Source of the DNA: Aquimarina sp. BL5
GTDB lineage: Bacteria > Bacteroidota > Bacteroidia > Flavobacteriales > Flavobacteriaceae
DNA length: 64,000 nucleotides
Direction of reading: 5' to 3'
NCBI RefSeq assembly: GCF_003443675.1
Contig: NZ_CP031963.1
Location: 1 to 64,000 of the forward strand
The position numbers and the translations under genes are program-made. How positions within the stretch are numbered: the stretch's first letter is position 1; the number at the start of each line of letters is the position of its first letter. Shown in pieces: positions 1 through 64,000 of the stretch. Under the pieces are notes generated by a model. The model had not been told where the DNA came from. It made no database searches and worked only from the letters and a program-made list of their open reading frames with translations.

Positions 1-1045
1 CGACCCCAATCATACCGTTATTTAAGCAGTTTATTCGTGATTCTGAAACGGGTAAACGGTTAAAAAAGAATGGAACTAGGATCACCAAAGGTACTATTGA
101 TAATTATAGCTATGTACTTCATAACTTGATTGAGTTTACTATCGCTACGGATTTTGAACTACGTATTAGTGATGCGAGCAAATTGACCAAGAGAGAACTA
201 GCCTCTGAAAAGAATTACTGGAAAAAGTTCTATCGCAAGTTCTCTGATTTTATGTACAAAAAAGGGTGCTATGATAATTATGTAGGTGCCAATATGAAAC
301 AGATACGTACCTTTTTTAATTACCTAAAAAACGAAAAAACACTATAATACCGGGGATTTTCATAAGCTGTTATATGTACGTAAAGAAGAAGTAGATATCT
401 TGGTATTGTCTCCAGAACAGTTAAAATTTCTGATTCATGATCAGGATTTCCAGAAAATATTAACTCCTCCAGAAAAACGTATTAAAGATATCTTTGTTTT
501 TGGGTGTACCACAGGTTTACGATTCTCCGATATATTTTTATTAACTAATAAGAATTTTGAACTACAAAATGGAGAATGGTATCTAAAGGTGAAAAGTAAA
601 AAAACAAAGTCATACAGTGCGGTAAAAACTTCCAAAATATGCAGTAGACATCTATCAGAAATATAAATCCCGAAGTAATAAGAATATATTATTCACACCG
701 ATTACTTTGTTTAATTTTAATAAAACCTTAAAAAGTATTGGCGAGAAAGCTAATTTTACAGCTCCTATAGAGCTTTCTAGAGAACGACAAGGCAAAGCCT
801 ATAACGCTTCTAAAAACGCTCATAAAAAGCCGGAACGTTTTTGTGATAAAATGAGTTCTCATATGATGAGAAGAACTGCCATTACCACCTTGTTGATTTT
901 AGGAATGCCGGAACATTTAGTACGGTCTATTAGCGGTCATAGCGCTAATAGTAATTCTTTTTACAGATATGTACATTTTGCACAGTCTTATGTGGATACA
1001 GAAATAGAAAAAATACATAATAAGCTGGAGGCTTATGGTGAGTAG
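1..1045 (+). pseudogene. Tyrosine recombinase/integrase, frameshifted and cut by the window edge
   Basis: Three reading-frame pieces together make one Bacteroidota-type phage integrase. The first runs open from base 3 to the stop at 345-347 and reads as the SAM-like core-binding domain. The second (from about 349) carries the box I arginine in TGLRFSDI. The third, ending at 1045, carries the HMMRR motif and the C-terminal GHSANSNSFYRYV with the nucleophile tyrosine. The first shift lies near 340-348. The second lies at the four-A run 634-637, where removing one A restores a smooth reading (KTSKYAVDIYQKYK) into the third piece. All catalytic boxes survive but no single frame joins them, so the gene is dead unless the indels are sequencing errors. 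It marks the edge of an old island. Confidence 0.85.
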
Positions 1046-1203
1046 CTTATGGCGAGTAGCTGGTTTCTGCACTGAACATTCTTACAACAACAAAAGCTAT
1101 TGTAAAAGTAGCTTTGTTATAAATTATAGTATCTTTTTTTATAAATGCACGGATTGAAAATCCGCGTATTCTATGATTAAAACAAGCTTTTTCAAATTAT
1201 TTT

Positions 1204-2192
1204 TTAAGCAAATTTCATTGTATCCACATATGGAGTTTGTCTATCAATTACTGCAAAAATGCGAGCTATTAACTTGTTTCTAATAATGTTAATTGTGCTC
1301 ATTTTATTTTTACCTATTTCAATTCTTCTTTCATAGTATTTTTTCATCTCTGGATTATGTTGAATTGCTACCATTGAACACATATGAATCAATACTTTTA
1401 TTTTTTTATTAGCGAGTTGTGAGACTTTATTACGTCCTTTTACACTTGTTCCTGATTGATAAGGGAAAGGAGCTACACCACAATATGATGCAAATTTTCG
1501 CCAGTTCTTAAATTTGGTAAAGTTTTCTGTAGCAATAATCATCGTTGTAGCCATTTGCATTCCAACACCTTTAATACTTAAAATTAACTTTAAACTTTGT
1601 TTCAATGCCTCTTGACTTTTATAACTTCCAAAATTTGATATTCAAGAGTCTTGATTTGTTTTGTTATGTAACGAATCATCTTTTCCTGGACTTCAAAAAT
1701 GATTTTAAAGTCTTTTGTTTTATATATGTTTTTTTGCTCACTTAGAGTACCCTTATAAGCGGCTCGTTGTTTTATTAGCTTAGCTTTAAGACTCATCAAT
1801 GATTTCAATTGAGTAATGGATTTTGAGTAGCTTTTTGTTGGAGTTATTTCATCTTTTAATCGATAACCGTATAAAGCAATTCTTTTAGAATCAATTACAT
1901 CGTCTTTGCCTCTTGTGATTCCCATTGAACGCTTTATATCTAAAGCAGGTGCAATGTGATAATGGCATTCTTTATCTGTTAAAAACTCGGTTATTAAATG
2001 CGAATACATACCTGTATGTTCATACACAAAAAGCACATCTTCGATTTCATTTTTGAACTTTTGACCCACAAATAAAAGTTCTGTAAACCCTTCTTGCTAT
2101 TACTAAATTGAGCATTTTTCTGATCTAAATGATTACATACATCAATGGTATTTTTACTAATATCAATACCAATTACATTTTTTAAAATTCAT
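1204..2192 (-). pseudogene. IS110-family transposase, multiply frameshifted
   Basis: On the minus strand, 1602-2069 encodes the N-terminal DEDD domain of IS110 transposases (VYEHTGMYSH, GKDDVIDSKRIALYGYR) and 1204-1605 encodes the Transposase_20 helix-hairpin domain (SIKGVGMQMATTMI, SYCGVAPFPYQSGTS). The first strand of the fold, NVIGIDISKNTIDV, is found upstream in a different frame, after an ATG at 2192-2190. Three one-base shifts are needed to read the whole protein: one A too many in the run at 2178-2183, a missing T near 2058-2066, and a missing A near 1617-1620. With these repaired the length is about 330 aa, normal for the family. The element is inactive as it stands. Confidence 0.85.
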
Positions 2193-2395
2193 AACTTTAA
2201 TTTTAAGATAATAATTGAGTTACTTTAACTAAGACCTTTAATAAGGACAAACTAAAATTCTATATGGTTCTAAGTAACTTGAAAAAAGGACGGAGACTAA
2301 TACGCGGACTGGATCTTATAAATCTAGCGATCGGGAAAGTTCACTCCGTTCTTTTTAAATTTAATCATAAAATTATCTTGATACGAATCTAAAGG
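2193..2395 (-). other. Non-coding segment upstream of the IS110 gene, possible bridge-RNA relic
   Basis: No gene is seen here. The segment lies 5' of the IS110 transposase start, where IS110 elements are known to carry the non-coding end that encodes a bridge RNA. It contains an imperfect inverted repeat (AAAAAGGACGGAG at 2283-2295 against CTCCGTTCTTTTT at 2344-2356, 12 of 13 positions matching) that would fold into a long hairpin with about 48 bases in the loop. It could equally be an ordinary terminator for the neighbouring gene. The element ends cannot be placed by eye because IS110 elements lack obvious inverted repeats. Confidence 0.3.
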
Positions 2396-3387
2396 CTATC
2401 GGGGTATTCTTGTTAGCAATGAATCTTTTTTGATATTATTTATAATTGAGTAAATCTTTCCTTTCTTAAAATTATAATCTCTATTCAAAATAACCTTATC
2501 AGGTATTGAATTAGTTGATTTAAAAATAACACTATCTTTATTAGATATATAATTAGAATATTGTGAAAAACCTATAGATAAATTTCGATCAAACCCTTCC
2601 CATAAACTCAAATTATCGTTAACTCTTTTTAATTTTGCTATAAAAAAAGTATCTATTTTTTCTCCAAAAGAATAATTTTGTAGTTAACTATTTTATTACC
2701 AAGTTTAATTATTTTTTTTAGTTTCAAAGAATCATCACGAAAAAAAATAGTTTTTTGAAAATTATTAAATTCTAATTCTTTTCCATCTGAAATAAATGAA
2801 GAATCTACAATTTCTTTAATTTGATAATAATCTTTTTTAATTGGTAGTTCAGCATAACTAATTTTATTCAATAAGCTTGAAGAGCTTTTAATAGGAGGTG
2901 AATAATAGTCTAAATCATTTAAAAATAAAAGATTTTCATTTATTAGTAGGGAATCAATAAAATCCGTATCAAACAAATTAATTCTAGTTTTTCTTAAACT
3001 TATCAGTTTTTCTTTATGATATATATTTGTAATTATTTTAAGTTCATTTTCATGTCTTTTTAAAGAAGTTTGACTAACCAAATTTTTATATTCTTCATCA
3101 TAAGAACTAATAACCCATAGGTTTCGTTTTGAAATATTTTCAATAGTTATATACTCTATCTTTTTCTTATAAGATAAATGCAAAGTATCTTTTTTTACAA
3201 ACTTAATAACATAAGGAGAACCGGAAATTAAATATTTATAAATCTTAAAAAATCGATTATTAGACTTCTTTGTGTTCTCAATATTCTGATAAGTTTGTTT
3301 TACTAAACTTTTCTTTTCATGAACTTTTTTATCACAACAGATGAATAGTGTTATGATGAAAAAAAAATAACAGATAAACTTTAACAT
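2396..3387 (-). pseudogene. Lipoprotein behind the RHS tip, candidate immunity protein, probably frameshifted
   Basis: The ATG at 3387 opens a 244-residue frame with a short hydrophobic signal and a lipobox-like FICC near residue 18, so the product should be a lipid-anchored envelope protein rich in Lys, Ile, Ser and Asn. It starts 11 bases after the restored stop of the RHS tip (3399), the position of cognate immunity genes in polymorphic toxin loci. The frame stops at 2653, but one extra base in the A run at 2666-2669 (plus strand) would join it to the open frame 2396-2652, giving about 330 residues. I do not recognise the family. The immunity role is inferred from position and predicted location. 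The frameshift is likely but unproven. Confidence 0.5.
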
Positions 3388-3398
3388 TCTTTTTTTGA

Positions 3399-4534
3399 TT
3401 AATTGTTTGGTTTCCAGAATATTGACTTACCACCTGTAACCGTAGCTTCATAAGTAATATTCCCTTTATTCGGTCCTCGAACAGCAGGAAATCTATACTC
3501 TGATCTCTCAAGAGTTGGTGTAATGAGTGTATTTAAATCACTTGTTAACGATGGTGGATTTATATCAATAAAATTCCAATAAACGTCATTTTCAAATACA
3601 GGGTGTGGTAATTCTAAATTAAACAGTCCATAACCACTATAATTAATATCATTTCCATAAGTTGAAATTATACTGTCTTTGAAATCATTATAAATATCAA
3701 CTGGAATTGAAATTCCGTTGTCCTCAATTTCGCGTGAGCATTAGATCCTCCAACCGTAAATGGAGATTGATCATTCCCCCAAGCTAAAAGATCAACTCCA
3801 TCCCAAAATTCAGCCCCATTGGTTGGATCTATATCACTAGTCAAAACATCAATTAACCCAGCTCTGGCGTTATTACTTCTTGAATTATTAGTATCTGCTA
3901 AATTAGTTTTTTCCGAATTAGGTACTGAGGAATATGAAGTCGCTAATAAATCTCTCATTGTACTATCTATAGCATCGGCTCTATTGTTTGCTGTATGTGC
4001 AATAAATAAGCTTTCATTAGCATTTCCAGAACTCTCATGTCTAATAATACTTGCTACGTAAGTAAAATCATTATGATTTAACCCTACATCTTCAGAACCA
4101 TTAATTAATGCATTTCTTGCAACATTCGGTAGTCTATTACCAGATGTTAATTCAACAAGATGTGTAGCCATATCAAAAGTAATATCATCATCATTTACTA
4201 CTCTAACATTTTGACTATCACCAACTAAACCTATAAACCTACCATCTGCTGCGTAATAATATTCCAACCCTTCTAATTCGACACCATCAATAACTCTATT
4301 TTCACTAAAAGCATATGGACTATTATGGGGATACTGTGTAGATAATGGATCTAAGCTTAAGAATTTCCCTAATCTCGGATCGTGCATTCTAAACTTAAAG
4401 TTTGCACTATTCCCATCTCCTTTGATTTCGTTATCGAGTTCCTGTCCTTGGAACCCATAACGGTATTCAGATGAGTTTCCGTGTCGATTCGGTAATAGCA
4501 TCCCAAACGGATAGTAATCTATATTTAAGGTATG
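3399..4534 (-). pseudogene. RHS-repeat C-terminal tip with putative cell-wall-hydrolase-like toxin domain, truncated and frameshifted
   Basis: The frame opens at 4534 with YYPFGM and continues through the RHS-associated core signature (YRYGFQGQELDNEIKGDG, FRMHDPRLGKFLSLDPLS, YAFSENRVIDGVELEG), so it is the detached end of a much larger RHS/YD-repeat protein. After the core comes a variable tip containing IIRHESSGNANES followed by AHTANNRA, a pattern resembling SleB/CwlJ-type peptidoglycan hydrolases, and GAEFWDGVDLLAWG. The uninterrupted frame stops at 3668, but one missing base at 3728-3730 hides a further stretch (NGISIPVDIYNDF to SIFWKPNN) ending at 3399. The hydrolase reading is inference. 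There is no start signal, so the fragment is probably silent. Confidence 0.75.
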
Positions 4535-4695
4535 TCAGTATTTATGAGAACTTACACTAATTTTATTATGATAAAAATAACTGTTTAATACCAAAAACAA
4601 CAAAATTTTGGTCACTTTTTTCGATGTTTTTTAGGGTGTTAGAAAAAGTTTTTATTAGTATCTAATATAGATAATAAAAACAAATCGTATAAAGT

Positions 4696-4768
4696 TCTCC
4701 CTCTCCTTGGGGAGAGCCTGCTTCGCAGTCAGGCAGGGGTTAGGGTGAGGGGTTAGGGTGAGGGGTTA
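4696..4768. repeat. Palindromic plus G-rich tandem repeat (REP-like)
   Basis: CTCTCC and GGAGAG form one small stem (4701-4716) and GCCTGC...CAGGC a second. These are followed by repeats of GGTTAGGGTGAGG. The arrangement resembles dispersed intergenic repeats common in Bacteroidota genomes. No function can be read from it. Confidence 0.5.
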
Positions 4769-5446
4769 GAAGTTAATATGTTAAGAATACAAATCGATGC
4801 TGTATATTTTATCACGGCATTCTCTTTAACTTTTTTATAACAAAAAAGATCATAAAACACCCAAAACTCACTACCATAAGTGGGGAGGGGGGTACTTATA
4901 TAAGTGGGTAAATTCATACTTAAGGATCACTTGGGGTACTAATGATAGTGGGTGCACGTATCTAAAAGCTTAGCAAGGGGTAGCGCAAATATAGGATAGA
5001 GGTACTTAAAACAGAAGCATGACTATGTGTAAACAGAAGCACCACTTGTATCAGAGCTAAGTGTCACTTGTGTTTGACACAGGACCAGCCTATATCAGAA
5101 CTACGGACTGGGTACTGAAGAAATAGGAGTCTGGTACTTCGTAAGTACCCCTTTTGAACACAATGATGTTAATTTTTTAACATTCATAAAGGGCTGTTTT
5201 ATTATTTTCTAATTCCTTTATTTAAGAAGATATAGCCTATCGAATAGATAGTTTTTATATTCTTGATTTAAAAATTAGGTTCTTGATACTGGCATTCAGC
5301 TATATATGAATCAAGCTAAAAAATAAAAGAAAGAAATTTCAAAAAAGACAGTAACAAAACGCCTCCTAATGACACTTACTTATAGTAAGAGCACAATTCA
5401 ATAAATAAAGGTAGGCATTTAATTGAATAGCAATTACAAAAATCAA

Positions 5447-5484
5447 TGGCTACGGTTATATGTGGGGTATGTGTGCCGTAGCCA
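5447..5484. repeat. Perfect 9-bp inverted repeat with a 20-base loop
   Basis: TGGCTACGG (5447-5455) and CCGTAGCCA (5476-5484) are exact reverse complements around a G/T-rich loop. It is not followed by a T run, so it does not look like a terminator. It could be a recombination or protein-binding site left by the adjacent island. Confidence 0.45.
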
Positions 5485-5701
5485 GATTTTGATCGTAAGG
5501 TCTTATATAGATGGTTAAAATTGTGAATAACTATGCGTGCATTGTTAATAAGTTACGGTTAAACCGCTTTTTTATTAAATTTTGTGTACATTTATCCGGC
5601 TTAACAATTGATCCTTATATGATTTTATCCAGAAATAAAAATCATAATGTACTAAAAACAATCACAAATCGTCATTACTTTAAATCTCACGACCCCCTCC
5701 A

Positions 5702-6154
5702 ATGAACAATTACAAACTTACGATCATCGGATTATCCTTATCCGTATTCGTGTATTTTTCAGCTATCTTTTTAGAACTAGACCTTTTTGAGTATTTATTG
5801 GTGTTTTTAGCCAGTATAGAGCAGTTCCAATTTGATGAATTTATTATTCCCTTCTTAATATTTTCCGTTTTCTTGGTATTTGATATGCGCAGACGCTTTA
5901 AAAAAGTCAAATTAGAAAATGCAAAATTGAAGATTTATAAAGCGATGCTATCTTCTAGTCATCATATTCTAAATAATTTTATCTATCAAATGGATATCTT
6001 TAAGATCACTGCAGAAGATACGCCTGGTTTTGATGCTAAGATATTAGCATTTTATGAAGATATCATAAGTAATACCTCGCATCAGATTTATTCGCTTAGC
6101 AATCTTTCTAGTATAGATGAATATTCTATACGCACCTCGGTAATGACTGGTTAA
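5702..6154 (+). CDS. Two-TM membrane protein with a histidine-kinase-like helix
   Basis: This 150-residue protein has two hydrophobic segments (about residues 6-28 and 36-60) with a short loop, then a basic stop-transfer patch (DMRRRFKKVK). A cytoplasmic helical part follows with SSSHHILNNFIYQM near residues 94-107, which looks like the dimerisation/phosphoacceptor helix of a histidine kinase, but no ATPase domain follows. It may be a decayed or partner sensor, or an unrelated coiled-coil membrane protein. I do not recognise a named family. It sits at the border between the gene-free island and the conserved chromosome. Confidence 0.55.
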   Translation: MNNYKLTIIGLSLSVFVYFSAIFLELDLFEYLLVFLASIEQFQFDEFIIPFLIFSVFLVFDMRRRFKKVKLENAKLKIYKAMLSSSHHILNNFIYQMDIFKITAEDTPGFDAKILAFYEDIISNTSHQIYSLSNLSSIDEYSIRTSVMTG

Positions 6155-6314
6155 GTTTTTATTAATTTGTTTTTTACTTTAGTTTCTATAAAGAAATAGT
6201 ACAAACTTTATTTAAGGTTTTAGATAGTATCTGCCGAAGCTTCATAGTTAAGAAGATTAGATAAAAAATGTAAGTCCTTACTTTTTTTATCGACTCTAGG
6301 GTAAAATTATAACT

Positions 6315-6449
6315 ATGGATATTATTGAGTACCTAATGGGTAGGGGAGGATTCGCGATACTAGCTCTTTTTGTAGTAGTGATTGTGTTATATAATAAAAT
6401 AAAGGCCAGACGAGCGTTTAGAGTTTCTTCTAAAAAGAAAAATAGATAA
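6315..6449 (+). CDS. Small single-TM protein of 44 aa
   Basis: ATG at 6315 to TAA at 6447-6449 encodes a peptide with a short acidic N-terminus (MDIIEYLMGRGG), one hydrophobic helix (FAILALFVVVIVLY) and a highly basic tail (KIKARRAFRVSSKKKNR). The pattern of helix plus positive tail is that of a real small inner-membrane protein with the tail inside. It is followed at once by a bidirectional terminator shared with the convergent peptide gene. Function unknown. Confidence 0.5.
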   Translation: MDIIEYLMGRGGFAILALFVVVIVLYNKIKARRAFRVSSKKKNR

Positions 6450-6454
6450 AAGAT

Positions 6455-6485
6455 AGGAGTCATACAATTGCATAACTCCTTTTTC
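6455..6485. terminator. Bidirectional terminator between convergent small genes
   Basis: AGGAGT (6455-6460) pairs with ACTCCT (6475-6480). A T run follows on the plus strand and an A run precedes it, so it can stop transcription of the small TM gene and of the minus-strand leader peptide gene. Confidence 0.6.
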
Positions 6486-6497
6486 TCTATAATTACA

Positions 6498-6692
6498 TTA
6501 ATTAAATAAACACACCTTAAATCCGGAAAAAGGAGTGTATCTGCATGAGACATCTCCAGGTCCTAGGAACGGAGACATATTCCAGCAATCTGAATTTGTA
6601 TTACATCGTCTTCCACCGATGTTTCCTCCGTTAATTTCTTTTTGTTGTTCTTTGTTAAGAGAAGTCCCTAAGTTTTTGATTTTGTCAATCAT
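6498..6692 (-). CDS. Double-glycine leader peptide, bacteriocin/RiPP-like precursor
   Basis: The 64-residue product starts with a typical Bacteroidota natural-product leader: MIDKIKNLGTSLNKEQQKEI followed by NGG, the double-glycine cleavage motif at about residues 22-23. The predicted core is about 41 residues and contains four cysteines (near residues 30, 36, 50 and 61), plus Gly and Pro turns, suggesting two disulphides or another cross-link. Peptides of this type are exported and trimmed by C39-peptidase ABC transporters. No such transporter or modification enzyme is in the window, so any partner would be encoded elsewhere. The antibacterial role is only by analogy. Confidence 0.65.
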   Translation of the reverse strand: MIDKIKNLGTSLNKEQQKEINGGNIGGRRCNTNSDCWNMSPFLGPGDVSCRYTPFSGFKVCLFN

Positions 6693-6835
6693 AATGTGAA
6701 AAATTTATAAGTTATATAACTCTAATATAAATTCTTCAAAACAATGAAACTTGATCTTGTGGAAGTTCTACAGAAAAATGTGGATGAATGTATGTGTTTA
6801 GAAAAAAAAATTTAATAATATTTTTAGGATAGTTA

Positions 6836-7381
6836 CTAAAGCTTGCTTTTTTCAAAAAAACTAAAAACAGAACCCCCATATTTGCGACCATTACTAAAGT
6901 TAGTAACACTATCCAATTTGGTGTGTTTAGAATGTTCTATAATCAAAATACCATCTTCATTAAGTAAATCGTTCTTAAAAACTAATTCAGCAATTTTCGA
7001 AAACTGTTCATCTGTAAAGTCATATGGTGGATCGGCAAAAATAATATCTGATTTTCGTTTTACTTTTTCCAGATAATGGTATACATCACTTTTTATGGTA
7101 TCGATATCGAAATCAAGTTCTTTGGCTATACTTTTTATATAGCCTACACAGGCATAGTGCGTATCTACAGCCGTAATATGTTCTGCGCCACGTGAAGCAA
7201 ATTCATAGCTAATATTGCCTGTTCCCGCAAAAAGATCAAGTAGCGTAACCTGAGAAAATACATAATGATGGTTAAGGATATTAAACAATCCTTCTTTTGC
7301 CATATCGGTTGTGGGTCGTACGGGTAATTTTTTGGGAGCCTGTAATCTTTTTCCTTTATATTTTCCAGAGATAATTCGCAT
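6836..7381 (-). CDS. rsmD: 16S rRNA (guanine966-N2)-methyltransferase RsmD
   Basis: The 181-residue protein begins with MRIISGKYKGKRL, typical of RsmD. It has the SAM-binding loop LDLFAGTG (residues 48-55) and the base-methylating motif DPPY (117-120). RsmD methylates the N2 of G966 of 16S rRNA in the assembled small subunit, using S-adenosylmethionine. Length and motifs match the family. It lies two bases downstream of the DUF3822 gene and is probably co-transcribed with it, an arrangement common in flavobacteria. Confidence 0.93.
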   Translation of the reverse strand: MRIISGKYKGKRLQAPKKLPVRPTTDMAKEGLFNILNHHYVFSQVTLLDLFAGTGNISYEFASRGAEHITAVDTHYACVGYIKSIAKELDFDIDTIKSDVYHYLEKVKRKSDIIFADPPYDFTDEQFSKIAELVFKNDLLNEDGILIIEHSKHTKLDSVTNFSNGRKYGGSVFSFFEKSKL

Positions 7382-7382
7382 G

Positions 7383-8213
7383 CTAAAAATGATTTAATAA
7401 AACAAAATGTTGGTGATCATCAATAGGAGGTAAAGCTTCAGAGAATTTGGTGTTGTTGTTTCTATTCCCAAAATCCACATGACGTATGTACTTATGTGCA
7501 ATGGTATAACAAGAGCTGTTTTTCGAAATGTTACCTAAGAAAACTAATTTAAACTCTTCTGGATTCAGTCTTAATTGTTCAGCAGCAAACATTACATAAT
7601 ATAAAAAATCTTCACTGGTTTCATAAATATATGAATTACTCAATAGTAGTTTTCCTTTATTAGTAACTACGAGATCAAATGTTTTAGAATTCATATGTGC
7701 AAAAACTCTCGTAGTTTCGCTATTTTTCTCTTTTGATAAAACACTATCTATGAGTATTGTCGAAGCGTGTTTATAGGTGAATGATCCAAAAGTTTCGAAA
7801 AAGAAATTATTAATATTGGTGTATGGGATATAAACGGTAACTATTTCGTGTTGATCCAATTCATCATACGCTATAAAATCATTTTCTAATACTTTGATGC
7901 TGTGTTTTAAATAATCTTTTAGAGATTCAGAATTAAACAAAGCTTTAGGAACACACGTATACAGATCGTTTTGATAAATAACTTCTACGACATCAAAGTT
8001 GTGTCTTAGGTCTGTATTGTGATCAAAATTGTATTTTATCTTTTCTAATACTTGCTCTGGAGATAAATGTATACCAAAATCATCTTGCTCTATAGTAATT
8101 ATCTCATTATCAGAATTTACTGTACAAAAAGAAAGTCCATTCAGGCTTACCTGAATGGACAATGTATATTTTGTATCACCAAAAGTATTACTCTTGTGTT
8201 TCGTTTGAGTCAT
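7383..8213 (-). CDS. DUF3822 family protein
   Basis: The 276-residue product has the layout of DUF3822 (YTLSIQVSLNGLSFCTV near the start, then two ASKHA-like halves around FAHMNSKTFDLVV). The fold resembles the actin/Hsp70 ATPase group, but I see no clear phosphate loops. Members are Bacteroidota-specific and usually lie next to rsmD, as here. The start overlaps the end of the upstream gene by 26 bases, implying translational coupling. The biochemical role is unknown. Confidence 0.75.
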   Translation of the reverse strand: MTQTKHKSNTFGDTKYTLSIQVSLNGLSFCTVNSDNEIITIEQDDFGIHLSPEQVLEKIKYNFDHNTDLRHNFDVVEVIYQNDLYTCVPKALFNSESLKDYLKHSIKVLENDFIAYDELDQHEIVTVYIPYTNINNFFFETFGSFTYKHASTILIDSVLSKEKNSETTRVFAHMNSKTFDLVVTNKGKLLLSNSYIYETSEDFLYYVMFAAEQLRLNPEEFKLVFLGNISKNSSCYTIAHKYIRHVDFGNRNNNTKFSEALPPIDDHQHFVLLNHF

Positions 8214-8841
8214 AAGTTTTTGGCCAATTACCTGTAGTGTTTACTTCCTGCATGGAACCAACTGATAAGAATGGTCCATCTACACCTTCTACAGATTTTA
8301 CTTGTTTTTCTTGATATAATAAATCTTTATCTAGATCGTGCAATAGAATATCTTTAGAAACTTTAGCCTCAAAAACGCTAATTCTAATTCCGTTTTTATC
8401 AATAAAACCGGCATCAAGGTCATACTTAGCGTCTTTACCTTCTACAGGTACATTCATCATAGTTTTGTAACGATCACTTCCTCCAAATAAAGAATCCTTT
8501 ATGGCCGCATAACCAAGTGTGTCTACTACAACAGTATCTCTTGGTTCGTCTATTTGTAAGATTTTATTGAATCTGATAAAACTAGAATCTCTACGTTGAG
8601 TAAGAGTAAATTTAGCAGTATCTATAAAAGCAATTAACTTGGCAGGATCTTTTTCGAATCTACCAACTACCGTATTATGGGCTAGTTCTGCTTGTCGAAT
8701 ATCTCTTAAATTTTCGATAGCTTTTGCATAACGCACTTTTTTAATTTTGTTGAATCGTACAGGACCCATTACAGAATTGTATACCATGTAACCCAAGGCT
8801 GCGATAACTACCCATAGAACTAATTGAAGAACAATTTTCAT
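8188..8841 (-). CDS. Membrane-anchored protein of unknown function
   Basis: The 217 residues start with one transmembrane helix (VLQLVLWVVIAALGYMVY), followed by a long soluble region with a helical segment (residues about 30-60, KAIENLRDIRQAELAHN) and a beta-rich part. The helix is not followed by a signal-peptidase site, so the protein should be anchored in the inner membrane facing the periplasm. The arrangement weakly recalls type II secretion pseudopilin-like proteins but lacks their prepilin motif. It heads an operon with DUF3822 and rsmD. Confidence 0.7.
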   Translation of the reverse strand: MKIVLQLVLWVVIAALGYMVYNSVMGPVRFNKIKKVRYAKAIENLRDIRQAELAHNTVVGRFEKDPAKLIAFIDTAKFTLTQRRDSSFIRFNKILQIDEPRDTVVVDTLGYAAIKDSLFGGSDRYKTMMNVPVEGKDAKYDLDAGFIDKNGIRISVFEAKVSKDILLHDLDKDLLYQEKQVKSVEGVDGPFLSVGSMQEVNTTGNWPKTYDSNETQE

Positions 8842-8928
8842 TTTATAATTTAGCTTTTAGACATTAGTGTATACGCAAATCTACAATTTTTTTTCAATCG
8901 TAAAAGTTTATAGCCAAAAAATCATTAC

Positions 8929-8936
8929 TATCTTTG
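8929..8936 (+). promoter_or_regulatory. Bacteroidota -7 box for the RecD-like helicase gene
   Basis: TATCTTTG matches the TAnnTTTG consensus. It lies 41 bases before the ATG at 8978 and inside the longer open frame that begins at 8867, which argues that the true start is 8978. Confidence 0.5.
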
Positions 8937-8977
8937 ATTTATTAACAGAATATAAATTTAAGGATTATGGATATTTC

Positions 8978-10405
8978 ATGAGGGAAACAGAGTTTTATCA
9001 GTTATTAAAAGACGATTTTCCTTTTGAACCTACTATAAGACAGGATATTGTACTTCAGAAGCTTTCCGCTTTTATCTTATCAGGCACAAAAGATTCACTT
9101 TTTTTATTAAAAGGGTATGCAGGAACAGGAAAAACAACTTTAATAGGAACTTTAGTCAAAAATCTGGGGAAAGCAAAATTAAATGCTGTTTTATTAGCTC
9201 CTACAGGGCGCGCTGCAAAGGTAATTAGTAATTATTCGGGTAGACAAGCCCAGACAATACACAGAAATATTTATTACCCAAAAAAAACGAGTAGCGGAGG
9301 GCTGGCTTTTCAATTAAAACAAAACAAGAGTAGAAATACCATCTTTATAGTAGATGAAGCTTCTATGATACCCGATACACCTAGTGATAGTAAATTATTT
9401 GAAAATGGATCATTATTAGATGATTTAATGATGTATGTATATTCGGGTCATAATTGCAAAATTCTTTTTATTGGTGATACAGCTCAGTTGCCACCGGTTA
9501 GGTTAGAAGTGAGTCCTGCTTTGGATGCTGATAATTTATCAATGGGTTTTAATAAAGATGTAACCCAGATTGAATTAGACGAAGTAGTTCGACAGGCCGA
9601 GGATAGTGGTATTCTAATGAATGCAACATCTTTAAGAGAGCTTTTGAACGATGGATTTTATGAGTCTTTCCAGTTTAATATTGAAGGATATCCAGATATT
9701 ATAAGATTGATTGATGGACACGATATTATGGATGCCTTAAATGATTCGTACGCTAGTTCCGGTCATGAGGAATCCGTTATTATACTTAGGTCGAATAAAA
9801 GAGCTAATATTTATAATCAACAGATTCGTTCTAGAATACTTTTTCAGGAAGAAGAACTCTCTGCTGGGGATTACTTAATGGTTGTAAAGAATAATTATTT
9901 TTGGTTAGACAATAAAAGTGATGCAGGATTTATAGCAAATGGCGATATTATCAAAATTCTGGAAATTTACGCTATAAAGGAATTGTATGGATTTCGTTTT
10001 GCAGAAGTGAAGATTGCTATGGTAGATTATCCAGACCAAAAGCCACTGGAAACCGTTTTGATTTTGGACACGTTAACTTCAGAAACACCTTCTTTATCAT
10101 ATGAAGAATCCAATAAATTGTATCAGGAGGTAATGAAAGATTTTGATGGAGAAAAATCAAAGTATAAGAAGTTTCTTGGAGTGAAAAACAATAAGTTTTT
10201 TAATGGGTTACAAGTAAAATTCTCTTATGCGATTACTTGTCATAAATCACAAGGAGGGCAGTGGGATACTGTTTTCATAGAGCAACCGTATCTTCCTGAT
10301 GGAATCAATAAAGATTATTTACGTTGGTTGTATACTGCGGTTACTAGAGCTAAAGAAAAATTGTATCTTATTGGCTTTAAAGACGATTTTTTTATTGAGA
10401 ATTAA
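8978..10405 (+). CDS. ATP-dependent RecD-like DNA helicase (SF1)
   Basis: From ATG 8978 the protein has 475 residues. It carries Walker A GYAGTGKT (residues 46-53), the motif Ia region LLAPTGRAAK (73-81), Walker B VDEAS (125-129) and the UvrD_C_2 C-terminal block with YAITCHKSQG and LYTAVTRAKEKLYLIG. This is the AAA_30 plus UvrD_C_2 layout of short RecD-like helicases in Bacteroidota, which lack the RecBCD partner regions. It should unwind DNA 5' to 3' in repair. The frame is open back to 8867, but a promoter inside that extension supports the later start. Confidence 0.88.
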   Translation: MRETEFYQLLKDDFPFEPTIRQDIVLQKLSAFILSGTKDSLFLLKGYAGTGKTTLIGTLVKNLGKAKLNAVLLAPTGRAAKVISNYSGRQAQTIHRNIYYPKKTSSGGLAFQLKQNKSRNTIFIVDEASMIPDTPSDSKLFENGSLLDDLMMYVYSGHNCKILFIGDTAQLPPVRLEVSPALDADNLSMGFNKDVTQIELDEVVRQAEDSGILMNATSLRELLNDGFYESFQFNIEGYPDIIRLIDGHDIMDALNDSYASSGHEESVIILRSNKRANIYNQQIRSRILFQEEELSAGDYLMVVKNNYFWLDNKSDAGFIANGDIIKILEIYAIKELYGFRFAEVKIAMVDYPDQKPLETVLILDTLTSETPSLSYEESNKLYQEVMKDFDGEKSKYKKFLGVKNNKFFNGLQVKFSYAITCHKSQGGQWDTVFIEQPYLPDGINKDYLRWLYTAVTRAKEKLYLIGFKDDFFIEN

Positions 10406-10416
10406 ATTATTTATAA

Positions 10417-10980
10417 ATGCAAGAAACAATTTTAAGCGTTTGTTTAGGAATTGGACTGGCAGCTTCTGTTGGTTTTAGAGTATTTCTGCCATTATTAGCA
10501 GTTAGTTTGGCAGGTCATTATGGAGTTATTCCTTTAAATTCTAGTTGGGAATGGGTAGGGAGTAATGTAGCCTTAATCGTTCTATCTATAGCTACAGTAG
10601 TTGAAATTTTAGCTTATTATATCCCGTGGTTTGATAATTTACTCGATACTATAGCAATTCCTCTTGCAGCAATAGCCGGTACGGCAGTTATGGTGTCAAC
10701 TGTTGTTGATTTGAGTCCTGCAGTAACTTGGGCGCTGGCTATTATAGCAGGCGGAGGAACAGCAACCACTGTAAAAAGTACGATGGGAGCATCTAGGTTA
10801 ACATCTACAGCAACTACTGGGGGATTGGCAAACCCTGTTATTGCAACTGTAGAAACAGGAACAGCATCAGTTATGTCTCTAGTATCTATTTTCATAGCAC
10901 CGTTGGCAATTATTTTGGTGATACTGATTTTCTTTGGTTTAAGAAAAGTTTATAAAAAACTATTTAGACGCTCTTCTTGA
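10417..10980 (+). CDS. DUF4126 family integral membrane protein
   Basis: The 187-residue protein has four to five hydrophobic segments, the signature GIGLAASVGFRVFLPLLAVSLAG at the start split by Arg and Phe, and a central Gly/Thr/Ala-rich loop (GGTATTVKSTMGASRLTSTA). These match DUF4126. It ends with a basic tail (RKVYKKLFRRSS) that should lie in the cytoplasm. It starts 11 bases after the helicase gene, so the two may share a transcript. Function unknown. Confidence 0.8.
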   Translation: MQETILSVCLGIGLAASVGFRVFLPLLAVSLAGHYGVIPLNSSWEWVGSNVALIVLSIATVVEILAYYIPWFDNLLDTIAIPLAAIAGTAVMVSTVVDLSPAVTWALAIIAGGGTATTVKSTMGASRLTSTATTGGLANPVIATVETGTASVMSLVSIFIAPLAIILVILIFFGLRKVYKKLFRRSS

Positions 10981-11028
10981 AAATCGATTTAAAAAAGTTA
11001 TTTTTGATCCTTCAAAAAGCACACAATT

Positions 11029-12903
11029 TTGAACAAAACGAATCTGAAAACTATCGCAATGATTCCTGCGAGATACGCTGCATCCCGATTTCCTGGGAAA
11101 TTAATGCAGGATCTTGAGGGGAAATCAGTTATTCTAAGAACATACGAGGCTGCTGTAAGTACATCATTATTTAGTGAGGTTTATGTAGTTACCGATAGCG
11201 ATATCATTTTTAAAGAAATTACTGCGCACGGTGGCAAAGCTATCATGAGTATTAAGGAGCACGACTGCGGAAGTGATAGAATCGCTGAAGCTGTGGAGAA
11301 TATGGATATTGATATTGTAGTCAATGTCCAGGGAGATGAACCCTTTACAGAAAGAGAGAGCCTTGAAAAGGTTTTGGGAGTCTTTCAAGGGGATGATGCG
11401 GATAAAATAGATCTAGCAAGTCTTATGACTCCAATGAATGATTGGGATGATATAGTGAACCCAAATAGCGTGAAGGTAATTGTAGATAAAGACGATTACG
11501 CTTTATATTTTTCTCGCGCCCCAATTCCATATCCTAGAGATAAAGAAATTAGCCATACATATTATAAACACAAAGGAATTTATGCATTTAGAAAGCAAGC
11601 AATTCTAGATTTTTATCGCCTACCGATGAGAACTTTAGAGGCTTCTGAGAAAATTGAATGTATTAGATATCTAGAGTATGGTAAGAATATAAAAATGATA
11701 GAAACACATCATGAAGGTGTGGAAATAGATACCCCGGAAGATTTAGAAAAAGCAAGGAATTTAATTAATAAACAAAATCTTTTGAATATTACATCTACGG
11801 TTACCTCTAAAGTGAAAGAATCAACCCATAAGAATTTTCCTATGGTACCAAGAGTGGTTTTTGGTAAAGGATCCTTTAACCAACTAGAGCAAATCCTCTC
11901 TCCTGAAAGAAAAAATGGAGCCCCTTTTATTTATCTTATTGATGATGTTTTTGAAAAAAATAAAACGTTTATTGAAGATAGAATAAATTTATTAGGCAAT
12001 GATAATATTGTTTATATATCTACGAAAGAAGAACCTAAAACTTCTCAGGTAGACCAACTGGTATCAAAGTTTAAGAGTGCCTACAGTTATACACCAAGCG
12101 GTATTATTGGTATTGGTGGAGGATCTATAATGGATTTGGCAAAAGCAGTGGCGATTATGATGAACAATACTGGTAGTGCTACAGAGTACCAAGGTTGGGA
12201 TCTTGTAGACAATAAGGCTGTGTATCATGTAGGTATTCCAACAATTTCTGGAACGGGAGCAGAAGTGTCAAGAACAACAGTATTGACAGGCCCTGAAAAG
12301 AAATTAGGTATCAATTCTGATTTTACACCTTTTGATCAGGTGATTTTAGATCCAGAATTAATAAAAGAGGTGCCTAAAGATCAATGGTTTTATACAGGAA
12401 TGGATTGTTACATCCATTGTATAGAATCTTTAAATGGTACGTATCTTAATGCATTTAGTCAGAGTTATGGCGAAAAAGCATATGACCTTTGCAAAGAAAT
12501 CTTTTTAGAAAAAACATTAGATAAAGAAGAGGCAGACGCAAAACTTATGATGGCTTCTTGGCATGGAGGTATGAGTATTGCTTATTCACAAGTAGGTGTT
12601 GCACACGCTATGAGTTATGGATTAGCATATGTTTTAGGAACTAAGCATGGAATAGGGAACTGTATTGTTTTTGATAAGCTTGGAGAATATTACCCTGAGG
12701 GTGTAGCACTTTTTAAGAAAATGAAAGAAGTTCATAATATTGAACTGCCTACAGGAATTTGTACCGATGTAACAGAAGAACAACTAGATACTATGGCTTC
12801 TGTAGCGCTAGGTTTAGTACCTTTATGGGAAAACGCTTTAGGTGAAAATTGGCAAGAGAAGATGAATGCTGATACTTTGAAGGCAATTTATCGTACATTA
12901 TAA
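11029..12903 (+). CDS. Fusion of CMP-Kdo synthetase (KdsB) and a KdnB-like Kdo 8-oxidase
   Basis: The 624-residue protein joins two enzymes. Residues 1-250 are KdsB ([17 protein letters not shown] near 10-26, VNVQGDEPF near 99), which activates 3-deoxy-manno-octulosonate as CMP-Kdo. After a short linker, residues 275-620 form an iron-type alcohol dehydrogenase with GGGSIMD near 363, the metal ligands in [11 protein letters not shown] near 458, and histidines in GVAHAMSYG and GTKHGIGN near 525 and 540. This half resembles KdnB, which oxidises C8 of Kdo so that KdnA can aminate it to 8-amino-Kdo. The start is TTG; the nearest in-frame ATG would cut the first strand. No KdnA-like aminotransferase is adjacent. 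Confidence 0.82.
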
Positions 12904-12930
12904 TCTTAATAATACCATAATCAGATAACA

Positions 12931-13494
12931 ATGAGAAAACTATCATCTTTTATATTTCACAAAATTATGGGATGGAAGATGATAGGAGATTTTGATGAGG
13001 ACAATATAAAGAAGTGTGTTGTTATTGCAGTTCCACACACCAGTTGGCATGATTTTTATATAGGGTTGCTTATTCGGCAGGTTGCCGGTGTTAAAATCAG
13101 TTTTATGGGCAAGAAGGAACTTTTTAAATGGCCATTTGGTTGGTATTTTAGAAAAGTTGGAGGAATTGCATTGGATAGAACCCCTGGTCAAAATAAAGTT
13201 GAAGCTATTGCAAAAGAGTTTGAGAAGCGTAACGAACTTAGATTGACATTGGCTCCGGAAGGAACAAGGAAAAAGGTATCTTCATGGAAAACAGGTTTTT
13301 ATTATATAGCCCAGGCTGCTAATGTGCCTATCCTTATGGTCGCTTTTGATTTTGGAAAAAAACAAGTGGTTATATCTTCCCCGTTTTACCCTACTGATGA
13401 TATTGAAAAAGATTTACAATCTATGTATGGTTTCTTTAAAGGCGTAAAAGGAAAAATTCCTGAGTATAGTTTTGAGCCCGAACCCGAAGTTTAG
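12931..13494 (+). CDS. PlsC-like acyltransferase
   Basis: The 187-residue protein has the acyltransferase motif HTSWHD (HX4D, near residues 36-41), the acceptor-binding APEGTRKK near 109 and a basic surface, as in 1-acyl-glycerol-3-phosphate acyltransferases. It lacks a clear N-terminal membrane helix, so it is probably peripheral at the inner membrane. Its place 27 bases after the Kdo gene suggests an envelope-lipid role, perhaps phospholipid or a lipid A-related acylation. The exact acceptor cannot be told. Its stop overlaps the stop of the convergent next gene. Confidence 0.75.
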   Translation: MRKLSSFIFHKIMGWKMIGDFDEDNIKKCVVIAVPHTSWHDFYIGLLIRQVAGVKISFMGKKELFKWPFGWYFRKVGGIALDRTPGQNKVEAIAKEFEKRNELRLTLAPEGTRKKVSSWKTGFYYIAQAANVPILMVAFDFGKKQVVISSPFYPTDDIEKDLQSMYGFFKGVKGKIPEYSFEPEPEV

Positions 13495-14003
13495 AATTTT
13501 TCGCTATTTTCTTTCTTAATAAATTCTTTTTTTGGTTCTTCCTTTTTTTCTTCTAGTGCTCCAGCACCAAAAAGCAATTCTGTACTAGAGAATGTTGTTC
13601 CGAACGTTTTTGCGGCAAGATAAACTTGCGATATAGCACTTTCCGCTTGTTCTATACTTAGTTCTTTCAAAGGGTGTACATACGCAGACCAAAGAATCCC
13701 ATTAGAAATCGCATATTTAACGTCGAGAGCCGAATGAAAGTTCGCAGTCATGGAATCTAATAACAAATCTTTATCAAGATTACTAGATTCTGTAATAGGA
13801 GCTATAATTCGCATTCTGTTATTTTTTGCATCCGTAATACATAGCATAGGAGTTTCTTTATAAACAAATTGCCAGTTTCCTGGTATTCCTTTTAAAGTAT
13901 CCGCTTTTCTGGTAATAATCTCACCCAGCGTATCATTGTTCATATTTTGAGCCTGAGAAAATAATCCCATAAAAAGAAATACCAAAAAGATCCACTGTTT
14001 CAT
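13491..14003 (-). CDS. Exported protein of unknown function
   Basis: The ATG at 14003 gives a classic Sec signal peptide (MKQWIFLVFLFMGLFSQAQ) with cleavage after AQA/SQA, then about 150 residues. Part of the mature region (MRIIAPITE, FHSALDVKYAISNG, YVHPLKELS) looks like a small mixed alpha/beta domain. The C-terminus is a charged Lys/Glu tail. An open frame extends upstream to 14048 but would bury the signal peptide. I do not recognise the family. Confidence 0.7.
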   Translation of the reverse strand: MKQWIFLVFLFMGLFSQAQNMNNDTLGEIITRKADTLKGIPGNWQFVYKETPMLCITDAKNNRMRIIAPITESSNLDKDLLLDSMTANFHSALDVKYAISNGILWSAYVHPLKELSIEQAESAISQVYLAAKTFGTTFSSTELLFGAGALEEKKEEPKKEFIKKENSEKF

Positions 14004-14053
14004 AATTGCATTGATTTTTTTGTTAAGTCGTAAATACCTTTTAAACATAACAA

Positions 14054-14084
14054 AAAAAGACTACCTAATCAGGCAGTCTTTTCA
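14054..14084. terminator. Rho-independent terminator hairpin
   Basis: AAGACTACCT pairs with AGGCAGTCTT (one mismatch) around AATC, with an A run before and a T run after. It lies between yebC and the next minus-strand gene and can act in the minus direction as the yebC terminator. Confidence 0.7.
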
Positions 14085-14106
14085 TAAAGTATTGTTATGC
14101 TTTTGT

Positions 14107-14832
14107 TTACTCTTCAGAAGAGGACTCTTCCATAGAATGATATACATTTTGTACATCATCATCTTCTTCTATTTTCTCCAGAAGCTTTTCTACATCAGCA
14201 GCTTGTTCTGGAGTAAGTTTCTTAGTTACCTGTGGAATACGTTCAAAACCGGATGATAAGATTTCAATTTCTCTACTTTCTAATTCTTTTTGGATAGCAC
14301 CAAAGCTTTCGAAAGGAGCGTAAATTAAAATTCCATCTTCATCCTGGAATACTTCTTCTGCTCCAAAATCTATAAATTCCAGTTCTAATTCCTCTGGATC
14401 AAGACCTTCTCCATTAATTCTAAAATTGCAGGTGTGATCAAACATAAATTCTACGGAACCAGATGTTCCTAAGTTACCATCACACTTATTAAAATAAGAT
14501 CGCACATTGGCAACCGTTCTATTGTTGTTATCAGTAGCAGTTTCTACAAGAATAGCAATTCCGTGTGGAGCATATCCTTCGAACAGCACTTCTTTATAAT
14601 CACTTTGGTCTTTATCAGAAGCTTTTTTGATAGCGCGTTCTACATTGTCTTTTGGCATGTTTACAGACTTCGCATTCTGTATTACTGCTCTTAGACGAGA
14701 ATTAGAAGCTGGATCAGGACCACCTTCTTTTACAGCCATTACGATATCTTTACCAATACGAGTAAATGCTTTGGACATTGCTGACCAACGTTTCATTTTA
14801 CGTGCCTTTCTGAACTCAAAAGCTCTTCCCAT
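14107..14832 (-). CDS. yebC: YebC/PmpR (TACO1) family regulator
   Basis: The 241 residues start with MGRAFEFRKARKMKRW, and contain the conserved MPKDNVERAIKKA and the GPDPASNSRLR loop of YebC proteins. The family was described as transcriptional regulators and more recently as ribosome-associated factors helping translation of proline stretches. The C-terminal part is very acidic, ending MEESSSEE. It is a single gene with its own terminator downstream. Confidence 0.9.
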   Translation of the reverse strand: MGRAFEFRKARKMKRWSAMSKAFTRIGKDIVMAVKEGGPDPASNSRLRAVIQNAKSVNMPKDNVERAIKKASDKDQSDYKEVLFEGYAPHGIAILVETATDNNNRTVANVRSYFNKCDGNLGTSGSVEFMFDHTCNFRINGEGLDPEELELEFIDFGAEEVFQDEDGILIYAPFESFGAIQKELESREIEILSSGFERIPQVTKKLTPEQAADVEKLLEKIEEDDDVQNVYHSMEESSSEE

Positions 14833-14912
14833 AATCTAAATTTAAAAATCTGAATACAAACATAAGTAGAAACCAAATGTTTCACAAATACATATTCATT
14901 TCCACTTAAATT

Positions 14913-15197
14913 TTATTCTTCTTCTACAATTCCATCAATAGCTTTGGCAAGTTGAAAATCTTTTTCAGTTACACCATCGGCATCGTGTGTAGATAGACTT
15001 ACATTAACAACATTATAGACATTGGACCAATCCGGATGATGATTTAAGGCTTCAGCTTCAAAAGCAATTCGGGACATAGCCGAAAAAGCATCTTTAAAGT
15101 TTTCGAATTCGAATGATGTATGAAGCGCATTATCTTCATATTCCCAACCATCCATTTTTTCTAGTCGAGAAGTAATTTCAGTTTCAGTTAGTTTCAT
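14913..15197 (-). CDS. 4a-hydroxytetrahydrobiopterin dehydratase
   Basis: The 94-residue protein is the usual size for pterin-4a-carbinolamine dehydratase and shows its active-site block, NHHPDWSNVYNVVNVSL then STHDADGVTEKD. The enzyme dehydrates the carbinolamine formed by aromatic amino acid hydroxylases, recycling the pterin cofactor. No hydroxylase gene is adjacent. Confidence 0.92.
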   Translation of the reverse strand: MKLTETEITSRLEKMDGWEYEDNALHTSFEFENFKDAFSAMSRIAFEAEALNHHPDWSNVYNVVNVSLSTHDADGVTEKDFQLAKAIDGIVEEE

Positions 15198-15238
15198 AAT
15201 AGTATGATTTTTTTAATATTATTTTTTATAGTATTCTT

Positions 15239-16183
15239 TTAAAGTCCAAGTTCTTGCCTTAGCACTTCATCTTTATTACTATTCTTTCCCCAATAAGCAG
15301 ATTTGATGCTTTTTAATTTGGTAGCTTTTGTGATTAATTCTTTAGCGTTAGTTCCAAAACCACTTTTAAAAATTTCTGTCCATCCTTCTATTTCGTACGG
15401 GAAAGAACTATTAAAAGTAATGCTAATACTTCTGTTTAATTCTGGGTAGCTTATTGTATAGATATTAGAAGTTGCATCTTTTTGCAAAGTAGCTTCTGCA
15501 GAATATGCTTTGATCTCTTTGTGCTTTAGTCTAGAATATTCGAAAGAAGGAATAATTTTTAAATCTCCTTGTGGTAAGTTATTAGGGTCAATTCTAATTT
15601 TTGCCCATAATTCGTTTTCTAGAATTTCTTTATCTAATGCAAAATTCTGATCTGCTTCCCCTTCAAAATAGGAGTGAGACATAATATCAAATTTCTTTCT
15701 ATTGTTTAATTGCGCATATACGTGCCCACACCACTCTTGCATGGAGCTAGATATTTTAATGGCGTGTTGATTATCTGCAACAGGGTAAAAAGTACTTTGC
15801 ATAATAGAATATGGATATATACCAGTATTAAACTTTTTGGTTGCATTTAGCTTTAGAACGGGAATATTTTCAGAGTTTTGATAATCTGCTTTGACTTGTT
15901 CTTTACTAAGAAAATCTTCGGTTACGTAAATGAGAACAGCTTTTCCTTCCCTGATTTCACCATATCGAGCTTGTTCTAATTGATAAGACGTAATTTCTGC
16001 ATTACCTGCATACCAGTATTTTTTAAAACTTTCTGAAAGCTCTTTTGCTGGTTTTAAAGCTGATACCTTATTTTCGGTAATTACTTTTTCAGCATTTTTG
16101 GTCTTTTCATCTGCTTTGATATTACTGCAAGCAATAAGTACCAGAACGCCTAATATCCCGAATAGGAGCAATGACTTTTTCAT
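15239..16183 (-). CDS. Lipoprotein of unknown function next to maf
   Basis: From the ATG at 16183 the 314-residue product has a lipoprotein signal (MKKSLLLFGILGVLVLIACS, cysteine at about 19). The mature part contains several conserved-looking aromatic segments (SFKKYWYAGNAEITSY, QEWCGHVYAQLNN). Similar proteins in flavobacteria are sometimes labelled septum formation inhibitor Maf only because they neighbour maf; nothing here resembles the Maf fold. It lies 42 bases downstream of maf on the same strand. The likely location is the outer membrane, inner leaflet. Confidence 0.75.
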   Translation of the reverse strand: MKKSLLLFGILGVLVLIACSNIKADEKTKNAEKVITENKVSALKPAKELSESFKKYWYAGNAEITSYQLEQARYGEIREGKAVLIYVTEDFLSKEQVKADYQNSENIPVLKLNATKKFNTGIYPYSIMQSTFYPVADNQHAIKISSSMQEWCGHVYAQLNNRKKFDIMSHSYFEGEADQNFALDKEILENELWAKIRIDPNNLPQGDLKIIPSFEYSRLKHKEIKAYSAEATLQKDATSNIYTISYPELNRSISITFNSSFPYEIEGWTEIFKSGFGTNAKELITKATKLKSIKSAYWGKNSNKDEVLRQELGL

Positions 16184-16225
16184 AATTTGTTTTTTTATGC
16201 ATTTATATAGCAAATTACGATAAAG

Positions 16226-16813
16226 CTATGATCCGGCAAGTTTCATTAACGTTTCATAAACAAGTTGAACAGGAAGCCCCATAACATTAAAGTAACTTCC
16301 TTCTATGTGAGTGATACCTATATAACCAATCCATTCTTGTATGCCATAAGCGCCTGCTTTGTCCATTGGAGAAAAAGTATCCACATAATAGTTTATTTCC
16401 TCAGCAGTAAGGGGTTTAAAGGTAACTTTTGTGATTTGATTTATAATTTCGGTAGTAGTAGCTGTCTTAAAACATACCGATGTAATGACCTCATGAGTTT
16501 CTCCGGATAATGAGGCTATCATATTTTTAGCGTCCTGTGCATCTTTAGGTTTTCCTATTGCTTTATTATGGTGCCAAACGATCGTATCACTAGTAACTAA
16601 AATATCATTTGATTTTAGTTGTGTGAATTCATCTGCTTTTAATTTTGCCAGATAATCAGATATCGAAGATGCTTTAAGATGATCAGGATATATTTCGTTG
16701 ACTTCTTTCAATTGGATCGTGAAGTCTAAATCTAAATCTTTGAAGAATTGTTGCCTTCTAGGTGATCCTGACGCCAGAATAAGGTTATGATTCTTTAATA
16801 ATTCTTTTAGCAT
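16226..16813 (-). CDS. maf: Maf-like nucleoside triphosphate pyrophosphatase
   Basis: The 195-residue protein begins with the Maf signature ILASGSPRRQQF (residues 12-23) and holds SDTIVWH and GAYGIQEW, the other conserved blocks. Maf enzymes hydrolyse non-canonical or pyrimidine nucleotides (dTTP/UTP type) to monophosphates and can slow septum formation when overproduced. It lies four bases from the UbiA-like gene upstream, so the two share an operon. Confidence 0.92.
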   Translation of the reverse strand: MLKELLKNHNLILASGSPRRQQFFKDLDLDFTIQLKEVNEIYPDHLKASSISDYLAKLKADEFTQLKSNDILVTSDTIVWHHNKAIGKPKDAQDAKNMIASLSGETHEVITSVCFKTATTTEIINQITKVTFKPLTAEEINYYVDTFSPMDKAGAYGIQEWIGYIGITHIEGSYFNVMGLPVQLVYETLMKLAGS

Positions 16814-16817
16814 ATGG

Positions 16818-17720
16818 TTATAGTAGAATAAATTGAAATTGTAATATAGATGAAGAAGCTAAAAACAGTACCACTTTTAAAATAAGACTCAACGTTTTAA
16901 AGTCCTTATTGGTTTCTGCGCTCCAGCTTTTGAACATAAAATATAATAAAGGTGCTACCAAGAATCCCAAAACTAAAACAACAGCAGTAGAATTGCTAAA
17001 TAGATATGTGTAAACATAGTAGATAACTAGTCCAATCGGAATTATAGTTAATGCTCCGATGAGTTTTACGGTGCGATCTTTTCCTAAGGCAATAGGAATA
17101 GTTTGTATGCCAGCGTTATGATCCTTGTCCATTGATAAGCAGTCTTTTACAATTTCTCGAATAGTAACGATCGTAAAAGCAAAAATAGAATAGTCGACTA
17201 TAATTAGAAAGATAACTTTCTGCGAAGCTCTGTTCTGATCGGTGATAGCAGGAAGTAAATCAAAAATTGCAACAGAAATTAAAGCCAATGCCATTAGAAC
17301 ACCTATAATCACGTTTTTTAGAACTAAAATTTCCTTTAAATATGTAGCGTAGATATAAAATATACCAGACACTACTATAAACAAAGCCGCTAGCTTAGGG
17401 CTTCCTATGATATTGGATAGATAGAATCCAATGGCAACGCCGATAATATTAAAAACTATAAAAAGACGATTAGCGATCTTTTCAGAGATTGTGCTATTTG
17501 TGTTTTCTTTTTTAATAGCATATTCTCTGTTTTCAATATATAGCATAACATTTGCTGCTGCAACCAAAGAAATTGTAGCGATAATTAAAAGTGAAATTCC
17601 GAATCCATTTAAGGTAATAGCAATGTCAAAAGGTTCAAAAAGACCATATTTAATACATAATTGTGCTATTGCTATTAGAATGAGATTATCGAATTTAATT
17701 AGCTTTAAATATGCTTGCAT
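16818..17720 (-). CDS. UbiA-family prenyltransferase-like membrane protein with altered first Asp motif
   Basis: The 300-residue protein has eight to nine transmembrane helices in UbiA layout and resembles flavobacterial geranylgeranylglycerol-phosphate geranylgeranyltransferase-like proteins. The second Asp-rich motif is kept (VKDCLSMDKDHNAGIQTIP, near residues 190-208). The first motif, normally NDxxDxxxD, reads NVMLYIENREYAIKKEN here, so the magnesium-binding aspartates of that site are missing. The frame is otherwise full length without breaks. It may bind but not transfer prenyl diphosphate, or use another acceptor. It is co-transcribed with maf. Confidence 0.75.
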   Translation of the reverse strand: MQAYLKLIKFDNLILIAIAQLCIKYGLFEPFDIAITLNGFGISLLIIATISLVAAANVMLYIENREYAIKKENTNSTISEKIANRLFIVFNIIGVAIGFYLSNIIGSPKLAALFIVVSGIFYIYATYLKEILVLKNVIIGVLMALALISVAIFDLLPAITDQNRASQKVIFLIIVDYSIFAFTIVTIREIVKDCLSMDKDHNAGIQTIPIALGKDRTVKLIGALTIIPIGLVIYYVYTYLFSNSTAVVLVLGFLVAPLLYFMFKSWSAETNKDFKTLSLILKVVLFLASSSILQFQFILL

Positions 17721-17775
17721 GAAAGGATGTGTTTTGTTAGCCTGTTGTAAATTTTGAAATTAATAAGATAAAAAG

Positions 17776-17895
17776 CGTCAATTCGAGTGGTTTTTCGGAA
17801 TAAAATGTAGAAAAATTGTATCGAGAATAACTTTTTTAACCCGAAATTCTATTCTCGATACACTTCTTCCTATGGTAGAAGCACTCGAATTGACG
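17776..17895. repeat. Nested palindromic element of 120 bp
   Basis: The outer arms CGTCAATTCGAGTG (17776-17789) and CACTCGAATTGACG (17882-17895) are exact reverse complements, as are the inner arms TGTATCGAGAATA (17817-17829) and TATTCTCGATACA (17850-17862). The whole could fold into one long imperfect hairpin. It lies in the gene-free gap between ubiA-like and the S41 protease genes. It looks like a dispersed intergenic repeat or a small non-autonomous element. The rest of the 400-base gap shows only a promoter near its end. Confidence 0.7.
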
Positions 17896-18062
17896 AATTT
17901 CTAATTTAAAGACGTCAATAGACAACGGATATTATTAGTCCGCAAATGTAATAATTTATCCCTTTGGATACCGTATTAACTTATCCTCTTAAACCCCTTA
18001 TTTTATAAGATAATAAAGATTCATTAACGTTAACGGTGGGTTAACGATACTGAATTCTTCGG

Positions 18063-18089
18063 TTTGTTTAGGACTATGCTATAATTTTG
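18063..18089 (+). promoter_or_regulatory. Promoter of the S41 protease locus
   Basis: TAATTTTG (18082-18089) matches TAnnTTTG, with a TTTG at 18063-18066 upstream, slightly closer than the usual spacing. It overlaps the first possible TTG start of the protease frame, which favours the ATG at 18120. Confidence 0.45.
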
Positions 18090-18119
18090 ATCTCATCAAC
18101 AATCAAAAAACGAATAGTA

Positions 18120-19307
18120 ATGCTAAGAATCATCATCATTTTATGCGTAGTGTCTAGTTCCTTTGGACAAACTAAATATCAGAATGACTTTGAAAATTAT
18201 TGGAAAATAGTTGATCAATACTTTGCATATTTTGATGTCCAAAAAACAGATTGGAACGAAGTAAGAAGGATTTATCAACCTTCTGTGGATACAATTCAAA
18301 ATGATGATGATTTTATTCGTTTGTTAGAAATGACTAATAATGAGCTTTATAATGGTCATATTGGTCTTAATACCAACTTGGCTTCATCAAGTAGATTAAT
18401 ACCGACAGGAACTGATATATGGGTGTCATACAAGAATGATTGTTTTAGGGTATCTGCAATCAGAGAAGGGTTTCCTGCAGAAAAATCTGGGATAGTATTA
18501 GGAATGGAAATAACGGCGTATAACGGTATTGAAATTTCTGAAGCTATAAAAAGATTTTTGCCTAAAAGTGTCAAAGCGCATACTAACAAAATGTATGAAT
18601 ATGCCGCGAATCTTCTATTAGCCGGAACTCATAATTCTAAGAGAAGTCTGAATGTTAATGACTCATTAACATTCAATATTGAAAATATAAAGAACAATAG
18701 ACCAGTAAAGCTTGTAGAAGCAAAAGTAATTGATACTAATATTGGTTACATCACAATTAATAATGCTCTAGGCAACAATAATACAATTCAGGATTTTGAT
18801 AAAGCTTTAGATGATTTAAAAAATACTAATGGACTTATTTTAGATCTTAGAGATACGCCTAGTGGCGGAAATACAACGGTGGCAAGAGCTATTATGGGGA
18901 GATTTATCAAAAAAGAAGCTCCTTATCAACGTCATCGTTTTGTATATGAAGAAAAGTTATACGGAGTTAAGAGAAATACAATAGAATTAGTCTCTCCAAG
19001 AGGGGAAGCGTATGAGAAACCACTGGTTATTCTTTGTGGTAGATGGACTGGTAGTATGGGAGAAGGTATGACTATTGGTTTTGATGGATTAAATAGAGCG
19101 GAAATAGTAGGTACAGATATGGGAGATTTGTTAGGTGCTATCTATAACTACACATTGCCAGAAACCAACATTGGTTTTCAGATTCCGGTAGAAAAGTTAT
19201 TTCATATAAATGGAATGCCTAGAGAAGATTTTAGTCCAAAACATTATATCTTAGATACCCAGGATCAATTGCAAAAAGCAATTGAAATTATTAAAGAATC
19301 TTTATAA
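18120..19307 (+). CDS. S41 family (C-terminal processing-like) peptidase, exported
   Basis: From ATG 18120 the protein has 395 residues with a signal peptide (MLRIIIILCVVSSSFGQ). A PDZ-like region (SGIVLGMEITAYNGI) precedes the tail-specific protease core, with GYITINNAL, LILDLRDTPSGGN and the nucleophile serine of WTGSMGEG at residue 312. It should cleave proteins in the periplasm. The stop overlaps the start of the histidine kinase gene (TAATG), so translation is coupled: the protease may act on the sensor or its ligand. The leader just before the ATG (18101-18114) recurs at two other genes of the locus. Confidence 0.85.
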   Translation: MLRIIIILCVVSSSFGQTKYQNDFENYWKIVDQYFAYFDVQKTDWNEVRRIYQPSVDTIQNDDDFIRLLEMTNNELYNGHIGLNTNLASSSRLIPTGTDIWVSYKNDCFRVSAIREGFPAEKSGIVLGMEITAYNGIEISEAIKRFLPKSVKAHTNKMYEYAANLLLAGTHNSKRSLNVNDSLTFNIENIKNNRPVKLVEAKVIDTNIGYITINNALGNNNTIQDFDKALDDLKNTNGLILDLRDTPSGGNTTVARAIMGRFIKKEAPYQRHRFVYEEKLYGVKRNTIELVSPRGEAYEKPLVILCGRWTGSMGEGMTIGFDGLNRAEIVGTDMGDLLGAIYNYTLPETNIGFQIPVEKLFHINGMPREDFSPKHYILDTQDQLQKAIEIIKESL

Positions 19308-20704
19308 TGAAGCAGAAAGTAAATACATTAATCATTACATCTATCATAGCTCTTATAGCGCTGTGTGGTATACAGGCATATCTAGTATATAATACCTATC
19401 AGTTAAAGAAAGATGCTTTTATTAGAGAAACTAAGAAAGCGATTAGCAATATTGATAATACTAAGGAAATGGATTCATTGGCAGAAACTTGGTATACATA
19501 TCTAAGTGAAAATCTTGTGGAATATAAAAAGAATAATATTCTTAAAAAAGAAGCTCTCAATAGGTTTAAACCAATAACAGATTCTCTTAATCATTTGTTT
19601 GTGTTGTATTATAAGAAAGAAATAGCGAATCGTAATTTAGAATATGATATTCAATATAAAAAGGATATTAAAAGTATTGTGATTTATGAAGAAGAAGAAT
19701 TGGATACTATTTTTTCCACAATAGATGGTGAAAATGTGTATTCATTTGGAGAAAAATTTCCTAAGGAAGATGAAGTAGTGATGAGTAAAGCTCGGTGGTT
19801 TACGGATCTTGATTATGAAAACGAAATTAACGGAGGGTCGATCAATGTGTCTTTGGATATAGAAGTTAGAACTGTGGACTATATCAACATCATAGGATGG
19901 AAGCGAATAGTATTTAAACAGATGGCTATGCTTTTTGTTTTTTCGGTATTATTATTTCTTTTCGTAGTTAGTCTGTTTTTCTATTCTATAAGGAATCTGA
20001 TTCGTCAGAAAAAATTAGCAGATATAAAAACTGATTTCATAAATAATATTACACACGAACTTAAAACCCCATTAGCAACTTTAGGTATCGCTTCTAAGAG
20101 TTTAAGAAAAGAAGAAATACAGAATTCTTCTGATGCATTTGCAAATACATTAGATATTCTAGATCGTCAGAATAGTAGATTGCAGAAATTGGTTGATCAG
20201 GTAGTTACCAATAGTTTAGGTTCTGAGGAAATAGTTATTAATAAAGAAGAAATACTGGATGACGTATATTTTCAGAATGTTTTGAAAGATTTTGAATTAT
20301 CTGTTCAGAACAAAAACGTTAGTATCGTCTCGAAGATTGAATTTAGAGAAGTACACTTAAGTATTGATAAATTTATGTTTACTACAGCAATATTAAATGT
20401 TTTAGATAATGCAGTAAAATATGGAAAAGAAAATACAGAAATCATTTTTAGAACTTATCTAAAAGATGATCAATATGAAATATCAATCCATGACAATGGA
20501 ATTGGAATTCATGAGAAGGAACAACGTAAGATTTTTGAGAAATTTTATCGTGTTAGTAAGGGAGATGTTCACGATGTAAAAGGTTTAGGACTAGGGTTGT
20601 TTTATACCAGTCAGATTGTTAAGGCACATCAAGGAACAATTTCTTTAGAGAGTAAACCTGATTTGGGAACTACTTTTATCATAACATTACCAATAACCGA
20701 ATAA
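19307..20704 (+). CDS. Sensor histidine kinase
   Basis: The 465-residue protein has a first TM helix (about residues 8-27), a periplasmic domain of about 175 residues, a second TM helix (about 205-227), the HisKA block ITHELKTPLATL with the phosphoacceptor His250, and an HATPase domain (NVLDNAVKYG, HDNGIGI, GLGLGLFY). No HAMP domain is evident. It lies three bases from the response regulator and overlaps the S41 protease stop by one base. It probably senses an envelope signal and phosphorylates the adjacent regulator. Confidence 0.92.
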   Translation: MKQKVNTLIITSIIALIALCGIQAYLVYNTYQLKKDAFIRETKKAISNIDNTKEMDSLAETWYTYLSENLVEYKKNNILKKEALNRFKPITDSLNHLFVLYYKKEIANRNLEYDIQYKKDIKSIVIYEEEELDTIFSTIDGENVYSFGEKFPKEDEVVMSKARWFTDLDYENEINGGSINVSLDIEVRTVDYINIIGWKRIVFKQMAMLFVFSVLLFLFVVSLFFYSIRNLIRQKKLADIKTDFINNITHELKTPLATLGIASKSLRKEEIQNSSDAFANTLDILDRQNSRLQKLVDQVVTNSLGSEEIVINKEEILDDVYFQNVLKDFELSVQNKNVSIVSKIEFREVHLSIDKFMFTTAILNVLDNAVKYGKENTEIIFRTYLKDDQYEISIHDNGIGIHEKEQRKIFEKFYRVSKGDVHDVKGLGLGLFYTSQIVKAHQGTISLESKPDLGTTFIITLPITE

Positions 20705-20706
20705 TT

Positions 20707-21387
20707 ATGCAGCATATATTATTAGCAGAAGATGACTTTGATTTTGGAAGTATTTTAAAACAATATTTAGAGCTTCATGGATATAAAGTGGTTTGGGCTC
20801 AAGATGGTAAAGAAGCTTTACAAATCTTTTCAGAAGAACAATTTGATATCTGTGTTTTTGATGTAATGATGCCCAAAATGGATGGATTTACATTGGCAGA
20901 AAAAGTAATAGAGTTAAATCCAGAAATTCCTTTTGTTTTTCTTACTGCCAAAAAAATGAAAGAAGATAAAATCCGTGGTTTAAAACTTGGCGCAGACGAT
21001 TATATCGTAAAACCTTTTGAAGCAGATATATTGGTATTAAGACTTCAAAATATTCTAAAGCGATCGCAAAGAGTTCAGGCTATACGCGAAGAAGTCATTG
21101 CTATAGGAGATTATAAGTTTGATGCTACTAATCATTGCTTAAAACTAAATGGTGAGCGACAAAAACTCACAGAAAAGGAAGCTATCTTAATTCAGTACTT
21201 ATACGATCATAAAAACACAATGATAAAAAGAGAACGTCTACTTAAAGATGTTTGGGGAAATGATGACTTCTTTTCAGGAAGGAGTATGGATGTGTTTATC
21301 AGTAGATTAAGAAAGTATTTTAAAGAAGATAATAATATAACAATAGAGAGCGTGAGAGGAGTAGGTCTCACATTTAGTTTAAAATAA
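20707..21387 (+). CDS. OmpR-family response regulator
   Basis: The 226 residues form a receiver domain (acidic pair EDD near residues 7-9, phosphoacceptor Asp52 in FDVMMPK, Lys in VKPFE) and a winged-helix DNA-binding domain (LTEKEAILIQYLYDH, SMDVFISRLRKYF). It is the cognate partner of the kinase immediately upstream. Likely targets include its own locus and the exported hydrolase and small proteins downstream, which share a leader motif. Confidence 0.93.
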   Translation: MQHILLAEDDFDFGSILKQYLELHGYKVVWAQDGKEALQIFSEEQFDICVFDVMMPKMDGFTLAEKVIELNPEIPFVFLTAKKMKEDKIRGLKLGADDYIVKPFEADILVLRLQNILKRSQRVQAIREEVIAIGDYKFDATNHCLKLNGERQKLTEKEAILIQYLYDHKNTMIKRERLLKDVWGNDDFFSGRSMDVFISRLRKYFKEDNNITIESVRGVGLTFSLK

Positions 21388-21394
21388 AGGAATT

Positions 21395-21424
21395 TCATCA
21401 ATCATCAATCATCAATCATCAATC
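21395..21424. repeat. Short tandem repeat of a 7-base unit
   Basis: The unit ATCAATC is repeated about four times just before the ATG-proximal leader of the serine hydrolase gene. Slippage here would change the length of the intergenic region between the regulator and the hydrolase. Confidence 0.6.
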
Positions 21425-21439
21425 AAAAAACGAAAAATC

Positions 21440-22651
21440 ATGAGAACAATCAGTAGTATTCTATGCTTAGTAGTGTCATTTTATGTAAATGCACAAAACT
21501 CTTTAGATCTGTTAGATAAAAAAATAGATTCTATATATAAAACTAGTAAAATAGCTGGATTTGGAGTTTCTATAATGACACCGGATACAATACTTTACGA
21601 AAACGGCTTTGGTTATGCCGATATTGTAACAAAGAAAAAGTATACAATAAATACCATACAAAATATCGGATCTGTTTCTAAAACTTTTATTGGAATAGCT
21701 TTAATGAATGCTATTGAAGACGGTAAACTAAAAATAGATACACCGATCAATGATATCTTACCTTTTGCCATAAATCACCCAAAGTATCCTGAAGTTCCAA
21801 TTACCATAAAACATTTGGCAACTCATACATCTTCTATTTTGGATACAGATGCATACGAAAAGAGTTATGTTTTTGAAAAGGGTATAGAATTAAAAGAGGA
21901 AAACTATACCAAAGAAGAATATGGAGAACTTAAACTAATGAAGTCTAATAAACAATATAGTTTGGAAAGCTTTCTGAAAAATCATTTAACTCCGAAAGGC
22001 GAATGGTATAAGAAAAATAATTTTTTAAAGCAAAAACCAGGAGATAGATATGAATATTCTAATATAGGATCTGCTTTATTAGCATATATTATTGAAATAG
22101 TAACAAATACGTCATTTCCTGAGTATACACAAGAGCATATTTTGGATCCATTACAAATGAGTAGTTCTGGTTGGTCATACGAATCTACAAACGCAGAACA
22201 ATATGCCTCAATATATACAGAAGCAGGGAATGAAATCCCAAAGTATCAATTAATTACATATCCTGATGGAGGATTTAAAAGTAGTATAAAAGATTTATCT
22301 ATATATCTACAAGGTCTTATGAAAGGATATTATGGAGAAGATGGTATACTTAAAACTGAATCTTTTCAGGAAATGATGTCTCCGAAGTTAACCAAAGAAC
22401 AATATAATACTAAAAAAGAATTAAGGGATAACTATGGATTCTTTTGGGAAGTTTCCCCTACCGGAAAAATAGGACATAATGGATCAGATCCGGGAATACT
22501 AACGTTGATGTATTTTAATAAAAAGGAAAAAGTGGGAGCTATATTTTTTATGAATACTTCTTTGGAAAAAAATAAAGACATTATACGTTCTGTCCAAAAC
22601 ATATGGAATGCAATAAAAGAATACAAAAAAATATATGTCAATACGATATAA
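21440..22651 (+). CDS. Serine hydrolase, class C beta-lactamase/PBP-like, exported
   Basis: The 403-residue protein has a signal peptide (MRTISSILCLVVSFYVNAQ). The beta-lactamase-fold motifs are SVSK (Ser78, Lys81), the YSN triad (EYSNIGSALLAYI) and HNGSDPG as the third motif. Such proteins hydrolyse peptides, esters or beta-lactams in the periplasm. The substrate cannot be predicted. It follows the two-component genes after 52 bases and carries the same AATCAAAAAACGAA leader as the S41 protease gene, so it is probably in the same regulon. Confidence 0.88.
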   Translation: MRTISSILCLVVSFYVNAQNSLDLLDKKIDSIYKTSKIAGFGVSIMTPDTILYENGFGYADIVTKKKYTINTIQNIGSVSKTFIGIALMNAIEDGKLKIDTPINDILPFAINHPKYPEVPITIKHLATHTSSILDTDAYEKSYVFEKGIELKEENYTKEEYGELKLMKSNKQYSLESFLKNHLTPKGEWYKKNNFLKQKPGDRYEYSNIGSALLAYIIEIVTNTSFPEYTQEHILDPLQMSSSGWSYESTNAEQYASIYTEAGNEIPKYQLITYPDGGFKSSIKDLSIYLQGLMKGYYGEDGILKTESFQEMMSPKLTKEQYNTKKELRDNYGFFWEVSPTGKIGHNGSDPGILTLMYFNKKEKVGAIFFMNTSLEKNKDIIRSVQNIWNAIKEYKKIYVNTI

Positions 22652-22671
22652 ACTATATCATTCATCAACCT

Positions 22672-22688
22672 GTCCGCTTCGGACGGAT
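22672..22688. repeat. Short palindromic repeat (GTCCGC type)
   Basis: GTCCGCTTCGGACGGAT forms a small hairpin. A relative lies at 23193-23209, and close relatives sit inside each of the four GIY-YIG units near 40.4-41.5 kb. Confidence 0.55.
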
Positions 22689-22702
22689 CAAAATCAAATA
22701 TT

Positions 22703-23152
22703 ATGAGAACATTAATTTTAATTACTGCCAGTCTTATTTTAGGAATATGCACAACCATAGCACAGACAACGGAAACTAGTACATCAAAATCTTCATCAGA
22801 GTTTTCGATTACATACGACTCAGATTCACCGAATAAAAAATTCTATAGATCCTTTGTTACGTTAGATATGGACAATAATTATAGAATTAAAGTACGATTT
22901 ATGAAGTATATGAAATCTGATGTAAAATCATATTTAATAGATCAATTTGGTAAAGAAAATATGATCGTTAAGGATAATACGTATTTCTGGAATAAAGAAA
23001 TAGATGAAGAAGAAATGTATGAAGTGAGATTAAAAGGTAATAAATTAAGGATTAATCTTAATAAAGATCTTGCTTCAGATAAACTGATTAAGAGATTTGT
23101 AGAAATAGGTAAAGAATTAAAATCAATCACTTCAAACTCAGAAAAAAGTTAA
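22703..23152 (+). CDS. Small exported protein, paralogue of the next gene
   Basis: The 149 residues begin with a signal peptide (MRTLILITASLILGICTTIAQ) and a Ser/Thr-rich linker. A compact domain ends in KLRINLNKDLASDKLIKRF. It aligns along its length with the next protein, including the pattern of K(S/T)DxVKxxLxDxL...YxWN. No family is recognised. It stands in the putative S41/two-component regulon and may be an envelope sensor or a target of the proteases. Confidence 0.7.
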   Translation: MRTLILITASLILGICTTIAQTTETSTSKSSSEFSITYDSDSPNKKFYRSFVTLDMDNNYRIKVRFMKYMKSDVKSYLIDQFGKENMIVKDNTYFWNKEIDEEEMYEVRLKGNKLRINLNKDLASDKLIKRFVEIGKELKSITSNSEKS

Positions 23153-23192
23153 AGCTCAGTATTAGCAAACATCAAACATCAATCAATAAACT

Positions 23193-23209
23193 GTCCGCCT
23201 GAGGTGGAT
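23193..23209. repeat. Short palindromic repeat (GTCCGC type)
   Basis: GTCCGCCTGAGGTGGAT is a near-palindrome of the same type as that at 22672 and those inside the GIY-YIG units. Confidence 0.5.
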
Positions 23210-23231
23210 CATTAATCAAAAAGCGAATATT

Positions 23232-23648
23232 ATGAAAACAATCATTTTTATGTTATGTATGGCATTCACTATGCCAGTTATCAACGCACAAACAAGTTCT
23301 AATGCTAAAGTAACTGTTAATTATTCTAGCGACGACGATAGTAATAGATATAAAATAAATATTTCTGTTTCCAATACAGATGATATGTATACGTTAAAGG
23401 CAAGTTTTCCTTCTGATAAAACGGATAAGGTTAAAAAGTTTTTAAAAGACCATCTGGATACAAAAATGTCTAAAAGCCATGGGGCGTATACTTGGAACTA
23501 TAATTATAGAGGAGAAGAGGGGTATAAAGTTAAATTAAGAAAAGGAAAACTATCTGTCTTCTTGGATAAAGAAGCCGTGTCTATTGATTTGGTAGAAGAT
23601 TTGATAGATGCCTTTAGTGATCTTAGAGAGTTGATTAAAGATAAATAA
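23232..23648 (+). CDS. Small exported protein, paralogue of the previous gene
   Basis: The 138 residues carry a signal peptide (MKTIIFMLCMAFTMPVINAQ) and the same domain as the upstream protein (TDKVKKFLKDHLDT, YTWNYNYRGEEGYKVKLRKG). The pair arose by tandem duplication and has diverged. The leader AATCAAAAAGCGAA ends four bases before its ATG, matching the leaders of the S41 protease and hydrolase genes. Function unknown. Confidence 0.7.
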   Translation: MKTIIFMLCMAFTMPVINAQTSSNAKVTVNYSSDDDSNRYKINISVSNTDDMYTLKASFPSDKTDKVKKFLKDHLDTKMSKSHGAYTWNYNYRGEEGYKVKLRKGKLSVFLDKEAVSIDLVEDLIDAFSDLRELIKDK

Positions 23649-23672
23649 GTATAATAACTGTTTAAATGAGCC

Positions 23673-24146
23673 TTATCGATGATGGTAAGGTTCATTTTTT
23701 AGAATGGTGAAACCTCTATATAATTGCTCAATAAAAAATAAGCGAATCATTTGATGAGAAAATGTCATTTTTGACAATGAGAGTTTACCATTTGCACGAT
23801 TATAAACCTCTGGACTAAATCCATAAGGGCCACCGATAACAAATATCAATTGTTTGATGCCACTGTTCATATGTTTCTGTAAAAGTTGTGAAAAAGCAAC
23901 AGAATCATATTGTTTACCATTTTCATCCAACAGTATCAAAACATCAGAAGTACTGGTTTTAGTCAAAATTAATTTCCCTTCCTTATCTTTTTGTTGTGCT
24001 TCGCTTAGACTTTTGGAATTCTTTATATCGGGTATAATTTCAAAAGTAAATCTGATATAAAAACCTAATCTTTTAATATACTCGGCAATAAGATTCTCTA
24101 GTTGTTTATGATCTGTTTTGCCTACGGCGATTAATTTAATTGTCAT
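23673..24146 (-). CDS. rlmH: 23S rRNA (pseudouridine1915-N3)-methyltransferase RlmH
   Basis: From ATG 24146 the product has 157 residues, the family length, and begins MTIKLIAVGKTDHKQLENLI. The SPOUT knot is seen in LLDENGKQYDS, FVIGGPYGFSPEVY and the C-terminal LSKMTFSHQMIRLFFIEQLYR. RlmH methylates pseudouridine 1915 of 23S rRNA in the 70S ribosome using SAM. The open frame extends upstream to 24170 but without conserved sequence. Confidence 0.95.
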   Translation of the reverse strand: MTIKLIAVGKTDHKQLENLIAEYIKRLGFYIRFTFEIIPDIKNSKSLSEAQQKDKEGKLILTKTSTSDVLILLDENGKQYDSVAFSQLLQKHMNSGIKQLIFVIGGPYGFSPEVYNRANGKLSLSKMTFSHQMIRLFFIEQLYRGFTILKNEPYHHR

Positions 24147-24231
24147 TGTTATAGTTTTCTTTATTGACATCCTATTTCCAACTTCGTACTTCCAACTTCT
24201 TTTCCTACTTTAGCAAAAATAACCATTCGAT

Positions 24232-25089
24232 ATGATTACAAAAGCTCAATTTGATAACGAAATTGAATTAATAATAGCAAATGCTATCAGAGAAGATGTT
24301 GGTGATGGCGATCATAGCTCATTAGCCTGTATTCCTAATTCAGCAACAGGTAAAGCTAAATTATTAGTAAAGGATGAAGGAGTTTTGGCAGGAGTAGAAT
24401 TTGCTAAAAAAGTATTCAATTATGTAGATCCAGAAATGCAAATTGAGGTAATGATTGAAGATGGATCCAAAGTGAAATATGGTGATATTGCTTTTTATAT
24501 ATCCGGAAGTTCCCAATCTATTTTAAAGGCAGAAAGACTAGTACTTAATGCAATGCAAAGAATGAGTGCAATTGCTACAAAGACAAATCAATTCGTACAG
24601 TTATTAGAAGGAACAGGAACTAAGATTTTGGATACAAGAAAAACTACTCCGGGAATCAGAGCTCTCGAGAAATGGGCTGTAAAGATTGGAGGAGGTGAGA
24701 ATCATAGATTTGCATTATACGATATGATTATGCTAAAAGATAACCATATTGATTTTGCTGGCGGTATTACCAATGCAATAGAAAAGACCAAGAAATATCT
24801 AGAAGATACCAATAGAGATCTTAAGATTATTGTAGAGGCTCGTGATCTCAATGAAATTAAAGAAATATTGAAAACTCCTGGAGTGTATAGAATTCTAATA
24901 GATAACTTTAATTATGAGGATACTAGGAAAGCAGTAGAGCTTATTGGAGATACTTGTCTTACGGAATCCAGTGGAGGAATAAATGAAAAAACAGTTCGAA
25001 AATATGCAGAATGTGGTGTCAATTATATCAGTAGTGGCGCTTTAACCCATTCTGTTTATAATCTCGATTTGAGCTTGAAAGCAGTATAA
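24232..25089 (+). CDS. nadC: Nicotinate-nucleotide pyrophosphorylase (quinolinate phosphoribosyltransferase)
   Basis: The 285-residue protein shows the NadC motifs: EDVGDGDHSS near the start, AERLVLNAMQRMSAIAT, DTRKTTPGIRALEKWAVKIGGG and the C-terminal ESSGGINEKTV. It makes nicotinate mononucleotide from quinolinate and PRPP in NAD biosynthesis. It is transcribed away from rlmH and lies three bases before the BrkB-like gene, probably one operon. Confidence 0.95.
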   Translation: MITKAQFDNEIELIIANAIREDVGDGDHSSLACIPNSATGKAKLLVKDEGVLAGVEFAKKVFNYVDPEMQIEVMIEDGSKVKYGDIAFYISGSSQSILKAERLVLNAMQRMSAIATKTNQFVQLLEGTGTKILDTRKTTPGIRALEKWAVKIGGGENHRFALYDMIMLKDNHIDFAGGITNAIEKTKKYLEDTNRDLKIIVEARDLNEIKEILKTPGVYRILIDNFNYEDTRKAVELIGDTCLTESSGGINEKTVRKYAECGVNYISSGALTHSVYNLDLSLKAV

Positions 25090-25092
25090 CCT

Positions 25093-26010
25093 ATGTCGAA
25101 AGCAGTTGAAGATAAACTCGATAAGATTCCGATTATAAATATTTTGGTTAAAATCGGGAAAAAAATTATTCTTCCAGGTTTTGAGGGACTTTCTCTTTAT
25201 GATTTAGTTGAAATTTATACAATAGGGATTGTTAAAGGAACATTTTCTGCAAGAGCCAGTGCAATTTCATGGAGTTTTTTTTTATCATTGTTTCCTTTTC
25301 TTCTGTTTTTATTAAACCTAATTCCTATTATACATATAGATGGTTTTCAGGAGAATTTTTTCGAATTTATAACCTCTGCATTGCCAAATCAGTCTAAGTT
25401 ATTTTTTGAAGAGATATACAATGATATTTCCGCTAACCCAAGAACAGGCTTGTTGTCCACGGTTTTTGTGCTTTCACTTTTTTTGATGACAAATGGAATC
25501 AATGCGGTGTTTTCAGGGTTTGAATACTCATATCACGTTACCCTGAATCGTAATTTTGTAAAACAATACATAGTCGCTTTAGGAGTATCACTAATTGTGG
25601 CATCGTTATTGCTTATTACTGTAATTGTAACACTATACTTTAGTTATTTATTGGAAAACTTAAAAGAAATAGGAGTCATGGATAATACCGTTTTTTGGTT
25701 ACAGTTTGGAAAATATGGTTTATTCGTTTTAATGATTTTTTTGGTGATAGCAACGTTGTTTTACTTTGGTACGACAGAAGGAAAAATGAATAGATTTTTT
25801 TCGCCAGGAGCCTTTATGACTACCATACTTATTATGATAACAACATATTTATTTGGAGTATACATAGATAATTTTTCTAACTATAATAAGTTGTACGGAT
25901 CGATTGGAGCTATGCTAATTTTAATGGTATATATATGGTTAAATGCAAATTTGCTGTTGTTAGGTTTCGAATTAAATGCATCACTTATAAAATTGAAGAA
26001 GAATTTTTAA
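25093..26010 (+). CDS. YihY/BrkB family inner-membrane protein
   Basis: The 305-residue protein has six hydrophobic helices and the family landmarks RASAISWSFFLSLFPFLLF (split by Ser/Trp) near residue 58 and YGSIGAMLILMVYIWLNANLLLLG near the end. YihY proteins are inner-membrane proteins of unsettled function, earlier mislabelled RNase BN. The family in flavobacteria often follows nadC, as here with a three-base gap. Confidence 0.87.
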   Translation: MSKAVEDKLDKIPIINILVKIGKKIILPGFEGLSLYDLVEIYTIGIVKGTFSARASAISWSFFLSLFPFLLFLLNLIPIIHIDGFQENFFEFITSALPNQSKLFFEEIYNDISANPRTGLLSTVFVLSLFLMTNGINAVFSGFEYSYHVTLNRNFVKQYIVALGVSLIVASLLLITVIVTLYFSYLLENLKEIGVMDNTVFWLQFGKYGLFVLMIFLVIATLFYFGTTEGKMNRFFSPGAFMTTILIMITTYLFGVYIDNFSNYNKLYGSIGAMLILMVYIWLNANLLLLGFELNASLIKLKKNF

Positions 26011-26046
26011 TATTTTAGCATTATACAAACAATTAATTTAATAAAA

Positions 26047-26604
26047 ATGAAAAAATTTAGCTTATTATTTATTCTTTTAGTAACTCTAGGAACTACTCAG
26101 GCACAGGATAAAGATGCTATACTTCCGGATACAGTAACTTTTAATGGAGAAAGTCTTATGAAAAATGGAGAAGGGATAAGAGAAAAGTTCTTTTTCGACA
26201 TTTATAATGGAGGGTTATATCTTAAGAAAAAAAGTGCTAGTGCTGGTTCAATCGCAGCTGCGGACGAAACAATGGCGATAAAATTACATATAGTATCGGG
26301 TATGATGTCTAGAAGTAAAATGGAATCGGCGTTAAGAGATGGATTTAAAAAATCTACTAAAGGAAATACAAGCTCTTTAGATAAAAGAATCAACACATTT
26401 GTTGGATTTATAAAAGATGAAATTGAAAAAGGACAGATCTATGATATTGTTTATGAGCAAGGTAAAGGAAGTGTGATCTACAAAGATGGAGTAGAAAAAG
26501 GTTATGTAGAAGGATTAGACTTTAAAAAAGCATTATTTAACATATGGATTGGAGATAATCCTGCAGATAAAGATTTGAAAGATAAAATGCTTGGTAACTT
26601 TTAG
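26047..26604 (+). CDS. Chalcone-isomerase-like exported protein, copy 1
   Basis: The 185 residues include a signal peptide (MKKFSLLFILLVTLGTTQAQ) and the chalcone-isomerase-like domain: TVTFNGESLMKNGEGIRE, FFFDIYNGGLYLKK, DETMAIKLHIVSGMMS, and a C-terminal GYVEGLDFKKALFNIWIGDNP. In bacteria these proteins are not known to act on flavonoids; a lipid- or fatty-acid-binding role is likelier. It is the first of three related genes in 2.5 kb and the most divergent, with KDK instead of the IRVG start of the mature region. Confidence 0.8.
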   Translation: MKKFSLLFILLVTLGTTQAQDKDAILPDTVTFNGESLMKNGEGIREKFFFDIYNGGLYLKKKSASAGSIAAADETMAIKLHIVSGMMSRSKMESALRDGFKKSTKGNTSSLDKRINTFVGFIKDEIEKGQIYDIVYEQGKGSVIYKDGVEKGYVEGLDFKKALFNIWIGDNPADKDLKDKMLGNF

Positions 26605-26687
26605 GATAAAAAGCATAGTTTTAGCGGTGAAATACACAATTTAACATTTTTTTTTAATTCTTGCTATGCGTGCATAATATATTTTAT

Positions 26688-26695
26688 TACTTTTG
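26688..26695 (+). promoter_or_regulatory. Bacteroidota -7 box for the second chalcone-isomerase-like gene
   Basis: TACTTTTG matches TAnnTTTG and lies 54 bases before the ATG at 26750, in an otherwise gene-free gap. No perfect -33 element is seen. Confidence 0.45.
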
Positions 26696-26749
26696 CATTA
26701 AGAGGAAAAAATTTTAATACTAATACACCCCAACAAAACTTTAACAAAG

Positions 26750-27313
26750 ATGAAAAAAATTACTTTACTAGTTGTAGCGTTTATTTCTTTAACAACGGCT
26801 ACAGCACAAATCAGAGTTGGTAAAGCTGTACTGCCTTACGAAGAAAATTTCGGGGATACAGATCTTAAGTTAAATGGAGCGGGGATGCGTGAAATGCTTT
26901 GGATCGATTTATATGCGGGAGGACTTTATCTACAAAAAAAGAGTAAGGATCCTAGAGCGATTCTCGATGCAAACGAAACGATGGCTATAAAACTAAATAT
27001 AGTCTCAGGTTTTGTGACACAAAAGAAAATGATTAAAGCAGTTCGTGATGGTTTTACTAAAGCTACTTTTGGTAATACCAAACCGCTAGAGGAAAGAATA
27101 AACAAGTTTATTAAGTTTTTTAATGAACCTATAGTAAAGAATGACATTTTTGATATTGTATATATAAAAGACGAAGGAGTGAAAGCTTTTAAAAATGGAA
27201 AAGAGCTGGGTGTTATAGAAGGACGAGACTTTAAATATGCATTATTTAAAATATGGTTAGGTGATGAGCCTGCTAGTGAAGGAATTAAAAACGGGATGTT
27301 AGGTCTACAATAG
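26750..27313 (+). CDS. Chalcone-isomerase-like exported protein, copy 2
   Basis: The 187-residue protein has a signal peptide (MKKITLLVVAFISLTTATAQ), then IRVGKAVLPYEENF, LNGAGMREMLWIDLYAGG, NETMAIKLNIVSGFV and EGRDFKYALFKIWLGDEPA. It is closely related to copy 3 and more distantly to copy 1. A terminator follows at 27340, so it appears to be transcribed alone from the promoter at 26688. Confidence 0.8.
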   Translation: MKKITLLVVAFISLTTATAQIRVGKAVLPYEENFGDTDLKLNGAGMREMLWIDLYAGGLYLQKKSKDPRAILDANETMAIKLNIVSGFVTQKKMIKAVRDGFTKATFGNTKPLEERINKFIKFFNEPIVKNDIFDIVYIKDEGVKAFKNGKELGVIEGRDFKYALFKIWLGDEPASEGIKNGMLGLQ

Positions 27314-27339
27314 TTCTTTTCCAATAAAATTTAAAAAAC

Positions 27340-27369
27340 AAAAGCTATCTAAATCAGATAGCTTTTTTT
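27340..27369 (+). terminator. Terminator of chalcone-isomerase-like copy 2
   Basis: AAAGCTATCT and AGATAGCTTT form a perfect 10-bp stem around AAATC, followed by a T run. Confidence 0.85.
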
Positions 27370-27421
27370 GTTATCATCATATTTTCTATATTGAACCAAA
27401 AAGTTTAAAACTATTAGTCAG

Positions 27422-27850
27422 ATGAACATATCTAGAATTCTTATTATCACATTGATATTTATAACAGGTTTAGCCAATGCCCAAAGCGAAATTATTGGTA
27501 AATGGAAAACCATCGATGACAATACAGGAGAGGCCAAGTCAATCGTAGTGATTTATAAGAAAGGAAGTAAAATATATGGTAAAATTGACCGGATTTTAAA
27601 AGAATCTGATCGTGATAAGTTATGTAAAGAATGCGAAGGCGAGGATTATAATAAGCCAATAGAAGGAATGGTAATTCTCAAAGGTTTGCAAAAAGATGGA
27701 AATGAATATGAAGATGGAACCATTATGGATCCTGAAAACGGGAAAGTTTATAAATGTAAAATTTGGGTAGACGAGGATGATCCTAATGTGTTGAATGTTA
27801 GAGGGTACATTGCGTTTTTGTTTAGAACTCAGAAATGGATTAAAGCATAG
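27422..27850 (+). CDS. DUF2147 family exported protein
   Basis: The 142-residue protein has a signal peptide (MNISRILIITLIFITGLANAQ). The DUF2147 pattern follows: IIGKWKTIDDNTGEAKSIV, YGKIDRILKES, MVILKGLQKDG, TIMDPENGKVYKCKIW and VRGYIAFLFRTQKW. The family is a lipocalin-like beta barrel in the periplasm with unknown ligand. Its position between chalcone-isomerase-like genes hints at a shared role in handling small hydrophobic molecules, which is inference. Confidence 0.85.
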   Translation: MNISRILIITLIFITGLANAQSEIIGKWKTIDDNTGEAKSIVVIYKKGSKIYGKIDRILKESDRDKLCKECEGEDYNKPIEGMVILKGLQKDGNEYEDGTIMDPENGKVYKCKIWVDEDDPNVLNVRGYIAFLFRTQKWIKA

Positions 27851-27954
27851 TATTTTTATGTAAAATTTCTTTTTAAAGAAAATTTTAACATTTCATTTTG
27901 TTAGTTTTTTGAAAAATACAGAACTAAGCTTTTGTAACAATTAAAAACTATATC

Positions 27955-28521
27955 ATGAAAAAAATAATTACCCTATCTATCTTATTAGTCGTAACGACTA
28001 TGGGAACAGCCCAAATTAGAGTTGGAGACGCAGTAGTTCCATATAAAGTAACATTTGAAGGAGAAGAGCTAACCCTTAACGGAGCTGGTGTTCGAAAAGT
28101 ATTACGAGTTGAAACGTATTCTGGAGCATTATATACTATGAATAAGTATACTGATGATAGAAAGGTTCTAGATGCAGACGAAAGTATGTCTATCCGATTA
28201 GTTATCAATTCTAAGAAAGTGACTAATAAAAGAATGCAAAAGGTATTTAGAAAAGGTTTCGATGATGCAATGTTTGGCAATACTCAGAGTCTAGATGCAA
28301 GGATTGATAAGTTTTTAGAGTTGTTTGGAAGTAGTACTCAAATTAATGACTTTTTTGATCTGGTATATATAAAAGGAAAAGGAATAAGAACCTTTAAGAA
28401 TGGTGAAGAGATTGGGTATATAGAAGGAAGAGATTTTAAATATGCATTGTTTAAGATTTGGTTAGGGGATGAGCCTGCTTGTAAGCTAATTAAAGGAGGA
28501 ATGCTAGGACAGAACGGATAA
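27955..28521 (+). CDS. Chalcone-isomerase-like exported protein, copy 3
   Basis: The 188-residue protein has a signal peptide (MKKIITLSILLVVTTMGTAQ), then IRVGDAVVPYKVTFEGEEL, GAGVRKVLRVETYSGALY and EGRDFKYALFKIWLGDEPA, nearly the same end as copy 2. Copies 2 and 3 are therefore a recent duplication, with the DUF2147 gene between them. A perfect palindromic terminator follows. Confidence 0.8.
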   Translation: MKKIITLSILLVVTTMGTAQIRVGDAVVPYKVTFEGEELTLNGAGVRKVLRVETYSGALYTMNKYTDDRKVLDADESMSIRLVINSKKVTNKRMQKVFRKGFDDAMFGNTQSLDARIDKFLELFGSSTQINDFFDLVYIKGKGIRTFKNGEEIGYIEGRDFKYALFKIWLGDEPACKLIKGGMLGQNG

Positions 28522-28542
28522 ATAAAATAACCCCAAAATAAA

Positions 28543-28577
28543 CAAAAGCCTGATCAATTGATCAGGCTTTTGTTGTA
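28543..28577. terminator. Perfectly palindromic terminator
   Basis: CAAAAGCCTGATCAA (28543-28557) and its exact reverse complement directly abut, giving a 15-bp stem, with a T-rich tail. It ends the chalcone-isomerase-like copy 3 transcript. Confidence 0.8.
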
Positions 28578-28608
28578 TGTAATAGGGTTAAAGGTGTATT
28601 TTTGTTAT

Positions 28609-28766
28609 ACCAATTATAATGTAAAATGAGCTTCAAAAGACAAAGTTGCTTTCTTTTTATAAGCCACCGTGATTGTTTTTCCATAGCAGCGCTATAAAAA
28701 TAAGAACAAGAAAGTCTAAAAATGAAAAGAATGAGTCTGACTAGCGTATTTTACATTATAATTGGT
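28609..28766. mobile_element. MITE-like element of 158 bp upstream of priA
   Basis: The ends are perfect 19-bp inverted repeats: ACCAATTATAATGTAAAAT at 28609-28627 and its reverse complement at 28748-28766. The 120 bases between hold no gene. Flanking GTTAT and GTTAG are similar but not an exact duplication. Size, AT-rich terminal repeats and lack of coding capacity fit a miniature inverted-repeat element. It ends 20 bases before the priA start, so priA may be transcribed from within it. Confidence 0.65.
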
Positions 28767-28786
28767 GTTAGAATCAAAATGTATCG

Positions 28787-31240
28787 ATGACGTATTTTAT
28801 AGATGTAATCCTTCCTATTCCTCTTGATAAAGAGTTTACGTATAGTATTAATGAAAATGAGGCTCATTTCTTAAAATCAGGAATGCGAGTTGCTGTACAA
28901 TTTGGTAAAAGCAAAGTGTATGCAGCATTGGTTACGAAAATACATCAAATAGCGCCTCAGGTATACGAAGCTAAAGAAATAGAGCATATTTTAGATGAAA
29001 CTCCTATAGTTACAATACATCAATTGGAACTATGGTCTTGGATCTCTCAATATTATATGTGTTCAAAAGGAGAGGTAATGCGAGCAGCACTCCCAAGTGC
29101 GTTTTTATTAGAGAGCGAAACAATTATTCTAAGAAATGACGATGCTTCGATTGATGAAAGCTTATTGAAAGATGATGAGTTTCTGCTGTTTGAAGCACTC
29201 CAGCATCAAAGTTTACTGCGTATACAGGAAGTAATGGATATTATTGGAAAGAAAAGCGTACTTCCTCTGATTAAAAGATTAATAGAAAAACAAGTAATTA
29301 CGGTTCAAGAAGAGATTTATGAACAATATAAGCCAAAGCTTGTAAGATACGTTAAACTACAATCAGAATATACAACAGAAGAAGGTCTACAATCGTTATT
29401 AGACTCATTGACTCGTGCTCCTAAGCAAAGAGGTATATTAATGCATTTGTTTATGCTACAGGCAAAAAGTAAGAATGCAATCAAAGTCAGTGAGCTTGTA
29501 AAAGCTGCAAACAGCAATTCAGGAGTTATTAAAGTATTAATAGATAAAAATATATTAGAAGAGTATCATTTACAGACAGATAGAGTTCAATATGAGCAAG
29601 ATTCAGTCAATGCTACTAAAGCATTAAATACGTACCAAGAGCAAGCTTTAAAAGAGGTTAAACAAACTCTTGTGGAAAAGGATGTTTGTTTACTTCATGG
29701 AGTAACTTCATCAGGAAAGACAGAAGTGTATGTGAAATTGATCGAAGATGAATTACAAAAAGGAAAACAAGTTCTGTATTTGCTACCAGAGATTGCTTTA
29801 ACCACACAATTAATAACAAGGTTAAGAGAATATTTTGGAGAGAAATTAGCGGTCTATCATTCTAAATATTCTGTAAATGAGAGAGTAGAAGCCTGGAATA
29901 ATGTAAAAGGTGCTAAGTCTAAAGCTCAAATTGTTATTGGAGCCAGATCTTCAATTTTTCTTCCTTTTACCAATCTAGGATTAATTATTATAGATGAAGA
30001 ACACGAGAGTTCATTTAAACAATACGATCCAGCACCTAGATATCATGCTAGAGATACGGCTGTGGTTTTGTCTAATATGTTTAAGGCGAAAGTAATATTA
30101 GGATCTGCTACACCAGCATTAGAGTCATATTATAATGCGAAGCAGGAGAAATATGGGTTGGTAGAATTAACCAGACGATATGGAGATGTGTTAATGCCAG
30201 ATATAAATTTGGTAGATTTAAAGACCAAATACAAAAAAAAGGAAATGACGGGCCATTTTAGTGATACACTATTAATGGCTATTCAGGAGGCATTAAAAGA
30301 ACAAGAACAAGTTATTTTGTTCCAAAATAGAAGAGGATATTCTCCTGTAGTAGAATGTAATACTTGTGGGCACTCACCTCAGTGTCCTAATTGTGATGTT
30401 AGTCTTACTTATCATAATTACCGTAATCAGTTGCGCTGTCATTATTGTGGGTATCATATAGCGATGTTACAGAAATGTATGGCGTGCGATAGTCATGAGT
30501 TGTCTACCAAAGGCTTTGGAACGGAACAAATAGAGAATGAACTCAAAGAGTTATTTCCTGATCACGATATTGGTAGAATGGACCAGGATACTACGAGAGG
30601 AAAACATGGGTATGAAAAAATAATAAATAAATTTGAAGAAGGAGAAATAGATATTCTTGTTGGAACACAGATGTTAACTAAGGGGTTAGATTTTAGAAAT
30701 GTTACTTTGGTTGGAATTATGAACGCTGATAATCTTCTTAATTTTCCAGATTTTAGAGCACATGAACGTAGCTTTCAATTAATGCAACAAGTGGCAGGTA
30801 GAGCAGGGAGAACAAGTAAAAGAGGAAAAGTATTGATTCAAACCTATAATCCATTTCATCAAATTCTTCAGCAAGTATCAGTCAATGATTATACTGCTAT
30901 GTATAAGGATCAGATAGAGGATCGATATCAATATAAGTATCCTCCTTTTTATCGCATTATTAAGATTACAGGTCGTCATAAAGATTATAATAAAGTCAAT
31001 GAAGCTACGATGTGGTTAGCAAAATCATTAGCGATAACTTTTAAAGAAAATGTTCTAGGGCCAGAATTTCCACCTATCTCGAGAATAAGAAATCAGTATA
31101 ATAAGAATATCTTAATAAAAATACCCCATGGGCAATCGCTAAAGAAAACGAAAGAGGTTATCAAAAAAGTACAAAGCTCTTTTAAAAGTATTAAAGAATT
31201 TTCTGGAGTAAGAATTATAATTAATGTAGATAATTATTAA
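28787..31240 (+). CDS. priA: Primosomal replication restart helicase PriA
   Basis: The 817-residue protein has the N-terminal PriA DNA-binding domain (FIDVILPIPLDKEFTYSI), Walker A GVTSSGKTEVY, DEEHESSFKQ as Walker B, and two zinc-binding cysteine clusters (CNTCGHSPQCPNCD and CHYCGYH...CMACD). The helicase C-terminal part has GTQMLTKGLDF and VAGRAGR. PriA reloads the replisome at stalled forks. The length is in the usual bacterial range of 730-830 aa. The ATG stands 20 bases after the MITE-like element. Confidence 0.95.
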   Translation: MTYFIDVILPIPLDKEFTYSINENEAHFLKSGMRVAVQFGKSKVYAALVTKIHQIAPQVYEAKEIEHILDETPIVTIHQLELWSWISQYYMCSKGEVMRAALPSAFLLESETIILRNDDASIDESLLKDDEFLLFEALQHQSLLRIQEVMDIIGKKSVLPLIKRLIEKQVITVQEEIYEQYKPKLVRYVKLQSEYTTEEGLQSLLDSLTRAPKQRGILMHLFMLQAKSKNAIKVSELVKAANSNSGVIKVLIDKNILEEYHLQTDRVQYEQDSVNATKALNTYQEQALKEVKQTLVEKDVCLLHGVTSSGKTEVYVKLIEDELQKGKQVLYLLPEIALTTQLITRLREYFGEKLAVYHSKYSVNERVEAWNNVKGAKSKAQIVIGARSSIFLPFTNLGLIIIDEEHESSFKQYDPAPRYHARDTAVVLSNMFKAKVILGSATPALESYYNAKQEKYGLVELTRRYGDVLMPDINLVDLKTKYKKKEMTGHFSDTLLMAIQEALKEQEQVILFQNRRGYSPVVECNTCGHSPQCPNCDVSLTYHNYRNQLRCHYCGYHIAMLQKCMACDSHELSTKGFGTEQIENELKELFPDHDIGRMDQDTTRGKHGYEKIINKFEEGEIDILVGTQMLTKGLDFRNVTLVGIMNADNLLNFPDFRAHERSFQLMQQVAGRAGRTSKRGKVLIQTYNPFHQILQQVSVNDYTAMYKDQIEDRYQYKYPPFYRIIKITGRHKDYNKVNEATMWLAKSLAITFKENVLGPEFPPISRIRNQYNKNILIKIPHGQSLKKTKEVIKKVQSSFKSIKEFSGVRIIINVDNY

Positions 31241-31315
31241 TTCGTTTTTATAAGTATATTTAGCATTCATCATTTATTAGCTAATAATTTTTTAGTACGA
31301 AGTTAAAATCCTTTT

Positions 31316-31834
31316 ATGAAAGAAAATAGTACTCTTAGTAAAGAGGCAAGAGGAGAAAATGTGATCAACCTTGATCGAACTACTATTTCCAATAAAAGTT
31401 TAAACAATTATGAAAATAAGAAACCCTTATCCTTCTTTTTTATAACATTATGTGTTTTAACCATTCTAGGATCCTTATTTGTAATAATAAGAGGTTTTTG
31501 GTATCAATTATTTTCAGGTATTTGGTATGATCAAAATACAATATTGTATGAGGAGTATTATAGAGGTTGGCTCTATATTATTTCGGGTATTGGAACTTTG
31601 ATTGGTGCAATTATTATGGTTGGTAAAAGAAAAAAGATAGGACTTTATGTATATACTGCAAATCAAATAATGTATATCATAACTATAGCTATAGCAGCAT
31701 CTTCTTATACTGATATTAAATATTTAGGTGATGTAAGTGAGCTTGCTTTTATTATTTCAATCTTATTTCTAGTTCCTGCTATTTTATTTTTGATTTTTTA
31801 TTGGTTGAATGCTACCCAAAAGTATTTACACTAA
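31316..31834 (+). CDS. Four-TM membrane protein of unknown function
   Basis: The 172 residues begin with a charged cytoplasmic tail of about 35 residues. Four hydrophobic helices follow (about 37-58, 85-103, 110-132 and 142-166), and the protein ends in the polar NATQKYLH. The last helix contains FLVPAILFLIFYWLNA. No named family is recognised. It stands alone between priA and the LytTR gene. Confidence 0.65.
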   Translation: MKENSTLSKEARGENVINLDRTTISNKSLNNYENKKPLSFFFITLCVLTILGSLFVIIRGFWYQLFSGIWYDQNTILYEEYYRGWLYIISGIGTLIGAIIMVGKRKKIGLYVYTANQIMYIITIAIAASSYTDIKYLGDVSELAFIISILFLVPAILFLIFYWLNATQKYLH

Positions 31835-32008
31835 GAAGGTCTTACATTAGAAAACTTTAGTATTTATAAAGTCGCAAAGTTTCTGATATTAGGTCTTTAC
31901 GTTATGATACTGTTATTGCTAAATATATAGGTGAGTTGATGATTGTAATTCGATTGTTTCCAGATTAAAGGAAAACAGTCTAAATTTGATGAAGAATGTA
32001 TTAAAAAC

Positions 32009-32043
32009 AAAAAATCCCACTTCAGAAAAAAGGGGGATTTTTA
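32009..32043. terminator. Terminator hairpin downstream of the LytTR regulator
   Basis: AAAATCCC pairs with GGGATTTT, extended by CTT/AAG with one mismatch. A run before and T run after allow use from both directions. Confidence 0.65.
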
Positions 32044-32062
32044 ATTTATCAGTAGTATTCTT

Positions 32063-32776
32063 TTATCCGCTTAAGGCTTCTATTAAAGAATGTTTTTTAT
32101 GTCTACTTAAAGGAATCTTCTCGTCAGCAATCTCTATGTTACGACTGTTATAGCGTTCTACTTTATCAAGATTTACGATATAAGATTTATGTATTCTTAG
32201 AAAACGATCACTAGGAAGTTCAGCTTCAAAGGATTTCATTGTTGCTAATACTACTATAGGATCACCATCTTCCATTATTAATTTTACGTAATCACCTAAA
32301 GCTTCAACATACTTTAATTGACTTAAAAATATTTTACGTTTTTTGAGATTACTTTTTACAAAAATATAATCATCATCTTCTAGAGAGGCTTGTTCAGAAT
32401 TTAGACGAGACATACTTAATGCTTTTTCTACTGCTGCATTAAATCGATCTTTCTTAAGAGGTTTTCTTAAATAGTCAATTGCATCGTAATCAAAAGCTTT
32501 AAAAGCATATTTGGTTTTTCCAGTAACAAAAATGATATGAGGTTTATTTTCCAGATCATCCAAAAGATCAAATCCAGTAAGGATAGGCATTTCGATATCT
32601 AGAAATAATAAATCAACAGGAGTATCTAATAATCCGTTTTTTGTCTCAATAGCATTGTTCCACTCAGCCACCAATTCCAGTGATGAATGTTCATCTATTA
32701 ATTTAACAATAGCCAGTCTTTGCAGACGGGAATCGTCCACTACTGCACATTTTAATTGAGATTGTTCCACTTGCAT
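32063..32776 (-). CDS. LytTR-family response regulator
   Basis: The 237-residue protein has a receiver domain (VVDDSRLQR, phosphoacceptor Asp60 in LFLDIEMP, Lys in LRKPLKKD) and a C-terminal LytTR DNA-binding domain (IFVKSNLKKRKIFLSQLKYVEALGDYVKLI, FLRIHKSYIVNLDKVERY). The partner kinase, usually of the LytS/histidine kinase_5 type, is not adjacent. It is divergent from the rpsF operon. Confidence 0.92.
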   Translation of the reverse strand: MQVEQSQLKCAVVDDSRLQRLAIVKLIDEHSSLELVAEWNNAIETKNGLLDTPVDLLFLDIEMPILTGFDLLDDLENKPHIIFVTGKTKYAFKAFDYDAIDYLRKPLKKDRFNAAVEKALSMSRLNSEQASLEDDDYIFVKSNLKKRKIFLSQLKYVEALGDYVKLIMEDGDPIVVLATMKSFEAELPSDRFLRIHKSYIVNLDKVERYNSRNIEIADEKIPLSRHKKHSLIEALSG

Positions 32777-32876
32777 AGGTTAATATTCTATACAATATTA
32801 ATGAATATATATTATTTCCACAAACATTTTACGCTTTTTATCGATAAAAGATGTGTTTCGTCGAAGTGCTTTTTTG

Positions 32877-32907
32877 TTTGAAAATCAAAAAAATAGTGTT
32901 ACTTTTG
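32877..32907 (+). promoter_or_regulatory. Promoter of the rpsF-rpsR-rplI operon
   Basis: TTTG at 32877-32880 and TACTTTTG at 32900-32907 are separated by exactly 19 bases, a textbook Bacteroidota housekeeping promoter. It places transcription start near 32914, just before the ATG at 32937, and rules out the longer open frame from 32853. Confidence 0.85.
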
Positions 32908-32936
32908 CAGCCAATTTAATTAAAAATAGATTTTTT

Positions 32937-33275
32937 ATGAATCATTATGAAACTGTTTTCATCTTGAATCCCGTTTTATCTGAAGAACAGATAAAGGAAA
33001 CAGTTAAGAAATACGAAGACATTCTTGTTTCTAACGGTGCCAAGATGATATCCAAAGAAGACTGGGGGCTTAAAAAGCTTGCTTACGCAATCCAGCACAA
33101 AAAAAGTGGTTTTTATCACATGTTTGAGTACACTGTACCAGGAGAGGCTATCAACACAGTAGAAGTTGAGTTTAGAAGAGACGAAAGAATAATGCGTTAT
33201 CTTACCGTTCGTTTAGACAAGTATGCAATTGCTTGGGCTGAAAAGAGAAGAAATAGAAACAAACAAAAAGCTTAA
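32937..33275 (+). CDS. rpsF: Small ribosomal subunit protein bS6
   Basis: From ATG 32937 the protein has 112 residues: [20 protein letters not shown] and the C-terminal [19 protein letters not shown] are typical of bS6, which pairs with bS18 on the 30S platform. It is the first gene of the S6-S18-L9 operon; the next gene starts two bases after its stop. The upstream promoter fixes the start. Confidence 0.97.
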
Positions 33276-33277
33276 TT

Positions 33278-33574
33278 ATGTCATCTATAGAACAACAAGC
33301 TAAAGGAAAAAAAGATGGAGAGATTAGATATCTTACTCCATTAAATATAGATACTACAAAAACAAAGAAGTATTGCCGTTTCAAAAAATCAGGAATTAAG
33401 TATATCGATTACAAAGATCCAGATTTCTTAATGGCTTTCGTAAATGAGCAAGGTAAATTGTTACCTCGTCGTCTTACGGGAACTTCTTTAAAATATCAAC
33501 GTAAAGTAAGTGTTGCTGTAAAAAGAGCTAGACATTTAGCATTAATGCCATACGTTGGTGATTTATTAAAATAA
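33278..33574 (+). CDS. rpsR: Small ribosomal subunit protein bS18
   Basis: The 98-residue protein has the bS18 core ([50 protein letters not shown]). It binds 16S rRNA with bS6. Bacteroidota bS18 carries a short N-terminal extension, as here. It lies between rpsF and rplI with gaps of 2 and 16 bases. Confidence 0.97.
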
Positions 33575-33590
33575 AATTCGTCATAACATT

Positions 33591-34043
33591 ATGGAACTTA
33601 TATTAAAGAAAGACGTTGAGAATCTAGGATTCGCAGACGATGTAGTAGAGGTGAAGAACGGTTATGGACGTAACTTTTTGATTCCTGGAGGTTTAGCTGT
33701 ATTGGCAACTCCATCTGCTAAGAAAGTATTACAAGAAACGTTAAAACAACGTGCTTTTAAAGAGAAGAAGGAAATCGAAGATGCTGAGAAAATAGCTAAG
33801 AAGATTACTGGATTCGAAATTAAGATTGCAGCTAAGGTAGGATCTGGAGATAAATTATTCGGTTCTGTTTCTAATGCTGATGTTTCTGAAGCTATGGCAA
33901 AAGAAGGTGTAGAGTTAGAAAAGAAGTTTATTACTGTACCAGGAGGAACTATCAAACGTTTAGGTCAGTATGAAGCATCTGTTCGTTTACACAGAGCAGT
34001 AATTGTTCCTGTTGCTTTTGAAATAGTAGCTCAGGCTAAATAA
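33591..34043 (+). CDS. rplI: Large ribosomal subunit protein bL9
   Basis: The 150-residue protein starts MELILKKDVENLGFADDVVEV and has the conserved VKNGYGRNFLIPGGLA. A long connecting helix (KQRAFKEKKEIEDAEKIAKKI) and C-terminal domain follow. It is the last gene of the operon and is followed by a strong terminator. Confidence 0.97.
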   Translation: MELILKKDVENLGFADDVVEVKNGYGRNFLIPGGLAVLATPSAKKVLQETLKQRAFKEKKEIEDAEKIAKKITGFEIKIAAKVGSGDKLFGSVSNADVSEAMAKEGVELEKKFITVPGGTIKRLGQYEASVRLHRAVIVPVAFEIVAQAK

Positions 34044-34087
34044 TTTTATCCTATAATCAGTTAATAACTAGTTTATAAGAATATAGA

Positions 34088-34114
34088 AAACCGCTCATTT
34101 GAGCGGTTTTTTTG
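34088..34114 (+). terminator. Terminator of the rpsF-rpsR-rplI operon
   Basis: AAACCGCTCA and TGAGCGGTTT form a 10-bp stem with a two-base loop (TT), followed by seven T. Confidence 0.9.
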
Positions 34115-34196
34115 ACTTTAGCCTGGATTCTAGGTGACAAGCACAGGTTGGGCTTAGGTATACTTTTAACTAGATAACTAGGTTTTAATAGATTCG

Positions 34197-34234
34197 AAAA
34201 ATCCGTTCTTAATTTATTAGGAGCGGATTTTTCT
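34197..34234. terminator. Second terminator-like hairpin after rplI
   Basis: AAAATCCGTTC pairs with GAGCGGATTTT (one G:T position) around an AT-rich loop, with flanking A and T runs. It may be a remnant of a lost gene or a backup terminator. Confidence 0.5.
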
Positions 34235-34256
34235 GTAATAAAAGATTTTGTTTTTG

Positions 34257-34290
34257 AAAGCTTCCTCCAAAAAAGGAGGCAGTTTTTTTT
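34257..34290. terminator. Third terminator-like hairpin after rplI
   Basis: CTTCCTCC pairs with GGAGGCAG around AAAAAA and is followed by eight T. No gene lies between this hairpin and the two before it. Confidence 0.6.
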
Positions 34291-34333
34291 AAACATACTT
34301 AGCACACTTATATAGTGATTATTGATTTATGCT

Positions 34334-34341
34334 TATTTTTG
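34334..34341 (+). promoter_or_regulatory. -7 box of the DUF6495 gene
   Basis: TATTTTTG matches TAnnTTTG. It lies 22 bases before the ATG at 34363 and within the longer open frame, supporting that ATG as the start. Confidence 0.55.
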
Positions 34342-34362
34342 CACCCAATTTTACCAGAAAAG

Positions 34363-34845
34363 ATGAAATATCAAAGGCTTACCAAAGAACAATTAGAAGA
34401 ATTACACCAGGAATTTATTAATTTTCTGGCTACACAATCTATTACTGCAGATGAATGGAGTGAGATTAAAGAAAACAAACCTGAAGTAGCAGAAGAAGAA
34501 CTAGACATCTTTAGTGATTTAGTTTGGGAAGGAGTATTAAGTAACGCCCAATTTCTAGAACACTTTTCTAAAGATCAAATACATCTTTTTTATCTGGGTG
34601 AAACCGAAATGAATCTAATAGCGATAAAGGTAAATGTTCCTGATATCGACATTACAACTCAGGAGGGGTACGATTGGTTAAGAAATAACCTATTAGACGA
34701 CCAGGTGGCTTTTTATAATGCTAATAAGGATTATAGTGAAGATCCTAATATGGATAAGTTTAAGCTTATTTTACAAGGAGCAAATATCACCAAAGGTGAA
34801 TTGTATCAGTATTTTGAAAAACTGGTAGAGAATAAAAACAACTAG
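34363..34845 (+). CDS. DUF6495 family protein
   Basis: From ATG 34363 the product has 160 residues, very acidic and soluble, beginning MKYQRLTKEQLEELHQEF, with KPEVAEEELDIFSDLVWEG in the middle. This is the pattern of the Bacteroidota-specific DUF6495 family, whose role is unknown. It has no signal peptide, so it should be cytoplasmic. It is a single gene behind its own promoter. Confidence 0.75.
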   Translation: MKYQRLTKEQLEELHQEFINFLATQSITADEWSEIKENKPEVAEEELDIFSDLVWEGVLSNAQFLEHFSKDQIHLFYLGETEMNLIAIKVNVPDIDITTQEGYDWLRNNLLDDQVAFYNANKDYSEDPNMDKFKLILQGANITKGELYQYFEKLVENKNN

Positions 34846-35047
34846 TATTCTTTATTTTTTAGTTTTAGTAAGCAATTGTTTTAAACCTTTGTCAGATAGG
34901 ATATGGCCATTGAAAAGAGCGCCAATATTTAGTAGATATGTGTTTTATTTAGGTTAACTTATTACGTTTTGAAATTATCTTACGTAAAAGATTACTTATG
35001 TAAGGTGTTGGTAGTTTTAAAATTAATTTTATTCATTTCACTATTCA

Positions 35048-35066
35048 CCCTGAGTTTGTCGAAGGG
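35048..35066. repeat. Dispersed short repeat (CCCTGAG...GAAGGG)
   Basis: CCCTGAGTTTGTCGAAGGG is a short imperfect palindrome of a kind scattered between genes in many bacterial genomes. A relative (CTCCGACAGGCTCAGTGTG) lies near 60300. Confidence 0.5.
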
Positions 35067-35070
35067 TTTA

Positions 35071-36312
35071 CTACTCATACCTCAATGATTCTATAGGATC
35101 TTGTCTGGCAGCTTTTACTGCTGGATATGATCCGGAAACCACAGCTGTCAAAAAAGAAGTAACAACCGCTGCAAAAATAGCCAACCAAGGGATGCTAAAT
35201 TCAAAACCAGAAACGGCAACTATAATTGCTCCAATGGTTATACCTAGTATAATACCAACTATACCGCCAATTTGACCTATAATTACGGTTTCCATAAAGA
35301 ATTGACTCGATATTGTGTTCTTTTTGGCACCAAGTGCTTTGCGAACACCAATCTCTCTGGTTCGTTCTGTTACAGAAACGAGCATAATGTTCATTAGCGC
35401 GATAGAAGACCCAAAAATGGTAATGATACTAATAATCCATGCGGCCCAATAGAGATAAGAAGTAATGCTAGAGATACGGTTTAGTAGGTCGTCACTGCGT
35501 TCTAAACCAAAATCATTTTCTTCTACAGGGTTTAAACCCCTTATTTTTCTGAAAGTTATAATTGCTTCGTCTTGTGCACCTTCTAAGAATTGCTTGTCAT
35601 CGACTTTTACGCTGATATTATAATTTATACTTGGTAAAGTATAAATAGAACGAGCAACTTGTAGAGGTATTAGCACCTTAAGATCTTGATTATCTCTGAA
35701 GGTAGCTCCTTTACTTTCTAGGACACCAATAACTTTAAACTTAACGCCTCTAATGCTAATGGTTTTGTTGATAGGATCGGTGTCTTTAAAAATATTCTTT
35801 TTAAAATCTGATCCGATTAAACATACATTATTGTTATTTTCGATATCAAAAAAAGTGAAACTTCTTCCGAATTCGACTTCAGTTCCTGTATTCTCTAAAT
35901 AGTTTTCATTAACTCCTACTACGGATGCTTCAGGATCCGTCTTTTCATTTTCGAATTTAACTTCGGCATTTCGTGTTCCTGTAAAAGAAACAGAAGTTTT
36001 AGAAAATGGATATTGAAACTTTTCTTTAAACTGTCTTACATTACGATAACTAATAATAGGGTTTATTTTTTCTCTTTCACCACTTCCACCACGTCTTGTA
36101 GTGAATTCATAACGTTGAATGTTAAAGGTGTTAGAGCCCATAGAAGCAAAGTCACCTGTAATGGTGTTTTCTAAAGCTCCCAGAAATGTTAGGATACCAA
36201 CTAAGGCAGTAATACCAATGGCTATAATCAAAACGGTAAGAATTGTACGTAAAAGCTGCCCTTTTATAGAATCTAATGCAATACGGATATTCTCTCGAAA
36301 AAGTGAAAACAT
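35071..36312 (-). CDS. ABC transporter permease, MacB/FtsX type
   Basis: The 413-residue protein has an N-terminal TM helix (residues about 21-43), a periplasmic MacB_PCD domain of about 230 residues (FNIQRYEFTTRRGG, VVGVNENYLENTGTEVEFGR), and three C-terminal TM helices of the FtsX domain with TERTREIGVRKALGA and the tail YPAVKAARQDPIESLRYE. It should work with an ATPase and a membrane-fusion protein to move lipoproteins or small molecules across the envelope, but neither partner is adjacent. Confidence 0.9.
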   Translation of the reverse strand: MFSLFRENIRIALDSIKGQLLRTILTVLIIAIGITALVGILTFLGALENTITGDFASMGSNTFNIQRYEFTTRRGGSGEREKINPIISYRNVRQFKEKFQYPFSKTSVSFTGTRNAEVKFENEKTDPEASVVGVNENYLENTGTEVEFGRSFTFFDIENNNNVCLIGSDFKKNIFKDTDPINKTISIRGVKFKVIGVLESKGATFRDNQDLKVLIPLQVARSIYTLPSINYNISVKVDDKQFLEGAQDEAIITFRKIRGLNPVEENDFGLERSDDLLNRISSITSYLYWAAWIISIITIFGSSIALMNIMLVSVTERTREIGVRKALGAKKNTISSQFFMETVIIGQIGGIVGIILGITIGAIIVAVSGFEFSIPWLAIFAAVVTSFLTAVVSGSYPAVKAARQDPIESLRYE

Positions 36313-36529
36313 AGTGGGTAAATTAGTATCATTTGCAGTATAAGACTACAAAACGAGGTTAAAGTTACTCAAAAAAGTAAATTTTCTGGATATAAGTAAA
36401 ACTCTTTATGGTTTTCGTGTAAAATTTTAAAGCTTTTTAAGATATTTACAACCTTTAAGAAATGATAGTTATTGGTGCAGATAATAATCAAACATTCTCT
36501 GTCTAGCAAAATATATAGAAAAAACATAC

Positions 36530-37900
36530 ATGGCACAAAAACCATCCATACCAAAAGGAACACGAGACTTTTCTCCGATAGAAGTAGCAAAGAGAAGTTA
36601 TATAATGAATACAATTAAAGAACAATTTCAGTTGTTTGGTTTTCATCCTATAGAAACTCCAAGTTTCGAGAATAGCGATACCTTAATGGGGAAGTATGGA
36701 GAAGAAGGAGATCGATTGATTTTTAAGATACTGAATAGTGGGGATTATCTTAGTAAAGTGGATGATGCTTTGTATGCTAGTAAAGAAAGTGCGAAGATGA
36801 CTTCTAAGATAAGTGAAAAAGCACTTCGATATGATTTAACCGTTCCTTTTGCACGATATGTTGTGCAGCATCAAAATGAAATTGACTTTCCGTTTAAACG
36901 ATACCAGATACAACCAGTATGGCGGGCGGATCGTCCGCAAAAAGGCAGATTTAGAGAATTCTATCAATGTGATGCGGATGTAGTAGGAAGTAAATCTTTA
37001 TGGCAAGAAGTTGATTTTATTCAGCTGTATGATAAAGTTTTTAGTATATTAGGTTTGGATGGAGTCACCATTAAAATGAATAACCGTAAAATTCTTTCTG
37101 GTATTGCAGAAGTGATTGGAGCTAGTGATAAGTTGATTGATTTTACTGTTGCTTTGGATAAGCTTGATAAAATCGGTGAAGATGGAGTTAAGAAAGAAAT
37201 GTTAGCTAAAGGGATTTCTGAATCGGCAATTGATAAAGTAAAACCACTTTTTAATTTTAACGGGACTACTTCTGAAAAAATAGATAAATTAAGAGAATTG
37301 TTGGTTTCTTCTGAAGAAGGAATGAAAGGTGTTGAAGAGTTAGAATTCATTATAGATACTATTAATGAAATTCCTTTGGATAAGACTTCCCTCGATTTAG
37401 ATGTTACATTAGCTAGAGGTTTAAATTATTATACTGGCGCGATTTTTGAGGTTTCTGCTCCAGAAGGAGTGAAGATGGGTTCTATTGGTGGTGGTGGACG
37501 TTACGATGATCTTACGGGAATTTTTGGGTTAAAAGATGTGAGTGGTGTTGGTGTTTCTTTTGGATTAGATAGAATATATCTGGTGTTAGAAGAATTGGGG
37601 TTGTTTCCGGAAACGGTGGCTCCATCTACAAAAGCATTATTTATTAATTTTGGAGAAAAAGAAGCATTATATTGTTTAAAAGCGATACAGCAACTTAGGA
37701 GTAATGGTACGATTGCAGAACTATACCCTGACAGTGCTAAAATGAATAAGCAGATGAAGTATGCCAATAAAAGAGCGATTCCTTTCGTTATTCTTGCGGG
37801 TGATTCTGAAATAGAAGACAATGGTTTCACTGTGAAAAATATGGACACGGGCACTCAAGAAACAATGAATTTGGAAGAATTAAAAGTACTCTTGCGTTAG
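36530..37900 (+). CDS. hisS: Histidyl-tRNA synthetase
   Basis: The 456-residue class II synthetase starts [19 protein letters not shown] and has the motif 2 region [27 protein letters not shown]. The histidine-binding motif is [14 protein letters not shown] and motif 3 is [12 protein letters not shown], followed by the anticodon-binding domain. It charges tRNA-His. The protein is of the shorter bacterial type. Confidence 0.96.
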
Positions 37901-37956
37901 ACAAATGGATTGATAAACTAAAAATAAAGCTATTTAACTACCCTAAAATTAGAATT

Positions 37957-38433
37957 ATGAAAAATATCTTATTGAGTACATTTTTATGCCTCATGTTTAT
38001 GTTTGTGGCATCTTGTAAAAAAGACCCTAAATCTGATAAAGTAGAAGTTATAGAAGAAGTTGTGGATTCTACGGATGTGGTAGAAGTTGTAGAGGAAAAG
38101 AAACCGGTAGTAAAAAAGAAGAAGAAAAAGAAAACAACGAAAAAGAAACCAAAAACTGAGGTTATAGAAGTTCCTGCTGGTGCACCTAGTTTTAGTAGTG
38201 TAGCAGCCAGAAAATATATTAGAGATTATGAAGCATATGTTGCTAAATATAAAAAAGCGGTTGAGTCTAAAGCTGATATGGATTCTTTTCTAAAGCTTAG
38301 TAAAGCTAGTAGTAGCTTAACAAAGCAGTATAGAGAATTGATTTCTACACTACCTGCTGGAGAAATCGAAAAAATGAGTAAGTATATGCAGAAAAAGACA
38401 AAGCAGATCGATGCTTTGAGCAGACAGATGTAA
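37957..38433 (+). CDS. Lipoprotein with acidic then lysine-rich linker
   Basis: The 158-residue protein has a lipoprotein signal (MKNILLSTFLCLMFMFVASC, cysteine at 20) and an acidic stretch (VEVIEEVVDSTDVVEVVEE). A poly-lysine tract (KKKKKKKTTKKK) follows, then a helical domain of about 80 residues (SVAARKYIRDYEAYVAKYKKA). The Lys tract might contact peptidoglycan or lipopolysaccharide phosphate. The gene follows hisS after 56 bases. Its own terminator now lies beyond the IS3 element inserted 13 bases after its stop. Confidence 0.8.
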   Translation: MKNILLSTFLCLMFMFVASCKKDPKSDKVEVIEEVVDSTDVVEVVEEKKPVVKKKKKKKTTKKKPKTEVIEVPAGAPSFSSVAARKYIRDYEAYVAKYKKAVESKADMDSFLKLSKASSSLTKQYRELISTLPAGEIEKMSKYMQKKTKQIDALSRQM

Positions 38434-38487
38434 TCTTAGATTAGGTTGTGACGTCCTGAATAATCGTTACAGGAATTAATAAATACA

Positions 38488-38517
38488 AGGTAGCAATTTT
38501 AATTTGCTACCTTTTGT
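38488..38517. terminator. Hairpin at the end of the IS3 orfB gene
   Basis: AAGGTAGCAA pairs with TTGCTACCTT around an AT loop and overlaps the orfB stop at 38499. It can terminate transposase transcription and also shield against read-through from outside. Confidence 0.65.
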
Positions 38518-39323
38518 TTTTTGTAGCTTTTTCTTTTTAATTTATTTTGTTGATGCATTTGATCAGGTGTTAACATTGAATTAGATAAATGAGGTCTTAT
38601 CTGATTATAAATGCGGATTGCATTTTGAACCAGTTTGGTTTTGATTTGCATTGAAGTATCATACTTGTCAATAGCAAATTCTTGTTTAAGAATTCCATTA
38701 ATTCTTTCTGCTATGGCATTTTCGTAAGGGTCATATTTTTCAGTCATACTAGGGCTAATATTATTGATGTTTAATGTTTTTTGATATTCATTGGAACAAT
38801 ACTGTAATCCTCTATCGGAATGATGAATTATAGGTTTTTCATTATAATCTCTATTAGAAATAGCCATATCTAAAGCTGTTAAAGATCCTTTTACACTTAG
38901 ACTATTTGATACATTATATCCCATTATTTTTTTAGAATAAGCATCCGTGATTAAAGCCAAATAACATGGATTTTCCCTATTTCCTATATAAGTTATATCA
39001 CTGACCCATACTTGTTCTGGTCTGATAAATTCAACATCTTTTATTCGATTTTTATGTTTTCTAAATCTATGATGAGAATCCGTAGTTACATGATAGTTCT
39101 TTTTAGGTAAAATCAACAAGTTATTAGCCTTTAGTATTTTAAATAGCTTATCGCGACCAACTCCGATTACTTTGAGTTGAGATTTTAAAAGATGAAATAA
39201 TTTTCTTGTACCGATTCTAGGCATTGATATGCGAATGGTATTTACTAAATCAATTACCTTTTTACTTAGTTTTTGTTTGTCTTGATAAGACCGAATAGCT
39301 CTATAATACACCTGTCTATTCAC
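38499..39323 (-). CDS. IS3-family transposase OrfB (DDE integrase core)
   Basis: The frame of 274 residues has an HTH_21 region (TIRISMPRIGTRKLFHLL) and the rve/DDE core with Asp109 (VWVSDITYIG), Asp170 (HHSDRGLQY) and Glu206 (NAIAERING). The frame is open upstream of the GTG at 39323 (ESITATCDLLGVNRQ) and overlaps the end of orfA in the -1 frame, so the active enzyme is most likely an OrfAB fusion made by -1 ribosomal frameshifting at the A-rich GAAAAAC near 39359-39365. Confidence 0.92.
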   Translation of the reverse strand: MNRQVYYRAIRSYQDKQKLSKKVIDLVNTIRISMPRIGTRKLFHLLKSQLKVIGVGRDKLFKILKANNLLILPKKNYHVTTDSHHRFRKHKNRIKDVEFIRPEQVWVSDITYIGNRENPCYLALITDAYSKKIMGYNVSNSLSVKGSLTALDMAISNRDYNEKPIIHHSDRGLQYCSNEYQKTLNINNISPSMTEKYDPYENAIAERINGILKQEFAIDKYDTSMQIKTKLVQNAIRIYNQIRPHLSNSMLTPDQMHQQNKLKRKSYKKQKVAN

Positions 39324-39346
39324 CCCGAGTAAATCACAGGTAGCAG

Positions 39347-39787
39347 TTATGCTTTCTTGTTTTTCTTGGCTATATTTTTCGATAACTCGGGTACGTGCTT
39401 TTTTCTGATCGGAATATTAAATTCCTCTTCGGCGATATCAATCATCATATCAAATATAATTGCTTTCTTATCCGCACGCTCTGCTAAAAATTCAGCTCTT
39501 GCTTTTTGTTTCTCTAAAAGCTTGACTTGCTGTTCTAATTCTAAAATACGTTGTTCAGGTGTTTTGGACATGGATCTATTTACACTAAAATCATAATCAA
39601 ATTTACCATATTTTTTTAACCAAGTGCGAATCGTAGATCTTGCTTGAATACCATACTTATCCAAAGCTTGAGTTCTTGTTAATAAGCCTTGTTCAATCTC
39701 TTGAACAACTTGTAGCTTAAAGGATAAACTGTAATCCTTCTGTGTACGCTTTACATAATTTGAATGTAATGACTCCATAAATAACAT
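39347..39787 (-). CDS. IS3-family transposase OrfA (helix-turn-helix)
   Basis: The product has the IS150-type HTH (YSLSFKLQVVQEIEQG, RTQALDKYGIQARSTIRTWLKKYG) and a leucine-zipper-like coiled coil (RILELEQQVKLLEKQKARAE). The frame opens further up, but the terminal repeat ends at 39793, so the start must be the ATG at 39787 or at 39778. OrfA binds the ends and is joined to OrfB by frameshifting. Confidence 0.88.
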   Translation of the reverse strand: MLFMESLHSNYVKRTQKDYSLSFKLQVVQEIEQGLLTRTQALDKYGIQARSTIRTWLKKYGKFDYDFSVNRSMSKTPEQRILELEQQVKLLEKQKARAEFLAERADKKAIIFDMMIDIAEEEFNIPIRKKHVPELSKNIAKKNKKA

Positions 39788-39829
39788 TTTAGTGTAACGA
39801 TATTTCAGGACGAGACAGGTATTATATTT

Positions 39830-39862
39830 TAAAACCATCCGTTTTAGCGGATGGTTTTTTTT
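39830..39862 (+). terminator. Terminator cut off from its gene by the IS3 insertion
   Basis: AAAACCATCCG pairs with CGGATGGTTTT, followed by eight or more T. It faces the plus strand with no plus-strand gene before it except the lipoprotein gene on the far side of the IS, so it is probably that gene's original terminator. Confidence 0.75.
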
Positions 39863-40028
39863 GATTTTTTGATTTCTGATTATCAATAATTTGTATGTTA
39901 AGTAAGTCTGCTGTCCAGAGATAAATTTCTGGTGTTGATAATGAAAAAACTATCCTTTTTGGGTGGGAGAATGTTCAGTCTTTTGATTTATCATTGTATG
40001 AAGAGATTTATTAATTTTTATTTTAATT

Positions 40029-40232
40029 ATGGAAGCAAAGAAAATTTTAATACTATTAACAGCAGTTTTCGGAATGTCTTTGATTAGTTGCGAATCAACA
40101 AGTATCAATGAAGAGCTGCTGGAGTTGGAGAAATTAGAAACTCAGTTAGAAGGAAAAAAGAAAATTAATGAATCTAACAATAAAAATAAGTCGAGTTTGC
40201 AGAAGGTTGTGGATGTAAGGGGTATGGGATAA
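40029..40232 (+). CDS. Small lipoprotein of 67 aa
   Basis: The product has a lipoprotein signal (MEAKKILILLTAVFGMSLIS then Cys21). A short charged helical tail follows (NEELLELEKLETQLEGKKK) with an Asn/Ser-rich end. It is followed by a terminator at 40258. Small lipoproteins of this sort are usually unnamed. It lies between the IS3 element and the GIY-YIG array. Confidence 0.6.
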   Translation: MEAKKILILLTAVFGMSLISCESTSINEELLELEKLETQLEGKKKINESNNKNKSSLQKVVDVRGMG

Positions 40233-40257
40233 AATCTTTTATGTTTTAAGTTAGTTT

Positions 40258-40289
40258 AAAAAATCGAGATTCATCTCGATTTTTTTTAT
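40258..40289 (+). terminator. Terminator of the small lipoprotein gene
   Basis: AAATCGAGAT pairs with ATCTCGATTT around TC, followed by a run of T. Confidence 0.85.
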
Positions 40290-40386
40290 TTATAAAATTG
40301 CGGTAAAAGCTTTACGAGTATTTGACACGGCAATTACTTAAAACAAAAAAAAGCCCATAGAAATAAGGGTTTTATCGAATTAGTGT

Positions 40387-40434
40387 AGCGAGAGGGATGC
40401 ACGACCTCCGTCCGCCTCAGGCGGATATGAATCC
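40387..40434 (-). other. tRNA-Met 3'-half-like fragment in unit 1
   Basis: Read on the minus strand it begins GGATTCATA, matching the tRNA anticodon region, continues with a GTCCGC-type palindrome in place of the anticodon 3' strand, then AGGTC and the acceptor end CTCTCGCTA. The T-arm is replaced by a short GTGCATCC stretch. It cannot fold as a tRNA. The terminator after it (40345-40374) has a weaker stem than in the other units. Confidence 0.75.
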
Positions 40435-40439
40435 TTCTG

Positions 40440-40691
40440 TTATTTGATCAATTTATCTTTGACCCATTCTCTCCCTTTGCCAGATTTCAAAAACTTTTCT
40501 CTAACTAATGCTTCTTTTTTGGTTTCAACAACCTCCAGATAGACAACCTTCCAAGGTCTATATCGTATTGTAAATCCTTTTGTCGCTAATTGATTGTGAG
40601 ATCTGAAACGACTTATTAAATCAGAAGTGTATCCGGTATAACTTTTGTCATACTTTTCAGAATATAATATGTAGACTACAAATTCCTTCAT
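40440..40691 (-). CDS. GIY-YIG nuclease domain protein, array copy 1 (distal)
   Basis: The 83-residue protein is a minimal GIY-YIG (URI/YhbQ-type) domain: VYIL (residues 6-9) in place of GIY, YTG (18-20) in place of YIG, the catalytic Arg28 in LISRFRSHN, and the conserved Glu65 in ALVREKFLKSGKG. Such domains cut DNA with one metal ion and usually need a partner domain to choose their site; none is attached here. It is the copy farthest from the tRNA promoter. Copies 1 and 4 are identical in protein sequence. Confidence 0.85.
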   Translation of the reverse strand: MKEFVVYILYSEKYDKSYTGYTSDLISRFRSHNQLATKGFTIRYRPWKVVYLEVVETKKEALVREKFLKSGKGREWVKDKLIK

Positions 40692-40738
40692 AAAAACAAA
40701 AAAAGCCCTTATTTCTAAGGGCTTTATCGAATTAGTGT

Positions 40739-40786
40739 AGCGAGAGGGGGGCGCGACCTCCGTCCGCCTCAGGCGGATATGAATCC
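40739..40786 (-). other. tRNA-Met 3'-half-like fragment in unit 2
   Basis: It has the same layout as in unit 1: GGATTCATA, the GTCCGC-type palindrome, AGGTC, then GCGCCCCCCTCTCGCT. It is followed on the minus strand by the flank ACACTAATTCG and a perfect terminator stem. Confidence 0.75.
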
Positions 40787-40791
40787 TTCTG

Positions 40792-41043
40792 TTATTTGAT
40801 CAATTTATCTTTGCCCCATTCTCTTCCTTTGCCAGATTTCAAAAACTTTTCTCTAACTAATGCTTCTTTTTTAGTTTTAAGAAACTCCAGATAGACCACT
40901 TTCCAAGGTCTATACCGTATTGTAAATCCTTTTGTCGCTAATTGATTGTGAGATCTAAAAAGACTTATTAAATCAGAAGTGTATCCGGTATAACTTTTGT
41001 CATACTTTTCAGAATATAATATGTAGACTACAAATTCCTTCAT
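40792..41043 (-). CDS. GIY-YIG nuclease domain protein, array copy 2, catalytic Arg lost
   Basis: It is the same 83-residue protein as its neighbours but with several changes: Arg28 to Leu (LISLFRSHN; codon CGT to CTT), YLEFLKTKKEA instead of YLEVVETKKEA, and Gly for Val at residue 77. Arg28 corresponds to the conserved active-site arginine of GIY-YIG enzymes, so this copy is predicted to bind without cutting or to be decaying. The reading frame stays intact, which weakly suggests retention or recency. Confidence 0.82.
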   Translation of the reverse strand: MKEFVVYILYSEKYDKSYTGYTSDLISLFRSHNQLATKGFTIRYRPWKVVYLEFLKTKKEALVREKFLKSGKGREWGKDKLIK

Positions 41044-41089
41044 AAAACAAAAAAAGCCCTTAAAAGTAAGGGCTTTATCGAATTAGTGT

Positions 41090-41135
41090 AGCGAGGGGGG
41101 TACGACCTCCGTCCGCCTCAGGCGGATATGAATCC
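41090..41135 (-). other. tRNA-Met 3'-half-like fragment in unit 3
   Basis: It begins GGATTCATA and ends CCCCCCTCGCTACACTAATTCG; it is two bases shorter than the others in the acceptor part (CTCGCT rather than CTCTCGCT). Confidence 0.75.
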
Positions 41136-41140
41136 TTCTA

Positions 41141-41392
41141 TTATTTGATCAATTTATCTTTGACCCATTCTCTCCCTTTGCCAGATTTCAAAAACTTTTC
41201 TCTAACTAAAGCTTCTTTTTGGGTTTCAACAACCTCCAGATAGACAACCTTCCAAGGTCTATACCGTATTGTAAATCCTTTTGTAGCTAATTGATTGTGA
41301 GATCTGAAACGACTTATTAAATCAGAAGTGTATCCGGTATAACTTTTGTCATACTTTTCAGAATATAATATGTAGACTACAAATTCCTTCAT
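41141..41392 (-). CDS. GIY-YIG nuclease domain protein, array copy 3
   Basis: The 83-residue protein differs from copies 1 and 4 only by Gln instead of Lys at residue 58 (VVETQKEALV). All catalytic-motif residues (VYIL, YTG, Arg28, Glu65) are present, so it should be active if the others are. Only the T-rich tract of the terminator separates it from the unit before it on the minus strand. Confidence 0.85.
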   Translation of the reverse strand: MKEFVVYILYSEKYDKSYTGYTSDLISRFRSHNQLATKGFTIRYRPWKVVYLEVVETQKEALVREKFLKSGKGREWVKDKLIK

Positions 41393-41439
41393 AAAAACAA
41401 AAAAAGCCCTTAGAAATAAGGGCTTTATCGAATTAGTGT

Positions 41440-41486
41440 AGCGAGAGGGGGTATGACCTCCGTCCGCCTCAGACGGATATGAATCC
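41440..41486 (-). other. tRNA-Met 3'-half-like fragment in unit 4
   Basis: It begins GGATTCATATCC, carries the palindrome with one change (GTCTGAGGCGGAC), then AGGTCATACCCCCTCTCGCTA. It is the copy nearest the complete tRNA gene. Confidence 0.75.
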
Positions 41487-41491
41487 TTCTG

Positions 41492-41743
41492 TTATTTGAT
41501 CAATTTATCTTTGACCCATTCTCTCCCTTTGCCAGATTTCAAAAACTTTTCTCTAACTAAAGCTTCTTTTTTGGTTTCAACAACCTCCAGATAGACAACC
41601 TTCCAAGGTCTATACCGTATTGTAAATCCTTTTGTAGCTAATTGATTGTGAGATCTGAAACGACTTATTAAATCAGAAGTGTATCCGGTATAACTTTTGT
41701 CATACTTTTCAGAATATAATATGTAGACTACAAATTCCTTCAT
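41492..41743 (-). CDS. GIY-YIG nuclease domain protein, array copy 4 (proximal to tRNA)
   Basis: The ATG at 41743 gives the same 83-residue protein as copy 1, with intact VYIL, YTG, Arg28 and Glu65. The frame is open back to 41806, but that stretch overlaps the tRNA 3' end and the terminator and is not part of the other copies, so it is not coding. The ATG follows the tRNA terminator T run directly, so expression would rely on read-through from the tRNA promoter or on an unseen internal promoter. Confidence 0.85.
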   Translation of the reverse strand: MKEFVVYILYSEKYDKSYTGYTSDLISRFRSHNQLATKGFTIRYRPWKVVYLEVVETKKEALVREKFLKSGKGREWVKDKLIK

Positions 41744-41748
41744 AAAAA

Positions 41749-41778
41749 CAAAAAAAGCCCTTAAAAATAAGGGCTTTA
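41749..41778 (-). terminator. Terminator behind tRNA-Met
   Basis: On the minus strand AAAGCCCTTA pairs with TAAGGGCTTT around TTTT, followed by seven T. The same hairpin recurs in every unit of the array. Confidence 0.85.
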
Positions 41779-41789
41779 TCGAATTAGTG

Positions 41790-41863
41790 TAGCGAGAGGG
41801 GGGCACGATCCCCCGACCTCTGGGTTATGAATCCAACGCTCTAACCAGCTGAGCTACCTCGCC
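41790..41863 (-). tRNA. tRNA-Met (anticodon CAT) with atypical T-loop
   Basis: On the minus strand a cloverleaf can be drawn: acceptor GGCGAGG with TCTCGCT (two G:T pairs), D-arm GCTC/GAGC, anticodon arm TTGGA-TTCATAA-CCCAG with CAT, variable AGGTC, and T-stem GGGGG/CCCCC. The T-loop reads ATCGTGC, not the usual TTCGAAT-type, so T54 and A58 are swapped to A and T. CCA is not encoded. A strong promoter lies upstream. The gene is clearly a tRNA in origin; whether it is charged and used is uncertain. Confidence 0.8.
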
Positions 41864-41894
41864 AAATAGATGCTACATCATTTTAATTCGGGTG

Positions 41895-41925
41895 CAAATA
41901 TAAAAACAAAAAGTATTGTAGCAAA
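41895..41925 (-). promoter_or_regulatory. Promoter of tRNA-Met and the GIY-YIG array
   Basis: On the minus strand TTTG (41925-41922) and TATATTTG (41902-41895) are spaced by exactly 19 bases. Transcription would start near 41888, about 25 bases before the tRNA. Confidence 0.85.
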
Positions 41926-42020
41926 CTATAAAGTGGAATTAATTTTTTTTAAATACTCTTTTCAAATACTTTTAAAGTCAATAATTAATCTATATATTGG
42001 CTTACTAACAAATTTGCAAT

Positions 42021-42413
42021 ATGTCTGAAAAAATAAAATACGAACTTGAATTTGTAATACAATCCTCTCCACAGCTATTATATCAGTATATTTCTACGCC
42101 TTCAGGGCTTTCTGAGTGGTTTTCTGATAATGTAAATTCGCGAGGAGAAATGTTTACATTCATTTGGGATGATAGTGAAGAGGAAGCAAAACTTCTAAGT
42201 AAAAAAAGTGGAGAAAGAATTAAGTTCAGATGGATGGCTGATGATGAAGAAGGTGATGATTATTTTTTCGAACTGCGTATACAAGTTGATGAAATTACTA
42301 AAGACGTTTCTTTGATGGTTACCGATTTTTCTGATGATGATGAGATGGAAGAAAGTAAAATGCTATGGGATAATATGATAAGCAATTTGAAACATGTTTT
42401 AGGTTCTACATGA
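42021..42413 (+). CDS. START-like (SRPBCC) domain protein
   Basis: The 130-residue protein fits the small helix-grip fold of the SRPBCC/AHSA1 type: YELEFVIQSSPQLLYQYIST, GLSEWFSDNV and a final amphipathic helix (LWDNMISNLKHVLGST). It is markedly acidic (DDSEEEAK, DDEEGDD). Family members bind hydrophobic ligands in a central cavity. Flavobacterial relatives are labelled START-like domain proteins and have no known ligand. It precedes the class IV aminotransferase by 65 bases. Confidence 0.82.
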   Translation: MSEKIKYELEFVIQSSPQLLYQYISTPSGLSEWFSDNVNSRGEMFTFIWDDSEEEAKLLSKKSGERIKFRWMADDEEGDDYFFELRIQVDEITKDVSLMVTDFSDDDEMEESKMLWDNMISNLKHVLGST

Positions 42414-42478
42414 TTCCTTTATTTTTATAATGTATATTTGCCCCGCCCAATAGCAATTGGTAATAAGGGGCTTTTTTT

Positions 42479-43327
42479 ATGATCAATATTAACGGAAATT
42501 TATTAACTGATAATGAAGCTACATTATCAATTACTAATAGAGGATATGCATACGGAGATGCATTATTTGAGACAATACGAGTAAATTCTGGAACTATTCT
42601 TTTTTGGGAGGATCATTATTTTAGATTAATGGCTTCTATGAGAATTTTGAGAATGGAAATTCCTATGAATTTTACACCAGAGTTTTTACAACAAGAAATT
42701 CTAGATCTTATTGAGAAAAATGGCTTAACAAATTCTTCTGTTAGGGTGAAAATTATGGTAAATCGTCAAGAAGGTGGGCTATATACTCCAACGGTTAATA
42801 GTATTGATTATAGCATTTCAGTAAAGCCATTAACTACTAAGTTTTACACTCTTTCTGATGATTTATACGAAATAACTTTATTTAAGGATCATTATGTGGC
42901 TGCGGATCTTCTTTCTACATTAAAATCTAATAATAAGTTAGTGAATATATTAGGAGGAATTTTTGCAAAAGAAAATGGATTTGAAAACTGTTTGTTATTG
43001 AATGCTAATAAAATGGTAATCGAAGCATTGAATGGTAATTTGTTTTTGATTAAAGGAAACAAAATAAAGACACCGCCAGTATCTGATGGTTGTTTAAAAG
43101 GAGTTTTAAGAACTCAGTTATTAAGAATCCTTGAAAAATTACCTGAATATGAAATAGAAGAAGCTTCTATTTCTCCATTCGAGTTACAGAAAGCAGATGA
43201 ATTATTCATAACAAATGTAATAACTGGAATACAGCCGATTTCCAAGTTTAGGAAAAAAGAATACGAATCCGAAGTGACACGAAGATTGTTAGGAATATTG
43301 AATGCAAGGATTCGAATAGGGGATTAG
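42479..43327 (+). CDS. Class IV aminotransferase (aminodeoxychorismate lyase/branched-chain type)
   Basis: The 282-residue PLP enzyme starts MININGNLLTDNEATLSITNRG and has the class IV signature GYAYGDALFETIRV. The catalytic lysine lies in STLKSNNKLVNILGG and the PLP-phosphate contacts in TNVITGIQPI. The family includes 4-amino-4-deoxychorismate lyase (folate) and branched-chain or D-amino acid transaminases; the sequence alone does not decide. It converges on the YqgE gene with stops overlapping by four bases. Confidence 0.87.
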   Translation: MININGNLLTDNEATLSITNRGYAYGDALFETIRVNSGTILFWEDHYFRLMASMRILRMEIPMNFTPEFLQQEILDLIEKNGLTNSSVRVKIMVNRQEGGLYTPTVNSIDYSISVKPLTTKFYTLSDDLYEITLFKDHYVAADLLSTLKSNNKLVNILGGIFAKENGFENCLLLNANKMVIEALNGNLFLIKGNKIKTPPVSDGCLKGVLRTQLLRILEKLPEYEIEEASISPFELQKADELFITNVITGIQPISKFRKKEYESEVTRRLLGILNARIRIGD

Positions 43328-43884
43328 TTATAACTAGGATCTTCTGGAGCATTAGACCATAATAGGTAGTCTCCACCTAATTCTATCATTTTTTCTTTCC
43401 AAAATGTATTATAGGATTTTCCAATAATATTTTTTTCATAGGTGTTTTTTACAATCACCCATGAATTAGCCTCTAATTCTTGGAGTAATTGTTCTGCGTC
43501 CCATCCAGAATACCCCAGAAAAAAGCGAATTTCATTTGGAGTAATTTTATTTTGGGCGATTAATTCTGATACAACAGAAAAATCTCCACCCCAATAAATT
43601 CCAGAGGATATTTCTACGCTATTGGGTATTAAATCAGGAATTTTATGAATAAAATATAAGTTATCCTGTTCTACAGGTCCACCATTGTAGATTTTAAATT
43701 CAGCTTCTACTTCTGGAACCAAATCAGATAACACATAATCTAGAGGTTTATTCATAATAAAACCAATAGACCCTTGATCACTGTGATCCGCAAGAAGAAC
43801 AACCGAACGGTTAAAGGAAACATCACCAATAATAGATGGCTCTGCAATTAGAAGATGTCCTTTTCCAGGTTGAAGTGATATCAT
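43324..43884 (-). CDS. YqgE/AlgH family protein
   Basis: The 186 residues show the family pattern: LQPGKGHLLIAEPSIIGDVSFNRSVVLLADHS, GSIGFIMNKPL, NGGPVEQDNLYFIHK, and FFLGYSGWDAEQLLQEL. The fold is known from structures but the role is not; in pseudomonads AlgH influences alginate and metabolism. It is a single gene convergent with the aminotransferase. Confidence 0.93.
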   Translation of the reverse strand: MISLQPGKGHLLIAEPSIIGDVSFNRSVVLLADHSDQGSIGFIMNKPLDYVLSDLVPEVEAEFKIYNGGPVEQDNLYFIHKIPDLIPNSVEISSGIYWGGDFSVVSELIAQNKITPNEIRFFLGYSGWDAEQLLQELEANSWVIVKNTYEKNIIGKSYNTFWKEKMIELGGDYLLWSNAPEDPSYN

Positions 43885-43963
43885 TGATGGTGTAGTTTAT
43901 ACTAAAACTAAATAATTATTTCTAATAATCAAAGCGGATGCTTGATTTTTACGGGGAATCCAT

Positions 43964-43993
43964 AAAAAAAGCTCCCTAAAAAGGGAGCTTTCT
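43964..43993. terminator. Terminator of the HU gene
   Basis: AAAGCTCCCT pairs with AGGGAGCTTT around AAAA. On the minus strand it lies directly after the HU stop at 44016 and is followed by seven T. Confidence 0.85.
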
Positions 43994-44015
43994 ATAATAT
44001 CAAAAACTAATTACA

Positions 44016-44288
44016 TTAGTTAACTGAACTAGATAAATCTGCACCAGCTTTGAACTTTACAACGTTTTTAGCAGCAATCTTGATAGTTTTACCTGTTTGA
44101 GGGTTTCTACCTTCTCTTGCAGCTCTTTTAGAAACTGACCAAGAACCAAATCCTACTAAAGAAACACGATCTCCTTTTTTAAGAGAACCTTCAACATTTC
44201 CTAAGAAAGATTCTAAAGCTTTCTTTGCTGCTGCTTTTGTAATTCCAGCGTCAGCTGCCATTGCATCGATTAATTCTGTTTTGTTCAT
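44016..44288 (-). CDS. HU-family DNA-binding protein
   Basis: The 90-residue protein begins MNKTELIDAMAADAGITKAA and has the HU signature GFGSWSVSKRAAREGRNPQTG with its DNA-intercalating NPQTG. It packs and bends DNA as a dimer. The gene has a strong promoter and a terminator, as expected for an abundant protein. Confidence 0.96.
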   Translation of the reverse strand: MNKTELIDAMAADAGITKAAAKKALESFLGNVEGSLKKGDRVSLVGFGSWSVSKRAAREGRNPQTGKTIKIAAKNVVKFKAGADLSSSVN

Positions 44289-44342
44289 AATTCTGTTTTT
44301 AAATTAATTGTTGGTTAAACCAAATTTTTGTTAAACGCTCTA

Positions 44343-44372
44343 CAAATTTATACGGATTTATGATTCATGCAA
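44343..44372 (-). promoter_or_regulatory. Promoter of the HU gene
   Basis: On the minus strand TTG (44372-44370) and TAAATTTG (44350-44343) are separated by 19 bases, matching the Bacteroidota consensus. The leader to the ATG at 44288 is about 45 bases. Confidence 0.8.
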
Positions 44373-44474
44373 GGATTAGCCCAGTAAATACGGGGTTTTG
44401 TTGATAACTCAAGGTGATTGTTAATAAACAAGCAGGATTTTTATGAATTTTCTTACTCTAGTGATAGCAAGGGC

Positions 44475-45422
44475 TCAGCCCATTTTTGCGTCTTTATAAA
44501 AGGTATACCCATTAAGTAGTGCTTTAGCATCCATAGCTTTTTTCCCCGGAAGTTGGATTTTATTGAGAATAACATATCCATTTTTGACAGCCACCTTAAT
44601 CGTAGAGCCTTCAACTATGACCTTTCCAATATCAAAATTATGGTCCTGATTCTCCATTTCCGCATTATACACTTTTATTGAGATCTCTTCTCCTTTATTA
44701 TATAGAGAACACCAAGAAGCTGGATATGGGCTTAAACCTCTTATAAGATTATAAATAGAATGTATATCGTCATTCCAATTTATTTTGGTATTATCACGAT
44801 GCAGTTTATAAGCGGTTTTTAGTTCTCCTTCTTTAGGTTGCTCTTTAGTAGTTACCGTTTTATTTTCTATTACCTTAATAGTATCAATAACCAATAATGC
44901 TCCTTCTACCATTAATTTATCATGAAGGATACCTGCCGTATCTTTATCCTGTATTTTTATTTCCTTCTGAAGAATGATATGACCTGTGTCTATTTTTTCA
45001 TCAATGAAGAAAGTAGTAATACCAGTTTTTTGTTCTCCATTAATAATGGCCCAGTTAATTGGCGCAGCACCTCTGTAATCTGGGAGTAATGATGCGTGTA
45101 GGTTAAAGGTTCCGTATTTAGGCATATCCCAAACTACTTTAGGTAACATTCTAAATGCGACAACAATATTTAGATTAGCTCGTAACTCTTTTAGTTCTTC
45201 GATGAAAGCTTCGTCCTTTAGGTTTGTAGGTTGCAGTATAGGTAGGTTTTTGGATATTGCGTATTCTTTAACCGCAGATGCTCTTAGTTTTCTACCTCTT
45301 CCTGCTGGTCTATCTGGAGCAGTAATAACACCTACTACATTATAATTGTTTTCTATAATTGTCTTTAGGGTTTCTACGGCAAAATCCGGAGTACCCATAA
45401 ATAGGATTCGTAAGTCTCTCAT
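44475..45422 (-). CDS. fmt: Methionyl-tRNA formyltransferase
   Basis: The 315-residue protein starts LRILFMGTPDFAVETL and has the formyl donor site HASLLPDYRGAAPINWAI and GITTFFIDEKIDTG. A C-terminal OB-like domain follows (YNLIRGLSPYPASW). It formylates initiator Met-tRNA using 10-formyl-THF. The stop of recQ lies seven bases upstream, so the two genes share an operon. Confidence 0.96.
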   Translation of the reverse strand: MRDLRILFMGTPDFAVETLKTIIENNYNVVGVITAPDRPAGRGRKLRASAVKEYAISKNLPILQPTNLKDEAFIEELKELRANLNIVVAFRMLPKVVWDMPKYGTFNLHASLLPDYRGAAPINWAIINGEQKTGITTFFIDEKIDTGHIILQKEIKIQDKDTAGILHDKLMVEGALLVIDTIKVIENKTVTTKEQPKEGELKTAYKLHRDNTKINWNDDIHSIYNLIRGLSPYPASWCSLYNKGEEISIKVYNAEMENQDHNFDIGKVIVEGSTIKVAVKNGYVILNKIQLPGKKAMDAKALLNGYTFYKDAKMG

Positions 45423-45428
45423 TATATC

Positions 45429-47321
45429 TTATACTAGTTGATAGTTGTTGTATGGATCAATTTTTATGATGTTGTGCTCATTTAACTCTCTTAATACTTC
45501 TAGAGCAGTTTCTTCAGGACATCTTAATTGAGTTAAAATGTCTCGGGAAGATAATTGCCTTTCTTGTAAAAGATTTATAATATTATTTCTAATCTCTTTA
45601 GGATCTGTGATAGTTTTATTATTAGCAATACAGACACTACAAATTCCACAGTCTTTTGAATCTTTTTCTCCAAAGTAAGCAAGTAATTGTTTACTTCTGC
45701 ATATTGATTGGTTTTGTACAAAACCAATCATAGTTTTTACCTTATTTACTTTAGAATTTCTTAGTTCTTTAATATAAGGTTTTACTCTGTTAATAGTGTG
45801 ATCATCTTCTCTAGGAACTAAAAAAACAATATCTGCATCGGTCAATTTATGATGAAATTCAAGTAATTCTGCATCTTGTAATTTTCTTAAAACTTCAATA
45901 ACATTCGTTTCAGTAGTATTTACTTTAGAAGCAATAACGGATAGGTTAACTTTTACTTCTTCATCAAAAACACCTCCATAAGTTCGTAATATAGCTTTAG
46001 TAATTAATTCTAAATGTGGGTTTTGCTCTAAATATTTTAGAAGATGATTTCCTGTAGATGTAATGTGAATGGTACTTTTTTTAGTAAATCGCTGTGTAAA
46101 GTTAATAACACTACAGCGATCTAAAAATTGTAACGCATTGTAAGTCATTAGGGTATTTAGATTGTATGTCTTGCAAAAGCTGTTAAAATTAAAGCCGTGT
46201 ATGGATTGTTCTCCTTCACCGTAGGATATTCTGAAATAATTGGATAGTTTGCGATATACTAATTTTACAAAATCTACATCAGGTAGTACTTTAATAAATT
46301 GGTTTTGAACTCTTACAATATCATTTTCGTTTTTAAGAAGAAATGCATAAGACGTTTCTCCATTACGTCCTGCTCTTCCTGCTTCCTGAAAGTAACTTTC
46401 TATACTCTCAGGAATATTATAGTGGATAATAGTTTTTACGTTTGCTTTGTCGATGCCCATTCCAAAAGCATTAGTAGCTACCATAACTCTAACTTCTTCT
46501 GCTAACCATTGCTGGAAGCGTTTAGTTTTTTCTTTAGCGTCTACACCACCGTGATAATAGGTAGCAGCATAACCACTAGCATTTAAAAATTCGCTAATTT
46601 CTATGGCTGATTTTCGGTTACGGACATAAATAATCGAACTTCCTTGGTATCGCTTTAGAATTCGGATAAGTTTGTCATTTTTATCCAAAGTATGGTAGAC
46701 CATATATCCCAAATTGCCTCTAAAAAAAGATTGTCTGAATACTTTTGGTTGAAATAGATCTAATTCCTTAATGATATCCTCTACTACTTCTGGAGTTGCA
46801 GAAGCTGTTAGAGCAATAATGGGAACAGTCGGTTTAATCTCTCTTAGAATTTTAATTTTCTTATAAGAAGGTCTAAAATCATTACCCCATTGCGAAATAC
46901 AGTGCGCTTCATCTACTGCAATAAGGTTGATATTCATTCTTTTTAGTCGTTCTTTTACCAGATCTTGTTGAAGGCGCTCTGGTGATAAGTATAAGAATTT
47001 ATAATTACCATAAATACAATTATCCAGTAAAGTGTCTAACTCAGAATATTTAATTCCACTGGTCAATGCAATAGCTTTGATACCTTTTTGTTGCAGATGC
47101 TGTACCTGATCCTGCATTAAAGCAATCAGTGGTGATATTACAATACAGATTCCTGGTTTAAGCAGTGCAGGTATCTGAAAGCATATAGATTTCCCGCCAC
47201 CTGTAGGGAGTAGGGTAAAGGTGTCATTGTTTTCAATAACAGCATTGATAATTTCTTCCTGTAATGGTCTGAAAGTATCATAATTCCAATTTTCATGTAA
47301 TAGTTGGATTGGGGTAGTCAT
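45429..47321 (-). CDS. recQ: RecQ-family ATP-dependent DNA helicase
   Basis: The 630-residue helicase has Walker A LLPTGGGKSICFQ, VDEAHCISQWGNDFRP, ATNAFGMGIDKANV and the arginine finger QEAGRAGRNG. A zinc-binding cysteine cluster with CRSKQLLAYFGE and CGICSVC follows, then a winged-helix part. No HRDC domain is present at the C-terminus, as in many Bacteroidota RecQ copies. It unwinds DNA 3' to 5' in recombination repair. It lies between an AAA ATPase gene and fmt. Confidence 0.94.
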   Translation of the reverse strand: MTTPIQLLHENWNYDTFRPLQEEIINAVIENNDTFTLLPTGGGKSICFQIPALLKPGICIVISPLIALMQDQVQHLQQKGIKAIALTSGIKYSELDTLLDNCIYGNYKFLYLSPERLQQDLVKERLKRMNINLIAVDEAHCISQWGNDFRPSYKKIKILREIKPTVPIIALTASATPEVVEDIIKELDLFQPKVFRQSFFRGNLGYMVYHTLDKNDKLIRILKRYQGSSIIYVRNRKSAIEISEFLNASGYAATYYHGGVDAKEKTKRFQQWLAEEVRVMVATNAFGMGIDKANVKTIIHYNIPESIESYFQEAGRAGRNGETSYAFLLKNENDIVRVQNQFIKVLPDVDFVKLVYRKLSNYFRISYGEGEQSIHGFNFNSFCKTYNLNTLMTYNALQFLDRCSVINFTQRFTKKSTIHITSTGNHLLKYLEQNPHLELITKAILRTYGGVFDEEVKVNLSVIASKVNTTETNVIEVLRKLQDAELLEFHHKLTDADIVFLVPREDDHTINRVKPYIKELRNSKVNKVKTMIGFVQNQSICRSKQLLAYFGEKDSKDCGICSVCIANNKTITDPKEIRNNIINLLQERQLSSRDILTQLRCPEETALEVLRELNEHNIIKIDPYNNYQLV

Positions 47322-47334
47322 TAATGCTATACTG

Positions 47335-47940
47335 TTATTTTACGTGTTGTAATATAAAGGTACTACGTTCTTTTACATTTCCAAAAGGAACTTCAATACA
47401 ATTGTATCCAAAATCTGAATAAGTGTCTAAAAGGTGATGATAAATCTCTTGTGCTTGGTCAAAGCTTTCGTATCTTTCGTTATCAGTCTTATGAATTTTT
47501 TCCCAAGGTGGCAACACAAAAACTAAATCATATATGTTTTCTTTGCAAGCTTTTATGAAATCCATAGGACTTGATTCTTTTGCATAATTCATATACGCAA
47601 CAACATCGGGAATACCTCGATCCAGAAATACTCTTGATTGATTAACTTTTTTAGCTTCTTCAAATTGCGCTACCCGTTCTTCTAACAATTTTCGACTAAA
47701 TAGAGTGGGGTCTTCTAAAAACAGTTGATCTACACCATTTTTTTGAGCCTCTTGGATGATAGCTCTGGACACTTCTTGGTAACAAGTTTCTCCGATTTGT
47801 TCGAGGTGCTCTATAATGGTAGTTTTCCCTGTAGATGGACCTCCTGTAATAACGATTTTATAATTTGCCAAAGAAATAATTTTTGAGGCGAATTTCGGAA
47901 TTATAAAATGATTTTGAAAATACTTTGGTAAGTATACCAT
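47335..47940 (-). CDS. AAA_28-type ATP-binding protein (NadR/kinase-like)
   Basis: The product has Walker A ITGGPSTGKTT and then ETCYQEVSRAIIQEAQ and VFLDRGIPDVVAYM, the pattern of small AAA_28 ATPases related to nicotinamide riboside kinase. The role in the cell is not known. The ATG at 47940 gives 201 residues, but about 27 residues precede the conserved start of the fold (NYKIVITGG); a TTG at 47871 is another possible start. It is followed by recQ 13 bases on. Confidence 0.82.
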   Translation of the reverse strand: MVYLPKYFQNHFIIPKFASKIISLANYKIVITGGPSTGKTTIIEHLEQIGETCYQEVSRAIIQEAQKNGVDQLFLEDPTLFSRKLLEERVAQFEEAKKVNQSRVFLDRGIPDVVAYMNYAKESSPMDFIKACKENIYDLVFVLPPWEKIHKTDNERYESFDQAQEIYHHLLDTYSDFGYNCIEVPFGNVKERSTFILQHVK

Positions 47941-48053
47941 AAAGCTCTGTTAAAGTTGAATTTGTCAATCCGTATTTTTAGTAACTTCAGTAACGAAATA
48001 GTGATTATTCTCTTATTTAGACTAATTAAATACAAATCTTAAAATTTAAACTC

Positions 48054-48515
48054 ATGCCTGTTTATAAGCTAAAAGTAAATGGTCAATCGCTTTCTGTAGA
48101 AGCCGATGAAGACACGCCTCTTTTATGGGTGTTACGAGATCATTTTGATCTGGTCGGAACTAAATTCGGTTGCGGTATTGGACAATGTGGAGCCTGTACT
48201 ATTCATGCAGATGGAGTTGCGACTCGGAGCTGTTTATTAAAAGTTTCTGTTGCTACAGAAATGGAAATTAAAACAATCGAAGGTTTATCCAAAGATATTT
48301 CTCATCCAGTGCAACAAGCTTGGAAAGAGATCGATGTTCCTCAATGTGGATATTGTCAGGCAGGTCAGATTATGACTGCCGCAGCTTTTCTAGAACAAAA
48401 CTCTAATCCTAGCAGAGAAGAGATTAGAGATGCTATGAGCGGTAATATTTGTAGATGTGCTTCTTATAATAGAATAGAAAAGGCAGTACAACAAGCAGCA
48501 AGTAAAATAAGCTAA
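48054..48515 (+). CDS. 2Fe-2S subunit of a molybdenum hydroxylase (isoquinoline oxidoreductase/aldehyde oxidase type)
   Basis: The 153-residue protein carries two [2Fe-2S] domains: GTKFGCGIGQCGACTIH for the plant-type cluster and the C-terminal PQCGYCQAGQIM and GNICRCASY for the second. It passes electrons from the molybdenum site. It is the first gene of a four-gene operon with the large subunit 20 bases downstream. No FAD subunit gene is present, as in the IorAB type. Confidence 0.95.
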   Translation: MPVYKLKVNGQSLSVEADEDTPLLWVLRDHFDLVGTKFGCGIGQCGACTIHADGVATRSCLLKVSVATEMEIKTIEGLSKDISHPVQQAWKEIDVPQCGYCQAGQIMTAAAFLEQNSNPSREEIRDAMSGNICRCASYNRIEKAVQQAASKIS

Positions 48516-48535
48516 CCAATTTAAATCTCACGAAA

Positions 48536-50698
48536 ATGAAACGCATAACAACTCCTTCTGTAAGTAGAAGGTCATTTATAAGAACATCAGCTTTGGCTGG
48601 TGGAGGAATTTTGATTGGTTTTAATCTATTTCAAGCATGTAAACCAGAAGTTACTCCTCCTACCGATATTGTAGATATCGCTGATCTGAATTTTAACGAC
48701 TTTAATGCTTTTATTAAAATTGCAGATAACGGAATGGTAACTATTTTTTCGCCAAATCCAGAAATTGGACAAGGTGTAAAAACCTCTATGCCAATGCTAA
48801 TTGCAGAAGAATTAGATGTTGCTTGGAAAAATGTGCATGTTGCTCAAGGAGCATTAGATACCAAAAATTTTACCCGACAAGTCGCCGGAGGAAGCCAATC
48901 CCTTAGGCAAGGTTGGGAACCATTAAGACAAACCGGAGCCACAGCAAGACAGATGTTAGTGAATGCTGCAGCGGTAAAATGGGGTGTAGATCCTTCAACC
49001 TGTAGTACAGAGAATGGAGTTATCAAAAATAGTAATGGGGATACGCTAGGATATGGTGAAGTAGTAAAAGAAGCTGCTTCTCTGGAGATACCAGAAAGTG
49101 TAAAACTTAAAGATCCAAAAGATTTCAATATTATAGGAAAAGATATTCATAATGTAGATGTGGATAAAATAGTAACTGGTAAGTCTTTATTTGGATTAGA
49201 TTATAAGGAAGAAGGAATGGTTTACGTATCTGTTCTTAGACCGCCTGCTTTTGGAAAAAAATTACACGATTTTGATGTTACAGAGGCTAAAGAAGTCACA
49301 GGTGTAATAGATGCATTTAAATTCGGTGATAAAATCGCAGTTTTAGCAGAAAATACTTGGGCAGCAATGAAAGGTAAAAAGGCAGTGAAAGCGCAGTGGG
49401 TGAATGATTCTAAACTAGAAAACACGAAGGACCACGATAAAGCTTTGACAGATCTTTTAAATGGCAAAGAGTTTAATACAATGAGAGCTGATGGTGATGT
49501 TAAAAAGGCATTTGCAGCAGCAGATAAAGTTTTAGAAAGAGTATATGAATCTCCTTTTCTTCCGCATAATTGTATGGAGCCTATGAATTTCTTTGCGCAT
49601 GTTACGGATGAGAAAGTTAGATTAGTGGGACCTATACAAACTCCAGCGGGAACCGCCAGAAGAGTAGCTGAACTACTAGATAGAAAACCCGAAGAAGTTT
49701 CAGTTGATATGACAAGAATGGGTGGAGGTTTTGGTAGAAGGTTATATGGTGACTTTGCCTTAGAAGCTGCAGAAATATCTAATATTTCCAAAAAACCGGT
49801 GAAGGTTGTTTATTCCAGAGAAGATGATATGTCTGCAGGAATTTATAGACCTGCAATTAAATATAAGATTAGTGCTGCTATCAAAGATGGTAAGTTAACG
49901 GGGTATCATCTGAAAGAAGCTGCTGTTAATTCTAATATGTATGGATTGATTCCAAACTTTTTTCCAGCGGGAGCTGTCGAGAATTACCAGGTAGATGTAG
50001 CAAAGTATGATAGTAATATTACTATTGGAGCGTGGAGAGCGCCTTATACTAATTTCTTAGCTTTTGCAGAACAAAGCTTTTTTGATGATCTGGCAGAGTT
50101 AATGGAAGTAGATAATATTCAATTGCGATTGGATTTGTTACAAAATGTGAAAGGTAATACGGATGAACGAATACAATATTCCCCAGAACGTTTAGAAAAG
50201 GTAATTAAAACAGCAATTGAAAAATCTGAATGGGGTAAAAAACCAGAAGGAGTATATCAAGGATTTAGTTCTTATTATTGTCATAATACACATGTTGCCG
50301 AAGTGGCAGATGTAGTACTAGTAGACGATCAACCTGTTGTTAAGAAAGTGACTTGTGTTGTTGATTGCGGAATCGTAGTAAATCCGCTAGGAGCAAAAAA
50401 CCAAATTGAAGGAGGAGTTATTGATGGTATTGGTCACGCTATGTATGGAGATTTTTCTTTTAAAGATGGAGAACCACAAGACACGAATTTTGATACCTAT
50501 CGTTTGATACGAATGAATGAAACTCCTATTGTAGAAACGCATTTTATAGAGAGTAACATCGCTCCTACAGGATTAGGGGAACCGACATTACCACCGGCAG
50601 GAGCTGCAGTAGCTAATGCTATTAAAGCAGCAAAAGGAGTGAGGTTGACAAAACAACCCTTTGTTAAGAATATGGATACCAAAGCAGTGTTGGGATAG
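48536..50698 (+). CDS. Molybdopterin-binding large subunit of molybdenum hydroxylase, TAT-exported
   Basis: The 720-residue protein begins with a twin-arginine signal (SRRSFIRTSALAGGG, RR at 11-12), so the folded enzyme with its small subunit is exported to the periplasm. The molybdopterin domain shows RMGGGFGRRLYGDFALEAAEIS, GAWRAPYTNFLAFAEQSFFDDLA and the C-terminal GLGEPTLPPAGAAVANAI with the Glu that acts as general base. The IorB family oxidises aldehydes or N-heterocycles; the substrate is unknown. The XdhC gene follows after three bases. Confidence 0.94.
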   Translation: MKRITTPSVSRRSFIRTSALAGGGILIGFNLFQACKPEVTPPTDIVDIADLNFNDFNAFIKIADNGMVTIFSPNPEIGQGVKTSMPMLIAEELDVAWKNVHVAQGALDTKNFTRQVAGGSQSLRQGWEPLRQTGATARQMLVNAAAVKWGVDPSTCSTENGVIKNSNGDTLGYGEVVKEAASLEIPESVKLKDPKDFNIIGKDIHNVDVDKIVTGKSLFGLDYKEEGMVYVSVLRPPAFGKKLHDFDVTEAKEVTGVIDAFKFGDKIAVLAENTWAAMKGKKAVKAQWVNDSKLENTKDHDKALTDLLNGKEFNTMRADGDVKKAFAAADKVLERVYESPFLPHNCMEPMNFFAHVTDEKVRLVGPIQTPAGTARRVAELLDRKPEEVSVDMTRMGGGFGRRLYGDFALEAAEISNISKKPVKVVYSREDDMSAGIYRPAIKYKISAAIKDGKLTGYHLKEAAVNSNMYGLIPNFFPAGAVENYQVDVAKYDSNITIGAWRAPYTNFLAFAEQSFFDDLAELMEVDNIQLRLDLLQNVKGNTDERIQYSPERLEKVIKTAIEKSEWGKKPEGVYQGFSSYYCHNTHVAEVADVVLVDDQPVVKKVTCVVDCGIVVNPLGAKNQIEGGVIDGIGHAMYGDFSFKDGEPQDTNFDTYRLIRMNETPIVETHFIESNIAPTGLGEPTLPPAGAAVANAIKAAKGVRLTKQPFVKNMDTKAVLG

Positions 50699-50701
50699 TG
50701 T

Positions 50702-51772
50702 ATGACACACGAGTTTAAAGAAATAATAGCATCATATCATAAAGCGAGTCAGAAGGGAATCCGAGCCGTCATTGCAACAGTAGTTGATATTGACGGCTCG
50801 TCATACCGACGGCCTGGCGTAGGGATGCTTATTTTAGAAAATGGTCAAATGACTGGTGCTTTGAGCGGTGGTTGTGTAGAAAAAGAAGTATTACGACAAT
50901 CACAATCGGTTTTTATTACAGGTAGAGCGAAGATGATGACCTATAATGGTCGGTATCGTTTAGGTTGCGAAGGAATCTTATACATATTAATCGAACCTTT
51001 TTCTATAAGTTACAATACTGTTAGTACTGTACAGCAATATTTAGCTTCACGAAAACCTTTTGAGATTAAGTCTTATTATAATAAAGAAAAGGAAAGTGAT
51101 AGTTTAATGGGATCCATAGTTTCGTTTGGTGAAAGTCAAGAATTTAGATTCTCAGATTATTTTGAGTTGAGTACTTCGCAGCAAGATCCTGCTTTAGACT
51201 CTTTTGATCGTAAGATGCAACCTTGCTTCCGATTAGTTATTATCGGATCAGAACATGATGCTAAACAACTAAGTACTATTGCTAGTGCAACCGGATGGGA
51301 AGTAGAAGTGGTGAATACTCCCAAAAATCCAAAAACCTTGTCTGATTTTCCGGGAGCTCAAAAAGTATTAAATCAATCTCCTGAAAATTTAGTGATCGAT
51401 AAGGTAGATAAGCAGACTGCAATTGTCCTAATGACTCATAATTTTGCTAAAGATCTATTGTACCTGCAGTCAATTAAAGATACGCACCCGATTTATATTG
51501 GTCTATTAGGACCTTCCAGAAGAAGGGAAAAATTGCTTTCTGCCTTTATTGAATATTTTCCGGATGTGACTGATGAGTTTATGGAATGTATTCATGGTCC
51601 TGCAGGACTTAATTTAGGAGCAGAGACGCCCCAAGAAATTGCTATTTCGATTATTGCTGAAATTTTATCTGTAATTCGGAATCAGCAACCCATTCCGTTA
51701 CAAGATAAAGCAGGTGGAATTCATGGAAATGTCCAAAAGGAAACAGTTGATAGCATTGTAAATAATCGCTAA
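50702..51772 (+). CDS. XdhC/CoxI family maturation protein
   Basis: The 356-residue protein has the XdhC N-domain (VDIDGSSYRRPGVGMLILENG, GALSGGCVEKEVLRQ) and the Rossmann C-domain with VLMTHNFAKDLLYLQ and IGLLGPSRRREKLL. XdhC proteins sulphurate or insert the molybdenum cofactor into the enzyme. It is translationally close to both neighbours: three bases after the large subunit and directly before the MocA-like gene. Confidence 0.93.
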   Translation: MTHEFKEIIASYHKASQKGIRAVIATVVDIDGSSYRRPGVGMLILENGQMTGALSGGCVEKEVLRQSQSVFITGRAKMMTYNGRYRLGCEGILYILIEPFSISYNTVSTVQQYLASRKPFEIKSYYNKEKESDSLMGSIVSFGESQEFRFSDYFELSTSQQDPALDSFDRKMQPCFRLVIIGSEHDAKQLSTIASATGWEVEVVNTPKNPKTLSDFPGAQKVLNQSPENLVIDKVDKQTAIVLMTHNFAKDLLYLQSIKDTHPIYIGLLGPSRRREKLLSAFIEYFPDVTDEFMECIHGPAGLNLGAETPQEIAISIIAEILSVIRNQQPIPLQDKAGGIHGNVQKETVDSIVNNR

Positions 51773-51776
51773 GAAA

Positions 51777-52367
51777 ATTGCACATATCATTCTGGCTGCA
51801 GGATCTTCTAGTCGTTTAGGAAGTCCAAAACAGTTATTACCTTGGAAAAATTCTTCATTAATTGTTAATGAGATTGAAAAATCATTGCAACTGAGAACGC
51901 TTACAACTTTTGTTGTTTTAGGAGCTCATTTTGAAACTATTCAAAAAGAAATTAAACATTTTCCTGTAGAAATTCTTCATAATACGAACTGGGAATCAGG
52001 AATGGGAGCTTCTATTAGTTTTGGAATAGAACATATTGTTAAGAATGAAAAAAATGTTGAGGCAGTGCTCATTACTTTGGTAGATCAACCATTGATTGAT
52101 GAAGAACATTTGAATAATTTGATTTCAAAATTTAATAAAAACCAAGAGGCTATTATCGCTACATCAATGAAGGATCGAATTGGTGTTCCTGCTATATTTT
52201 CTAAGCGTTATTTTAACGAGCTTTTAGAGCTTAACGAAGATTATGGAGCAAGACAGATTATAAAAAAATATAAAGACCTTATAATCGCTACTGATGGAAA
52301 AGATAAAACTTATGATATCGATACAAAAGAGCAGTATAAAAGATTATCTGAAAGGATCAAACAGTAG
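51777..52367 (+). CDS. MocA/MobA-like molybdopterin nucleotidyltransferase, non-canonical start
   Basis: The frame contains the full nucleotidyltransferase N-terminus IILAAGSSSRLGSPKQLLPW, then VVLGAHFETIQKEI, WESGMGASISFGIEH and TLVDQPLIDEEHL, as in MocA, which makes the cytidine form of the molybdenum cofactor. In frame there is no ATG, GTG or TTG between the upstream stop (TAA overlapping the XdhC end) and the conserved motif. The ATT at 51777, five bases after the XdhC stop, is the likeliest start; ATA/ATC codons at 51762-51767 are alternatives. Starting later at 51885 would delete the catalytic loop. Confidence 0.8.
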   Translation: MAHIILAAGSSSRLGSPKQLLPWKNSSLIVNEIEKSLQLRTLTTFVVLGAHFETIQKEIKHFPVEILHNTNWESGMGASISFGIEHIVKNEKNVEAVLITLVDQPLIDEEHLNNLISKFNKNQEAIIATSMKDRIGVPAIFSKRYFNELLELNEDYGARQIIKKYKDLIIATDGKDKTYDIDTKEQYKRLSERIKQ

Positions 52368-52426
52368 ATAGAAGCATTCTGATATATGAATGAGAAGGTG
52401 TATCTTTGCCAAAAATTTTGTGATAC

Positions 52427-52720
52427 ATGAATGATGCTTCGAAATCTGAAGAATTTTATAAAAAATTAAAAGTACAATTAGCGGACACAGCTTTATGGCC
52501 GACTGCTTATTTATATAAATTTATTGTTCCTACTGATTCTGATAAAGTGAATCAAATAGAAGGTATATTTGATAATCTCGGTGCTGTAATTACTACCAAG
52601 CAATCTAAAAATGGTAAATATACCAGTGTATCTGTCAATGTACGAATGAAAAATCCAGATCACGTTATTATCAAGTATAAAGAAGTTGCAGAGAAGGTAG
52701 AAGGGGTTATTTCTTTATAA
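52427..52720 (+). CDS. DUF493 (YbeD-like) family protein
   Basis: The 97-residue protein has the small alpha/beta fold pattern of DUF493: YKFIVPTDSDKVNQIEGIF, ITTKQSKNGKYTSVSVNVRM, and DHVIIKYKEVAEKVEGVISL at the end. It is cytoplasmic and of unknown function; E. coli YbeD is structurally like regulatory ACT domains. It is a single gene. Confidence 0.85.
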   Translation: MNDASKSEEFYKKLKVQLADTALWPTAYLYKFIVPTDSDKVNQIEGIFDNLGAVITTKQSKNGKYTSVSVNVRMKNPDHVIIKYKEVAEKVEGVISL

Positions 52721-52871
52721 CTGAAATTTTTTATACACTTAAATAAGCATACTGATTTTATTTTAGTATTTTGCAAACCAATTATTGAGCAACTGAAAAG
52801 TCTACACTTTAGAAAGTCTATTTTATAACTTACCATTCCTTTTTAGAAAAGCTCATACTACTTTACATTTT

Positions 52872-53549
52872 ATGGACGTTAACAATCATATGGAGATTAA
52901 TAATTTAGAATATAACACAGAGCGCGAAAAGCTTATTATACCAGAGTATGGTCGTCATTTACAGAAAATGATTGATCAAGCTGTGGAAATAGAAGATAAA
53001 GAAGAAAGAAATAAAGTGGCAAAAGCAATTATTGCAGTAATGGGAAATCTACAACCTCACCTTAGGGATGTGCCTGATTTTCAGCATAAATTGTGGGATC
53101 AACTATTTATTATTAGTGATTTTAAATTGGATGTAGAGGCTCCATATCCTATCCTTACCAAAGAGAAGCTAGAAGAAAGACCAGAGCCATTAGAATATCC
53201 TCAGAATTTCCCGAAATATCGTTACTACGGTAACAATATAAAGAGAATGATTGACGTGGCTATTAGTTGGGAAGACGGAGATCTAAAAACAGCATTGACA
53301 TATACGATTGCAAATCATATGAAGAAATGTTATCTAAACTGGAATAAAGATACAGTGGATGATAAAGCTATTTTTAACCATCTTTTTGAATTAAGTGATG
53401 GTAAAATAGATTTAAGAAATAGCGAAGAAGACCTTAGTTCTCCTTCAGATTTAATGAGAGGTAAGAAGAAAAGTTATCGCTCTAACAACAATTCTGGTAA
53501 AAAGAATTATAGAAGCGGTGGAAGCAACCGTGGAAAAAAACGTTATTAA
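52872..53549 (+). CDS. DUF4290 family protein
   Basis: The 225-residue protein has LEYNTEREKLIIPEYGRHLQ near the start and FPKYRYYGNNIKRMIDVAISW in the middle, the family landmarks. It ends in a low-complexity basic tail (KKKSYRSNNNSGKKNYRSGG). The tail suggests nucleic-acid or polyanion binding. The gene precedes murA by 32 bases, an arrangement widely kept in Bacteroidota, but no function is known. Confidence 0.85.
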   Translation: MDVNNHMEINNLEYNTEREKLIIPEYGRHLQKMIDQAVEIEDKEERNKVAKAIIAVMGNLQPHLRDVPDFQHKLWDQLFIISDFKLDVEAPYPILTKEKLEERPEPLEYPQNFPKYRYYGNNIKRMIDVAISWEDGDLKTALTYTIANHMKKCYLNWNKDTVDDKAIFNHLFELSDGKIDLRNSEEDLSSPSDLMRGKKKSYRSNNNSGKKNYRSGGSNRGKKRY

Positions 53550-53581
53550 CCAATACCAACACCTATAACCATTCAACTTTT

Positions 53582-54898
53582 ATGAGTACTTTTCAGATAG
53601 AAGGCGGTCATCAGCTAAAAGGAGAAATTACACCTCAAGGAGCTAAAAATGAAGCCTTACAGATTCTTTGTGCTGTATTACTAACCCCAGAAAAAGTAAC
53701 GATTTCTAATATTCCTGATATTAGAGATGTTAATAAATTGATTGAGATTCTTAGAAATCTTGGTGTCAAAATTCAAAAGCTTGGGAAAGGTAAGTATACC
53801 TTCAAAAGTGATGAGCTGAATTTGGAGTATCTGGAAAGTGAGCAATTTAAGCAAGAGGGTAGTGGACTTCGAGGATCCATAATGATTGTAGGACCATTAC
53901 TGGGAAGATTTGGTAAAGGATATATTCCACGTCCTGGAGGAGACAAAATAGGACGTCGTAGATTAGATACACACTTCGAAGGGTTTATTAATCTGGGAGC
54001 AGAGTTTAGATATAATAAGGAAGAACGGTTTTATGGAGTAGAAGCTCCAGAAGGATTGACGGGAACTTATATGTTATTAGATGAAGCATCTGTTACCGGT
54101 ACTGCTAATATTGTGATGGCAGCAGCTTTAGCAAAAGGAAAAACCATGATCTATAATGCCGCTTGTGAACCATACTTACAACAATTATGTAAGATGATTA
54201 ATTCTATGGGAGGTAAGATCCAGGGAGTTGGCTCTAATTTATTAACGATAGAAGGTGTTGAATCTTTAGGAGGCTGTGAACACCGTGTCCTACCGGATAT
54301 GATCGAAATTGGTTCTTGGATTGGATTGGCCGCTATGACCAAAAGTGAAATTACAATTAAGAACGTAAGTTGGGAGAATTTAGGAATTATACCAAATACA
54401 TTTAGAAAACTAGGAATCACTTTAGAACGTGTAGGTGATGATATTTATATTCCTGCACATAAAGATGGTTATCAGATAGAAAGTTATATCGATGGATCGT
54501 TTATGACAATTTCCGATGCACCTTGGCCAGGTTTCACACCTGACTTGTTGAGTATTGTCTTAGTAGTGGCAACTCAAGCTAAAGGAGAAGTGATGGTACA
54601 TCAAAAGATGTTCGAGAGTCGTTTATTCTTCGTAGATAAGCTAATTGATATGGGAGCAAAAATTATTTTGTGTGATCCACATAGAGCAACCATTATCGGT
54701 CATGATTTTCAATCTACACTAAAAGCTACTACTATGGTATCTCCAGATATTAGAGCTGGAATCTCATTATTGATTGCAGCATTAAGTGCAAAAGGAACAT
54801 CTACTATCCATAATATAGAACAAATTGATCGTGGGTATGAAAATATTGATGAGCGTCTAAGAGCAATCGGAGCAAAAATTATTCGAATAGAGTCTTAA
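53582..54898 (+). CDS. murA: UDP-N-acetylglucosamine 1-carboxyvinyltransferase MurA, Asp-type active site
   Basis: The 438-residue protein has the MurA fold repeats: GEITPQGAKNEALQILCAV with the catalytic Lys22 and LRGSIMIVGPLLGRFGKG, PGGDKIGRRRLDTH with Asp121 and TPDLLSIVLVVATQAKG. It transfers enolpyruvate to UDP-GlcNAc, the first committed step of peptidoglycan. Asp121 stands where most MurA have the Cys that fosfomycin alkylates, so the enzyme is predicted to resist the drug. The neighbour DUF4290 gene is probably co-transcribed. Confidence 0.95.
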   Translation: MSTFQIEGGHQLKGEITPQGAKNEALQILCAVLLTPEKVTISNIPDIRDVNKLIEILRNLGVKIQKLGKGKYTFKSDELNLEYLESEQFKQEGSGLRGSIMIVGPLLGRFGKGYIPRPGGDKIGRRRLDTHFEGFINLGAEFRYNKEERFYGVEAPEGLTGTYMLLDEASVTGTANIVMAAALAKGKTMIYNAACEPYLQQLCKMINSMGGKIQGVGSNLLTIEGVESLGGCEHRVLPDMIEIGSWIGLAAMTKSEITIKNVSWENLGIIPNTFRKLGITLERVGDDIYIPAHKDGYQIESYIDGSFMTISDAPWPGFTPDLLSIVLVVATQAKGEVMVHQKMFESRLFFVDKLIDMGAKIILCDPHRATIIGHDFQSTLKATTMVSPDIRAGISLLIAALSAKGTSTIHNIEQIDRGYENIDERLRAIGAKIIRIES

Positions 54899-54980
54899 AA
54901 ACAAGATTTTAATAGAGCATAGAGAAAGAGGAATTATAGTAATTATGGTTCCTTTTTTTATGGACTTATCTGAAAAAAAC

Positions 54981-55010
54981 AGCAGTCAACTCGAACGGAG
55001 TGGAGAAGTA
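54981..55010. repeat. Dispersed intergenic repeat fragment
   Basis: The sequence AGCAGTCAACTCGAACGGAG and the bases after it resemble the common intergenic repeat family with CGTCA...CGAGCG...GGAG, also hinted at in the palindromic element near 17.8 kb. It lies between murA and the DEAD-box gene. The rest of the 190-base gap shows nothing. Confidence 0.35.
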
Positions 55011-55086
55011 GTTTTTATAATCACTCAGGTCTAAACTTCTTTTAAAACAAAGTATAAATTGAACTATTTTAGTACTAGTTTTTTTA

Positions 55087-56385
55087 CTATATCATCGAAA
55101 CTCGTACTTTCTTTTTTTTAAGCCTTGTATTGGTTACTTGTTCTATGACTTTATTGGCTTTAGAAGCTTTTACGGCTACAAATGCACAATCGGGTTTGAT
55201 TTCGATAATTCCAAGTTCATCCTTACCCAATTTTCCTTGTTTAAAAAAGAGTCCTGCAATATCCCCTTTAGAGATTTTATCACGTCTTCCACCAGAAACA
55301 AATAGCGTTTTCCAACCCGATGGTTTTGGAATAGGAGCATCTTCTAATACCTCTTCCTCTAGATCTGTTATGAATTCTGGAAGTTCCTCGTTTTTCCATT
55401 GTAGAATATACGCGGTTCCATCGGCATTCATCCTTGCAGTTCTTCCGTTTCTATGTGTAAACTCTTGACTTTTAAGCGGTAAGTGGTAATGGATAATATA
55501 TTTGATCTCAGGAACATCAATTCCTCTGGCAGCAAGATCCGTTGCGATGATAATTTGATGGGTTCCGTTACGAAACTTGATCAACGCACGTTCTCTATCC
55601 TTTTGTTCCATACCTCCATAAAAACAGCCGTGGCTGATCTTATACTCCTTTAAAAAGTCACTCACTCGCTGAATCGATTCTTTATAATTACAAAAAATAA
55701 TTCCAGGTTGATTACCGATATGACTTAGTGCTTTTACCAATGTTGGTAACTTATCCTTGGTATCAGAAATAATGGTTTTGATTTGTAACTGAGAAGAACC
55801 TTCATCCAGATAATCAATTTGTACTGGATTTTGTAATCCTACGAATTCAGGAATGGCTACTTCTTGTGTTGCTGAGGTTAGTACTCTTTTTTGAATATTA
55901 GGTAAAGCCTCTATAATCTCTGTCATTTCTGCTTCGAAACCTACTTCTAGTGATTTGTCAAACTCATCCAGAACGATGGTGTTGATATGAGCTACAGAAA
56001 AGCTATCCCTTCGTAAACGATCCGCAACTCTACCAGGTGTGCCTATAAGAATTGCAGGACGATGTCTAAGATCTAATTTATCCTGTGATCCTGATCGACC
56101 TCCATACACAGCGTTCACCTTATAGCCTGTGCCCATATCTCTTGCTACTTGTTCTATCTGTATGGCTAATTCTCTGGATGGAACTAGCACTAAAGTCTGA
56201 ATTTCATCGCAATCCGAATCTAATGCTGCAATAATGGGGAGTAAAAATGCAACAGTTTTACCCGTTCCAGTAGGAGATAGCAACACAACATTATCACTAG
56301 AGGAAATCGCTAATTTGGCCTCTTCCTGCATAGGATTTAGGGTTGAGATTCCTAGTTTTTGTAATATATGCTGCTGATTTTTCAT
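55087..56385 (-). CDS. dbpA: DEAD-box RNA helicase, DbpA-like
   Basis: The protein (about 430 residues from ATG 56385) has Walker A LLSPTGTGKTVAF, the DEAD motif as VLDEFDKSLEVGF, SAT in LTSATQEVA, and ATDLAARGIDVPE. The C-terminus is a DbpA-type RNA-binding domain (GDIAGLFFKQGKLGKDELGIIEI). DbpA helps assemble the 50S subunit. DEFD in place of DEAD is a tolerated variant. The ATG at 56385 is chosen because the -7 box lies just upstream; an ATG at 56397 is close to it. Confidence 0.9.
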   Translation of the reverse strand: MKNQQHILQKLGISTLNPMQEEAKLAISSSDNVVLLSPTGTGKTVAFLLPIIAALDSDCDEIQTLVLVPSRELAIQIEQVARDMGTGYKVNAVYGGRSGSQDKLDLRHRPAILIGTPGRVADRLRRDSFSVAHINTIVLDEFDKSLEVGFEAEMTEIIEALPNIQKRVLTSATQEVAIPEFVGLQNPVQIDYLDEGSSQLQIKTIISDTKDKLPTLVKALSHIGNQPGIIFCNYKESIQRVSDFLKEYKISHGCFYGGMEQKDRERALIKFRNGTHQIIIATDLAARGIDVPEIKYIIHYHLPLKSQEFTHRNGRTARMNADGTAYILQWKNEELPEFITDLEEEVLEDAPIPKPSGWKTLFVSGGRRDKISKGDIAGLFFKQGKLGKDELGIIEIKPDCAFVAVKASKANKVIEQVTNTRLKKKKVRVSMI

Positions 56386-56401
56386 AGTACTTGACATCCG
56401 G

Positions 56402-56409
56402 CAAAGGTA
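56402..56409 (-). promoter_or_regulatory. -7 box of the DbpA-like gene
   Basis: On the minus strand TACCTTTG matches TAnnTTTG and lies 16 bases before the ATG at 56385. Confidence 0.55.
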
Positions 56410-56583
56410 CATTTAAAAGAGAAATATGCGAATGTTTTTTGTATTAGTCTCAGGGCAATCTCGTTAAAAAAAGTGATTCATAAAAAACATCTACCCTTAA
56501 TCCTTCATTCAAAGGAAGGATGAAAAAGTCTTCTCTAGCGACAATGAGATTTCAAGGGATGTTGAATACATAAACACAGAAAT

Positions 56584-57789
56584 TTATGCTTTATTAAATA
56601 ACTTCTTGTTAATTAAAACATATATAATCAACCCAATACTAATCAGTATCATAAGAATCATTCCTAGCTTAAGTGTAAAAATTGAATTCTTATACAAATA
56701 ATCATTAAATAATCCGATACCAATAGAAAGTAGTCTTGTAGGAATAAATGCTAGACTAATTATGATTGCTAAATATTTAGGATTTGTGTATTTTGTTAAT
56801 ATAGAATGAATTATTGGTGCAATATGAACTTCAGAAATGCCTAAAAATAGTAGAGAAATAAAATAGATTAAAAGATGATGCTCTGTAGGTGTTTCAGGAA
56901 TTAAAAGTAGTAGTCCGAAAGAGATAGTTCCAAATATAAAGCCAATAGTCACTTTAATGAATTGTCTATAATAGAAAAAGGTCCAAAGAAGGGTTAGAAT
57001 TATACCAATCGTAATAATAAAGATAGAGTTCAATGATGACCATATGCTTTTCAGGAATATGTTATCTGCTAGTATTGATTGTATTTCATAAACTCTAATA
57101 CTAGTCATTTCGTAAGTTGCCCAAAACAATCCAACAAGCAGAAAGGCGGCTAATATTTTGATAACCCGTTGGTTTATGCTTGGCATAGTTACTTGTTCTG
57201 ATACCAGAATATTGGAATCCTTTGAGAGCAATGGAAAAACAACAGCAATTAACATCAGAATACCTGCTAACATAAATCCGATACGAAAACCTAATTTTTC
57301 ACCTATGTATCCTATTGTTACAATACCGATGGTCGCTCCCAGATTGATCATTAAATAAAATATTGTGAATGCGGAGTCTAAAAGCTTGGTTTTACCAAGA
57401 TACATTTTCCCAAAATAAGCAGTTATGTTAGACGTAAATAGTCCTCCACCAAGTAAAACTAATCCTAAACCAATATATAATCCGGTTATAGAAGGAATAC
57501 AAAAGACAAATGCACCTATAGCTTGGATAATTCCTCCAGCTATCATTGCTCTTTTATTACCAATCAATAGATCCCCAATTAATGCTCCCGGTATTTGTGA
57601 AAAAACAAGGTACAAAGTAAACATACCATAAATACCCAAGGCTTCGTCTCTAGACATTTGTAAACTTTCTCCTATCATATAGAGAACCATTATCGCACGT
57701 AATCCATAATAAGAAGCTCTTTCGAATAATCTAGAAAGCGCATAGATAAAAGTGTATTTATTATGTTTTTGATTTAGAATTCTTTCCAT
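56584..57789 (-). CDS. MFS transporter, POT/PTR-like, compact
   Basis: The 401-residue protein has about 12 TM segments. Near the start it has FERASYYGLRAIMVLYM, resembling the POT signature ExxERFxYYG, and then FSQIPGALIGDLLIGNKRAM, the POT motif 2. POT proteins import di- and tripeptides with protons. Ordinary POTs are about 500 residues or more; here the extra helices and the long loops are absent, so the protein is compact and its substrate uncertain. No neighbours give a clue. Confidence 0.78.
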   Translation of the reverse strand: MERILNQKHNKYTFIYALSRLFERASYYGLRAIMVLYMIGESLQMSRDEALGIYGMFTLYLVFSQIPGALIGDLLIGNKRAMIAGGIIQAIGAFVFCIPSITGLYIGLGLVLLGGGLFTSNITAYFGKMYLGKTKLLDSAFTIFYLMINLGATIGIVTIGYIGEKLGFRIGFMLAGILMLIAVVFPLLSKDSNILVSEQVTMPSINQRVIKILAAFLLVGLFWATYEMTSIRVYEIQSILADNIFLKSIWSSLNSIFIITIGIILTLLWTFFYYRQFIKVTIGFIFGTISFGLLLLIPETPTEHHLLIYFISLLFLGISEVHIAPIIHSILTKYTNPKYLAIIISLAFIPTRLLSIGIGLFNDYLYKNSIFTLKLGMILMILISIGLIIYVLINKKLFNKA

Positions 57790-58182
57790 GTAGTAGAGTG
57801 GTTTTAAGCTGTGTTATACTAAGTAAGTGTCATTACAAAGCAAAATGTTATTATCCATAGAATAGATTATTGTATTTTTATTATCGTTGTAAATATAGTG
57901 CCATGACTGCTTTATATTAGTTATCAACAATATAATTATGTTTTAATAGGATTTCTCCTTTAAATTTGTTTATAGCCATCCATATTCAAAGGTTTTTGTT
58001 TATAAAGTCGATGTTTTTCTGAATTTTATACTCTATTGTTAAGTTTTTTAGGAGAAAATTCCCTAATTTTAATTATTCAATACCTCTATAACACATATCA
58101 TTCCATATTTACTTAACTGAAAAAGCTTTTAATTTTCTAAGGATTAGCTCAAATTTTGTTTAAAACATTTAATAGTTTAATT
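57790..58182. other. AT-rich gap of about 390 bases
   Basis: I see no gene or clear hairpin. The gap lies between two divergently transcribed genes (transporter to the left, REC-GT fusion to the right), so it should hold their promoters. No perfect TTTG-N19-TAnnTTTG pair is evident. Confidence 0.5.
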
Positions 58183-59349
58183 ATGAAAAGAATTTTAGCC
58201 ATAGATGATCAACAATTAATTTTATTATCCTTAGAAAAGCATCTTACAGATCTTGGCTATAGTGTAAAATGTGCAGATAACGGAAAAGAAGGCTTATCGT
58301 TATTTGAAACTTTTTCTCCTGATTTGGTTATTGTAGATATTAATATGGACGAAATGTCTGGCTTGGAAGTGATAAAGACCATAAAAGAAAAAAAATCAGA
58401 AGTTAAAATATTAGTGCTTTCGGGTAATAACGATGAAGATACAATTATAGATGGTTTTGATTTAGGTATTGATGATTACATGAAAAAGCCTTTATCTCTA
58501 AATGAAGTTTCTGTTAGAATAGGAAGGATTTTAGGAGTTAAATATGAAAGATCTCCTTCTAAAGACTCTAAAGGTAAAATATTGCAAAGAAATTGTATTG
58601 GAGTTGTAATACCTTGTTACAATGAAGAGAAACGATTACTGAGTAAAGAATTCATAGATTTTACAAATAGTAATTTGGGGTATCACTTGTGTTTTGTGAA
58701 TGATGGTAGTACAGATAATACCTTAAATGTGTTGTTAGAATTAAGTAAAGGTAGAGAAGATAATATAAGTGTATATAATTGTGAGAAAAATGGAGGTAAA
58801 GGAGAAGCTGTAAGACAAGGAGTTTTGCATTTAGCACAAGACAAACAGTTGGACTATATAGGGTATTTGGATGCAGATTTATCAACGGATTTCAAAGATT
58901 TTGATGATCTTGTTCAGACAATGGCAACATCCGATTTTAAAATAGTTAGTGGCTCTAGAATGAGTAGAATGGGGGCTGATATTACTAAAGAATCAGCTCG
59001 TAAAATTATAAGTAAAACTATTAACTTAATTATCCGAAATATTTTAGGAATGTCTTTTAATGATACTCAGTGTGGAGCAAAAATTATGGACAAAGAAGTT
59101 TTTAATGAACTTTTTGAAGAGAAATTTATAACTCGATGGCTATTTGATGTAGAAATTTTTATGAGAATGCGCAAATTCTATGGTAAGAAAAAAGCTATTT
59201 CCTACATCTGCGAACAACCGTTAAAAAGATGGATTCATGCCGATGGGTCTAAACTATCCATGAAAGATTCTGTAAAAATAGTAGGGCAGCTTGGACATAT
59301 AGCATATCATTATAGCTTTAGAGCAAGAAACAAAGTCCAAAAGGCTTGA
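58183..59349 (+). CDS. Response regulator fused to family 2 glycosyltransferase
   Basis: From ATG 58183 the 388-residue protein starts with a receiver domain (AIDDQQ, phosphoacceptor Asp52 in VIVDINMDEM, Lys in MKKPLS). From about residue 139 it continues with a GT2 domain of the dolichyl-phosphate sugar type: GVVIPCYNEEKRL, FVNDGSTDNT, NGGKGEAVRQGV, and DADLS with D230 and D232 as the metal-binding DxD. SGSRMSRMGAD and TQCGAKIMDKEVF follow. It probably adds a sugar from a nucleotide donor to a lipid or protein under phosphorelay control. It has no TM helix. A gene for an Hpt protein lies end to end with it. Confidence 0.85.
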   Translation: MKRILAIDDQQLILLSLEKHLTDLGYSVKCADNGKEGLSLFETFSPDLVIVDINMDEMSGLEVIKTIKEKKSEVKILVLSGNNDEDTIIDGFDLGIDDYMKKPLSLNEVSVRIGRILGVKYERSPSKDSKGKILQRNCIGVVIPCYNEEKRLLSKEFIDFTNSNLGYHLCFVNDGSTDNTLNVLLELSKGREDNISVYNCEKNGGKGEAVRQGVLHLAQDKQLDYIGYLDADLSTDFKDFDDLVQTMATSDFKIVSGSRMSRMGADITKESARKIISKTINLIIRNILGMSFNDTQCGAKIMDKEVFNELFEEKFITRWLFDVEIFMRMRKFYGKKKAISYICEQPLKRWIHADGSKLSMKDSVKIVGQLGHIAYHYSFRARNKVQKA

Positions 59350-59350
59350 T

Positions 59351-59671
59351 TTAATGATTTTCTTCAAGGTATGTCGTAATGTTCTTTAAAATACTCTCAA
59401 ACTCTTCTCTAAAAACTTCAGAAGTATTCTTTAGATTGTCTTCATATTTCTCTGCTAAATCGTAACTTTTTTGTAAACCTAAAATACTGATTTTGTGTTT
59501 AAGTTTATGAACATCTTCTGCAGCTTTTTTGTAATTTTTAGAATTTATACTCAAGAAGTATTTTTCTTTTTCCTCTGGAAATTCTTTATTAATAACACCA
59601 AAAATTTTCTCTTCAAAAGCTTTATCTCCGTTAGATAGTTTGGTAATAAATGATAAATTCGGTTCTTCCAT
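59351..59671 (-). CDS. Hpt-domain histidine phosphotransfer protein
   Basis: From ATG 59671 the product has 106 residues, all helical, and contains VHKLKHKISILGL with His55, matching the Hpt pattern HxLKxxxxxxG. The usual Gly after the Lys is His here. It would carry phosphate between a hybrid kinase and a receiver. It is convergent with the REC-GT2 gene, with stops one base apart, and is the obvious candidate partner for that receiver. No hybrid kinase is in the window. Confidence 0.75.
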   Translation of the reverse strand: MEEPNLSFITKLSNGDKAFEEKIFGVINKEFPEEKEKYFLSINSKNYKKAAEDVHKLKHKISILGLQKSYDLAEKYEDNLKNTSEVFREEFESILKNITTYLEENH

Positions 59672-60054
59672 AAATTTTAATTGTATTTGGTTGCATTTCA
59701 AATTTACATGTAATTACGATATTTTGAATCTATTTCTCCACAATAATTAGAGGTGTTTTTACTGTAATTATGTGGGTTTGTTTTTTAAGTTATTGATTTT
59801 ATTACTGTTATGTATGTGTTACTTCAGTTTTATAATTTATCTAATTAATAAAAAAAGGTGTTTTTTCCCTTAATTATGTTAATAAGAAGGTTTGTTCACA
59901 CTTTTTTGTTCATAACCTTAATGTTTCTAACAGCTTTTCCTGGGTTATTAACAAATATTGTAGGAAAATGATACTTGTTAACAATTTTATAAACATTTTT
60001 TATGCTTTTAATCGATTAAAATGAGTTTTATATATAATTATTAACACTAACTTA
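59672..60054. other. AT-rich gene-free stretch
   Basis: This stretch of almost 400 bases has no gene and no strong hairpin. It lies upstream of the small transcription unit at 60.1 kb and may hold its regulatory region and the Hpt promoter. Confidence 0.5.
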
Positions 60055-60086
60055 TTGATAATGTTGATTATATGTTAATAACTTTG
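60055..60086 (+). promoter_or_regulatory. Promoter of the 32-aa small gene
   Basis: TAACTTTG (60079-60086) matches TAnnTTTG, with TTG at 60055-60057 about 21 bases upstream. The start of transcription would fall near 60093, giving a 30-base leader. Confidence 0.6.
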
Positions 60087-60122
60087 TATATTTACTACAG
60101 TTAAATCTTAAATCACACAGTT

Positions 60123-60221
60123 ATGAATCATCTTTATTCTTCTATTGACCTTATTTTAAAGAATGTTTTAGATTTTTTAAGAGACCTTCCCGGCGCATCT
60201 AGTTATGCGATCCGTAAATAA
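60123..60221 (+). CDS. Small peptide gene of 32 aa in its own transcription unit
   Basis: ATG 60123 to TAA 60221 encodes MNHLYSSIDLILKNVLDFLR and a short polar end (DLPGASSYAIRK). The first 20 residues form an amphipathic helix. The unit has its own promoter and a strong terminator, and gene-free DNA lies on both sides. No family is recognised. The transcript of about 190 bases could also be a regulatory RNA with a chance frame. Confidence 0.5.
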   Translation: MNHLYSSIDLILKNVLDFLRDLPGASSYAIRK

Positions 60222-60253
60222 TAATAAATTGTTTAGTGTAGTTTATAAATAGT

Positions 60254-60292
60254 GAAAGAGGTTGTTTCCCATAAACAACCTCTTTTCGTTTT
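60254..60292 (+). terminator. Terminator of the 32-aa small gene
   Basis: AAAGAGGTTGTTT and AAACAACCTCTTT form a perfect 13-bp stem around CCCAT, followed by a T-rich tail. Confidence 0.88.
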
Positions 60293-60400
60293 CCTTTACA
60301 CTCCGACAGGCTCAGTGTGACAGCTCAGTGTACCGAAAGCAAAAGGTATCTCCAGATTTATAAATGATCACTAATATTCCTAGGATAACTTCTGTCACGC

Positions 60401-61021
60401 TTGCTCAATACCCAAATATTTTGTTCTTTCGCTCTACAGCCAGACGCCTTGAAAGATTTAGAACAAAAAATACGCTCCTTTACTTCGGTTAGTGATTCCG
60501 ATATGGAGTTCGGACTACAGTTTTATAAAAAGGAAACTTTTAAAAAAGGGGAGTTTCTAGTACAACCTGGTCAGTATATTCGGAATTTTTATTTTATGAA
60601 ACAGGGATGCGTTACCTTTTATACCATAGAAGGTGGAATTACCAGGGTTATGGAGTTTTACACAGACGGTTCTTTCTTTACAGATCTTTACCCCTATATA
60701 GAAGAAATTCCTTCAGAATCATATCTGGAAGTTACAGAAGATTCTGTGGTATATGTCATTTCTAAATCAGACGCATTAAAAGTTTTTGATCATTCTCACG
60801 CTTTAGAACGTTTCGGACGGTTGTCTATGCAAAAAGCTTTTATTAATAACTTCCAGCGGATCAATCGGATGAAAAACCTATCCAACCAAGAACGTTATTT
60901 ACAATTATTAGAAAAGCGGCCATCACTTTTTCAGCGTGTTCCGCAATACCTGATTGCTTCGTATCTAGGATTAACACCTGTGGGACTCTCTAAAATCCGA
61001 AAAAGACTGAGTAAAAAGTAA
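60401..61021 (+). CDS. Crp/Fnr family transcriptional regulator
   Basis: The 206-residue frame has a cNMP-binding-like beta roll (ETFKKGEFLVQPGQYIRNFYFMKQGCVTFY) and a C-terminal helix-turn-helix (LIASYLGLTPVGLSKIRKRLSKK). No Fnr-type cysteine cluster is seen. The first codon is TTG, and the first 35 residues are not obviously part of the fold, so the start is uncertain. It lies upstream of the acyl-CoA dehydrogenase/SDR genes and might control them. Confidence 0.85.
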   Translation: MLNTQIFCSFALQPDALKDLEQKIRSFTSVSDSDMEFGLQFYKKETFKKGEFLVQPGQYIRNFYFMKQGCVTFYTIEGGITRVMEFYTDGSFFTDLYPYIEEIPSESYLEVTEDSVVYVISKSDALKVFDHSHALERFGRLSMQKAFINNFQRINRMKNLSNQERYLQLLEKRPSLFQRVPQYLIASYLGLTPVGLSKIRKRLSKK

Positions 61022-61270
61022 TAGAAGGTTATTCGATTTATATTCCACTACTATTTAGTTATTTATAATCTTGCAATGTTTCTTCTGCTTGGGCGACAGT
61101 GCTATTGTGATGGGTGAGATGAGACATAGGAGTTAGGATGAGGGGGATTTTATATAAAAACCAAAGAATATCTTAAAATTCATATTTATTAAACCAGTTT
61201 AATTAGAATCTACTAAATATTCACGAAATTTATTGTGTTGTCAATAATCAACTTCTTAAAACTTCACACA

Positions 61271-63085
61271 ATGGCTAAAGAATATATAGATTTAGATACG
61301 CTGAAATACCTTTTATATGATGTTCATCAATTAGAAGAAGTATTAGAGCAAGATCGTTTTGCAGATCATGATAAAGAATCCCTAGAACTATTTTTGAATT
61401 CTGTTAAAGAATTCTCTGATCGAGAATTGTTCCCATATTTTAAGGAAATGGACGAAAAACCTGCCTATTATAAGAATGGAGGCGTAGTGGTTCATAAACA
61501 GGTCGAGGTGATGATGAAAAAAGGAGGAGAAATGGGACTCATTTCTGGTACTTTTGATTATGAAGCGGGGGGATTGCAATTACCGATGATGATGTATACA
61601 GCATCCGCTTTTATTCAGGATGCCGCTAATAATCATTTGCCAGGATATGTAGGACTAACGCTTGGTGCTGCCGAATTGATTATCCATTTTGCAAATAAAG
61701 AATTAAACGATACTTATGTCCCTAATATGCTCTCAGGAAATTGGGGCGGAACTATGTGTCTAACAGAACCACAAGCCGGAAGTTCGTTGTCAGACGTTGT
61801 AACCAAAGCAACACCACAGGAAGATGGTTCTTATAAAATTTTAGGACAGAAAATTTTTATCTCTGGTGGTGATCATCATTATGCGGATAATTTTGTGCAC
61901 TTGGTTTTAGCTCGTATCGAAGGAGCACCAGCAGGAACCAAAGGGATATCTTTATTTATTGTTCCTAAAAAACGTCCAGATGGAAATGGTGGTTTGGTTG
62001 CTAATGATGTTACGACTGTTGCTGATTTCCAAAAAATGGGTCAACGTGGATATTGTACTACGCATTTAGGTTTTGGAGATGCTGATGATTGTAAAGGTTG
62101 GTTAGTAGGAGAAGCACATCAAGGGCTAAAATATATGTTTTTGATGATGAATGGCGCTCGTATTGCAGTGGGAAGAGGAGCTGCTGCGATTGCTACCGCT
62201 GCGTATCAAGCTTCATTACAATACGCAAAGGAACGTCCGCAAGGTAGAAAATTGGCTAGCACAGGTAAAAAAGATCCTGAACAAGGACAAACATTGATCA
62301 TTAATCATCCAGATGTGCGCAGAATGTTATTATTACAGAAGGTAATTGCAGAAGGTTCGTTGAGTTTGGTTTTATTAGCCTCTAAGTACTATGATCTCAA
62401 GGAAACATTAAAGGATGAAGCCGAAAAAGAAAAATATAGTTTGTTATTGGAACTGATCATACCTATGGTGAAAACCTATCCATCGGATATGGGTGCCCAT
62501 GCGGTTTCTAATGGATTGCAAGTATTGGGAGGATATGGATTTTGTTCGGATTTTATATTACAACAATATCATAGAGATATTCGTATTTTTCCTATCTATG
62601 AAGGGACTACGGGCATACAATCTCAGGATTTATTAGGAAGAAAACTCCTAATGGAAAACGGAAAAGCCTTGGAGTTGCTAAATAACGAAATAATGCATAC
62701 GATCCGACAAGCATCAGAATATGATGATTTAAGAAGATACGCTAATACATTAGGAGAGAAGCTATTATTGACTCAAAAAGTAATAGGATTCTTAGTTGGT
62801 TTTGCCAAAAATGGAGATTATCAACGTTTCTTGTCTGATGCAACACCGTTTATGGAATTCTTTAGTAATATTACGATGGGCTGGATTTGGTTAGATATGG
62901 CGGTAAACGCTAAAAATGCTATCATAACCGGAAAGAATACCTACTCTGAAGAGTTTTACGAAAGTAAGATTCATGCAATGAAATTCTATTTTAAATATGA
63001 ATTACCTAAAACCGGTGGTCTCGCTGAGATTCTTATGGATGAAGAAGTATTGACTATCGCTGGAGAAAAAGAGGTGTTTAATTAA
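61271..63085 (+). CDS. Acyl-CoA dehydrogenase
   Basis: From ATG 61271 the product has 604 residues, the long type with a C-terminal extension. Landmarks are MCLTEPQAGSSLSDV and KIFISGGDHHYADN of the FAD/acyl-CoA site, GARIAVGRGAAAIA, and the region VLGGYGFCSDFILQQYHRDIRIFPIYEGTTGIQ with the likely catalytic base. It oxidises acyl-CoA thioesters, passing electrons to an ETF. It precedes an SDR gene by 65 bases, and a third gene starting like an acyl-CoA dehydrogenase begins at the window end, suggesting a beta-oxidation-type operon. Confidence 0.92.
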   Translation: MAKEYIDLDTLKYLLYDVHQLEEVLEQDRFADHDKESLELFLNSVKEFSDRELFPYFKEMDEKPAYYKNGGVVVHKQVEVMMKKGGEMGLISGTFDYEAGGLQLPMMMYTASAFIQDAANNHLPGYVGLTLGAAELIIHFANKELNDTYVPNMLSGNWGGTMCLTEPQAGSSLSDVVTKATPQEDGSYKILGQKIFISGGDHHYADNFVHLVLARIEGAPAGTKGISLFIVPKKRPDGNGGLVANDVTTVADFQKMGQRGYCTTHLGFGDADDCKGWLVGEAHQGLKYMFLMMNGARIAVGRGAAAIATAAYQASLQYAKERPQGRKLASTGKKDPEQGQTLIINHPDVRRMLLLQKVIAEGSLSLVLLASKYYDLKETLKDEAEKEKYSLLLELIIPMVKTYPSDMGAHAVSNGLQVLGGYGFCSDFILQQYHRDIRIFPIYEGTTGIQSQDLLGRKLLMENGKALELLNNEIMHTIRQASEYDDLRRYANTLGEKLLLTQKVIGFLVGFAKNGDYQRFLSDATPFMEFFSNITMGWIWLDMAVNAKNAIITGKNTYSEEFYESKIHAMKFYFKYELPKTGGLAEILMDEEVLTIAGEKEVFN

Positions 63086-63150
63086 TAAGAATCTTCTTCA
63101 AAATTTAAAATAAAAAACCTAACTAACTCAAAAACTCACATACTAATTTG

Positions 63151-63927
63151 ATGAACAGCATAAAACAATCATTTAATTTAGAAGGAAAAGTAGCCGTTGT
63201 CACAGGTTCCAGTAAAGGAATCGGAAAATCAATTGCACAAGGTTTAGCAGAACATGGTGCTAAAGTAGTAATAAGTAGCCGTAATCAGGAAGCTGTAGAT
63301 GAAGTGGCAGCCGAGTTTAAAGCAGCTGGATTAGAAGCTATTGGTATTGCTTGTCATATAGGAAAAGCTGATCAGCGGGCAAATTTGGTTCAAAAAACGA
63401 TAGAACATTATGGAGGTATCGATATTCTAGTAAATAATGCAGCAATTAATCCTATTTACGGTCCAATTGAAGATGCAGACGAAGAAGTGTTTGATAAAAT
63501 TATGGACATTAATGTAAAAGCACCCTGGATGTTATCCAATCTAACGTTGCGTTCTATGCAGGAACGTGGTGGTGGAAGTATTATTAATATTGCTTCCGTA
63601 GAAGCTTTACATCCCGGAGCAGGATTAGGATTATATAGCACTAGTAAAGCAGCTTTGCTAATGCTTACTAAAAACCAGGCGAAAGAATGGGGGCAATACG
63701 GAATTCGTGCCAATGTACTATGCCCGGGATTGATCAAAACTAAATTCAGTGCTGCACTTTGGCAAAACGAAAAGTTACTGAATAAAATAGAAAAAACATT
63801 ACCGACTTCACGTATGGGAATGCCTGATGAAATGGCTGGTATGGTTTGTTTATTAGCTTCAGAAGCAGGAGCTTATATGACAGGTAGTGTATACAATGCT
63901 GATGGAGGTTACATGATTGCAGGATAG
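63151..63927 (+). CDS. Short-chain dehydrogenase/reductase
   Basis: The 258-residue protein has the cofactor loop TGSSKGIG (residues 18-25), NNAAINP, and the catalytic Tyr162 and Lys166 in YSTSKAA. The C-terminal end YMTGSVYNADGGYMI is that of classical SDRs. It should use NAD(P) to reduce or oxidise a hydroxyl or carbonyl group. The position after acyl-CoA dehydrogenase suggests a fatty or branched acyl-CoA pathway. ATG 63151 is preferred over the TTG three bases before. Confidence 0.92.
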   Translation: MNSIKQSFNLEGKVAVVTGSSKGIGKSIAQGLAEHGAKVVISSRNQEAVDEVAAEFKAAGLEAIGIACHIGKADQRANLVQKTIEHYGGIDILVNNAAINPIYGPIEDADEEVFDKIMDINVKAPWMLSNLTLRSMQERGGGSIINIASVEALHPGAGLGLYSTSKAALLMLTKNQAKEWGQYGIRANVLCPGLIKTKFSAALWQNEKLLNKIEKTLPTSRMGMPDEMAGMVCLLASEAGAYMTGSVYNADGGYMIAG

Positions 63928-63982
63928 GTTTTTGATTCTACTTCAAGTTATCAACATAAAAACATAATAAGATACGTATAGA

Positions 63983-64000
63983 ATGAATTTTGAGTATTCA
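63983..64000 (+). CDS. Start of next gene, cut by the window end
   Basis: ATG at 63983 gives MNFEYS before the edge. Many flavobacterial acyl-CoA dehydrogenases begin MNFEYS/T, and the gene would continue the operon. Six codons are too few to be sure. Confidence 0.35.

Follow-up and report, generated by a model that had tools for sequence, protein, structure and literature searches.

The window analyzed here is a stretch of 64,000 nucleotides from Aquimarina sp. BL5 (contig NZ_CP031963.1, positions 1 to 64,000). Behind a tRNA-Met gene, its minus strand carries, as assembled, four units of about 351 bp arranged head to tail. Each unit contains an 83-aa GIY-YIG ORF, a copy of the tRNA-Met 3' half and a copy of the terminator hairpin, as presented below in the order of transcription of the tRNA.

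41789..41863, minus strand: intact tRNA-Met(CAT), head of the array (ARAGORN; Rfam RF00005, 55.1 bits)
41754..41777, minus strand: tRNA terminator hairpin, start of unit 1
41492..41743, minus strand: unit 1 GIY-YIG ORF, 83 aa (Pfam GIY-YIG match)
41429..41486, minus strand: unit 1 tRNA-Met 3'-half copy, with the palindrome 41463-41477 (TCCGTCTGAGGCGGA) inside
41403..41426, minus strand: terminator copy following unit 1
41141..41392, minus strand: unit 2 GIY-YIG ORF, 83 aa (Pfam GIY-YIG match)
41079..41135, minus strand: unit 2 tRNA-Met 3'-half copy, with the palindrome 41112-41126 inside
41053..41076, minus strand: terminator copy following unit 2
40792..41043, minus strand: unit 3 GIY-YIG ORF, 83 aa, the most diverged of the four (Pfam GIY-YIG match)
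40728..40786, minus strand: unit 3 tRNA-Met 3'-half copy, with the palindrome 40763-40777 inside
40702..40725, minus strand: terminator copy following unit 3
40440..40691, minus strand: unit 4 GIY-YIG ORF, 83 aa, the most distal (Pfam GIY-YIG match)
40376..40434, minus strand: unit 4 tRNA-Met 3'-half copy, with the palindrome 40411-40425 inside
40350..40373, minus strand: degraded terminator copy, the most distal, end of the array

Over 40340-41808, Tandem Repeats Finder gave 4.2 copies with a period of 351 and 94% matches (score 2670). The unit 1 ORF was taken as 83 aa; the mechanical ORF list gives 104 aa through a start further upstream. Each tRNA copy begins with GGATTCATA and finishes with CTCGCTACACTAATTCG. 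The ORFs, the repeat analysis, the Pfam matches and the tRNA call confirmed the four nuclease, tRNA-fragment and terminator units reported by a first-pass annotation of this DNA, and this architecture recurs in independent genomes, which speaks against the assembly artefact envisaged in that annotation. Using Rfam on the window, nothing but tRNA passed the gathering score; SpF51, rimP and other candidates fell below it and were set aside.

The repeated fragment had been described as a tRNA-Met 3' half. Its 3' part is indeed copied from the tRNA, but the copy is not a plain half: a palindrome inside it had been overlooked, and the T-arm of all four copies is unlike that of the intact tRNA-Met. 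In each window copy, the 15-nt palindrome TCCGCCTGAGGCGGA stands in for part of the tRNA, replacing the 3' side of the anticodon arm and the variable loop, with one mismatch in the palindrome of unit 1. Across the Met branch, the duplicate has the segment around positions 38-48 swapped for a TCCGCC...GGCGGA palindrome. In several clades one tRNA arm is replaced by a palindrome, and the palindromes within tRNA copies differ between clades. The palindrome pattern was held by 51/67 first fragments of the Met-type loci; L066 and L079 possess tRNA copies without a clear palindrome, and in L010 and L096 the ORF is broken and a tRNA copy is missing. We also considered the window palindrome as a genome-wide REP and rejected this candidate, no tRNA fragment being visible by eye at its copies elsewhere in the genome, in eight places (L037, L038, L041-L044, L046 and L047).

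The four ORFs matched the Pfam GIY-YIG family PF01541 (51.7-59.4 bits vs a curated cut-off of 22.6; E 4e-16 to 1e-13) and no other Pfam domain, and NCBIfam assigned none of its families to the two window ORFs tried. Y7, Y18, R28, H32 and E65 were invariant across 28 sequences chosen from 154 matches, and we take the conserved Tyr, Tyr, Arg and Glu to be the catalytic residues of GIY-YIG nucleases. The dN/dS values of the window copies against the G045 and G046 copies (0.06-0.09) suggest that the function of the protein is kept under strong purifying selection. The structures nearest to the window protein are UPF0213, a single-domain GIY-YIG protein, and SLX1: sequence matches in the structure database were 1zg2 (E 9.5e-07), 1ywl (1e-06) and SLX1 7wme (1.3e-04), and Foldseek retrieved 1zg2 as best match (E 6.9e-04) followed by SLX1 chains (E 5.5e-03 and weaker), these fold matches being weak, with E <0.001 for one of them alone. 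SLX1 is a DNA nuclease that acts with SLX4 on branched DNA; to our knowledge, neither UPF0213 nor SLX1 has a known mobile-element context.

In the whole genome, a single contig of 6,011,237 bases, no further match to the window protein was found at E 0.001. A search with a different member of the family added three distant GIY-YIG genes, and no tRNA was called in their loci of about 3.2 kb. Within the window the ORFs follow no simple age order, and because the unit 4 ORF is nearer to that of unit 1 than the unit 3 ORF is, recombination inside the array is at work as well.

We then analyzed the tRNA association among relatives. For the best 80 of 314 relatives, an intact tRNA-Met was found at most 500 bp away in 66 loci and, counting L158 at 617 bp, it was upstream and on the same strand in 67/67. 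Association with tRNA genes was also observed for 50/60 fetched loci of the wider Flavobacteriales (one of the 60 being the window itself and two being one locus), with many isoacceptors and the same strand in 50/50, and for 31/33 Aquimarina loci of the tRNA clade vs 0/54 of a sister clade. Units lie beside tRNA genes, in favour of what had been proposed; the restriction to a tRNA 3' region was too narrow, since the family spans many different tRNAs, with separate clades at many tRNAs other than tRNA-Met (Aquimarina relatives included), some units stand on the 5' side with duplicated tRNA 5' parts, and the sister clade is often palindrome-flanked and without tRNA. G013:C1:595761 and G016:C5:158024 were not among the fetched loci, and L101 and L102 had no match in the rescan. 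On the tree, which omits L009 and L012 (by hand) and L092 and L093 (<60 aa), L108 was assigned to the sister clade by hand, L027 was labelled Pro from its fragments (its nearest called tRNA is Ser) and L055 was labelled Phe by eye. A single change was observed between tRNA-linked and non-tRNA-linked rows; since every plasmid row and every Aquimarina row lacking a listed tRNA received the label "REP", this change separates tRNA-linked from non-linked rows and not REP rows as such.

The ORF and its nearest tRNA were on one strand in all scored pairs (67/67 in the Met set, 50/50 in Flavobacteriales and 31/31 in Aquimarina), and this rule could point to a role at the RNA level; it would also agree with the first-pass alternative of a tRNA-linked nuclease fed by read-through transcription. 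The ORF would then be co-transcribed with the tRNA, and the hairpin tRNA-like fragment would be a substrate, decoy or guide of the nuclease, in keeping with the strong purifying selection on the protein and with the replacement of one tRNA arm by a palindrome in several clades. However, a terminator separates the intact tRNA from the first ORF in the window, the sister clade has no tRNA and is often palindrome-flanked, and the closest structures belong to the UPF0213/SLX1 type, of which SLX1 acts on DNA; we consider an RNA-level system quite improbable.

Variation in copy number and the existence of empty sites had both been anticipated, and both were observed. The number of units varies among genomes, and 21 of the 30 Aquimarina tRNA-Met loci read had no trace of the ORF and are empty sites. 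The empty alleles of G014, G007 and G033 agree with the occupied allele of G015 in 60 bases upstream, in the tRNA, which is identical, and in the neighbouring gene downstream. As with a free-standing homing endonuclease, some related genomes have the gene at the fixed site and others lack it there. Remnants at L191, L205 and L208 indicate that loss does occur. The pattern of single genes away from tRNAs with no empty sites, which would have spoken against mobility, was not found for the tRNA clade.

The fragment copies the local tRNA, whether initiator or elongator: it scored above all tRNA tails of the opposite Met type in 60/67 loci, tied in 4 and lost in 3, with only 41/67 first fragments reaching a score of at least 20 of 27 against their tRNA tail. 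By regular expression, 10/67 loci had units without ORF, a count that may be inflated by tandem tRNA-Met genes. In Flavobacterium, the ACACCACTT terminator accompanies the ORF at both Met tRNA types and the distal flanks mostly differ. Proximal and distal flanks were different in 15/33 loci, a count that omits L136, L147, L157 and L171 (tandem tRNA-Met genes, for which the wrong upstream spacer was compared). On a 65-row tree, 10 changes between initiator and elongator hosts were counted against a mean of 22 after shuffling, in favour of site switching; the two kinds of host are partly clustered, however, and the starred branches force only one change. This clustering would also be expected from a vertically inherited tRNA-linked gene, duplicated in tandem by unequal recombination and deleted in places so as to mimic empty sites; the near-identity of the units, the gene-conversion-like pattern in the window and the homology that the repeats supply for expansion or loss, with the three remnants above, agree with it. 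Nevertheless, we regard vertical inheritance as unlikely, given that the local tRNA is copied at two different Met tRNAs, that elements at both have a common terminator and site-specific distal flanks, that separate clades occupy many other tRNAs and that most Aquimarina tRNA-Met sites examined are empty.

The sister clade is not tRNA-linked and is often flanked by palindromes. For any palindrome, we counted 32 ORFs with one upstream, 20 downstream and 11 on both sides (n=55) vs 20/434 control windows; for GTCAT-tagged palindromes, the counts were 19, 16 and 15 (n=56) vs 9/437. CGTC-type REPs flank 20/56 Aquimarina sister-clade ORFs, and several proteobacterial relatives are likewise flanked. 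In the plasmid set, any palindrome was present on both sides in 12/18 loci vs 13/88 controls and a tagged one in 7/18, and no tRNA was called in the 18 loci. REP bracketing concerns a large part of the sister clade, not all of it. Palindromes also exceeded the control in the tRNA clade (25 upstream and 26 downstream of 39 vs 16/296), terminators being counted; the window branch is not REP-bracketed, tRNA or tRNA copies standing on both sides. The REP-like flanks of the sister clade suggest hairpin DNA as the ancestral substrate. In the accessible part of a 2013 survey, CGTC-class REPs seem to be without a dedicated transposase (PMC3733652).

Taken together, the best reading of these sequence comparisons is that hairpin-associated GIY-YIG nucleases form minimal mobile elements, one branch of which is found at tRNA genes. 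The unit of the window is probably such an element, targeting tRNA and composed of a nuclease gene and a hairpin-marked target copy, and in many Bacteroidota it seems to become inserted and multiplied next to tRNA genes. The tRNA linkage, the copy-number variation and the empty sites support the first-pass suggestion of a minimal element, mobile or amplifying, for which the tRNA 3' region serves as target or as homology. Within the Met branch, such an element would insert directly behind tRNA-Met, keeping the intact tRNA gene and duplicating the 3' part of the tRNA downstream, with the palindrome in the duplicate. As the intact tRNA would remain after insertion, the site would stay usable, so that further insertions or recombination between copies could build the head-to-tail array. 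We infer that the nuclease cuts or nicks structured DNA (hairpin or cruciform) in the tRNA or in the hairpin-marked copy, and that repair against an element-bearing copy would then insert or multiply the element. Occupied and empty alleles do not differ in their intact tRNA, so that site protection by insertion is not evident and classical homing with a destroyed target does not fit in a simple way.

More tentatively, and with real doubt, the family may represent an undescribed class of hairpin-guided GIY-YIG mobile DNA in which one branch mobilises CGTC-class REPs and another uses tRNA genes. The tRNA arms would then be the hairpin landing sites, REPs having been swapped for tRNA genes, and these units would be the smallest autonomous tRNA-specific elements. 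If true, the proposed explanation would account for the small GIY-YIG genes found next to tRNA genes across many Bacteroidota and would point to a specific enzyme as candidate for CGTC REPs; the movement of DNA by a nuclease of about 90 residues without transposase or integrase and the tolerance of tRNA genes to repeated insertion would both become testable.

In open-licence PubMed Central, we found no description joining GIY-YIG with REPs, CGTC palindromes or dRS3, nothing beyond one phage paper for GIY-YIG, tRNA gene and Bacteroidetes, and, among the matches listed for tRNA, palindromic and Flavobacteri, none fitting by title. The available text of PMC12306157, on REPs and tyrosine transposases, contains neither GIY nor endonuclease. 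The sister clade resembles REP/RAYT systems in that a small gene is flanked by, or lies within, palindromic repeats that are also found alone elsewhere. Its enzyme is GIY-YIG, whereas that of REP/RAYT is an IS200/IS605-type tyrosine transposase, which Pfam did not find in the four window ORFs. Its tagged palindromes also differ, carrying a TGTC/CGTC head and a CCA tail (20/56 ORFs), a REP class reported without a dedicated transposase in the accessible part of PMC3733652. Moreover, the window branch uses tRNA genes and not REPs.

SegB of T-even phages, a free-standing homing endonuclease of the GIY-YIG type, shares with the window the nuclease type, the tRNA link and the tandem amplification, the nuclease gene and tRNA sequence being amplified together according to the available part of a paper on SegB (PMC13096335). 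By analogy, a cut near the tRNA followed by recombination could amplify the segment here for a dosage benefit to the host instead of selfish spread. In the same part of that paper, however, SegB is a phage gene whose amplified segment includes the full tRNA and for which no hairpin-marked tRNA copy is seen; the window has this copy, an 83-aa protein and a chromosomal location, and its repeats hold 3'-half copies only. As the window amplifies fragments and no intact tRNAs, and as the wider pattern is one of placement at new tRNAs, we find SegB-like segmental amplification quite unlikely.

Integrative elements (ICEs and genomic islands) inserting at tRNA 3' ends duplicate the 3' end and keep an intact tRNA, as is also observed in the window. 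The tRNA-Met 3' halves that stand alone elsewhere in G053, G024 and G030, 44-47 nt long, could be attachment sites, and the units might be leftovers of tyrosine-recombinase elements at the tRNA-Met 3' end with the nuclease as passenger. This origin is very unlikely indeed: unlike ICEs, the window units measure just about 350 bp, their sole ORF is GIY-YIG, with no tyrosine or serine integrase, the duplicate encloses a palindrome, and other units of the family stand on the 5' side of a tRNA and duplicate its 5' part.

Four minus-strand units of about 351 bp follow an intact tRNA gene:

41789-41863, minus strand: intact tRNA-Met gene heading the array

Every unit holds an ORF of 83 codons that encodes a GIY-YIG domain, a copy of the tRNA-Met 3' half and a copy of the terminator. 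In all four tRNA-Met copies, the palindrome TCCGCCTGAGGCGGA, which has a single mismatch in unit 1, replaces the 3' side of the anticodon arm and the variable loop. The T-arm of the intact tRNA-Met is unusual, GGGGGATCGTGCCCCCC, and is identical in genomes with an empty site. Past the distal end of the array, two adjoining ORFs (38499-39886) resemble, by eye, an IS3-type transposase pair. Going by the names given to near homologues, the window's genome belongs with Aquimarina. No further match to the array protein was found in this genome at E 0.001; a search with a relative of the tRNA-Asp type recovered three further, distant GIY-YIG genes there (217970, 219777, 1399357), and no tRNA was called in their loci. 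Two of them (G000:C1:217970-218155 and 219777-219962; G, genome; C, contig) lie amid repeats such as AACCCTGAGGTTCTCGAAGGGTGA. Flavo-1 RNA (RF01705) matches were noted in two fetched loci, L038 (1398-1506) and L025 (3020-3104), the former overlapping a TCCGCC palindrome of the window's genome.

The GIY-YIG array is not a one-strain accident. Of 66 Aquimarina genomes, 42 contained a relative with an E value of 0.001 or lower, and the same tRNA-Met precedes close relatives in G045, G046, G015, G030, G050 and G028, the copies of the last two being broken. The window copy showed dN/dS of 0.06-0.09 against those of G045 and G046; dS was saturated against G015 and G030. A profile scan of genome contigs gave 314 relatives, and the loci examined are the best-scoring 80, including four from Aquimarina already found in the 66-genome search. 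An intact tRNA-Met lay within 500 bp in 66 of these 80, and one further locus has it at 617 bp; it is upstream and on the same strand in 67/67. The first-pass annotation had asked whether units lie behind tRNA genes. Among the 13 others, eight ORFs begin about 350 bp or less from a contig end, and in the remaining five (L118, L132, L148, L175, L178) the stretch immediately upstream contains part of a tRNA-Met 3' end, between roughly ten bases and most of a 3' half in length; L118 is the least clear, and L148 and L178 share a flank and are not independent. In L132, L148 and L178, which lie away from an intact tRNA, the element still opens with about ten terminal bases of an initiator tRNA-Met, followed by the terminator. 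Palindrome-marked tRNA fragments without ORF, resembling non-autonomous units, were seen between the tRNA and the first ORF in L119, L124, L170, L172, L174, L190 and L008.

The same annotation had asked for empty sites, and these exist. A tRNA-Met search gave matches in 65 of 66 Aquimarina genomes; among the best 30 loci, 21 showed no sign of the ORF over the following ~340 bases, and the other nine carried an element (six), a broken copy (two) or a short remnant (one). The empty sites of G014, G007 and G033 and the occupied site of G015 agree in the 60 bases upstream, have the same downstream gene and carry identical tRNAs; insertion does not alter the tRNA. Lone tRNA-Met 3' halves, which may be what is left of the attachment sites of large integrative elements, were seen 13-75 kb from the tRNA (G053:C1:132323-132367, G024:C1:3271829-3271875, G030:C1:2815474-2815517).

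Typed by D-arm sequence, the 67 Met loci comprised 36 initiator-type and 31 elongator-type tRNAs. The tRNA copy that follows the first full ORF matched the last 27 nt of its own tRNA at a score of at least 20 in 41/67, and against every tail of the other type the own tail won 60 times, tied 4 and lost 3 (n=67). The palindrome pattern was present in 51/67. On a 65-row protein tree, we counted 10 changes of tRNA type compared with ~22 for shuffled labels, so the type is clustered yet switches; the starred branches force only one change. In Flavobacterium, the proximal terminator ACACCACTT accompanies the ORF on both tRNA-Met types, and distal flanks mostly differ. From these local-copy scores, type switching and flank patterns, it seems that the terminator-ORF-palindrome part travels and that the tRNA part comes from the target.

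Other Aquimarina clades were found at tRNA-Asp, Arg(tct), Arg(tcg), Pro, Leu and a second Met. An intact tRNA lay within 500 bp in 31 of 33 Aquimarina loci of the tRNA-linked clade, always on the same strand (31/31); the two misses were L009, which lies at the start of a contig, and L055, with an uncalled tRNA-Phe-like gene. This gene (1370-1440) adjoins two units, and part of the palindrome sequence is already present in its T-arm; ARAGORN does not call the gene, and the locus contains Ns. On the 5' side of the tRNA, units accompanied by a copy of its 5' part occurred in L011, L015, L033, L051, L056, L064, L065, L084 and L093. By eye, a palindrome, differing from clade to clade, lay inside the copied tRNA in L005-L009, L011, L013-L019, L027, L033, L052-L056, L064, L065, L084, L088, L093, L094 and L106; it was imperfect in L051 and not clear in the copies of L066 and L079, and L010, L012 and L096 had broken ORFs and no tRNA copy. 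Two wider searches, at family and order level, covered 199 and 196 genomes, some in both. In the best 30 loci of each, an intact tRNA lay within 500 bp in 50/60, on the same strand in 50/50; the 60 include the window (L278) and one locus twice (L242, L276). G239 and G222 had 15-20 matches per genome, including eight in tandem on G239:C34 and seven on G222:C1.

A 113-row tree, which like the 65-row one is built on few columns (here 97, with SH-aLRT only and several long branches), separated tRNA-linked (42) from not tRNA-linked (71) proteins by one change (branch 96). The sister clade without tRNA link was, by our list, present in 34/66 Aquimarina genomes, with 0/54 Aquimarina loci near a tRNA. 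Some palindrome stood upstream of 32, downstream of 20 and on both sides of 11 of its ORFs (n=55), compared with 20/434 control windows. A stricter test for repetitive extragenic palindromes of the CGTC class (CGTC REPs; GTCAT head, typical form TGTCATTCCAGCGTAGGCTGGAATCCA) was positive at 20/56 ORFs (19 upstream, 16 downstream, 15 both; control 9/437). CGTC-REP flanking thus characterizes part of the sister clade, not all; the rest has other palindromes or none. The exact REP pattern occurred at 113 sites in the 66 genomes (reversed control 0), 17 of them within 300 bp of 13/56 sister-clade genes (0.012 expected), and was commoner in genomes with a sister-clade gene (24/34 vs 7/32, p 9e-5, uncorrected for kinship). 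From 33 plasmid records with a match, 18, some closely related, were fetched: palindromes stood on both sides in 12/18 (control 13/88), upstream only in one more, and with the strict tag on both sides in 7/18. Two-sided cases came from Shinella, Sinorhizobium, Neorhizobium, Rhizobium, Azospirillum, Sphingobium, Novosphingobium, Aeromonas and Neisseria; the same test gave no palindrome for Planktothrix, two Rhizobium, Photobacterium and Spirosoma relatives. Among these records (L221-L238), proteobacterial GIY-YIG genes lie between CGTC-type REPs (e.g. L228, 683-976), one of them between sufB and sufC in Azospirillum lipoferum; the Planktothrix gene (L221, 701-985) is flanked by a type IIL restriction gene and DISARM drmA, with other repeats around.

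According to Di Nocera 2013 (PMC3733652), CGTC REPs seemingly have no dedicated transposase, and the GIY-YIG sister clade is a candidate enzyme for them. A broader reading, hairpin-guided mobile DNA driven by GIY-YIG proteins, with one branch mobilising CGTC REPs and another using tRNA genes instead, is tentative and somewhat improbable on balance; we lowered its standing slightly because of the strict REP count (20/56).

Overall, sequence comparison shows tRNA-specific placement with the intact tRNA kept, a local tRNA copy with a palindrome inside, variable copy number and empty sites. The nuclease may act on hairpin or cruciform DNA, insertion would regenerate the tRNA, and arrays could grow by new insertion or by recombination. 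In ten Met arrays with, by our reading, a broken member uncut by a contig or locus end (L111, L119, L139, L148, L156, L158, L159, L163, L164, L177), the broken member is the farthest downstream in 10/10 (8/8 without L148 and L156, where it is 1.3 kb off), which fits new units entering beside the tRNA; the window ORFs showed no such downstream-older order. The window protein was modelled with a mean pLDDT of 89.4, and its nearest structures, at modest scores, were UPF0213 and SLX1. Among systems that have been studied, phage SegB (PMC13096335) comes nearest.
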